A DNA stretch of 31,123 nt from a virus. The notes under the pieces are model-generated. The model did no database searches and was not told where the DNA came from. It saw only the letters and a list, made by a program, of their open reading frames with translations. Positions 1 to 31,123 of this stretch are shown piece by piece. Position numbers and translations under genes: made by a program. Positions within the stretch are counted from its first letter, which is position 1, and every line of letters begins with the position of its first letter. Location of the stretch: positions 1 to 31,123 of IMG/VR virus record IMGVR_UViG_3300030107_002022, one strand, 5' to 3'.

Positions 1-158
1 TGGCAACAGGCAGAGGATTCGGATTACTTACAACAACACATAAAAATCAGCCATCGGATTTGTATCTTCTAAAACAAAAAACCGGGCCAAACTTTATATG
101 TATCGAAGTAGGTAATCCATTGGCAGAAAAAATAGTCGGCTGGATTACTGGGAGGTAA
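1..158 (+). CDS. PD-(D/E)XK nuclease, C-terminal part (gene continues from the right end)
   Basis: This is the 3' part of the gene that begins at 30847. Codons start at base 3 in this copy and run ATGRGFGLL to a TAA at 156-158. Joined across the terminal overlap, the gene is 336 bp (111 aa). The PD-(D/E)XK catalytic residues lie in the part at the right end; this part supplies the second half of the small nuclease fold. The last codons form the 5' arm of an intrinsic terminator, so the gene is the last of its transcript. It would be missed or split by annotation that treats the contig as linear. Confidence 0.85.
   Translation, partial: ATGRGFGLLTTTHKNQPSDLYLLKQKTGPNFICIEVGNPLAEKIVGWITGR
2..99. 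repeat. Left copy of the 98-bp terminal direct repeat
   Basis: These 98 bases are identical to 31026-31123. Base 1 (t) differs from its counterpart at 31025 (a). The reading frame of a nuclease gene continues cleanly through the repeat from the right end to the left end. This indicates that the contig represents a circular or circularly permuted genome with an assembly overlap, rather than a true long terminal repeat. Confidence 0.95.
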
Positions 159-177
159 AATCCAGCCGACAGTTTTT
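135..177 (+). terminator. Rho-independent terminator after the nuclease gene
   Basis: A perfect 10-bp stem, gtcggctgga (135-144) with tccagccgac (161-170), has a 16-nt loop and is followed by ag and five T. The 5' arm lies inside the end of the nuclease coding region. It separates the DUF932/DnaA-like/nuclease operon from the gene at 207. Confidence 0.8.
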
Positions 178-206
178 CTTCTTACAACTAAGTCATAGGA
201 GGCATT

Positions 207-524
207 ATGACCGAATCATACGAACTATACAGAAAAGATTCCCCAAGCACAAGTGTCGAAGCTGCTGAGAGTATTGAGCCTAATCGGCTTGAGAAACTTG
301 TATTGGATGCAATCACAACATTCCACGGCGGCTGCATATCTGACGAGGTAATTCGTTATATGGCAAAACATCATGGCATTGACAGATACTCAACTGTCAC
401 AGCCAGATATGCTGCCTTGTATCGCAAAGGGTTAATTGATTACACAGGTGAAAAACGCGAAGGTGATAGCGGCAGAAACCAACGTGTAATGATTGTAGCT
501 GAAAAACAAGGCAGACTTCTTTGA
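207..524 (+). CDS. Small winged-helix-like phage protein
   Basis: A 105-aa protein with a strong Shine-Dalgarno (AGGAGG, 195-200) before the ATG. The N-terminal 30 residues are polar and look disordered, including SVEAAESIEP. Residues from about 30 to 95 resemble a winged helix: a helix-rich segment ending STVTARYAALYRKGLI, then a basic hairpin with TGEKREGDSGRNQRV. Phage proteins with this layout often have a DNA-binding or regulatory role; that role is inference. It lies 48 bp after a terminator, so it probably has its own promoter or depends on read-through. Its TGA overlaps the TTG start of the next gene. Confidence 0.7.
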   Translation: MTESYELYRKDSPSTSVEAAESIEPNRLEKLVLDAITTFHGGCISDEVIRYMAKHHGIDRYSTVTARYAALYRKGLIDYTGEKREGDSGRNQRVMIVAEKQGRLL

Positions 525-838
525 CAACACCAGAAGCTAGACAGCTTTGTTATATCTACAGACAGTTAGTTGATGACAAATGGCGAGGCCGCAAAGTCCA
601 ATCCTCATTTAGATGGGACATACGGCAAGAGACATTGGCACAGCAACTGCTCGATCTTGGCTACACGCTTGAATCATTCAAGCAAGATGCTAATCAACTA
701 CTTGACTATCGGCTGTCACAAAACAAAGACCCAATCTTTTCCTTGAAGTATTTTGTAACTAGAAAGGAAAAGATGGATCAACCCATAGATGTGCAAGGCA
801 TAGTCAACAAAACAGTTGCATCATTAAGGATGAGATAA
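521..838 (+). CDS. Hypothetical protein with TTG start
   Basis: A 105-aa protein of unknown function. The only plausible start is TTG at 521, which overlaps the upstream TGA (TTGA), with a weak aaggcag ribosome site about 10 nt before it. No in-frame ATG occurs before residue 85, so either translation is coupled from the upstream gene or the start is unusual. The sequence is helical and charged (for example TLAQQLLDLGYTLESFKQDANQLLDYRLSQ). I recognise no domain. Its position before recombination genes suggests a replication or regulatory accessory role, which is inference. Confidence 0.6.
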   Translation: MTTPEARQLCYIYRQLVDDKWRGRKVQSSFRWDIRQETLAQQLLDLGYTLESFKQDANQLLDYRLSQNKDPIFSLKYFVTRKEKMDQPIDVQGIVNKTVASLRMR

Positions 839-840
839 TT

Positions 841-1023
841 ATGACTACCATCGCTGAACTAAAAGAAGAAATTGATAAAATTAAATTGCAAATCAAAACC
901 ATCAAGAAGAATGTCAATAGCAAACAAGTACTAGAAATTGAAGTCAAAGTAGATGGTTTCCCCACTGACTTAGAAAGGCTAAAAATGCTGAATACAATTT
1001 TTAGTGCAAAAAACAAACAATAA
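841..1023 (+). CDS. Small coiled-coil hypothetical protein
   Basis: A 60-aa protein starting 2 nt after the upstream stop, with AAGGA about 10 nt before the ATG. Residues 3-40 show heptad-like leucine/isoleucine spacing (IAELKEEIDKIKLQIKTIKK), so a coiled coil is likely. No family is recognised. It is the last gene before a 104-bp gap that holds a -10-like box and a hairpin, so it probably ends the short leader operon of three genes. Confidence 0.6.
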   Translation: MTTIAELKEEIDKIKLQIKTIKKNVNSKQVLEIEVKVDGFPTDLERLKMLNTIFSAKNKQ

Positions 1024-1037
1024 CTATTTGTATTTAT

Positions 1038-1043
1038 TATAAT
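1038..1043 (+). promoter_or_regulatory. Candidate -10 box (TATAAT) before the exonuclease operon
   Basis: A consensus TATAAT sits in an AT-rich run. No good -35 hexamer is visible 16-18 bp upstream, so a sigma70-type promoter is only plausible. It lies 85 bp before the exonuclease start and just before the 13-bp motif GTGCAATAATGCA (1047-1059). Confidence 0.35.
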
Positions 1044-1046
1044 CGT

Positions 1047-1059
1047 GTGCAATAATGCA
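1047..1059. repeat. 13-bp motif GTGCAATAATGCA, copy 1
   Basis: The same 13 bases occur at 28492-28504. Both copies lie upstream of the first gene of a plus-strand gene set, and each contains two TGCA half-sites around ATAA. A shared regulator site is possible but unproven. Confidence 0.45.
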
Positions 1060-1077
1060 ACTGATGGCTACTATAGC

Positions 1078-1116
1078 ACTCTGGTGATGTTGCTATAGGC
1101 CCTCAATCACCAGAGT
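1078..1116 (+). promoter_or_regulatory. Hairpin directly upstream of the exonuclease ribosome site
   Basis: The 11-bp arms actctggtgat (1078-1088) and atcaccagagt (1106-1116) pair perfectly across a 17-nt loop. The hairpin ends 1 nt before the GGAGG at 1118-1122. There is no T-run after it, so mRNA stability or translational control is more likely than termination. A similar stem precedes the gene at 28217. Confidence 0.55.
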
Positions 1117-1127
1117 TGGAGGCAAAC

Positions 1128-1916
1128 ATGAACAGACAAGGATTCATTGGTGGATCTGATCTATACAATATTATGCAAGGCAACTGGCATAATCTGTGGC
1201 TGGTCAAAACTGGACGCAAAGAGCCAGAAGATCTGAGCCACATCTTTCGTGTGCAGCTGGGGTCATTCACCGAACAGTTCAACATCGATTGGTTCTGCCA
1301 AGATACAGGCCACACCATCGAACAGACACAGGTTGAAGTGCAAAGTGTCATCAGTGGTGTGCCATTCAAAGGCACCATCGATGCCATTGCTCATTCAGAT
1401 GAAGGCAAGCAGACCATTCTTGAGTGCAAGCATACAGGTAATATGAAGTCACTCAATGACATGCTCGATGCTTACATGCCGCAGATACAACTGTACATGA
1501 CGCTTTCTCACATTGACAAAGCATACCTGTCAGTAATCTTTGGCAATGAAATTGGGTATTGTTCTGTAGACTACAGCGAGAAGTGGTTCAAGCCAGTAAT
1601 CAAACGCTGTCAAAAGTTCTGGCAGTGTGTAACTACAGATACAGAACCAAGCTATGACATAGATACATGGAAGATTGATTGGTCATCTGTTGCTATCAAC
1701 AACCTCAAAGCACGTGATGCCAGTAGTGACAATCACTTTGTCGCAATGGCACATGAATACATCAACACCGTAGATTCGGCTAAGGCTAATGAATCTGCAA
1801 AGAAAGAATTACGCTCACTAATCAAAGATGACGAACGCGAAGTGTTCTGTGATCTGCTGGCAGTGCGGCGTGACAAGCGCGGCGCATGCCGCATCGTTGT
1901 AAACAAGGAGGCATAA
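1128..1916 (+). CDS. YqaJ/lambda-type recombination exonuclease
   Basis: A 262-aa protein of the YqaJ viral recombinase (PD-(D/E)XK) family. It should digest one strand from double-strand ends and feed single strands to the ERF protein encoded next. Visible motifs are GGSD near residues 8-11, E49 in LGSFTEQF, D85 in GTIDAI, E99-x-K101 in LECKHT, and the QIQLY helix near residue 119, which together are the expected catalytic set. The ATG at 1128 is chosen because GGAGG (1118-1122) precedes it; the upstream in-frame TTG lies on that ribosome site. The C-terminal third is charged and helical. It ends 1 nt before the ERF gene. Confidence 0.88.
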   Translation: MNRQGFIGGSDLYNIMQGNWHNLWLVKTGRKEPEDLSHIFRVQLGSFTEQFNIDWFCQDTGHTIEQTQVEVQSVISGVPFKGTIDAIAHSDEGKQTILECKHTGNMKSLNDMLDAYMPQIQLYMTLSHIDKAYLSVIFGNEIGYCSVDYSEKWFKPVIKRCQKFWQCVTTDTEPSYDIDTWKIDWSSVAINNLKARDASSDNHFVAMAHEYINTVDSAKANESAKKELRSLIKDDEREVFCDLLAVRRDKRGACRIVVNKEA

Positions 1917-1917
1917 C

Positions 1918-2385
1918 ATGACAACGAAGAAAGAAACTAAACCACAAGCCAAGAATATGGCTGAAGCATTACTTGAGTTCCAGAAGCTGGCAGTATCAGC
2001 CAGCAAGGATTCAAAGAACCCACACTTTAAAAGCAGCTACGCTTCGCTCGAAGCTGTCATCAGTGCGGCTAATGAAGCCACACAGTTTGGTATCTGTTTT
2101 ACGCAAGAGATTGACTTTGAGTTCAATGGCGATACTGGCATGACATTTGTGCGTACCGTACTGATACATGCGCCATCTGGTGAGCAGCGTACATCACGCA
2201 CACCCATTAGATCCAAAGATCCAACTGACCCACAAAAGATGGGCAGCGGCATTACATATGCCAAGCGGTACGGCTTGCAATCAGCCCTTGGCCTACCATC
2301 AGAAGATGATGATGGCAGTGAAGCAAGCAAAGCGCCAAAGGATAAAGTACAACACATCAACCCAGACGATGAAGGGACATGGTAA
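1918..2385 (+). CDS. erf: ERF-family single-strand annealing protein
   Basis: A 155-aa protein of the ERF superfamily (P22 Erf-like annealing proteins). It should bind single-stranded DNA and promote strand annealing with the exonuclease encoded just upstream. Typical features are KNPHFKSSYASLEAV near residues 37-51 and the hallmark GSGITYAKRYGLQSALGL near 112-130, followed by an acidic, disordered tail (EDDDGSEASK). AAGGAGG (1905-1911) lies 6 nt before the ATG. It is shorter than P22 Erf but within the range of phage ERF core proteins. Its TAA overlaps the next ATG (TAATG), so the two are probably translated together. Confidence 0.9.
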   Translation: MTTKKETKPQAKNMAEALLEFQKLAVSASKDSKNPHFKSSYASLEAVISAANEATQFGICFTQEIDFEFNGDTGMTFVRTVLIHAPSGEQRTSRTPIRSKDPTDPQKMGSGITYAKRYGLQSALGLPSEDDDGSEASKAPKDKVQHINPDDEGTW

Positions 2386-2780
2386 TGGAATACGATAATA
2401 CAAACAGGGGTGCGGCTCACGCACCCTTTGAATCACAAAACCTCTTGCTTACTGGTAAGCTAGACAAAGATGGCGACAATAAACAAATTGCTATCATACA
2501 AGATACTGACAAAGAAGGACGTGATGTGCTTGTCATATACGAACGTGTCGGTGTTATGTATGGCAACAAAGATGCTGATGATGCCAAAAAGCAGCCCCAC
2601 TATTCTGGCCCTATCGATGACAACCATCGTATTGCTGGGTGGCGTGAGACTGACAAGAATGGTAAAAAATATCTATCGTTGAAACGATCAGAAAAATACA
2701 CACCACAAGTTATAGATGATGTTTCACGTGAAACAGTAGATACAAATCCAACGCCAGTTGTTGATGACATACCATTCTAA
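2385..2780 (+). CDS. SSB-like / DUF736-like protein with DDIPF tail
   Basis: A 131-aa protein. It starts MEYDNTNRGAA and continues with HYSGPIDDNHRIAGWRETDKNGKKYLSLK, which resembles the DUF736 or phage SSB-like fold (NTNRGALF ... YWISAW ... K-G-KYLSL). The C-terminus is acidic and ends DDIPF, matching the DDDIPF tip with which bacterial SSB recruits replication and repair proteins. ATG 2385 is chosen over 2379 because GAAGGG (2371-2376) is correctly spaced and the start overlaps the ERF stop. Probable role: single-strand DNA binding in the exonuclease/ERF pathway. The family assignment is tentative; the tip motif is directly visible. Confidence 0.7.
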   Translation: MEYDNTNRGAAHAPFESQNLLLTGKLDKDGDNKQIAIIQDTDKEGRDVLVIYERVGVMYGNKDADDAKKQPHYSGPIDDNHRIAGWRETDKNGKKYLSLKRSEKYTPQVIDDVSRETVDTNPTPVVDDIPF

Positions 2781-2980
2781 TGTCAGATACAATCAACATT
2801 AATATAAGTCTTGAGGATTTGGATATGGTGTATCAAGCATTAGAAGCGCATCAACCCAAACCTCATGATTTGTTTGGAACCCCAACTCTGAATATTGCAG
2901 ATATGGGATTGCATCAAAAAATTAGAGAAGTCTTGTTTAATCTAAAAGAACAAGATGATAGATGGGTGAGAGCACAATGA
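2780..2980 (+). CDS. Hypothetical helical protein
   Basis: A 66-aa protein whose ATG overlaps the upstream TAA (TAATG). It begins MSDTININISLEDLDMVYQA and is predicted helical, with a central DLFGTPTLNIADMGLHQKI segment. No domain is recognised. It sits between the SSB-like gene and another small gene in one tightly coupled operon, so it may serve recombination or replication. That is inference from position only. Confidence 0.6.
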   Translation: MSDTININISLEDLDMVYQALEAHQPKPHDLFGTPTLNIADMGLHQKIREVLFNLKEQDDRWVRAQ

Positions 2981-3165
2981 CAGTACCAACATGGGAACAG
3001 CTTATAGAGGATCTACGCATACTTGAAGTTGATACAAAACTAGATAGTCTTGGACGCAAGGTTCAAAAGAAAAATATAAATTACGGAAAGGGATCAGTAA
3101 TTTATTACAAGCAAGTATCTACTGCAGATGTCAAGCGCGTAAGAGACCGTCTCTATAGCCGTTAG
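2977..3165 (+). CDS. Hypothetical small basic protein
   Basis: A 62-aa protein starting at an ATG that overlaps the upstream stop (ATGA). The earlier in-frame codon at 2962 is rejected because it lies inside the previous gene. The protein is basic (DSLGRKVQKKNINYGKG). No family is recognised. It is the last plus-strand gene of this block and overlaps the 3' end of the convergent M15 peptidase gene by 35 bp. No terminator lies between them. Confidence 0.6.
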   Translation: MTVPTWEQLIEDLRILEVDTKLDSLGRKVQKKNINYGKGSVIYYKQVSTADVKRVRDRLYSR

Positions 3166-3580
3166 TTCTGTCATATGTAAGGGTCTGGCCGCGATTATCT
3201 TCCCAAGTGTGGCTACAATGTATCCAACCACTGTTGCCACCTGTATAACATTCTAAAATCAACTGATCAAAATCTAGATTCTCTTGTATCCACAATGCAA
3301 GATCATAGTTATCCACACCAGCAACCTCGAAGTCGGCGGCCTCACCCTTCGCATGCTGGCTGTGGATATTTGAACCTATGGCAATACATAACTCAGGACT
3401 GCGAAAGCCCGACGATACAATAAAAGAACCAAACTTATTACGTATTGGCTGCAATATATTCTTAGCCAACATTTTCATGCATTTGATATGCTCGTCAGTA
3501 GGCTCATTAGGTATGCCTTTACGCTCAGCTGTCTGGCTTTTCAGCATCTCAGCTAATGAAAAATTCTTTGACAGTTTCAT
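3131..3580 (-). CDS. M15-family (YcbK/DUF882-like) zinc peptidase, probable endolysin
   Basis: A 149-aa protein of the peptidase M15_3/DUF882-like type, which cuts peptidoglycan cross-links. Visible are SSGFRSPEL, the zinc-site region IHSQHAKGEAADFEV (H then D six residues later) and the third ligand region GWIHCSH. No signal peptide is seen, so export through the neighbouring holins is likely. ATG 3580 is preceded by AGGTG six nt before it; an in-frame GTG three codons upstream is less likely. The gene lies after a strong terminator (3638-3689), apart from the rest of the lysis genes, so its expression may depend on read-through or its own promoter. Confidence 0.85.
   Translation of the reverse strand: MKLSKNFSLAEMLKSQTAERKGIPNEPTDEHIKCMKMLAKNILQPIRNKFGSFIVSSGFRSPELCIAIGSNIHSQHAKGEAADFEVAGVDNYDLALWIQENLDFDQLILECYTGGNSGWIHCSHTWEDNRGQTLTYDRTNGYRDGLLRA
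3286..3369 (+). other. Cluster of DnaA-box-like sites inside the M15 gene
   Basis: A perfect TTATCCACA lies at 3309-3317. One-mismatch relatives are GTATCCACA at 3286-3294 and TGTGGATAT at 3361-3369 (reverse strand). A GANTC site (GATTC, 3277-3281) and GATC sites flank them. Because the phage encodes a DnaA domain-IV protein, this could be an origin or regulatory site, but it lies in coding sequence and may be chance. Another perfect TTATCCACA is at 5332-5340. Confidence 0.3.
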
Positions 3581-3637
3581 AACAAACACCTATATTAAAT
3601 ACACCACAGACGGTCATCCATATTGGAACGACTGACA

Positions 3638-3689
3638 AAAAAGTAGGCGGTAGAGCCATGGTTGTAAATAGTCCTTCCGCCTACTTTTT
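3638..3689 (-). terminator. Strong intrinsic terminator after the holin gene
   Basis: The 13-bp arms aaaaagtaggcgg (3638-3650) and ccgcctacttttt (3677-3689) pair perfectly, with T-runs on both strands. Read on the minus strand it ends the long structural and lysis transcript at the stop codon of the holin gene (3681-3683). It can also work in the other direction. Confidence 0.88.
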
Positions 3690-4046
3690 CATTCCCTTCA
3701 ACGATCTTAAACCAAAACTCGCAGCTATGCTGGCGTAAACGGCATACTGAAACCACTCAGGCGTATCCTCCAGAGCCGCGAAGCCTTCTCTGACATAAGG
3801 CTGAAGTGGCGGCACGAAACACATACCTATAATAATTATAAACAAAATCGTCCAAGCTTCATCTTTCCAACTGTTGTCACTGGCTTGGGCCATAACCTTT
3901 TCCCAACCAGCTTCATGCTTCATCAACTCTGCTTCGGCCTCAGCCTTCGCCTGAGCCACCTTACCCTTAGCCTTGGTAGCCTCTACCTTACTTTCCATCC
4001 AAGACCCTGCCAGCGAGGCTATAGGGCCGATTAACGCCTGTATCAT
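3681..4046 (-). CDS. Holin of GTA 3-TM type
   Basis: A 121-aa protein resembling the three-TM holin family described from gene transfer agents (GTA_holin_3TM). The N-terminus MIQALIGPIASLAGSW is hydrophobic. A charged, alanine/lysine-rich helix follows (20-55), then WKDEAWTILFIIIIGMCFVP as a membrane segment near 61-80 and a last hydrophobic segment near 98-115, ending LRSLKGMKK. It should form membrane lesions that release the endolysin. Its ATG overlaps the upstream TGA, and its stop lies in the terminator stem. Confidence 0.82.
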   Translation of the reverse strand: MIQALIGPIASLAGSWMESKVEATKAKGKVAQAKAEAEAELMKHEAGWEKVMAQASDNSWKDEAWTILFIIIIGMCFVPPLQPYVREGFAALEDTPEWFQYAVYASIAASFGLRSLKGMKK

Positions 4047-4264
4047 TCACACCTCTCCTTACCAGCACAATCTTCTGGAAAACATTGAGGAATCATAAAA
4101 TAAAATTTATTATTTGTAGACTTATGCCACATACCATCAGATCGAAGCCAATTGCATTGCTCAATAGTCATCGGCTGCTGAAGCGCCATCTGACCTATCG
4201 GATAATTTGCAACACCATCACTACCCCACATACTAATAACTAAAATATATAATGTTTCTTTCAT
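4043..4264 (-). CDS. Hypothetical small cysteine-containing protein
   Basis: A 73-aa protein with a short hydrophobic N-terminus (LYILVISMW), which may be a weak signal or membrane anchor. Four cysteines (37, 61, 66, 72) lie in an otherwise polar chain (PQCFPEDCAGKERC), which suggests disulfides outside the cytoplasm. It is joined to neighbours by ATGA overlaps on both sides and lies between two holin-type genes, so a lysis-related role is possible. No family with a known function is recognised. Confidence 0.6.
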   Translation of the reverse strand: MKETLYILVISMWGSDGVANYPIGQMALQQPMTIEQCNWLRSDGMWHKSTNNKFYFMIPQCFPEDCAGKERCE

Positions 4265-4476
4265 TCTTTTGGTGTCCTTGCCTCTTTACCCAAATAGATG
4301 CCATACACGCCTGTCATGACACCCATAATAACAGATACAAATGCAGATTGCTGTGTTGTTGGATTTTCAAGATTCATAAACCATTCTGCACAACGCCATG
4401 ACATAGCAACAGATGCAAGCATTGTTAGCTTGGCTGTTAGATTAAATTGTATGTACCGTTTCCACCAATCAGTCAT
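4261..4476 (-). CDS. Two-TM holin-like membrane protein
   Basis: A 71-aa protein with two hydrophobic segments, LTMLASVAMSWRCAEWF (about residues 17-33) and FVSVIMGVMTGVYGIYLG (about 46-63). A short hydrophilic turn lies between them and a charged tail (KEARTPKE) follows, which is the layout of small class II holins. It lies two genes upstream of the 3-TM holin with overlapping stop and start codons, so it may be a second holin or an antiholin. The role is inferred from topology and context. Confidence 0.65.
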   Translation of the reverse strand: MTDWWKRYIQFNLTAKLTMLASVAMSWRCAEWFMNLENPTTQQSAFVSVIMGVMTGVYGIYLGKEARTPKE

Positions 4477-4973
4477 AACACAATCTCTTCTGCACTACTT
4501 TGAGCCACAGTTGCAAACAAGAAAATAAATAATGCTACGGCAACCGCGATAATACAGGTGACGAGTAACGTTGTTTTAATCGTTTCTTCAATCTCCTTGG
4601 CCCTTCGTGCAGCCTCTCTACGCGCCGCCTTCTGCGCTTCCTTTTGCTCCCTGAGTTTCTGATTATGATGGTTGACAATCTCCTGCCATGTGTCAGGGCC
4701 AAATCGCAAGTTGATCATGGTTTTGATTTCTTGCATTTGCTCCTGTAATTTTTTAGCTTCAAGAATAGCATCGATGCTGCTTTGGAACTTGATATCACCC
4801 ACACCAGCTTGTTTATTACGCTCCTCATTGAGTTTTTTTTGACACTCAAACAGTGTGCCGATTTGCTGTGAAATATCAGCAACAGATTGTGCATCATTTA
4901 TACGAGCCTTAATAAACGCTATTGCATTAGACGCTGCCGTAACAGCAGCTATCGCTGTAGTTACTGGCTCCAT
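4473..4973 (-). CDS. Coiled-coil protein with C-terminal membrane segment
   Basis: A 166-aa protein. It begins with an alanine-rich helix (MEPVTTAIAAVTAASNAIAF), followed by a long charged coiled-coil region (about 35-130) rich in Q, E, K and R, and one membrane segment near 134-157 (TTLLVTCIIAVAVALFIFLF). It is the first gene of the membrane-protein group after the tail genes. I recall similar proteins near lysis genes in uncultured marine phages, but no function is known to me. It could be a spanin-like or holin accessory protein; this is speculation. Confidence 0.6.
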   Translation of the reverse strand: MEPVTTAIAAVTAASNAIAFIKARINDAQSVADISQQIGTLFECQKKLNEERNKQAGVGDIKFQSSIDAILEAKKLQEQMQEIKTMINLRFGPDTWQEIVNHHNQKLREQKEAQKAARREAARRAKEIEETIKTTLLVTCIIAVAVALFIFLFATVAQSSAEEIVL

Positions 4974-4982
4974 ATTTATCTA

Positions 4983-5360
4983 TTAAGCGTATGGACTAGC
5001 GCCAAGCACGCTTGTATCCCATGCAGCCTTCAATTTTGTAATTGTATCTGCATTATCAATAGCTGACGCAGCTGGCGCATCACGTAACGCTTTTTTCTTT
5101 GCGACAGATGCAGTTTTTGCAGATGCATCATCTGCTTCAAGTGCTTTCATGTACGCCACATCCTCTGCCTCAAGCAGTGGCTGACGCACTTCACGAATTT
5201 TGTCCTTGAAAATAACCTTTGCTGCAGTCATGTCTTCACTGATGACCTTGCCAGACAGCACCCAGGCACCACGAAAATGTCGGTCACTTGGCTTGCTTGT
5301 TAACTTAGCAGATTCAATTGTCGCGCCATCTTTATCCACAATATAATTTGTTACAGCCAT
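4983..5360 (-). CDS. Tail-fibre-associated / tail assembly chaperone-like protein
   Basis: A 125-aa protein of a type often found after tail fibres in marine phages. RHFRGAWVLSGKVISEDMTAAK is followed by an alternating helix region, DKIREVRQPLLEAEDVAYMKALEADD, and KKKALRDAPAASAIDNADTI. The R-PLLE-D--YMKALE and ALRDAPA elements match a family annotated as tail fibre assembly or tail chaperone-like, though the evidence is indirect. It lies 9 bp after the previous gene with GGAGA before the ATG. It contains a perfect DnaA-box sequence (5332-5340), probably by chance. Confidence 0.6.
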   Translation of the reverse strand: MAVTNYIVDKDGATIESAKLTSKPSDRHFRGAWVLSGKVISEDMTAAKVIFKDKIREVRQPLLEAEDVAYMKALEADDASAKTASVAKKKALRDAPAASAIDNADTITKLKAAWDTSVLGASPYA

Positions 5361-5369
5361 GATATTCTC

Positions 5370-5843
5370 CTATGCGGCCTTTTCTTCGGTTTGTAAATCG
5401 TCTGATATTTTCCAAGCGTTGCGCCACTCGCGTGTGCTTGGTAACTGTTCTTTGCGACATATAACTATCTTAGGTTTGTTGCCCTCGTTCCAGTTTCGCC
5501 AGACGTTCTGAGGTATATCTTTCTGAATTAAATACTCTATTGCTTGCTTCTCTGTCATCGCCCCTACAGGCTCTGTATTGTGAAGCAAGTGACCACGGGT
5601 ATGATTCTTAAAATCTGGCTGCGCTTCATCTTTGGCTAGTTCCCAGTATACCCACACCGGAGGGAGGACGCCTCCCTGCAAGGCACAAGCTATCCAGTTT
5701 GGGTCAGGCACAAGAACCTTGGCACATTCGTCTACGCTGTCTTCGTATACTACGCGATAGTCGGACTGATGCGGCTCAAGGTTTTCTTTTGCCCAGCAAA
5801 GTCTGTCAAATAAATGTGTGCCTTTAAACTCTGGTGTCTGCAT
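5370..5843 (-). CDS. Conserved tail-region protein of unknown function
   Basis: A 157-aa protein rich in tryptophan and proline. Notable segments are ENLEPHQSDYRVVYED, VLVPDPNWIACALQGGVLPPVWVYWEL, NHTRGHLLHNTEP and MTEKQAIEYLIQKDIPQNVWR. I recall similar sequences from tail gene regions of uncultured marine phages without a known function. Its ATG overlaps the TAA of the third fibre-tip cassette, and its ribosome site is formed by that cassette's GDLA codons. It may therefore act with the fibre tips, for example in their folding or attachment (inference). Confidence 0.6.
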   Translation of the reverse strand: MQTPEFKGTHLFDRLCWAKENLEPHQSDYRVVYEDSVDECAKVLVPDPNWIACALQGGVLPPVWVYWELAKDEAQPDFKNHTRGHLLHNTEPVGAMTEKQAIEYLIQKDIPQNVWRNWNEGNKPKIVICRKEQLPSTREWRNAWKISDDLQTEEKAA

Positions 5844-5857
5844 TATGCTAAGTCTCC
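5841..5857 (-). repeat. Cassette junction GGAGAYTTAGCATAATG, copy 3
   Basis: On the minus strand GGA GAC TTA GCA TAA TG encodes the terminal GDLA of the third fibre-tip protein. It also supplies both the GGAGA ribosome site and the start codon of the next gene. Confidence 0.75.
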
Positions 5858-6226
5858 ATGATAATTAAGACCAATACTATCACCATAGGAAAAATCTGCG
5901 TCTGGTTGACTGCCATTAGAAGCAAGCAAAGCGCATCCTACTGAAGATGTAGTGTGACTGTTCGCCCCACGATAACTCAAATGAGTGTTGTAGGTTGAAG
6001 TCCCACCACATGTAATGTTGTCACTTCCAAAATTATTTGTAAAATTTGTAGTAAAGTCTCCAGTGCCGCCATCTGTAGCAGCCGAACAATTTAATGAGTC
6101 ACCAATCGCATAACTTGTATTGGTATAAGTTACCCACGCCTTTGCACTACCCTCTACAACGTACTGCGTCGATACGCTTCCAGAGGTGCTGTGTTCTAAC
6201 GTGTCTGCTACAATTTTACCAGCCAT
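5843..6226 (-). CDS. Fibre-tip paralogue 3 (probable receptor-binding module)
   Basis: A 127-aa, Ser/Thr/Gly/Asn-rich beta-type protein. It starts MAGKIVADTLEHSTSG, like fibre repeats of the form KADTIVASDG. It has the core SAKAWVTYTN then GDSLNCSAATDGGTGDFTTNF, a variable middle, and the end HGDLA. This core is shared with the two genes upstream (see 6226 and 6606). Such modules usually form the distal adhesive part of a tail fibre. Here they are separate polypeptides linked by TAATG overlaps. Whether they assemble together or as alternatives is unknown. Confidence 0.72.
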   Translation of the reverse strand: MAGKIVADTLEHSTSGSVSTQYVVEGSAKAWVTYTNTSYAIGDSLNCSAATDGGTGDFTTNFTNNFGSDNITCGGTSTYNTHLSYRGANSHTTSSVGCALLASNGSQPDADFSYGDSIGLNYHGDLA

Positions 6227-6240
6227 TATGCTAAATCTCC
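6224..6240 (-). repeat. Cassette junction GGAGAYTTAGCATAATG, copy 2
   Basis: On the minus strand GGA GAT TTA GCA TAA TG ends fibre-tip paralogue 2 with GDLA and starts paralogue 3. It differs from copy 3 only at the third base of the aspartate codon. Confidence 0.75.
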
Positions 6241-6609
6241 TGCTAAAACATAAGCATTATCAGTATTTGTGTATGTTCCACTGGTGTTATACCAGCGAGT
6301 TCGCCATTGACTTACACTGTGACTCCAAACTATGCCAAACACAGCCCCTGAAGACATGGGCGTCAAAACGACAGAATATGAGACAGTATTAAAAGCGTTA
6401 GTTAAATTATAAGTGTACTGCCCGTTTCCTCCATCATCCACACCACTTGAGATATTTAGCGAGTCTCCTACAGTCGCCCCATTGTCAGCGAATACCCAGC
6501 ATTTCAAAGACCCCTGTTCAAGGGACTGTGTAGCAGTAGCGCCAACAGTCACGGTGACAGTCTTTGCAGTGCTTGTGCCAGTGAGTTTGTTTGTTTTTAT
6601 CTCACTCAT
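6226..6609 (-). CDS. Fibre-tip paralogue 2 (probable receptor-binding module)
   Basis: A 127-aa protein homologous to its two neighbours. The start MSEIKTNKLTGTST resembles the SEIKTNKL-type opening of phage fibre repeats. The core SLKCWVFADN, GDSLNISSGVDDGGNGQYTYNLTNAF aligns with the other two, and it ends VLAGDLA. The middle third (VLTPMSSGAVFGIVWSHS) is unlike the paralogues, as expected for receptor-contacting surfaces. Its start overlaps the stop of paralogue 1 (ATGA). Confidence 0.74.
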   Translation of the reverse strand: MSEIKTNKLTGTSTAKTVTVTVGATATQSLEQGSLKCWVFADNGATVGDSLNISSGVDDGGNGQYTYNLTNAFNTVSYSVVLTPMSSGAVFGIVWSHSVSQWRTRWYNTSGTYTNTDNAYVLAGDLA

Positions 6610-6620
6610 GCTAAGTCTCC
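6606..6620 (-). repeat. Cassette junction, copy 1 (GGAGACTTAGCATGA)
   Basis: On the minus strand GGA GAC TTA GCA TGA ends fibre-tip paralogue 1 with GDLA. The ATG of paralogue 2 overlaps the TGA. The sequence matches the other two junctions up to the stop codon, which here is TGA instead of TAA. Confidence 0.7.
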
Positions 6621-6998
6621 GTGGGTTGCCAGCATATTATATTTTGCATCGTAGTTGCTTCCATTTTTCGTAACAGATGACATAAAACAGTTTGAAGTTT
6701 GAGGCGCACGTTCAGCACTACCGTCTGTATGAGCCGAATATCCTAATGATGATGAAGACCCATAATTCATGCTAAAAGACCCATACACAGAGTAGTAAAT
6801 ATTAGAAAACGAACTGGTATAATTTATTTGAAAATCACCAGTGGCATCATCAGTGACCGAACTTACGGCAAAACTTGCCCGTACTACTGGAGTTTGATGG
6901 TTGTAATGTAAAGTAGACTTGGCGGCACTCTGCTTAGTTAGCGTAGCCGGGCTTGTGCCGTCTGATGCTACAATTGTATCTGCTTTTAATGTACTCAT
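6606..6998 (-). CDS. Fibre-tip paralogue 1 (probable receptor-binding module)
   Basis: A 130-aa protein with the opening STLKADTIVASDGTSPATL that is common in marine phage tail fibres, then KSTLHYNHQTPVVRASFAVSSVTDDATGDFQINYTSSF and the ending THGDLA. The SFxVSSVTDxxTGDFxxN core is shared with the two downstream genes. It begins immediately after the main fibre gene. In many phages this sequence is the C-terminal part of one long fibre, so here the fibre appears split into several small polypeptides. Confidence 0.75.
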   Translation of the reverse strand: MSTLKADTIVASDGTSPATLTKQSAAKSTLHYNHQTPVVRASFAVSSVTDDATGDFQINYTSSFSNIYYSVYGSFSMNYGSSSSLGYSAHTDGSAERAPQTSNCFMSSVTKNGSNYDAKYNMLATHGDLA

Positions 6999-8201
6999 TT
7001 AAACCACCGTGTATGTTTCGCCAGAGCCAACTGTAACAGTGACGCCTGAGTTTATAGTAATTGGGCCAGCAGACATGGCGTTTTTGCCATTTGTTATAGT
7101 GTAGTCGGCTGTAACAGTCTGGCCGTTTTCATAAAACACTTGGTCTGAACCGCCGCCAGTTGCACCAGCCGATATGCCTGTAAGACTTGACCCATCAATG
7201 GCTGGCAATGCACCTGTAAGCTGTGACGCTGCTATACTTTTATTAGTAAGCGTTTGTGTAGCTACAGTGCTGACCAGTTCACCATCACCACCCGGAGGCA
7301 AAGTAAGTATATTTGTAACACCAGCACTGTGCGCTTGCGCTTTAACTGTCTGACCGTGAGTATTTGCTTCACAGTTAAAAACAATAGTGCCAGGATTAGT
7401 ATTACCTTTAAGAACTGTTTTACCAGTGCCATTTGGATTAAGCTCAATATCTCTATTGCTTGTAGTTACAATATCAAATGTTACCAAGTCTAAATCACCA
7501 CCAAGCTGCGGTGTAGTATCACTTGCAACATCACCACCACCTGGCCCAGTAGCGCCTGTTGCACCAGCTGGAATACCCAATGCCAATGCTAATGCACCAG
7601 TACTACCTGTGAATGTTGCTGATGCCGTGGGTGTAGCACCAGCTGACAAACCAGATGCAGAAATAGTAACTGAAGAAACTTTTCCTTCTTCTACTATAAG
7701 ATCTCCACTACCATCAAAACCTAACTGTTTATTCGCTCTTGTAGACACATCAGGTAAAATCAAAGATGCTGTAGTATCAGAGTCAGCAAGAATCAAAGCA
7801 CGATTAGCGGCATCATCAATATCAGCCGCAATGGCAATCATCCGATCAAGTTCTGTATTAAGTGTTGCAACATCAAAAGGGCCGGATGTTGGAAAATCAG
7901 TTGTACGGTCAATATCAATATCGCGTGTAATAACTACACTTGATCCACCAGATGCCCCTGTAACAGAATTACCAGTTGTCATCTGTACAAAGCCAGTTGT
8001 ACCAGATGTATGAGCTTGACTATTGCCAGAATCATCGGAAGTTGTATAATGAGTTGTTAGCGTTTTCTTTGTGCCATCAACAAAAACATTTAGATCAGCA
8101 TCTTCAAAAAACTCAAAAGGTACTGTAAAGGTAGCTTGTGTAGCACCTTGATTCACAGTGTAATTCACTCGAGGTGAGTTATCGCTTAAACTAATAGTCA
8201 T
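6999..8201 (-). CDS. Tail fibre with T7 gp17-like N-terminus
   Basis: A 400-aa protein. Residues 1-135 resemble the virion-attachment domain of T7-type fibres: YTVNQGATQATFTVPFEFF, FVDGTKKTL, a glycine-rich SSVVITRDIDIDRTTDFPTSGPF, then LNTELDRMIAIAADI. The middle is repetitive beta-type sequence with a collagen-like stretch (GIPAGATGATGPGGG) and ELNPNGTGKTVLKG. The C-terminus, NGQTVTADYTITNGKNAMSAGP...GETYTVV, is a common fibre end. It should bind the tail and display the tip modules encoded next. The ATG follows a GGGGA ribosome site. Confidence 0.86.
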   Translation of the reverse strand: MTISLSDNSPRVNYTVNQGATQATFTVPFEFFEDADLNVFVDGTKKTLTTHYTTSDDSGNSQAHTSGTTGFVQMTTGNSVTGASGGSSVVITRDIDIDRTTDFPTSGPFDVATLNTELDRMIAIAADIDDAANRALILADSDTTASLILPDVSTRANKQLGFDGSGDLIVEEGKVSSVTISASGLSAGATPTASATFTGSTGALALALGIPAGATGATGPGGGDVASDTTPQLGGDLDLVTFDIVTTSNRDIELNPNGTGKTVLKGNTNPGTIVFNCEANTHGQTVKAQAHSAGVTNILTLPPGGDGELVSTVATQTLTNKSIAASQLTGALPAIDGSSLTGISAGATGGGSDQVFYENGQTVTADYTITNGKNAMSAGPITINSGVTVTVGSGETYTVV

Positions 8202-8243
8202 AATAATCCCCTACCATGCTCTCTTTTTAATTACAACGCACAA

Positions 8244-11200
8244 TCAATTTCTTCCAAGTTCACCAACAAAATCTTTCACATCGTTACCAAATATAGGCAA
8301 ACCTATAAATGGCAAAGAATATTTCATTTGTTCTGATGCATCAGATTCACGACCAGAAAAATAATCATCAACTGCACGAACATAATCAACTGTTAGCCCA
8401 GCTGGCGCACCTAACGGTTCTATAAAAGCATCAAACAATGCTTCATCTTCATTAGGGTTTATATATTTTGGTGGTATAAATGCATCTTTACTTACAACAC
8501 CAGCATTGCCAGCCATGGCTAATGCAGTATAGGCAAGATCAGAATAAATACCAAACACACCAGAATGATCTACCACACGTGCAATAACATCAGGTGATGT
8601 GCGCTTTTCAAACCAATAATCAGGTTTTTTATAAGATAAAGACAAATAACTAAGACCAAGCAAAGCAACAATACCTTGCAATCTGTGTTGTCTATTTGGA
8701 TCTCTTATTGCGCCAAGTATCTTATTATTAGCACCAAAAGCAAAATTCATAAATGTAAATGGCGTAGTAAGCAAACCAGATTCTACACGCACCATATTTA
8801 CAGCACCAGTACGTAATTGAGATTCTATTTCAAAAGGTTTGTATTTATCTAAAATCTTTTGAATTTTTTTAATTGGAAATTGTGTTGGATATTTTTTTCG
8901 TATTGCTTGAAAAAATGGGTTGTCTTTCATGTATACAATACCATCAACAATCAATGGCTTATCAAAAGTTTGCCCCATAACAATAGTATTGTTTGCATGT
9001 GACTGTATTGCTGCTTGAAATTTACGAAGCGTTTCTCTTGCTTGCGGTGTAGAGATATCCCAATCATCTGTATTAGAAACTTCAAATGCACCGCCACGTT
9101 TTGATAATGCAATATCACTTTTTTCAGTTGGTGCAGTAGATATAAACTTTGCCATATCCTCATCAATACCGTATCTAGCAAGATACTCCCGATCAAACAG
9201 AGATATTTTACCTTCAGACCACTGACGAGATAATTTAATAAATTTATCTTGAACTATTATTTGATCTAATGTTTTGCCAGCAAATGTAATTGGTGCCAAA
9301 CCATTGAGTGTATAAAACACTTGATTGCCGCGTTGTATAAAACGCTCCATCATATTAGGCTTCACACGCCTCACGGTATCACTTAGCAATTCTCTTGCAT
9401 AAACATTCTTAGTAATATCAAGCAACTCACCAGCTGCTTGGGCTTCTTTAATAACCTTACCCCGAAACGCACCACTTAATCCTGCATAACCAGCCTCAAA
9501 CACATCTCTGAATCCATGAGCCATAACAATCGAGCCGGGATCTGTTAATGCAGAAATCCCTGCTTGTGGTAAGTATGTCCAACCTGTCCAAGATTTAGCA
9601 GCCTTTACAGCTGCATTATCAAAACGGTCTGGACTACGTTGCAACGTACCCATCACACGTTCATAGTCACCATAAAAATCTGCTTTTAGGCGAGATATTT
9701 CTTCATTTGATTTACCAGCTTTGCGAAGAGAATCTTCCATATCCTCAAGCACTTCATCAATGTTTCTGCCACCAAATTTATTGGCAAATGAAATGCGGCG
9801 ACCCATACGATCAAAATACGTGTACATAACCTCTGGATCTGTAAGAATATAATCATAAACTTCAGCAACATCTACATTTGTCTTACGGCTTTTCAGATGT
9901 TTTGCACGACCCTCTGTTGTTTTGCTTCTGAGAATATTAGTCATTTCCTCACCATCTTCTTCTAAGATGCGAGATAATGTTCTTTCTGCATCAGCAAACG
10001 CTCCAGCAGGATCTTCACCAGCTAAAGTTCTTTGTGCAGCAAATTCATCAGCAAATTTTTGTGTTAAAGCAGATCTAGCGGTTTCATCTCTAGACAATAA
10101 ATCTTTGTTGTAAAAAATAGGAAATGTAAAATCCTCACGAAGAGCCTTACCAATCTGCCCTTCGTAAAATTCTATACGTGCTTTTAATGTTGCTTGTCGT
10201 TTATCTAATGCATCTTGCAAAGCAAATTGTTTTTTAGTGCCAGCTTTATTGGGCATCTTAGCTATGTCAGATTCTAACTTTGTTAATTTTGAAGTTACAG
10301 AATCAAGATCTGCCTGATTCTTTGTAATTAACGCACGTATCTTTTCATCATCTTTCACAACACCATAATATCTCATATCATCAGAAAATGCCTTAAAAGC
10401 ATCTGCAATCAATACACCAACTTCTTTTTGTTGATCTGATATGCCATCAGCCGCAAGCCTACGAAGCTGCGGATCACGTGACTTACTAAATATATAACGT
10501 CTTATTGTGTCATTTGCCCAATCATCAAAACCACTTCGAGGATTATATACTTGTAAAAATTGAAATGCTTTATTGATGCCTCTTGTTTCTTGTGAATGTA
10601 AATCACGCATACGTCTCACAAGATTTTGAAACTGCCCTTGATAAGTAACAGATTCTTGAGCAACAGATTGTATGCCAATACCACGCCTTGCGCCTTGCGT
10701 AGACACAGCACCGTTATAACTAAGCAGCATGAATAATTTTTTTACATCATCAGGTATATCTGTTCTTTGCATCGCACGTTGTGATGGGCTGCCCAGTGGA
10801 TTACTAACTACAGGATCATAGTCACCACCTTTAGCTGGGGTGTAGCCATCGTCTAAAGATAATGGACCAACATTATCTGTTGGCGTCATGTGGTCAAACT
10901 TTTCACCTTTAAACAATTTATTAACTTTTGCAGCGCCACTTTGAAAAAATGGTTTTGCATATGGCGCACCTTTCATAACACCACCAAATGCCGCAGAAAA
11001 CACAGTAGCAGCCGCTACATTGGCATAGGTTTCACCTGGTTCGTCAGCCACAGCAAATGGTGCGCGACGTAACTCAGATGCAATGCCATAACCAGCACCT
11101 ACGCCACCAGCCCTAGTTATGGCTTGTGTAAAGGTTTTACCCAATCTTATGTAATTCAAGCCGGGAATAAACGCTGTCAGCGCCAATGGATCTGTTAGCC

Positions 11201-11543
11201 CACCAGCCAGTTGCGCTGTGAAAGGGGCTTCAGCGGCCCTCCTACGGCGTTCTATGGCGGTTCTAGCGCGGCCCTCTAAGAATCTAAGATGCTTTTCATT
11301 TTTTGCACGAATAAGATCATCATAATATGGAAGAAGTTCCTCAGATATATTAGCTGCTACATCGTATGTAGTATCAACAGGAATACCGCCAAAGATTTGC
11401 TCTTCTTCAATACGCTCAATAAATGGCATGTTTATATATTGAGCATTAGCCTTCCAGCCCTCATACCAAGAAACAGGTGTTTCTTCTGTAATCTCATTTG
11501 GTATCGCAATAAAAAAATCTCTACGACCTAGATCTGTAGTCAT
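8244..11543 (-). CDS. Large internal virion (ejection) protein, gp16-like
   Basis: A 1,099-aa protein, the largest in the genome, in the position of T7 gp16. It is helical and charged. Near residue 110 it has AGGLTDPLALTAFIPGLNYI, a segment typical of podovirus ejection proteins, and coiled-coil stretches follow around 390-470. I see no lytic transglycosylase motif in the N-terminus, unlike T7 gp16, so cell-wall opening may be done by another protein. It probably forms part of the channel that carries DNA across the cell envelope. ATG overlaps the upstream TGA. Confidence 0.78.
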   Translation of the reverse strand: MTTDLGRRDFFIAIPNEITEETPVSWYEGWKANAQYINMPFIERIEEEQIFGGIPVDTTYDVAANISEELLPYYDDLIRAKNEKHLRFLEGRARTAIERRRRAAEAPFTAQLAGGLTDPLALTAFIPGLNYIRLGKTFTQAITRAGGVGAGYGIASELRRAPFAVADEPGETYANVAAATVFSAAFGGVMKGAPYAKPFFQSGAAKVNKLFKGEKFDHMTPTDNVGPLSLDDGYTPAKGGDYDPVVSNPLGSPSQRAMQRTDIPDDVKKLFMLLSYNGAVSTQGARRGIGIQSVAQESVTYQGQFQNLVRRMRDLHSQETRGINKAFQFLQVYNPRSGFDDWANDTIRRYIFSKSRDPQLRRLAADGISDQQKEVGVLIADAFKAFSDDMRYYGVVKDDEKIRALITKNQADLDSVTSKLTKLESDIAKMPNKAGTKKQFALQDALDKRQATLKARIEFYEGQIGKALREDFTFPIFYNKDLLSRDETARSALTQKFADEFAAQRTLAGEDPAGAFADAERTLSRILEEDGEEMTNILRSKTTEGRAKHLKSRKTNVDVAEVYDYILTDPEVMYTYFDRMGRRISFANKFGGRNIDEVLEDMEDSLRKAGKSNEEISRLKADFYGDYERVMGTLQRSPDRFDNAAVKAAKSWTGWTYLPQAGISALTDPGSIVMAHGFRDVFEAGYAGLSGAFRGKVIKEAQAAGELLDITKNVYARELLSDTVRRVKPNMMERFIQRGNQVFYTLNGLAPITFAGKTLDQIIVQDKFIKLSRQWSEGKISLFDREYLARYGIDEDMAKFISTAPTEKSDIALSKRGGAFEVSNTDDWDISTPQARETLRKFQAAIQSHANNTIVMGQTFDKPLIVDGIVYMKDNPFFQAIRKKYPTQFPIKKIQKILDKYKPFEIESQLRTGAVNMVRVESGLLTTPFTFMNFAFGANNKILGAIRDPNRQHRLQGIVALLGLSYLSLSYKKPDYWFEKRTSPDVIARVVDHSGVFGIYSDLAYTALAMAGNAGVVSKDAFIPPKYINPNEDEALFDAFIEPLGAPAGLTVDYVRAVDDYFSGRESDASEQMKYSLPFIGLPIFGNDVKDFVGELGRN

Positions 11544-13684
11544 CTCATTGTTCCAAATGGTGATGCTGCAAGATACTCACCATTATTCCATAACTCTTGA
11601 AGTTCTCTGGTTCTCTTTTGTGCAGCCGCAGCCTCAACACGCAACTGTGCTGTTTGTTGCTGACGCAACTCATTTATCTTATTAGCAACATACTGATTGC
11701 CAACAGATAACGGTTTGCCATTAACACGAAGCAAACGCTTATCACCATCAACAAGATAATATACAGGCATTGCTGTACCCTCTCTTATATCAGGCACAAG
11801 AAACACATCTTTACCAAGTGTAGGGCGTTTGCCATCAGGCATATTGGGAAGAAGCTCTAATCTTCTAGCAACACCTTCTTCAAAGATTTTCATAGTAGCT
11901 GTATCTGGATATGCAGCTTCAGGTGCATATTGCGATCTGCCAATAGTATCATGCAGAAAGTTGCTTTCCTTAAATACAGAATCAGCAGCTGTTTTAAGAA
12001 TCTTTTTAACTTGCTTTTTATCCATTGTAAGCAAAAGATCATCTGTAAATGATGCATAAAAAGCTAATTCTTGTGGAGATGCATCATCATTAATACCTGA
12101 TATAAAGTCACGCACAGCATCTGGTGCAGACTTATCAGATCCCAATGCTGTCTTTATACGTTGATTACGTGCCTCAGCACCACCAGGAGCATTTGCATTT
12201 TGTCTATAATTATTTAAAAATTCAGGAACAGCATCATTGCCTAGGGTATCTCGAACATTCAAAAGCGTTTCATATAAAACAATCGTATCTTTGTCTAAGC
12301 CACGAGTAAGAACCTCTGAAAACACAGCCCCACCCTCGCTGCCACGCATAAAACGTGTAGCTTGCTCATAGATATTTAAAGCACCAACAATCTCTGTAGA
12401 TGGCATTGATGATACAGTTTCAAGATAATCTATTGCAACTTCAGGTAATGGGCCGCTTTGATTAAACATTACAGCCTTAAATGCACCATAATGCTTATCA
12501 TGTGCGCGACGTTGTATGTCATTTGTTGGCGGCTGAAGTGCAGCAGCTGCTGTATTACCAAAGTCAGTGGCAGATTTAATATTATATCCCGACATAATAT
12601 TATCACTATCGGTTTTTGAAACAGATCTGCCACTATTCAAATTACGTAACGCTATTTCAGATGCACGCTCACTTTTATGATTGTTATATTCTTCACTAAT
12701 AGTACCTTGTAGCTTTGTTAAATCACCAGCAAGTTTCTCACCCTGCTCTTTGAATCCAGGCAATTTTAAAGTTGCTTCATTAAAACCAGCACGTGCTAAT
12801 ATTGATCTCATCTTTGGATCAATTTTTTCAAAACCTCCACCCGGACTTAACACAATAGCCATATTATTTAAAACATCAGATAAAAATGATGTTTTACGAG
12901 ATGGATCTTCATCTACAAATTGAGAAGCTGCACGATTACTTATATTGCTTATCAATCCTGTTGCAAAAAGAAAATTTGCCTCAGCTGTAACATTTGCTAA
13001 ATACGTTGTACTTAATTCTGAAAACTCTGCAACAGCATCTCTAGCTCTTCCTATTATATCTTTACGCTTTTGCTCAGCTGGCCCCTGTCCACCTTCTTGC
13101 TTTGCAAGTTCTTCAATAATTGATTGCTCGGCTTCAATAGCAGCTACTGCATTTGTTGCAGCTATCTTTCTATTATGATCTACTTGATCAGTGTAAAGTT
13201 TTCCTGCGTATTGCTTACTCGTTACAGCACCAATGCTTGAAACAAGATTGCTGAATTGACCAGAGGTATCAATGGTTTTTTGTAAATATTCATTAAAAGC
13301 AACCTCAAAGCCTGTTGGGTCTCTTTCATGATCTGCAGCAATCTTTAAAGCCTCTGCATCAATCTCAAGAGATACAGCTTCTAAAAATCTTTTACGCGCA
13401 ATAGGTTCGTAATATTTTTCTGCTGTTGGAGATAAATCTTTTGGAATCTCTGGAAATTCAATTTTTCCAGTCTTATCATTTTTGACACTTATTGCAGCAA
13501 GAGAGGCAGCTTCTTGTCCTTTTTTCTTTTCATTATCATAGGCAAACTGAAATGCCGCTTCCCTTAAACGGCGACCAGATGTAGCAAGTTGCTGCCCTAT
13601 ACGAGCAGCATTGTCACCCATAGGAACAATACCTATTGCTCCAATGCGTGTTTCAGCTGGTCTTAATACTTTTATTTCTGCCAT
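11540..13684 (-). CDS. Internal virion protein, gp15-like
   Basis: A 714-aa, mainly helical protein, close in size to T7 gp15 (747 aa) and in the same gene order, between the gp14-like and gp16-like genes. It starts MAEIKVLRPAETRIGAIGIV with LATSGRRLREAAFQFA, and the C-terminus is alanine/glutamine-rich (QQQTAQLRVEAAAAQKRTRELQ). The assignment rests on size, order and composition more than on motifs. It would be a core or ejection protein. Stop and start codons overlap those of its neighbours. Confidence 0.75.
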   Translation of the reverse strand: MAEIKVLRPAETRIGAIGIVPMGDNAARIGQQLATSGRRLREAAFQFAYDNEKKKGQEAASLAAISVKNDKTGKIEFPEIPKDLSPTAEKYYEPIARKRFLEAVSLEIDAEALKIAADHERDPTGFEVAFNEYLQKTIDTSGQFSNLVSSIGAVTSKQYAGKLYTDQVDHNRKIAATNAVAAIEAEQSIIEELAKQEGGQGPAEQKRKDIIGRARDAVAEFSELSTTYLANVTAEANFLFATGLISNISNRAASQFVDEDPSRKTSFLSDVLNNMAIVLSPGGGFEKIDPKMRSILARAGFNEATLKLPGFKEQGEKLAGDLTKLQGTISEEYNNHKSERASEIALRNLNSGRSVSKTDSDNIMSGYNIKSATDFGNTAAAALQPPTNDIQRRAHDKHYGAFKAVMFNQSGPLPEVAIDYLETVSSMPSTEIVGALNIYEQATRFMRGSEGGAVFSEVLTRGLDKDTIVLYETLLNVRDTLGNDAVPEFLNNYRQNANAPGGAEARNQRIKTALGSDKSAPDAVRDFISGINDDASPQELAFYASFTDDLLLTMDKKQVKKILKTAADSVFKESNFLHDTIGRSQYAPEAAYPDTATMKIFEEGVARRLELLPNMPDGKRPTLGKDVFLVPDIREGTAMPVYYLVDGDKRLLRVNGKPLSVGNQYVANKINELRQQQTAQLRVEAAAAQKRTRELQELWNNGEYLAASPFGTMR

Positions 13685-14136
13685 TATTTAACCTGATATG
13701 CTTTGTAGCCAGCGTCAGATATTGCAGAGAATGATTGTAAAACTGCAAGATCTCTTGCAAGTTCACCTTCCATAATAGCAAATCTGGCGCGTTGCTCTTG
13801 TCTGCCACGTGCAAACAGGCTTTGAATGGAAACTTGTCTCAACTCTTCAGCTGTTTGCTCTCTTGCTTTTTCTTGTATCGCCTTAAATGATCTATCAGCG
13901 CCGCGCCTGTTATAACCACGTATTGCAGATGAATCTCTTAAAAATTCAGAATACCTTTGCGATCTAATAGTAGAATCACGCTCTGCTTGCGCTTTGATTG
14001 CGAGTGCATTATCTCTTGCTTGTCTTGCAATCTCTTGTTGTTTAATTTGCTCTGCTCTTGCTGCTTGGTCATAACCAACAACTTCTAACAAAGTGCCACC
14101 ACCAATAGCAGCAAATGCCAATGCTTCTAAACTCAT
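13684..14136 (-). CDS. Internal virion protein, gp14-like
   Basis: A 150-aa protein. The hydrophobic N-terminus MSLEALAFAAIGGGTLLEVVGY is followed by an alanine/glutamine/arginine-rich helix (QAARAEQIKQQEIARQARDN), the layout of gp14-type ejection proteins: a membrane-inserting head and a helical tail. It is somewhat shorter than T7 gp14 (196 aa). It is encoded between gp12-like and gp15-like genes with ATGA and TAATG overlaps. It probably enters the outer membrane during DNA entry (family knowledge). Confidence 0.76.
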   Translation of the reverse strand: MSLEALAFAAIGGGTLLEVVGYDQAARAEQIKQQEIARQARDNALAIKAQAERDSTIRSQRYSEFLRDSSAIRGYNRRGADRSFKAIQEKAREQTAEELRQVSIQSLFARGRQEQRARFAIMEGELARDLAVLQSFSAISDAGYKAYQVK

Positions 14137-16703
14137 GAGAACGCCACCTCTACTACCATACCATTAAGTTGCATATTAAGCGGTGCTATCTGTGAGATAG
14201 TCACTGCGGGATCTCTACTATATCCAAGAACACGAAACTCTTTTTTACCTGTAAATGCTTCACGCGGTGTTGATGGATCAAATGTAACATTTCGTATAAT
14301 CATATTTGTATTATTTACAGATATGCTAAGTGTTTCTTCCAAATCTAAAATTACATTTGTAATCTTTCTTGGCCTTCCTGTTATTGGACCTCCAGGTGCA
14401 TTTGCAAGATCAATAGCATTAGTTGTTAACTCAGGAATAAACTTATAACCTATCTCTGCTTTTACTGATGCCTTAACGGCACTCACATCTACATTGCCAC
14501 CTGATACAGTAAATGAACCTAGATACTCTGTATCATCAATAACATCTACAACCGCACCATTTGAAAAATGACTAGATACAGCAAATACACCAGCTGATCC
14601 ATTGAATTCATCTGAAAAATCCATGTTTAAATCTTTATCAAATTGTTCGAGAAAGAATTTATTTGTCCCTGATCCATCATCTCTAACAGTAACAGCAAAC
14701 AAACTTTCATCCACAGCACATACTGAATGATATCTACCTGTGGTTGTCCAACGCATCCAGCCAGCACGTTTCTCAGATCTTATACTATAAAAGGCAGCAA
14801 TCTCTCCATTATCCATCAAAAAGAAAGCATATGCACCAGGCCTATCCAAAGAGCCTTTCACATTTGTTAGTTGCAAAGGATTGGATATTAAATGAGATGA
14901 AAGTATTGATACCATATTTGTTGTATACGCACCTTCAGAATCATTAAAAATAAACTCTCTCACAGCAGTGCCAGTTGCTTGCACAAATAATGTTGCACCA
15001 TCAAGAGATGAAGGACGCACAAAACTACAGCCAAATGGCGTTTGTTCAGATACTTTTGCTATAGATGCTGTAATAGGTTGATCTTGAAAGGCTGGTAAAA
15101 AGAACTCGCCCTGATTACAAAACACTTGCAGATCACGATTGGATACAAGATGTCTGATAAAATTAGTCACACCCACTGCAACTTCAATATCAATTGCATC
15201 AGCTGTACCACCATCACCAACATCGAAGTTAAAATACTCATCACTGACGGATGACCAAATACCACTTGGTTGTGAAGGTGTGCCACCAAACCAAAGTCTA
15301 TTTTCATGAAATGTGACAGCAGCTGGAAAACCTCTAAGATCACTATACGATTGCTCAAACCATTCAGTTGTTGCTGCCGTACTTGAAATAGTTGGTGTGC
15401 CACCACCAGTTGCTGTAGAAGTAGCAGAACCACCAGCCGTATATTCAAAAGTATTTTTATCTATAACAGAACTAACAGTTCTACTGCCATTTATATTACT
15501 ATTACTTATACCACCAAGAGATCCAGCACCAGCAATAGTAATTGTAACACCAGATGCAAGGCCATGATTCAAATGTATTACACGAACTTTATCTGAGCCT
15601 TCAGTTGTGTTAAGAGAATCAAAATCTAATTTTCTTTCAATAGTGCCTTGAACATTGGCGGTTGCACTTGTTCCACTTGCAACAGCTGTAATATCAACCT
15701 GTGTATCATTAATCAAAAGACTTACACCAACATGTCCTGATACAAAATATGATGAACTTGCTGTAAGTGTAATTCCATTACCTGATGTTGCAGATGGTGT
15801 GATTGTGACACCACTGGCTTGAAAATTATAATATGGCTGTAATTTTTTATTGCCATCAGCATCTGTATCAAATGTAAATGTTCTTACTTCGAAGGCTGTT
15901 AAGCTTGTTCTTACCAACTCACGAATCATAAAATCATTATGAGCAATAAACATAAAGTCACCTGATTGTGCATAGGTAAACTCTTGTAAATTACTATCTG
16001 TAAATGGCAGAGACGCACTTGAGGTGTCTTGTGTTATAGTGGATACCAATGAATTAAAAGATCCGTCAGCATTTACACGAAACATCTCAATCTTGCCCGA
16101 ACTAAATGCAGCAACATATTTTTCATCGCTAGAAAATATAAAAGGCTCAAGACGTATCTTTTGGTCAACAATGGTAAAGTCTGTAACAGCAAGTCTTGTT
16201 GAATCTGTTGTAGTAACTTTACGATCACCTGTGCCAAAGCCATCTCTTGTAACTGTTACAACAGACGCTCCAGGATTTGTTGATGTCAATCCAGTTACAG
16301 CATTAAGAGCAGTAAATATGTTATCAGCCGTTACATCATTTGATGTATTTGCTCGAACAAAATGTTTATTGCCAACAGCTGTGCTTGGTGAAGCACTTCC
16401 AGCAGTTTCAAACTCAAGTGTTATTTTTGTGCCATCACTCAATATAAAGGTCAGTTGTGTACCAACAGCTATATTTGCATAATCAGAAACAGTTATTGTT
16501 GCACTTGGCTGTGAATAACTTTGTGAAAAGTTGTGAACTCTTTTAGAGCCAGGACGATTTATGACACCACCTTCTGCGCGAATAAACACATTCTTAACAG
16601 ATTGTCCTGATTGATTGTAGATTGCTGAATCCACCCTTGAGGTCAAAGATGGACTTATTTCACCAAAAACAAAGTTGTTAAGCGGTATACGAACTCTCGC
16701 CAT
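14133..16703 (-). CDS. Tail tubular protein B, gp12-like
   Basis: An 856-aa protein that forms the lower tail nozzle. The N-terminus NFVFGEISPSLTSRVDSAIYNQSGQSVKNVFIRAEGGVINRPGSK is characteristic of gp12-type proteins. Later FPAAVTFHENRLWFGGTPSQPSGIWSSVS and SNRDLQVFCNQGEFFL are also family hallmarks. Between them (about 300-430) lies extra beta-rich material with HGLASGVTITIAGAGSLGGI and NTFEYTAGG, which looks like inserted small beta domains and explains the extra length compared with T7 gp12 (794 aa). ATG overlaps the gp11-like stop. Confidence 0.9.
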   Translation of the reverse strand: MARVRIPLNNFVFGEISPSLTSRVDSAIYNQSGQSVKNVFIRAEGGVINRPGSKRVHNFSQSYSQPSATITVSDYANIAVGTQLTFILSDGTKITLEFETAGSASPSTAVGNKHFVRANTSNDVTADNIFTALNAVTGLTSTNPGASVVTVTRDGFGTGDRKVTTTDSTRLAVTDFTIVDQKIRLEPFIFSSDEKYVAAFSSGKIEMFRVNADGSFNSLVSTITQDTSSASLPFTDSNLQEFTYAQSGDFMFIAHNDFMIRELVRTSLTAFEVRTFTFDTDADGNKKLQPYYNFQASGVTITPSATSGNGITLTASSSYFVSGHVGVSLLINDTQVDITAVASGTSATANVQGTIERKLDFDSLNTTEGSDKVRVIHLNHGLASGVTITIAGAGSLGGISNSNINGSRTVSSVIDKNTFEYTAGGSATSTATGGGTPTISSTAATTEWFEQSYSDLRGFPAAVTFHENRLWFGGTPSQPSGIWSSVSDEYFNFDVGDGGTADAIDIEVAVGVTNFIRHLVSNRDLQVFCNQGEFFLPAFQDQPITASIAKVSEQTPFGCSFVRPSSLDGATLFVQATGTAVREFIFNDSEGAYTTNMVSILSSHLISNPLQLTNVKGSLDRPGAYAFFLMDNGEIAAFYSIRSEKRAGWMRWTTTGRYHSVCAVDESLFAVTVRDDGSGTNKFFLEQFDKDLNMDFSDEFNGSAGVFAVSSHFSNGAVVDVIDDTEYLGSFTVSGGNVDVSAVKASVKAEIGYKFIPELTTNAIDLANAPGGPITGRPRKITNVILDLEETLSISVNNTNMIIRNVTFDPSTPREAFTGKKEFRVLGYSRDPAVTISQIAPLNMQLNGMVVEVAFS

Positions 16704-17287
16704 TAACTTCGCCTTTCAGTAATAAACCTCGATGTCAGTAGCTTGCGTGTTGTTTGTTGCTGACTGTCTAGTGTTTTAGCCTGTTGCAATAACTGTGCGC
16801 CTTTAGCTTCGAGAACACTTGATAGTTGCTCATCCCTTGCTATGCCTAAAGCAAATGCAGCTGCTAAAGAAAACTGTAAAGCAACAGTAAAGTATGAAGG
16901 AAAGTCCTGCTCTAATGCCCTAAATGTATAATCAGCAACTAATGTATCACTTGATGCTGAATCGCTAAATACTTTATCGCCATACACATTATATTGAACA
17001 ACAGCATCATTGACTGTAATAGCATGTAACATAAGCAGATCAGCTGGCAGTTGATGTGCGCGATCATACCGCCCTGTAGGGACAGCAGTAAGTAAATTCA
17101 ATTCTGCTTGATTGGTAGCAAAACGCCAGCGGCTCGAACAAAGAGTTGTTCTTACCATATCTTCATATATTGCATTTGCGACAGTTGCTTCAGTCGTTTG
17201 AGCAGTAAAAGACGTTATAGGTTCTGCACCAATTAGAACCAATGCTCTTGATGCAATATCAATATCTGAATTAGCTACTGTTGGCAT
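16703..17287 (-). CDS. Tail tubular protein A, gp11-like
   Basis: A 194-aa protein, almost the length of T7 gp11 (196 aa). It has the family start DIDIASRALVLIGAEPITSF, then YEDMVRTTLCSSRWRFATNQAELN, QLPADLLMLHAITVND, and DYTFRALEQDFPSYFTVALQFSLAAAFA. It forms the ring between portal and nozzle. It lies after a hairpin that follows the capsid genes, so its level may be lower than that of the capsid. Confidence 0.9.
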   Translation of the reverse strand: MPTVANSDIDIASRALVLIGAEPITSFTAQTTEATVANAIYEDMVRTTLCSSRWRFATNQAELNLLTAVPTGRYDRAHQLPADLLMLHAITVNDAVVQYNVYGDKVFSDSASSDTLVADYTFRALEQDFPSYFTVALQFSLAAAFALGIARDEQLSSVLEAKGAQLLQQAKTLDSQQQTTRKLLTSRFITERRS

Positions 17288-17297
17288 ATGATGGTAT

Positions 17298-17326
17298 GGG
17301 AGAGGTGCTTCGGATTGACCTCTCCC
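17298..17326 (-). terminator. Hairpin between the capsid-adjacent gene and gp11 (possible attenuator)
   Basis: The 9-bp arms gggagaggt (17298-17306) and acctctccc (17318-17326) pair perfectly with an 11-nt loop. The T-run on the minus strand is poor, so partial termination or RNA processing is more likely than full stop. The position recalls the terminator after T7 gene 10. Confidence 0.55.
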
Positions 17327-17334
17327 AAACTCCT

Positions 17335-17640
17335 TTAGTCGCTATCAGCACTACTAATTGTTGTGCCATCGCCTAAATCTATTGCTGTAGCAGAAACTTC
17401 TTTTACTACTGTAATAGATGCATCTTTGTGAGTTGAATTTGAATCAACAAGTATCACAATATCCCCTGCATTCATCATGCCAAGAGCAGACTGACCATTC
17501 ATCTCACCACCTGTAGCATCGGCAGTTGAAAAATAGTTTGCTGCTCTTACAACAGACAAAGCATCATTGGATGCGTAATACCACATGTTGACACCACTTC
17601 CACCACCAATGCGTACTAAGTTACTCAAATCGAGAGCCAT
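17335..17640 (-). CDS. Capsid-adjacent small virion protein (possible head decoration)
   Basis: A 101-aa protein starting MALDLSNLVRIGGGSGVNMWYYASND and continuing with MMNAGDIVILVDSNSTHKDASITVVKEV, a compact beta-rich chain. It follows the capsid gene by 15 bp and precedes a hairpin. Similar proteins occur next to the capsid gene in marine podoviruses, where a decoration or head-fibre role has been suggested. The function here is inferred from place and size. Confidence 0.6.
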   Translation of the reverse strand: MALDLSNLVRIGGGSGVNMWYYASNDALSVVRAANYFSTADATGGEMNGQSALGMMNAGDIVILVDSNSTHKDASITVVKEVSATAIDLGDGTTISSADSD

Positions 17641-17655
17641 ATCTATTTCTCCCTA

Positions 17656-18468
17656 TTAGTTATTATCAAGGACTTCATAGATACCGTTGTCATCAATAAC
17701 AACAGCACCCATTGACATCATTGATGTTGCAAGGTGAGCAGCTTTTTCTGGCACATAATTGATCTCTGTTTGAACATCAGCATTGATGCCAAGGCCAACT
17801 GCGGTTGAATGGTATGCCATATTTTTACCAGCTGTGATAGCAGCAGTAGAAAAGATCTTAAATCCTAAGAACTCTTTCATTGTGATGCCACCAGCAAAAG
17901 GAAGATTTTGCTCACCAACAAAGTCACTAGAAGCAAACTCTGTGATGTTGAACAAATCTGCATATCCTTTTGGATGCATAGCAAGATAGCGTTGACCATC
18001 TTCTGGAATGTTTGCAGTACCAAAGGTTTCAAACAATGAAAGAAGGTCAGCTTTTTCAAGCGCCGAACCTGTGTCGTGAATCTGAGTTGCGTTTGCACCA
18101 GCATCCATTGCTGTATACAAAATATCGTCAGTCTTACGACCCAAGGCAGCAGCAGCAGATTGTGCTACAGCTTGACGCTCATCAATATTGGTTTTTAACT
18201 CATCCAGCTTGTCAATAAACTCTGGTGCAAAAAAGTCTTGCATCGTTGCTTCAACATTTGTGTGGGCAAGTTCCATTGGGGTTACGTTACCGTTACGAGA
18301 CTTAGTGTTTGCAGATCCAGCACCAATCTTCTGGAAGCGAACAACATTACCACGAACATTACCAGCGGTGCGAACAGTGTTGCGGAGTTTAGAACCCATA
18401 CGCTGATAAGCCATGTGAACTTCAGTCTCGAACTGCTTGATAAAGGCTTGATCTATTGTATTAGCCAT
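17656..18468 (-). CDS. Major capsid protein
   Basis: A 270-aa protein starting MANTIDQAFIKQFETEVHMAYQRMGSKL. It contains VRFQKIGAGSANTKSRNG, an ATMQDFFAPEFIDKLDELKTNIDERQ helix region, AALGRKTDDILYTAM, and the C-terminal PEKAAHLATSMMSMGAVVIDDNGIYEV. This matches the small gp10-type capsid proteins of podoviruses (HK97 fold). It has a strong ribosome site (GAGGAA) and is preceded by 103 bp without a gene. The scaffold and portal genes upstream support the call. Confidence 0.88.
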   Translation of the reverse strand: MANTIDQAFIKQFETEVHMAYQRMGSKLRNTVRTAGNVRGNVVRFQKIGAGSANTKSRNGNVTPMELAHTNVEATMQDFFAPEFIDKLDELKTNIDERQAVAQSAAAALGRKTDDILYTAMDAGANATQIHDTGSALEKADLLSLFETFGTANIPEDGQRYLAMHPKGYADLFNITEFASSDFVGEQNLPFAGGITMKEFLGFKIFSTAAITAGKNMAYHSTAVGLGINADVQTEINYVPEKAAHLATSMMSMGAVVIDDNGIYEVLDNN

Positions 18469-18571
18469 TATTCAGTTCCTCATTAAAGTTTCACTACACC
18501 AACGGTTGTCCGTTTTTGTCCTCATCCAGTTATCTCAATTTAGAGGCTGTCAGATAAAACAGGCCGTAATA
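18469..18571. promoter_or_regulatory. Gene-free leader before the capsid gene
   Basis: 103 bp without an ORF, in an otherwise overlapping late operon. On the minus strand it includes CTGTTTTATCTGACAG, a TTGAGA hexamer and the capsid ribosome site. A capsid promoter is possible, but I see no convincing -10/-35 pair. Confidence 0.3.
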
Positions 18572-19111
18572 CTAATTCCATGCCACATCTAGGCCACTAT
18601 TGCAACGTAGAAAACGCACACATTGGAATCCATTTACTATTGTAGGCTTTTTTGCAAATGTAAATCCAAGCCATGTAAGCCATTTTATTGTTCTATCATG
18701 GTCTATTGGAACTACATTTTCTAAAATATCATAATCAAGCAATAAGGCATCCATAATAAATTTTGTTGTTTTACAAAACTTTATAGGTTTTTCTTCACAT
18801 ATATGGCTTCCTAGAAGCCAAATACATCCACAAAGAAGATCTTCCCTGCTTGTCATATCAGATGTGCCAAACATAGCACATGGTTCCCCATCTATAATTA
18901 TAGTCCATGTTTTGCCATGTTTGTCACGTAACGGCTCATGCAATGCCTTCCAAACAGAGACACCAGCTATAAGGCACTCTCTAGCATCAGATGGCCGTAA
19001 ACGGTGTTGCAGATAGCCAGCATGTTCTACTGTAGCATCAACTATCTGCACACCTTTTATTGGGCAATCACTTATAAAGTTGTGCGAAACCTTCAGACAC
19101 TTCTCTGACAA
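18572..19111 (-). CDS. GNAT-like protein related to T7 gp13 (internal virion A)
   Basis: Up to 179 aa. From residue 21 (VQIVDATVEHAGYL) it follows the gp13/GNAT pattern: LRPSDARECLIAGVS, TWTIIIDGEPCAMFGTSD, CGCIWLLGS, then ILENVVPIDHDRTIKWLTWLGFTFAKKP, where WLTWLGF is the typical GNAT C-terminal motif. T7 gp13 has the same sequence of elements and is needed for virion assembly. The ATG at 19111 overlaps the scaffold gene by 44 bp. A GTG at about 19051 would start at the domain edge and remove the overlap, so the start is uncertain. Confidence 0.72.
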   Translation of the reverse strand: MSEKCLKVSHNFISDCPIKGVQIVDATVEHAGYLQHRLRPSDARECLIAGVSVWKALHEPLRDKHGKTWTIIIDGEPCAMFGTSDMTSREDLLCGCIWLLGSHICEEKPIKFCKTTKFIMDALLLDYDILENVVPIDHDRTIKWLTWLGFTFAKKPTIVNGFQCVRFLRCNSGLDVAWN

Positions 19112-19769
19112 AGCCTTGATCTCTCTTTACAGGATTCCAATAACGAGGATCTTGCATCTTTGTACGAAGCTCATCCTCTGTTTGTTGTGGTGATGGGATA
19201 GCTGTTGGAGATACAGATGAATCTTTTACGTTTTGCATAAGAAACTCCATCATCTCTATCCCTCTTGCTGACTGTCCAATCCCCAAAATAACATCTTCAT
19301 ATTCTGCTGGAAAAAACTTTTGGCTCCAAAGACTTACAGCTTCAATTCTAGCTTCAGCGTTATCACCAAGAGCTTGTTGTTCAGCATCAAGATCAGGCTG
19401 CATCATTTCTAATGCTTCATTAAATTGCTTGATGCCATCCTCAAACTCTTCCTGACTATAGCCATTTTCATATGCATGTTCTGCCCACCATTGAAATAAA
19501 GCATTATCAGTTGCCAGTTCTTCATCAACAATTTCTGGAATTGCATAATCACCAGCTGTGGCTGGTCTACTTGAGTATGCTTCTTTCTCCATTTCTGATA
19601 TTAATTCAGATCGAAGATCTTCTTCGCGCTTCCCTTTCCAAGATTCAAGCTCACCGTATGATTTTGCCATAGCTTCTGGTGATTCAAACTTCTCAGGCAA
19701 CCACTCAGGTCGTGAGGATACAGGTGCTTCTGTAGCTACCGCTACCTCCACATTGTCTGCTTCATCCAT
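19068..19769 (-). CDS. Capsid assembly scaffolding protein, gp9-like
   Basis: A 233-aa acidic protein. The hallmark RPEWLPEKFESPEAMAKSYGELE is near residues 20-42. It is followed by long charged helices (EELATDNALFQWWAEHAYENGYSQEEFEDGI) and a C-terminus with YWNPVKRDQGFVREVSEGF, which is probably the capsid-binding helix. It directs shell assembly and leaves before DNA packaging (family knowledge). It is encoded between the Bbp19-like and capsid genes, as expected. Confidence 0.86.
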   Translation of the reverse strand: MDEADNVEVAVATEAPVSSRPEWLPEKFESPEAMAKSYGELESWKGKREEDLRSELISEMEKEAYSSRPATAGDYAIPEIVDEELATDNALFQWWAEHAYENGYSQEEFEDGIKQFNEALEMMQPDLDAEQQALGDNAEARIEAVSLWSQKFFPAEYEDVILGIGQSARGIEMMEFLMQNVKDSSVSPTAIPSPQQTEDELRTKMQDPRYWNPVKRDQGFVREVSEGFAQLYK

Positions 19770-20025
19770 TTTTATCTACCTTTTCTGCATGTTTAATACG
19801 TCTTTCAATAAGACCTACGATATACCGCTGCCCTTCTAAATGACGCAATTCAGCATCACTTGCAGCTGGCCCAGTTACTGCTTCTATTGTAATAGAACGC
19901 AGATACTTAATTACCTCTTGTCCAGTTGGCGTTCTAAAACAAGTGCGCACATTAAGAGATATATTATTATCATCAGATATTTTGCGTGGAAAATTATCTA
20001 TACCAATTCTATTATTGTTGGACAT
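19762..20025 (-). CDS. Bbp19-like head-region protein
   Basis: An 87-aa protein resembling Bordetella phage Bbp19: CFRTPTGQEVIKYLRSIT near the middle and a C-terminal ELRHLEGQRYIVGLIERRI (xxEGxRxxVxxI). Such genes sit between portal and scaffold genes in many podoviruses, as here. Exact function is not known to me. It overlaps the portal gene by 14 bp and the scaffold gene by 8 bp, so these genes are co-translated. Confidence 0.74.
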   Translation of the reverse strand: MSNNNRIGIDNFPRKISDDNNISLNVRTCFRTPTGQEVIKYLRSITIEAVTGPAASDAELRHLEGQRYIVGLIERRIKHAEKVDKNG

Positions 20026-21556
20026 TCTCAGTAGCCATCATTTGTTGCTGTTGTTGCTGTGCCGCCATTTGTTGTGCGGCTTGAATCAGCTGCTCCCTGT
20101 CCACCTTGTCTCTTACAAGTGTATCAGGAACACCAAACTTCTTAGCTAAATGAACAGCTACATCTTCAGAGCTTACTAGAAGATTAAGTATTTCAGGGCC
20201 AAACGTGCCACCAACAAGTTGCAAGTATCTTGAGATTGAAGATATATCTTGATTGGCTTGTGCTTGCGCCAATGGAGATGTAGATCGAACTTTAATCTCT
20301 CTACCATTTATAGTGGGCAACTCAATACGTCCCTGCTTTTTAAGGATATATACAACGCGTTGGAGTATAGGCTGCACCATCTCTGCTTGCAGACGACCAA
20401 ACGCAGAGCCAATCCTTCTCGAAAGATCTGCCATACGCTCTGCAACTTCTGTAGCTGATGCTGGTGTTTTGTTAGGATCACCAAGCATATCATTATACAA
20501 AGCACGTTTGATATTATTACGCATATCACCAAGCACAAGATTGGCTACATCAAAGTTCCCAGCATTGCGTATGGGTTGTAACCCTTGCGAACCCATAGCT
20601 TTTGGAATGATTGTGCCAGGAACAAGATTGATTGTGTCTGTATTGATAATGCCATCATCATCCATCTGATAGATGCCTGAAATAGCCATCTGTGCATTTT
20701 CAAGAACTAACTCGATTGTAAGGTTGGTAGTTTTAATTGCACTGAGTGCATTTATCAAAGGGCCGCGTCCATAAATTTCACCACTGGCTTTAGACCAGCG
20801 AAAACATACAAATGGATTTGACCCTGTGCCAGAGAACTGATCTTGGAATATAAGTTCTTTATCAGGTATATTAATTACAAAAAAATCAAATAGATCTTGG
20901 TTTGGCTTCGAATAATTACGGCAAACTATCTCCACGACATCAACTTTAGCATCTGGATTCGTTTCTACAGATTTCGCTGTTTTTTCTCCAAGCTCCGCTT
21001 TTTGATACGCGATAGGTATCTCTTCATATTTGAGCGAACGCTGTCTATATACATGGTCAATTTTATCATCCGGACCTGTATCGAGGTAAACAGTCGGAAG
21101 CGGAATAGCATTAAAGCGTATTGGATTAACTGCGTCACCTTCTTCAACAAGAAGGATTCCTGTGCCAACAGCCAAGTCCATAAACGATTCGTGGACTTCT
21201 TGCCCGAAGTTCGAGTTTTGGATGATTTCAAAGACATAATCTGTTACCTGATCTAAACTGTTATTAATGTCATCTTGATTTTGGTCTGGCACTTCACTGC
21301 CAGCTAATAGGTCTGCCCATCGTGCGAAATTAGGAACAAGGCCAGATTGCAAACGTGATGCAAACTCTTGCACACCAACAACAGCAGTTTCATCAAAGAT
21401 TTTATCATCTCTGCGCTGCCCTGGAGATTCATAATAGAAACTCTGACGCATTGGCATTGCATATTCATAACATTCTTCAAACAAAGATTCAAAAAGCACT
21501 CTGTTAGTTTTTGCTTTCTGAAACTTTTCTAACATTCTAAGTGCTGATTTTTCCAT
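20012..21556 (-). CDS. Portal (head-to-tail connector), gp8-like
   Basis: A 514-aa protein of the podovirus head-to-tail connecting family (T7 gp8 type, 536 aa). Typical segments are CYEYAMPMRQSFYYESPGQRRDD, IFDETAVVGVQEFASRLQSGLVP near residues 53-76, VCFRWSKASGEIYGRGPL, and LGDPNKTPASATEVAERM. The C-terminus is glutamine-rich (QQMAAQQQQQQMMATEN). It forms the dodecameric ring at the packaging vertex. TAATG links it to the upstream gene. Confidence 0.93.
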   Translation of the reverse strand: MEKSALRMLEKFQKAKTNRVLFESLFEECYEYAMPMRQSFYYESPGQRRDDKIFDETAVVGVQEFASRLQSGLVPNFARWADLLAGSEVPDQNQDDINNSLDQVTDYVFEIIQNSNFGQEVHESFMDLAVGTGILLVEEGDAVNPIRFNAIPLPTVYLDTGPDDKIDHVYRQRSLKYEEIPIAYQKAELGEKTAKSVETNPDAKVDVVEIVCRNYSKPNQDLFDFFVINIPDKELIFQDQFSGTGSNPFVCFRWSKASGEIYGRGPLINALSAIKTTNLTIELVLENAQMAISGIYQMDDDGIINTDTINLVPGTIIPKAMGSQGLQPIRNAGNFDVANLVLGDMRNNIKRALYNDMLGDPNKTPASATEVAERMADLSRRIGSAFGRLQAEMVQPILQRVVYILKKQGRIELPTINGREIKVRSTSPLAQAQANQDISSISRYLQLVGGTFGPEILNLLVSSEDVAVHLAKKFGVPDTLVRDKVDREQLIQAAQQMAAQQQQQQMMATENVQQ

Positions 21557-21828
21557 TAGACTGACTCATCAAAGTAGCCAATACCACCACCTTGTCCTGT
21601 TATAAGTGAACGCTTACCAGCACCACCTCGCCTTTGTCTACGAATTTGATCCTGCAATCTTTTCTGGCGTTCTTGCTTTTGCTTTTCTTCTTGCTCTGCA
21701 ATCATTTCCTTTTTCAAACGGCGAGCTTCTTTTGCTTCTTCTGATTCAGGTGGTGCTTGTGGCTTTTCAATACCAAGCAATCCACGTGTAAATTTTACAA
21801 CCGGCTTTAACACAGATGACGTACACAT
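21556..21828 (-). CDS. Small charged protein between TerL and portal
   Basis: A 90-aa protein starting MCTSSVLKPVVKFTRGLLGI at 21828, chosen because AAGGAG lies just before it and it begins 10 nt after the TerL stop. The middle is a charged helix (EEAKEARRLKKEMIAEQEEKQKQERQKRLQDQ). The C-terminus is GGAGKRSLITGQGGGIGYF. The RSLI element also occurs at the end of the 60-aa protein at 24488. Similar small proteins lie beside portal genes in marine phages. Function unknown. Confidence 0.65.
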   Translation of the reverse strand: MCTSSVLKPVVKFTRGLLGIEKPQAPPESEEAKEARRLKKEMIAEQEEKQKQERQKRLQDQIRRQRRGGAGKRSLITGQGGGIGYFDESV

Positions 21829-21838
21829 ATTATACTCC

Positions 21839-23377
21839 TTACATTCTTGCCCAAAGGCTTTGACGCTTTTGTTTTGGCTTTCTGGTAAATACGTCAAACT
21901 CCATCTTTGCTTGAAAAGGTTTAGAAATATTTGGTATGTTTGACAAGATATTTCTACCTTCACCAGCACCCATCATAAGATACTGCAATGCATCATGTAT
22001 ATGTGAGAAGTGATTTTTCTCTGGCCTATCATCAAACCTTTCACCAGATACTTGCATACGCTTGTACTGATATCCACCCTCGAAACCTTTGATAAGTGTA
22101 CGACATCGAGGGTCAAGCAAAAAACCTGATTGTCCTTCAACCATTCTATTGAGTGTTGCATTTACAGCTTCAAGACGTAATGACACATCATTTGATTGTG
22201 CTGGCCTTGCTTTCAAACCACAGCCTCGAAGAATCTGAAAAGGTGTAGATTCATCAGTCTGTGCGCGGAAGTCACCAGCCGGATCTCCAATTATATTTAC
22301 TTCACAATCAGAATAGCGTGATGCTATTTCAATACGAAGCACCTCACTAAATTTTACTATACCCATATCAAATGCAACAACTTCTTGCAGTATAAGCCAT
22401 CGACCTCGAACCTTTTGTCCAAACACAGCAGCTGGTGTAAGTCCAAAGTCAACACCGATATAAACAGGCACACCAGAAGCAACTGGTATTTCTTCTTTAG
22501 CTATATGCACATCAGGTGCAAACATTGGATATACAGGTTTGCCATCTTGTATAGTACCAAGACGATTCATTACATACACATCTATCCAGCTTTTAGTTTT
22601 GCCCTGTACAATATTTGTATAATAATCAGATCTCATGTTTGCTTTGTTTTCTGCATTATCATTTGAGTGATATGCAGTAACATTTCCATCCTGATCTTTA
22701 TCCTCATACATTGCTGGCGGTTGTGTAAAGAATAACCAGTTGTCTGGCTTGACTAACATCTTTGCTTCTTCTTTTGGAATATGATCTGGTATTGGCGCTT
22801 CACCTGACATGATGGGCCACCAATGATCTTCTTCTGGTGCATTAGTATCTGCAATCACGCCTGTCCATGTACAGCCACCATCTTTCATAGAAGGATAACG
22901 ACCTACACGCATAGTACACGCATCGATAATAGACTTGGGTATCTCCCTAGCCTCGTTGATCCAGATGCCAGTTAACTCTAAGGAAAGTAGTTTCTTTACA
23001 TCTTCTGGACGATCAAGAGCTAAGAAGATTACTTCAAGTTCCAAATCACCCTGCTTGATCCAGTGTGTGTAGGGAACTGACCATAAGAACTTTCCCCATT
23101 CAGCTTCAGGAAACCAATCAAGCCATGTCTTGATAGTTGTTGTTCTAAGCTGTGGATTAGTATTACGGATGATAGCCCAGCGGCTACGCCGCTTGCCATC
23201 CTGTCCTTTTTCTTGTTGCAACGCTCTGCGAAATATCTCAACGCAACAACCAACAGATTTGCCAGAGCCTACTGGCCCTCGAAGACCACGAAAAAAACTA
23301 TCATTTTTCATAAATGATTTAAGGACATCACCATCTGGCTTGTACTTAAATTTGGTCAACCTTTTGATCCTTACCAA
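21839..23377 (-). CDS. terL: Terminase large subunit (TerL)
   Basis: A 512-aa packaging motor. The ATPase part has Walker A GPVGSGKS (34-41) and Walker B LTGIWINEAREI. The nuclease part has VYIGVDFGLTPAAVFG, VNIIGDPAGDF and HIHDALQYLM, with the expected acidic residues. There is no ATG. The first usable codon is TTG 23377, but a second TTG at 23359 (MTKFKYKPDG) has a better AAGGA site 8 nt before it and is the more likely start (506 aa). TerS is encoded 3.2 kb away, with a run of small genes between. Confidence 0.95.
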   Translation of the reverse strand: MVRIKRLTKFKYKPDGDVLKSFMKNDSFFRGLRGPVGSGKSVGCCVEIFRRALQQEKGQDGKRRSRWAIIRNTNPQLRTTTIKTWLDWFPEAEWGKFLWSVPYTHWIKQGDLELEVIFLALDRPEDVKKLLSLELTGIWINEAREIPKSIIDACTMRVGRYPSMKDGGCTWTGVIADTNAPEEDHWWPIMSGEAPIPDHIPKEEAKMLVKPDNWLFFTQPPAMYEDKDQDGNVTAYHSNDNAENKANMRSDYYTNIVQGKTKSWIDVYVMNRLGTIQDGKPVYPMFAPDVHIAKEEIPVASGVPVYIGVDFGLTPAAVFGQKVRGRWLILQEVVAFDMGIVKFSEVLRIEIASRYSDCEVNIIGDPAGDFRAQTDESTPFQILRGCGLKARPAQSNDVSLRLEAVNATLNRMVEGQSGFLLDPRCRTLIKGFEGGYQYKRMQVSGERFDDRPEKNHFSHIHDALQYLMMGAGEGRNILSNIPNISKPFQAKMEFDVFTRKPKQKRQSLWARM

Positions 23378-23540
23378 ACTTTATCATGCGTTCGATGACT
23401 TCTGGCCCTATAACCGCAATAACTTTATCAGCTTCACGATCAGTGCAGAACTCTTCAGGATGGTGACAAAGATGTACTTTCTTTACCACTCTCCGCAATA
23501 TCTCACGTTCTTCAATTTTTAATGTATGTAAAAAACTCAT
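23346..23540 (-). CDS. Hypothetical protein upstream of TerL
   Basis: A 64-aa protein with two cysteines near HLCHHPEEFCTDREADKVI and a helical C-terminus (PEVIERMIKFGKDQ). The HxCHHxxxxC arrangement could bind a metal. It overlaps the TerL reading frame by up to 32 bp (14 bp if TerL starts at 23359), so it is translationally coupled to the terminase. No function is recognised. Confidence 0.6.
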   Translation of the reverse strand: MSFLHTLKIEEREILRRVVKKVHLCHHPEEFCTDREADKVIAVIGPEVIERMIKFGKDQKVDQI

Positions 23541-23542
23541 AA

Positions 23543-23782
23543 TTATTTTTTTGGAATATCTACTTTGATTCCCCTTTGTCGCAACATGCGTCCATATTGT
23601 TGCGCTTTTGCTAATCCATTATAATATCTATTACTATCATGAAAATTAGCGCTAAGGCTATTATCACCCTCTAGCATTAACATCATTCCATCGTTATATA
23701 AATTCATCAGCTTATCAGTTGATAAGCCTGCTACGTTTTTTAACAATGACTTTTTCTTTGGTGTATTAGGTGCTTTTTTCAT
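23543..23782 (-). CDS. Hypothetical small protein
   Basis: A 79-aa protein with a lysine-rich N-terminus (MKKAPNTPKKKSLLKNVAGL) and a helical body (DKLMNLYNDGMMLMLEGDNSL ... KAQQYGRMLRQRGIKV). It belongs to the run of small basic genes before TerL. Its ATG overlaps the stop of the upstream gene. No family is recognised. Confidence 0.6.
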   Translation of the reverse strand: MKKAPNTPKKKSLLKNVAGLSTDKLMNLYNDGMMLMLEGDNSLSANFHDSNRYYNGLAKAQQYGRMLRQRGIKVDIPKK

Positions 23783-24033
23783 TATCTAAACCTCTTGGCT
23801 ATCCGCCTTGCTGCTTTGGGCTGCTTTGAAAACTGTTTACCTTTGGCAGTATCTTCACGCTTCTTTTTGCTACTAGCAGCATATTGTGCGCTACTCATGG
23901 CTTTAATAGCAGCAGCCGGAAGGTATCTTTCACCTGTAGCCTTTGGGCCTTGTGTTGATGGTTTACCAGACTTTGTGCGCCACTTTTGGCTAGTCCAATT
24001 CATCAATGATCTTTGTGATGGCGCACGTGCCAT
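23782..24033 (-). CDS. DUF5872-like small basic protein
   Basis: An 83-aa very basic protein. RSLMNWTSQKWRTKSGKPS, TGERYLPAAAIKAMSS and a C-terminal KQFSKQPKAARRIAKRF resemble DUF5872 proteins of marine phages, bacteria and viruses. The role of that family is unknown to me. The charge suggests nucleic acid binding. It is coupled on both sides by TAATG overlaps. Confidence 0.7.
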   Translation of the reverse strand: MARAPSQRSLMNWTSQKWRTKSGKPSTQGPKATGERYLPAAAIKAMSSAQYAASSKKKREDTAKGKQFSKQPKAARRIAKRFR

Positions 24034-24179
24034 TACTTACCCACTTGCTTTTGTGCTGTTTTATGAGCCTGAGTAAATGACCGCCCCTGTCTCATAAGTC
24101 TACGCATCAAGGCCATATGCTTTTTAGAATGATGCTTTGAGTGCTTTAAAAGGGTAGATTTTTGTTGTTTGGTTATCAT
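24033..24179 (-). CDS. Small basic histidine/lysine-rich protein
   Basis: A 48-aa protein beginning MITKQQKSTLLKHSKHHSKKH and ending LMRQGRSFTQAHKTAQKQVGK. It was read directly from the minus strand: start cat at 24177-24179, stop at 24033-24035 overlapping the next ATG. I recall related proteins (KHSxHHxxKHMxxMRxLM) in other marine phages near terminase genes. Function unknown; the charge suggests DNA contact. Confidence 0.65.
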   Translation of the reverse strand: MITKQQKSTLLKHSKHHSKKHMALMRRLMRQGRSFTQAHKTAQKQVGK

Positions 24180-24343
24180 GATGTATAACCTCCACCACGT
24201 TTTTTATACAGCAATGCAAGCCTTTGCGCCTTACGAGCAGACCATTGACCCGGTCTACCACCCTTATCACTAGCTTTTATTTGCTGAAACAAACGTTTAC
24301 GCATACCAGGCTTGGTGTAATTACCAGCTTCATTAACTGCCAT
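24176..24343 (-). CDS. Small basic protein with KGGRPGQWSARKAQ motif
   Basis: A 55-aa protein, MAVNEAGNYTKPGMRKRLF at the start and SDKGGRPGQWSARKAQRLAL in the middle, ending KKRGGGYTS. Its TGA overlaps the next ATG (ATGA). This family (NYTKPxMRKRLF ... GQWSARKAQ) recurs in marine phages and, as I recall, in bacteria. It is unassigned. Part of a run of six very small basic genes. Confidence 0.65.
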   Translation of the reverse strand: MAVNEAGNYTKPGMRKRLFQQIKASDKGGRPGQWSARKAQRLALLYKKRGGGYTS

Positions 24344-24345
24344 AT

Positions 24346-24477
24346 TTAAGCCTTTTTCATTTTAGACTTTATAATTTTTTTCTTGAGTGGCTCAGGCAAT
24401 GTTTTTTGTTTTGCAGTCAACATTGACTTTGGCTTCTTCTTCTTTGCACCCATTCCGCTTCCGTAATGACTAGGCAT
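24346..24477 (-). CDS. Very small lysine-rich protein
   Basis: A 43-aa protein starting MPSHYGSGMGAKKKKPKSML and ending KKKIIKSKMKKA, with an excellent ribosome site (TAAGGAGATTGCC before the ATG). It ends 2 bp before the next gene. The MPxHYG start followed by lysine runs is a pattern I recall from marine phages. A nucleic acid or virion role is inference. Confidence 0.62.
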   Translation of the reverse strand: MPSHYGSGMGAKKKKPKSMLTAKQKTLPEPLKKKIIKSKMKKA

Positions 24478-24487
24478 GGCAATCTCC

Positions 24488-24670
24488 TTACGTTACTATT
24501 AAGCTTCTGCGGCCTTTGCCGCCACGTTGCATCTGCATAGCACCAGATGTTTGCGTAGTCTTTTTCTTTTTCTTTTGAGGACTTGTTTGTGTTTTTACTG
24601 TTGCTCGCTTTGGTTTGACTCTGCTTACTACACCAGCAATAAATGCCTGTCTTAATGCAGGATTAAACAT
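24488..24670 (-). CDS. Small basic protein with C-terminal GRRSLI motif
   Basis: A 60-aa protein. MFNPALRQAFIAGVVSRVKP is followed by a lysine run (KKKKKTTQ) and the end GGKGRRSLIVT. The end resembles GGAGKRSLITG of the protein at 21556, which suggests a shared binding motif. ATG overlaps the upstream TAA. No known function. Confidence 0.6.
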   Translation of the reverse strand: MFNPALRQAFIAGVVSRVKPKRATVKTQTSPQKKKKKTTQTSGAMQMQRGGKGRRSLIVT

Positions 24671-25020
24671 TATGCTTTCCTCTTCTTTCGCTCTTTCATT
24701 TTCTTATAACGAGCCAACAGCCGCCGACCCTTGGCTACCGCAGAAGCCTTATCACCGCGATGACCCCATTCAATTAATGACAGTTTTAATCGTGTAGGTC
24801 TACCTTTCTCATCTTTGAGTGGCCCTTTGGTAGATCCCATCCGTACAAGAAAACTGCCTTTACGTCTAACTTCTTCTGGTGTTTTGGGTGCGCCTTTTAC
24901 TGGAGGTTTCAAGTTGCCTTTTTTGCCGGACTTGGTTCTGTAAGAGGCGCGACCTTTGGCGTTCAGACCACCTTTGGGGTTCTGTCCTTCTTTCCGTTGC
25001 CATGCTGGTGTCTTTGGCAT
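24670..25020 (-). CDS. DUF6321-like basic protein
   Basis: A 116-aa strongly basic protein. TPAWQRKEGQNPKGGLNAKGRASY near the start, GKKGNLKPPVKG, then RRKGSFLVRMGSTKGPLKDEKGRPTRLKLSL resemble DUF6321 proteins found in marine phages. The tail is KKMKERKKRKA. No role is known to me; the charge suggests contact with DNA in the virion or during packaging. It is the first and largest of the basic run and overlaps the 273-aa gene by one base. Confidence 0.65.
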   Translation of the reverse strand: MPKTPAWQRKEGQNPKGGLNAKGRASYRTKSGKKGNLKPPVKGAPKTPEEVRRKGSFLVRMGSTKGPLKDEKGRPTRLKLSLIEWGHRGDKASAVAKGRRLLARYKKMKERKKRKA

Positions 25021-25841
25021 TAGGCACTCTCTACATCAACGCTCATAGATAACTGCCTATCCTGCATTGCTCTACGTGACATAGTTACTTCCATTTGCTC
25101 TGCTGGCTTTGGCTTTGGGAGAACAACTTCTCTTTCAGCTGCCTGTGCTTCAGAAACAAACATATTTGTAAATGTTTTCCATAAGGAAGCACGTTTGTTT
25201 GTCATTGGCCCCTCGAACACAAACGTAGGCGCATCGGGTTCAATATCATCATCGTAGTCTATATCTACAGTTTGTGGCTCTGGAGGTATGGCAATATTAA
25301 CAGCAAGATTGGTATCCAAACCATCATGCATAATTCTTTCTGCTACAAACCTTGCACCAAAGTATTTTGCCTTGCGTGGTTGTTTACGAATAGCATCAAA
25401 GTAATCCATAAATGTTTTGAGATCTGAATATTCTTTCCACTCACCAACCTCAGGAAAGTCGTACCTATCCTTAATAACCATCTGACCATCTTCTTTATAA
25501 ACATCAAATGTACCAAGGCTAGTCTTTACTTCTTCCTCAAATGACTGCACCTCAAACCCTGGCTTACGCATTAAGTTGCCAAGTTTGTATTTTTTATTGA
25601 TGTCTTCATAATCAAAGGAATCAACAAAGCCTTCTTCTTTGTTAGCAAAGTCAGGCACAAGGTCATTGACCATGCCGCGCATAAGTTCAATAGCTTCGCC
25701 AGATATGTTCTTTTCGGAAATAACTCTATCAGTTCCGTTAATATATTCAGGTAGCATAGAGTTTAATACGCCACGAATATAAAACTGATGATGCAGTTTC
25801 ATATCTTTTAGTATAGCTTCGAGCGAAATAGGATTAGCCAT
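25020..25841 (-). CDS. Hypothetical 273-aa protein
   Basis: A protein of unknown function, acidic in the middle (DIDYDDDIEPDAP). Segments include KLHHQFYIRGVLNSMLPEYI near the start, SLGTFDVYKEDGQMVIKDRYDFPEVGEW around 110-135, and a proline-rich C-terminus (VVLPKPKPAEQ). The VIKDRYDFP element resembles the D-YDF motif I recall in some phage structural or colicin-like proteins, but that is weak. It lies between the secreted peptidase and the small basic genes, in the late operon. Confidence 0.6.
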   Translation of the reverse strand: MANPISLEAILKDMKLHHQFYIRGVLNSMLPEYINGTDRVISEKNISGEAIELMRGMVNDLVPDFANKEEGFVDSFDYEDINKKYKLGNLMRKPGFEVQSFEEEVKTSLGTFDVYKEDGQMVIKDRYDFPEVGEWKEYSDLKTFMDYFDAIRKQPRKAKYFGARFVAERIMHDGLDTNLAVNIAIPPEPQTVDIDYDDDIEPDAPTFVFEGPMTNKRASLWKTFTNMFVSEAQAAEREVVLPKPKPAEQMEVTMSRRAMQDRQLSMSVDVESA

Positions 25842-25872
25842 GTTGAACTCTAAGCATATCTATAAAAAAAAT

Positions 25873-26367
25873 TCAACGCACAATATCAAATAAACAACTA
25901 TAACCATATCCATTATCCATATGCAAATGATCATGATGTAATGAATCATGCATTGGAGTTAATACGGTATTAAAAAATTTACAGCCTGCTTTATATGCAG
26001 AGTGCCAATCCTTTGATATTGGAACACCATCAATAGCAATAACATCTATAGCTTTGCCAAAACTATGCTGACTTGGAAATATGCTGCTGCGTTGTTTACG
26101 GCAAACATGCCCACCAACATTATCAACCCTTTTGGCAGAAATATATTTTGCCCACATCCCAACATCCTTTGCTGTTGAGCAAGACAATAAAACAGAAGGA
26201 TGAAAGGTCGTTGTATCAGTAGCGTACAAACGCACAGCTTCATTAATAGAACAAAAGCCAGAAGGAGATTGCACTGCCTTTACACGCCAACCCATAGACT
26301 GCAAATCATCAAAGCAACTGGCGGATGCAACAAACGGAAAGAAAAGTAACAATATGAATATTCGCAT
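25873..26367 (-). CDS. Secreted extensin/M15-like zinc peptidase
   Basis: A 164-aa protein with a clear signal peptide (MRIFILLLFFPFVASASC). The rest matches the extensin-like C-terminal or D-Ala-D-Ala peptidase fold: CRKQRSSIFPSQHSFGKAIDV with H and D ligands, then DSLHHDHLHMD for the last histidine. Several cysteines suit the periplasm. It should cut peptidoglycan from outside the membrane, either as a second lysin or for entry. No good ribosome site precedes the ATG, so its start or expression may be unusual. It is the first gene after the 217-bp gap below TerS. Confidence 0.82.
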   Translation of the reverse strand: MRIFILLLFFPFVASASCFDDLQSMGWRVKAVQSPSGFCSINEAVRLYATDTTTFHPSVLLSCSTAKDVGMWAKYISAKRVDNVGGHVCRKQRSSIFPSQHSFGKAIDVIAIDGVPISKDWHSAYKAGCKFFNTVLTPMHDSLHHDHLHMDNGYGYSCLFDIVR

Positions 26368-26493
26368 GGTGCATATATGCTACAGAGTTCTGATGGGAAT
26401 TGCAAGAGAGAAGGTGGGGGTCGAGGGGGACACGGTCTAATTTTTGGGGGCCACCGCTGCGCTTGACCATCTACGCTCGATACTTTCGCCAGC

Positions 26494-26526
26494 GCATAGC
26501 AACGCAATCTAGGATTGCTGCTATGC
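26494..26526. repeat. Hairpin downstream of TerS (1)
   Basis: gcatagca (26494-26501) pairs with tgctatgc (26519-26526), and gcaatc (26504-26509) with gattgc (26513-26518), giving 14 bp with a 2-nt bulge and a 3-nt loop. It lies in the 217-bp gene-free stretch 26368-26584. Confidence 0.65.
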
Positions 26527-26537
26527 ACAGCTAAAGT

Positions 26538-26572
26538 GCAAGGCTATGCATTGCTTTGCAATGCACCCTTGC
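26538..26572. repeat. Hairpin downstream of TerS (2)
   Basis: tgcattgc (26547-26554) pairs with gcaatgca (26558-26565) around ttt, and outer arms gcaagg (26538-26543) and ccttgc (26567-26572) extend it. With the previous hairpin it fills the end of the TerS transcript; without a T-run it is more likely a processing or binding structure. TGCAAGGCTA here recurs at 27213-27222. Confidence 0.65.
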
Positions 26573-26584
26573 TCCGCTTCGATG

Positions 26585-26959
26585 CTAGCTCAGGTCGATG
26601 GCCACAGTTATGTCGCCAGCGTGCATGTGCATGTGTCGCTCGGGAGCCTTGAACCCAGCTCTGTCCAAGATATCTTTGCTCGCTTCCAGCTGTACGTACT
26701 CACTCTTGGCTCCCTGAGCGAGCTGCACTAGCCGTGCAGCGGCAGTCGTAGCGTTGATGCCGAGTGTCTCCGCCACTCGCTGCATCATGTACGCCTGCAC
26801 ATGCTGCAACCGCAAAGCCTTACTGGCTGTCACTCTTCCACTCTCACCGCTTGCATATCCAGCTTCATGCGCGGCTTCTTTGATGCTACAGCCTGTTGCT
26901 ACGAGAGTATCAACCAGCCGCGCTTGTTTGCTGGTCACTGCAAGCTGTTTCACTGCCAT
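26585..26959 (-). CDS. terS: Terminase small subunit (TerS)
   Basis: A 124-aa protein. The N-terminal helix-turn-helix is near residues 19-45 (CSIKEAAHEAGYASGESGRV, then TASKALR). The centre is helical (MMQRVAETLGINATTAAARLVQLAQGAKSEY). The C-terminus ASKDILDRAGFKAPERHMHMHAGDITVAIDLS is typical of this TerS family. It recognises the packaging start site and passes DNA to TerL. AGGA precedes the ATG by 9 nt. Its sequence is visibly richer in G and C than the neighbouring late genes, and structured repeats flank it on both sides. Confidence 0.9.
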   Translation of the reverse strand: MAVKQLAVTSKQARLVDTLVATGCSIKEAAHEAGYASGESGRVTASKALRLQHVQAYMMQRVAETLGINATTAAARLVQLAQGAKSEYVQLEASKDILDRAGFKAPERHMHMHAGDITVAIDLS

Positions 26960-27029
26960 CTACACATCCTCACTAATCGTTGAACCCCCCCTATGTCCCC
27001 CCCTTTTACACTCCTTCGCCACCGCTTGT

Positions 27030-27120
27030 CAACGCACAAGCGAGCAAGAAGCCCTCACAAAGCACTCACAGCGTTCAGACAACCTTTGGGGCGGCTTCTT
27101 TGCTCGCTTCCGTTGCGTTG
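27030..27120. repeat. Interrupted inverted repeat in the divergent region
   Basis: aagcgagcaagaagcc (27038-27053) matches the complement of ggcttctttgctcgctt (27093-27109) with one inserted base. Outer arms caacgca (27030-27036) and tgcgttg (27114-27120) extend it. A 14-bp part, ctttgctcgcttcc, also occurs inside terS at 26674-26687. Confidence 0.65.
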
Positions 27121-27159
27121 GCTAGCTGAGTTGCTGATCCATGCTATACCCCCTTGGAT

Positions 27160-27335
27160 CTAGTGGGGGACAGCCCCCTCGGATAGTCTGCATGCCGCAC
27201 CTCCGCTCAGTATGCAAGGCTAAACGCGCTACCCACGCTTGCCGAATCATAGATTCGGATCGTGGGTGGCCTTGCATACTGATCTGAGGCACGCCCCTTG
27301 CCTATCTTTACCGAGGGGGCTTTACCCCTCACTAG
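27160..27335. repeat. Large nested inverted-repeat structure between terS and the plus-strand operon
   Basis: Six pairs of arms nest in order: ctagtg (27160-27165)/cactag (27330-27335), agccccctcgg (27172-27182)/ccgagggggct (27311-27321), a 13-bp pair cagtatgcaaggc (27208-27220)/gccttgcatactg (27269-27281), acccacg (27231-27237)/cgtgggt (27261-27267), and ccgaatc (27242-27248)/gattcgg (27252-27258), with gggg/cccc between the first two. The gap 26960-27354 holds no gene. The structure ends just before the AAGGAGG of the gene at 27355, so it would be part of that mRNA leader or act as a DNA element. Confidence 0.8.
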
Positions 27336-27354
27336 CTCATCAAGGAGGTATATC

Positions 27355-27831
27355 ATGGGCAACTCAACTAACCACTTCACTTCAGCTTACACTTCAGCCT
27401 TCCCAAAGAACGATCTGAACGGAGGTAGATCCTCTACCTCACTCACACAGTTTCTCATTCGCAAGGCTGTCGAGCAAGCTGAGTGGCTCATCGAGCAAAA
27501 GAAGAAAGACATTGACGATCTTGTGCAAGACAAGATCCAGCTCGAAGGAGCCGATCAGATTTCCGATGACAAGCTGGTCATCATCTGCGCCAGATATGGC
27601 GCAGCACGTGGAGGCATCCACAATGATGACCTTGCGGCAGATCGTATCACCGAACGTATGATCAATCTCGACCAAGAGATTGAAATGTGCGAGGACTACA
27701 TCGCCGACCACAAAGAGGCGTTCAAGAAATGCACAGGTGATACCTTCACCCCAAAGGTCAAAGCTGCCAAGAAGCCATCTGTAGATCCAGATCGCGCAGC
27801 AGCTGTCATGGCAAAATACAAGGTTGCATAG
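27355..27831 (+). CDS. Hypothetical helical protein, first gene of the plus block
   Basis: A 158-aa protein of unknown function. The ATG at 27355 follows AAGGAGG. The first 30 residues are Ser/Thr/Asn-rich (MGNSTNHFTSAYTSAF) and then long charged helices follow (RKAVEQAEWLIEQKKKDIDDLVQDK; LDQEIEMCEDYIADHKEAFKKC), with a basic tail. It is followed by two hairpins, the second a clear terminator, so it forms a single-gene transcript. Like terS it is G/C-richer than the rest. Such a position suits an early regulator or host-interaction protein, but this is inference. Confidence 0.7.
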   Translation: MGNSTNHFTSAYTSAFPKNDLNGGRSSTSLTQFLIRKAVEQAEWLIEQKKKDIDDLVQDKIQLEGADQISDDKLVIICARYGAARGGIHNDDLAADRITERMINLDQEIEMCEDYIADHKEAFKKCTGDTFTPKVKAAKKPSVDPDRAAAVMAKYKVA

Positions 27832-27838
27832 CAACCTT

Positions 27839-27862
27839 GGCCTAGCCCTTCGGGGCTAGGCT
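27839..27862 (+). promoter_or_regulatory. UUCG tetraloop hairpin after the 158-aa gene
   Basis: cctagccc (27841-27848) and gggctagg (27853-27860) pair around TTCG and are extended by further g-c and g-t pairs. This is a very stable RNA hairpin, but no T-run follows. It may protect the mRNA 3' end ahead of the terminator. Confidence 0.75.
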
Positions 27863-27890
27863 ACACAACCTTTCAAAGTTTCTCCCCCTC

Positions 27891-27926
27891 GGCTCGCAGG
27901 CAACTCCCTACTGCGAGCCTCTTTTT
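27891..27926 (+). terminator. Intrinsic terminator of the first plus-strand transcript
   Basis: ggctcgcag (27891-27899) pairs with ctgcgagcc (27911-27919) in a 9-bp GC-rich stem and is followed by tcttttta. It ends the transcript of the 158-aa gene. Confidence 0.88.
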
Positions 27927-28216
27927 ACGTAACACTTGTGTCCCCCCGGGGTTGAGTAAAAGTAACTTCAGTGAAGATGCGCTGGACGAAAATGAATCAT
28001 ATTATTTTCAGTGATTATGTCCCGATACGTCAATCAGACCGTTTCGAGTGATATAATATGTGAATAAGTTCAACTAGCAAAGAAAGGACTGTGACGAAAC
28101 AGACTGACATACAAACAATCAGGAAAGACTTTCTTGATTTGTAGTTAACAACACTAGGGGCTGGCTATACCACATGCTCTGCAAGCAATGCCAGCCCCAC
28201 CGTTCTGGAGGCAGAC
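27927..28216 (+). promoter_or_regulatory. Gene-free control region before the DUF932 operon
   Basis: About 290 bp without a convincing gene. It contains the direct repeat ttcagtga at 27967-27974 and 28007-28014 (the first inside the small palindrome cttcagtgaag), a TATAAT at 28052-28057, and the 9-bp hairpin ggggctggc (28157-28165)/gccagcccc (28190-28198) close to the next ribosome site. A promoter with an operator is likely. No good -35 box is seen. Confidence 0.5.
28157..28198 (+). promoter_or_regulatory. Hairpin upstream of the ribosome site at 28206
   Basis: The 9-bp arms ggggctggc and gccagcccc pair perfectly across a 24-nt loop, shortly before ggaggcagac and the ATG. The arrangement is the same as at 1078-1116 before the exonuclease gene, so a common mode of mRNA control is possible. 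Confidence 0.5.
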
Positions 28217-28357
28217 ATGGTCAAATTAGAAATGGTCAATAAACGTGGGCAAGTTTCTTTTTTCACTGTCAAGGTAGATGAAGAAGAATCTTTTATTAAA
28301 GAAATGCAACGCCAAGATGCCGATTGGTTGGTTCTCAGTCGTGAATATCATGACTAA
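28217..28357 (+). CDS. Small hypothetical protein
   Basis: A 46-aa protein read from ATG 28217 (after GGAGGC) to TAA 28355-28357. It begins MVKLEMVNKRGQVSFFTVKV and is then acidic and helical (DEEESFIKEMQRQDADWLVL), ending SREYHD. A short beta strand followed by a helix is plausible. No family is recognised. It is the first gene after the control region. Confidence 0.55.
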   Translation: MVKLEMVNKRGQVSFFTVKVDEEESFIKEMQRQDADWLVLSREYHD

Positions 28358-28370
28358 AATGGAGGCAAAC

Positions 28371-28481
28371 ATGGATTTATTTTGGATCGTATTCATCTTG
28401 GCAATCAGCTTCGGCACTATTGGCTACGGCTTTTTTATCTATGAATTATTTGTAGCCGTAAAGAATGAGATAAATAAATAG
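28371..28481 (+). CDS. Very small membrane protein
   Basis: A 36-aa protein starting at the ATG after ggaggcaaac (28361-28370). MDLFWIVFILAISFGTIGYG forms one membrane segment (about 3-25), followed by a short charged tail (KNEINK). Small early membrane proteins of phages often act in exclusion or host takeover; nothing specific can be said here. Earlier in-frame starts lack a ribosome site and lie in the previous gene. Confidence 0.6.
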   Translation: MDLFWIVFILAISFGTIGYGFFIYELFVAVKNEINK

Positions 28482-28491
28482 CTTTACCTTG

Positions 28492-28504
28492 GTGCAATAA
28501 TGCA
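28492..28504. repeat. 13-bp motif GTGCAATAATGCA, copy 2
   Basis: Identical to 1047-1059. It lies 29 bp before the DUF932 start. A degenerate form, gcataaatgca (9 of 11 bases), is at 30333-30343 next to the first HTH gene. Confidence 0.45.
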
Positions 28505-28532
28505 CTACATTGTAGATACAAAGGAGGCAATC

Positions 28533-29399
28533 ATGAATGATTTATCTACAACAAACTTTGCCATTCAAACTGAAAACGAATGGTCATTCCCAATCGACAC
28601 CTGTGATTTACATACTGTCACAAACTTCGAATCGATAGATGTGCCACCATCAATGGCTCGTTGTATCGTACGAACCGATACCAATCAAGTGCTTGGTGTG
28701 CATGGTTCTAAATACAAAGCCATCAAGCATGATGATGTGGTCAACTCAGTGTTCGAGGCTGTTACCGCATCGGGCATATCAAAGGATTATGACCACAAAG
28801 TCAATGTCTTTGACAATGGCGCAAAGATGCGCGGCATCATCAGGTTTAATGATCTTATCATTGAGCCATCAGTTGGTGACATCATTGCATTTCAGTTAAC
28901 ATTCTTCAACTCATACGATGGATCGTGGGCATTTCAGCAATCAGCTGAAGGAATACGACTGGACTGCCTCAATGGTATGGTCAGTCAATACTCTGTCGCA
29001 AAAACATGGCAGAAACACACAGCCAACATCAATGTCAAAGCAAGTGCCAGCAAATTACAAGCTGCGCTTGATGGTTTCTTCACAACCAAAGAGCAATACA
29101 TAGCTTGGCAAAACATACATGTCAGTGACCAGATGGCAGAAGATTTCTTCAAGCACAAAGTCTGCCGCATCAAGAACAATACAAGCACATTCAAATGGAA
29201 TGAGAAACGGCTTGATGACCTCATGGTATGCTGGCGTAATGATAGTCAGGCATTGGGGCAAAACAAATGGGCATTATACAACGCCTTGACCTACTGGTCA
29301 TCACACACAGAGGACAACAAATCACCAGCAAACACACAGCGTTTGCGTGAAGGTGTTGTTGCCAAAGCTATCAACAAATGGAACTGGGAGATTGCGTAA
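28533..29399 (+). CDS. DUF932 family protein
   Basis: A 288-aa protein of the DUF932 (phage/plasmid-like protein) family. Typical features are an N-terminal region with ARCIVRTDTNQVLGVHGSKYKAIKHDDVV near residues 43-71, a middle with GAKMRGIIRFNDL and FQLTFFNSYDGSWAFQQSAEGIRLDCLNGMV, and the C-terminal ALYNALTYWSSHTED. The family is widespread on phages and plasmids, and its biochemical role is not firmly known; links to DNA replication or recombination are often assumed. ATG 28533 is chosen for its AGGAGG at 28522-28527. Its stop overlaps the next start. Confidence 0.85.
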   Translation: MNDLSTTNFAIQTENEWSFPIDTCDLHTVTNFESIDVPPSMARCIVRTDTNQVLGVHGSKYKAIKHDDVVNSVFEAVTASGISKDYDHKVNVFDNGAKMRGIIRFNDLIIEPSVGDIIAFQLTFFNSYDGSWAFQQSAEGIRLDCLNGMVSQYSVAKTWQKHTANINVKASASKLQAALDGFFTTKEQYIAWQNIHVSDQMAEDFFKHKVCRIKNNTSTFKWNEKRLDDLMVCWRNDSQALGQNKWALYNALTYWSSHTEDNKSPANTQRLREGVVAKAINKWNWEIA

Positions 29400-29680
29400 T
29401 GACTGCACCTAAATTTACAAAACAACATTTTGAATTTGTTGCCGACTTCTTCGGTCCACTCATGCATCATCCAAGTGATATTGTCGAGGCAGCTGAACAT
29501 CTTGCCAAGACAAATCCAAACTTCAAAAAAGATCTATTCATGGATCGTGCAACTCAGGCATGGGAGGCTCGTCATCTTGACGAGCAACATGCTGAAATGC
29601 AGGACAATGAATCCATGACCGACAGTAAACTTACAACCACTTACTTCGAGGATGAAATCAAATGGCTGTATCAGAAATGA
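29399..29680 (+). CDS. Hypothetical helical protein
   Basis: A 93-aa protein starting at an ATG overlapping the DUF932 TAA (TAATG). MTAPKFTKQHFEFVADFFGPL at the start and then helices with DIVEAAEHLAKTNPNFKKDLF and FEDEIKWLYQK. I recall short proteins of this kind (KHFEFIADxxGP) beside DUF932 genes in phages, with no assigned role. Probably works with the DUF932 protein (inference from coupling). Confidence 0.62.
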   Translation: MTAPKFTKQHFEFVADFFGPLMHHPSDIVEAAEHLAKTNPNFKKDLFMDRATQAWEARHLDEQHAEMQDNESMTDSKLTTTYFEDEIKWLYQK

Positions 29681-29862
29681 ATACATTGTGGCTAATGGAT
29701 GTGCAAGGATATTGCAGTCGAAAGATTGAAGTCATTGCAGATAACGAAGAAGAAGCCAAAGAACGGGCTTGTGAAGAGTTTCACAGACTTTGGAAAGCAC
29801 AACCAGATCAACACTTTGACCTGTATGAAATGGATATATGGGAGGCAACCAATGAAAATTAA
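29677..29862 (+). CDS. Hypothetical small protein
   Basis: A 61-aa protein starting MNTLWLMDVQGYCSRKIEVI at 29677, where ATGA overlaps the previous stop. The in-frame ATG at 29662 is less likely. Then EEEAKERACEEFHRLWKAQ forms a helix. The layout (strand, then a helix rich in E/A) resembles small domains such as DpnD/PcfM-like, but no family can be claimed. Confidence 0.6.
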   Translation: MNTLWLMDVQGYCSRKIEVIADNEEEAKERACEEFHRLWKAQPDQHFDLYEMDIWEATNEN

Positions 29863-30043
29863 TAAAAAAGTGATGGAATTGATTGCCGAGTATAATGCAC
29901 AGTATGCAAATGCATGGCCTGGCGATCCTGAAATGACCTACGATAAAATACTACAACTTTGTAATCACAATTTACAAATGGTCACAGATCATTTTGAATA
30001 TGCGGATAACGTAGAACCGCTTGGAGGCATTGATGATGAATGA
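29852..30043 (+). CDS. Hypothetical small protein
   Basis: A 63-aa protein. ATG 29852 follows GGAGGC and overlaps the upstream gene by 11 bp; an upstream in-frame region is only the shadow of that gene. The sequence starts MKINKKVMELIAEYNAQYAN and continues helical with HNLQMVTDHFEYADNV, ending acidic (GGIDDE). No family is recognised. It overlaps the start of the DnaA-like gene. Confidence 0.6.
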   Translation: MKINKKVMELIAEYNAQYANAWPGDPEMTYDKILQLCNHNLQMVTDHFEYADNVEPLGGIDDE

Positions 30044-30338
30044 TTACCCTAAACTGAGAGAAATACAACTAGCAGTCAGCAAAGTAACTGGCGTTGGTAT
30101 GCACGAGCTTATATCAAATCGCAAGCATGCTCGAATCTATAACGCTCGTTACATGTATTACCTGATGGCAGCTGAATGTACGCCAAAGAGTTTTGTACAG
30201 ATAGGTGATGCTATCTACAAAGACCACACAACAGTTATGGCTGGCAAACAAAAAGCCAAGACAAAACTGGGTGATATCAACTGGCTCACTCAGCTACGGC
30301 AAGTATGCATCGAATTGGGGTTGCCATTGATTGCATAA
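30033..30338 (+). CDS. Stand-alone DnaA domain IV (Bac_DnaA_C-like) protein
   Basis: A 101-aa protein consisting of the DNA-binding domain of the initiator DnaA without the AAA+ part. After a lead helix (LREIQLAVSKVTGVGMHELI), residues 29-70 give SNRKHARIYNARYMYYLMAA, then FVQIGDAIYKDHTTVMAG, where D64-HTTV is the DnaA signature that contacts DnaA boxes. ATG at 30033 (or 30036) follows GGAGG at 30023-30027; the TTG at 30021 is too early. It may bind DnaA boxes to direct or block replication. Candidate sites lie at 3286-3369. Confidence 0.85.
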   Translation: MMNDYPKLREIQLAVSKVTGVGMHELISNRKHARIYNARYMYYLMAAECTPKSFVQIGDAIYKDHTTVMAGKQKAKTKLGDINWLTQLRQVCIELGLPLIA

Positions 30339-30358
30339 ATGCAGTATGCTTACTGCAT
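30339..30358. promoter_or_regulatory. Perfect 8-bp-arm palindrome, candidate operator
   Basis: ATGCAGTA (30339-30346) and TACTGCAT (30351-30358) are reverse complements around TGCT. The palindrome lies between the stop of the DnaA-like gene and the start codon of the HTH gene, where an autoregulatory site would be expected. Confidence 0.55.
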
Positions 30359-30542
30359 GATTACATACCTAGACCAACTAATCAAAGCGGCAACAGATAG
30401 AAACCTATCTATTCTTGCCGCTTTCCGTAAAGCAAATGTACCTACCAGCACGTACTATCGAACACGTGCTGGTAAAGATCTTCGATTGTCAACAGCAAGG
30501 AAAGTGATGGATGCAATTACATCCAGTGAAAACCGTAAATGA
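30357..30542 (+). CDS. Small HTH DNA-binding protein
   Basis: A 61-aa protein starting MITYLDQLIKAATDRNLSIL. The helix-turn-helix is LAAFRKANVPTSTYYRTRAG followed by LRLSTARKVMDAI, matching small phage HTH regulators of the type ANVPxSTYxR. An alternative ATG at 30339 would put the palindrome inside the gene. A repressor or activator role is likely, possibly on the palindrome at its own start (inference). Confidence 0.68.
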   Translation: MITYLDQLIKAATDRNLSILAAFRKANVPTSTYYRTRAGKDLRLSTARKVMDAITSSENRK

Positions 30543-30741
30543 TATTTGGACTGACGCTGTTAAAGATCTTGTGACATTGCGTAAAGCGCAAAAAATATCA
30601 CAAGCAGAACTTGCGTTTCGTATAGGATGTGAGCCATCCTTTATCCATAAACTAGAAAGAGAGAAACGGTATCCCTCACATCACTTATTGGTAACATGGA
30701 TTCATGCCCTCGAAGCGAAAATCGAAATCAAAACAAAATAA
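30511..30741 (+). CDS. XRE (Cro/C1) family HTH regulator
   Basis: A 76-aa protein. The HTH is clear: LVTLRKAQKISQAELAFRIG followed by CEPSFIHKLEREKRYPSHHLL, as in Cro/C1-type proteins. The ATG at 30511 overlaps the previous HTH gene by 32 bp; a GTG at 30526 would reduce this to 17 bp, and the start is uncertain. Two adjacent small HTH genes suggest a simple regulatory switch, but there is no integrase, so a lytic regulator is as likely as a repressor of lysogeny. Confidence 0.8.
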   Translation: MQLHPVKTVNDIWTDAVKDLVTLRKAQKISQAELAFRIGCEPSFIHKLEREKRYPSHHLLVTWIHALEAKIEIKTK

Positions 30742-31006
30742 AACTGGTTATGCGGCTAAGTGTGATCACTGCAAGACTACTTCTAATTATTATGTTGTCA
30801 CAGGCATTGATAATGTTTGGTGTGTGGATTGTTTGGAGTATCATGGATGGGAACATCTCAGCGCAATAAAGGAAGCTACCATGAAAGGTGGTGGGTCGAA
30901 TGGTTCCAGAAGAACGGTGCCAAAGCGAATCGCCAACCTCTCTCAGGACAGCTGGGTGGAGACTTTCAAGGTGACATCAAGATCGAAACTGAATCAGGAT
31001 TTCTAA
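30704..31006 (+). CDS. Zinc-ribbon-like small protein
   Basis: Up to 100 aa. The N-terminus is basic (MPSKRKSKSKQNKTGYAAK), followed by two CxxC pairs, CDHCKTTSNYYVVTG and WCVDC, which suit a zinc ribbon, and a short helix (HGWEHLSAI). From about residue 48 the frame runs over the nuclease gene that starts at 30847, for 160 bp, and the sequence there looks non-native (GGGSNGSRRTVPKRIANLS). Either the two genes truly overlap, or the real protein is shorter and a frame change fuses or ends it. It also overlaps the XRE gene by 38 bp. Confidence 0.6.
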   Translation: MPSKRKSKSKQNKTGYAAKCDHCKTTSNYYVVTGIDNVWCVDCLEYHGWEHLSAIKEATMKGGGSNGSRRTVPKRIANLSQDSWVETFKVTSRSKLNQDF

Positions 31007-31123
31007 TTGCCGAATCAAAATATCAGGCAACAGGCAGAGGATTCGGATTACTTACAACAACACATAAAAATCAGCCATCGGATTTGTATCTTCTAAAACA
31101 AAAAACCGGGCCAAACTTTATAT
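30847..31123 (+). CDS. PD-(D/E)XK nuclease, Holliday-resolvase-like (5' part, gene crosses the contig join)
   Basis: The gene starts MGTSQRNKGSYHERWWVEWF at 30847, with GGAG eight nt before the ATG. It contains ANRQPLSGQLGGDFQGDIKI and LIAESKYQATGRGFG. The order K/E-R...PLSG-GG...GDI...ExK matches small archaeal/phage Holliday-junction resolvase-like or Vsr-type nucleases; the catalytic residues are D in GDIKI and ESK. The frame stays open to the contig end and continues at base 3 to the TAA at 158 (111 aa in all). Likely roles are resolution of branched DNA before packaging or in the ERF/exonuclease recombination pathway. Confidence 0.85.
   Translation, partial: MGTSQRNKGSYHERWWVEWFQKNGAKANRQPLSGQLGGDFQGDIKIETESGFLIAESKYQATGRGFGLLTTTHKNQPSDLYLLKQKTGPNFI
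31026..31123. repeat. Right copy of the 98-bp terminal direct repeat
   Basis: Identical to 2-99. See the left copy. Together with the reading frame across the join, it shows that the assembly is complete or circular. Confidence 0.95.

Follow-up and report, generated by a model that had tools for sequence, protein, structure and literature searches.

A giant hairpin upstream of terS in a marine phage family pairs the start of a divergent gene with its degenerate inverted copy

We analyzed a stretch of viral DNA of 31,123 bases (a whole IMG/VR virus record, hereafter the window) and found a giant imperfect palindrome upstream of the terminase small subunit gene terS. One arm of the palindrome covers the start of a divergently transcribed gene, and the other is a degenerate inverted copy of that gene that co-varies with it. 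The element is family-wide, in a widespread marine phage family, and we are close to certain that it is a conserved structure. Judging from the sequences, we lean slightly towards an undescribed class of phage RNA, in which a live gene and its inverted decoy would form a hairpin that co-evolves across the family and may serve as a self-locked antisense or as long double-stranded RNA (dsRNA) at the early/late switch.

The palindrome lies between two divergent sets of genes. The structural cluster runs leftward from position 26959 and includes terS, its first gene (26585-26959, minus strand; PF03592 at 4e-8, phrog_2538 and phrog_51), terL, a head-tail connector, an internal virion protein and an endolysin. 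The rightward genes include a YqaJ exonuclease, ERF, DUF932 and a protein with a DnaA C-terminal domain. We call the leftward (minus) strand "late", a timing taken from gene content. A late promoter-like site for terS (TTGACA-18-TAAAAG, 27003-27032, minus strand), the TTGACA of which is kept in most relatives, lies just outside the hairpin. The nearest isolate is Pelagibacter phage EXVC031P Hodr (67% for terL, 61.5% for terS), and a search of INPHARED for similar DNA returned none.

Some further features of this neighborhood deserve mention. Just past the terS promoter-like site, the minus strand of the window carries a double G7 tract (GGGGGGGACATAGGGGGGG, 26985-27003), which is possibly a G-quadruplex at the late mRNA start or a terminase site; two G-runs occur at this site family-wide, for instance GGGGGGGAACACAAGGGGGGG in L047, L048 and L039. 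Between the Extensin-like gene and terS (26460-26590) there are several short hairpin-like repeats with CAAGGCTATGCATTGC-type sequence. In the early region, the small protein encoded at 30021-30338 matches the C-terminal DNA-binding domain of DnaA (PF08299, 2e-12) and is a possible replication initiator or mimic of the host DnaA.

DNA self-alignment places the whole palindrome at 27072-27421 (65% over 350 bp, 82 bits), and the runner-up palindrome of the window scores 36 bits. The first-pass annotation had described nested arms around about 27250, and these are present (for instance, 27165-27182 with 27311-27328 and 27200-27220 with 27269-27289). The extent it gave, 27160-27335, proved too short: the nest goes on outside it with the arm pairs 27139-27156/27341-27358 and 27119-27134/27359-27374, and 27119-27374 matches its own reverse complement over the full length (E = 5e-21). 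As RNA, 27160-27335 folded at -97.9 kcal/mol (z = -10.5), and as DNA at -52.6 (z = -9.8); none of 200 shuffled sequences did equally well. For 27110-27385 the plus strand folded at -139 kcal/mol (z = -11.5) and the minus strand at -161.5 (z = -13.9). Overall, shuffle z values for the window fold ranged from -10 to -15, with the minus strand, that of terS, the better-folding form (-200.6 for 366 nt of the late strand, compared with -167.1 for the other strand). The palindrome is thus not a chance arrangement and is larger than first described.

Read on the late strand, the right arm (27247-27421) is the antisense of the divergent gene from its leader through the ribosome-binding site and start codon to the 66th nucleotide. 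The ribosome-binding site and ATG of the gene (27344-27357, plus strand) lie inside this arm. The mirror arm (27072-27246) is identified as its degenerate inverted copy by sequence, arm alignment and compensatory changes; its minus strand carries a copy of the ribosome-binding site (AAGGGGG, 27155-27149) and an ATG (27142-27140) that opens a six-codon reading frame. The divergent gene (27355-27831, plus strand) encodes a fast-evolving, alpha-helical protein of 158 amino acids without a known family. Searches of PHROGs and Pfam gave no match, and its AF2 model (pLDDT 82, all helix) had no Foldseek match at E < 0.001. Identity of the divergent protein among relatives spans 13-96%. Its very fast evolution is seen in the window and in the counterparts in L006-L084; for instance, L006 and L007 share 98% identity with the window in terS and 48% in the divergent protein.

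We fetched 80 terS relatives and scored palindromes in the 72 whose sequence reached far enough upstream. In 39 of these 72, a palindrome scoring at least 45 bits lies upstream of terS. With a fixed interval of 400 nt upstream of terS, 41 out of 54 relatives had z < -4, compared with 0 out of 50 downstream control stretches; several relatives fail because their palindromes are so much longer that this interval holds just one arm. The longest members (L035, L047, L048, L051, L055 and L074) have palindromes of 1.17-1.30 kb that span the divergent gene together with its terminator and fold into stems of about 470-505 pairs. The helices of L048 and L074 are more uniform in length than random ones, which is less clear in others. 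L047 is a plain example: its gene occupies 2763-3182 (minus strand), and a sense copy, decayed and G/T-rich, begins at about 3432. The divergent gene is annotated in 20 representatives; taking palindrome ends as the ends of the DNA alignments, its start codon is inside the palindrome in 19 of them (the exception is L028). The palindrome ends 63-69 nt into the coding sequence in 8 of the 20 and past the stop codon in 6; the short members mirror just the first 27-179 nt of the gene. The cultured Hodr has a palindrome (11942-12635 of OQ414635, our L086) that passes through the terS promoter into the terS coding sequence and, at its opposite end, takes in 260 nt of the divergent gene. The OQ414635 record also bears locus tags named for another phage, EXVC032PBaldr.

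An assembly artefact was rejected, as the palindrome is found, with compensatory changes, in many independent metagenomes, in MAG contigs and in one isolate. We also rejected a general property of related phages, as MEP301 and HTVC111P have no large palindrome of this kind. Other arrangements exist among the terS relatives. A subgroup (L008, L017, L018, L019 and L045) has a different conserved tip, GATTCGCGGAAGGAACCGATTTGCAAAGCAAATTGGAAGGAACCG, and, where a reading frame was called, a longer unrelated divergent protein. Five others (L027, L029, L031, L032 and L038) have several separate strong hairpins and no single large palindrome, and most of these encode a different divergent protein of 207 amino acids.

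Neither outcome that the first-pass annotation named as refuting was observed: the fold is better than that of shuffled sequence, and in relatives the arms remain paired. Compensatory changes exceed those in controls with slid partners both in the long members and in the window's own clade. For nine long members, with the late-strand stem of L087 as reference, 96.3% of cells are paired and 67 out of 475 stem pairs are compensated on both sides, compared with 5-11 in the slid controls. Such controls keep the relatedness of the sequences, and a structure taken from one member favors the true register, so that the double-change counts weigh more than the percentage paired. Between L087 and L098, double changes keep pairing in 47 cases and break it in 3. 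The window clade has 34 compensated pairs, compared with 5-10 when slid, and 28 of the 79 pairs in its RNAalifold structure are compensated. One case comes near to showing the intermediate: the window has GAGTTGC/GCAACTC, L002 and L003 have GTGTTGC/GCAACAC, and in L001 the change is on one side.

Double changes could also arise if one arm serves as template for the correction of the other. We considered such mutational upkeep without function, in which repeated fold-back template switching makes inverted duplications and corrects arm against arm. The arms are self-copies, their boundaries differ among phages, and 30 of 49 double substitutions involve transversions, which are easy in one templated step. 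Under this explanation, however, repair should be perfect, and G.U would not outnumber A.C 3:1 on a single strand (see below). Arm identity is about 61-76% in all the long palindromes, none of which is a fresh, nearly perfect copy. We regard it as improbable.

The tip of the hairpin (27200-27289) is exchangeable. The divergent proteins of L001-L003 are 91-96% identical to that of the window and the outer arms are near-identical, while the inner 90 bp are of unrelated sequence that also folds on itself. The tip type of the window is found again in L023, and other tip types also recur between phages. Because swapped tips still self-fold and types recur, the tip is a module constrained to be self-complementary.

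In order to assess which strand pairs, we classed the arm mismatches on DNA alignments that score G.T and A.C alike. Across 26 non-redundant palindromes, the late strand has 455 G.U and 146 A.C mismatches, with the excess towards G.U in 24 palindromes and in the opposite direction in none (the window alone, with 11 and 4, is by itself not significant). Recent one-sided transitions, counted from a pair list blind to wobble, number 40 against 10 and occur in both arms. Folding energies favor the late strand by 22-43 kcal/mol in all window-clade relatives tested; in L047 the late strand reaches -749 kcal/mol and the other strand -509, and five more long members lean likewise. Strand-biased mutation as the cause of the G.U excess is unsupported by four-fold sites in late genes (A.31, C.16, G.13, T.40), which show no drift towards G+T, and early genes behave likewise.

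Because G.U exceeds A.C on the late strand, the element very probably pairs as a single strand, a late-direction RNA or single-stranded DNA (ssDNA). The cruciform suggested at first does not account for these data, as both strands would serve it equally and a bias in 24 of 26 palindromes would not be predicted. The suggestion of a structured leader RNA for the gene at 27355 fares better in one respect: a structured RNA is supported, while fold energies and G.U mismatches assign it to the minus strand, in the late direction. If structure in the rightward mRNA were selected against, the same changes could be favored; we do not think that this is the main force, because the rightward strand remains extremely stable (-509 kcal/mol in L047).

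The hairpin could instead control translation, with a rightward mRNA that starts left of the palindrome burying its own ribosome-binding site. Both the ribosome-binding site and the start codon of the divergent gene do sit in the stem, and the plus strand folds strongly too (z = -11.5). This strand is nonetheless consistently the weaker one, as the window-clade energies show, and the wobble changes favor the opposite strand; of the explanations weighed here, we give this one the least credence.

Whether the pairing strand is RNA or DNA is less clear-cut. Pairing in ssDNA likewise prefers G.T, the best-tolerated DNA mismatch. DNA folding of the window element is also strongly non-random (z = -9.8, as above), and the palindrome adjoins terS and the early/late divide, as might suit a replication or packaging intermediate selected as late-strand ssDNA. 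Known origin or pac features were looked for and none was found, stems of 500 pairs are far beyond any ssDNA signal known to us, and the palindrome boundaries track the transcription unit of a gene. We consider selection on ssDNA hardly likely, and RNA, the simpler reading, is probably the pairing molecule. As for the packaging element proposed in the first-pass annotation, nothing ties the palindrome to a cos or pac function except its adjacency to terS; it might act in replication by way of one of its strands alone.

In Rfam, the window had no match at gathering score, 26900-27500 had none at E <= 1, and seven relatives had none at gathering score. No terminator-like site was called in the palindrome on either strand, which rejects an intrinsic terminator, and a MITE or transposon end was rejected since a search for repeated copies returned just the palindrome itself and its own reverse complement. 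The element does have the compensatory changes above controls that mark a conserved structured RNA in the generic sense. It likewise has arms that come from a coding gene, as in an inverted-duplication foldback; this is seen in the six whole-gene palindromes.

The structure, co-variation, strand bias, tip exchange and overlap with the translation-start region are direct observations. As to what they serve, our tentative proposal is that the palindrome is selected as a self-complementary late strand, likely a leftward RNA over the start of the divergent gene, that acts as a self-neutralized antisense. Such an RNA would be transcribed towards terS across the start of the divergent gene (the whole gene in some relatives). 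Its 5' arm would be antisense to the divergent gene, and its 3' arm, the degenerate inverted copy, would base-pair with the antisense arm. If unlocked, the leftward RNA would anneal to the mRNA of the divergent gene and lead to silencing or exposure to RNase III. The mirror arm would hold the antisense folded on itself, so that the rightward and leftward transcription units could be used simultaneously. Several results count against this role, which we put forward for the early/late divide at somewhat less than even confidence. We saw no enrichment of sigma70-like late-strand promoters just outside the palindrome (mean percentile 0.49). The conserved terS promoter is on the far side of the hairpin, so terS mRNA from there would not contain it. 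Most of the gene is unmirrored in the short members, and the Hodr palindrome enters the terS coding sequence.

An unlikely, though not negligible, reading is a trans role for the hairpin RNA of the late strand: as long dsRNA it could, for instance, be a decoy that titrates RNase III or a host dsRNA-sensing defence, with length and pairing mattering and not sequence. In favor of this reading, pairing persists although the sequence is not conserved, the stems are as long as about 500 pairs and the tips are exchangeable; fast evolution, seen in the divergent gene, is also common among defence-related modules. Mismatches also hold perfect Watson-Crick runs in the long stems to at most 13-18 pairs. 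Left unexplained by such a decoy is why the arms are always the neighboring gene and its start region.

Recurring at one site in a widespread family of marine phages, the element is relevant to how opposite transcripts that overlap are kept separate in phages and to whether long dsRNA is made on purpose. It also bears on palindrome survival, since mismatches and G.U pairs prevent a perfect DNA palindrome while the late strand still pairs; the arm identity of the long palindromes is consistent with such a balance. The smaller version in the cultured Hodr makes these ideas experimentally testable. To our knowledge, a stem of ~500 bp co-evolving with a coding gene would rank among the largest single-helix conserved structures of phages. 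A literature search for such hairpins returned nothing relevant, which, as it covered open-access papers only, is weak evidence of novelty.

Known systems share some of these features. The OOP RNA of phage lambda is a leftward cis-antisense RNA that overlaps an opposite gene, as the putative leftward RNA would; unlike OOP, the latter would be self-locked by the mirror copy of the target that it bears. A podovirus-like phage, T7, also has hairpins that separate transcription units, namely the RNase III processing sites in its early and late mRNAs. Those hairpins are short, whereas the stems described here have about 100-500 pairs. GOLLD and ROOL are likewise associated with phages. Together with OLE, they belong to the large ornate RNAs of phages and bacteria whose structures have been described (PMC12286853). 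The phage hairpin, as a putative RNA, resembles them in its very large structure, but they have conserved sequence motifs and branched folds, whereas it is a single stem, essentially without branches, that shows little conservation of sequence and matches no Rfam family. The nearest parallels, besides these RNAs, are the proto-MIRNA foldbacks of plants, explained by an inverted-duplication model (PMC3237417, PMC1790633); their arms likewise go back to a protein-coding gene that was duplicated in inverted orientation, and have since diverged. A Dicer-type pathway is not expected in the host of these phages, and the phage element differs further in that one arm is the live gene itself, with ongoing compensatory change and strand-specific wobble. 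This design, a live gene facing its mirror, is absent from both the plant foldbacks and the large ornate RNAs.
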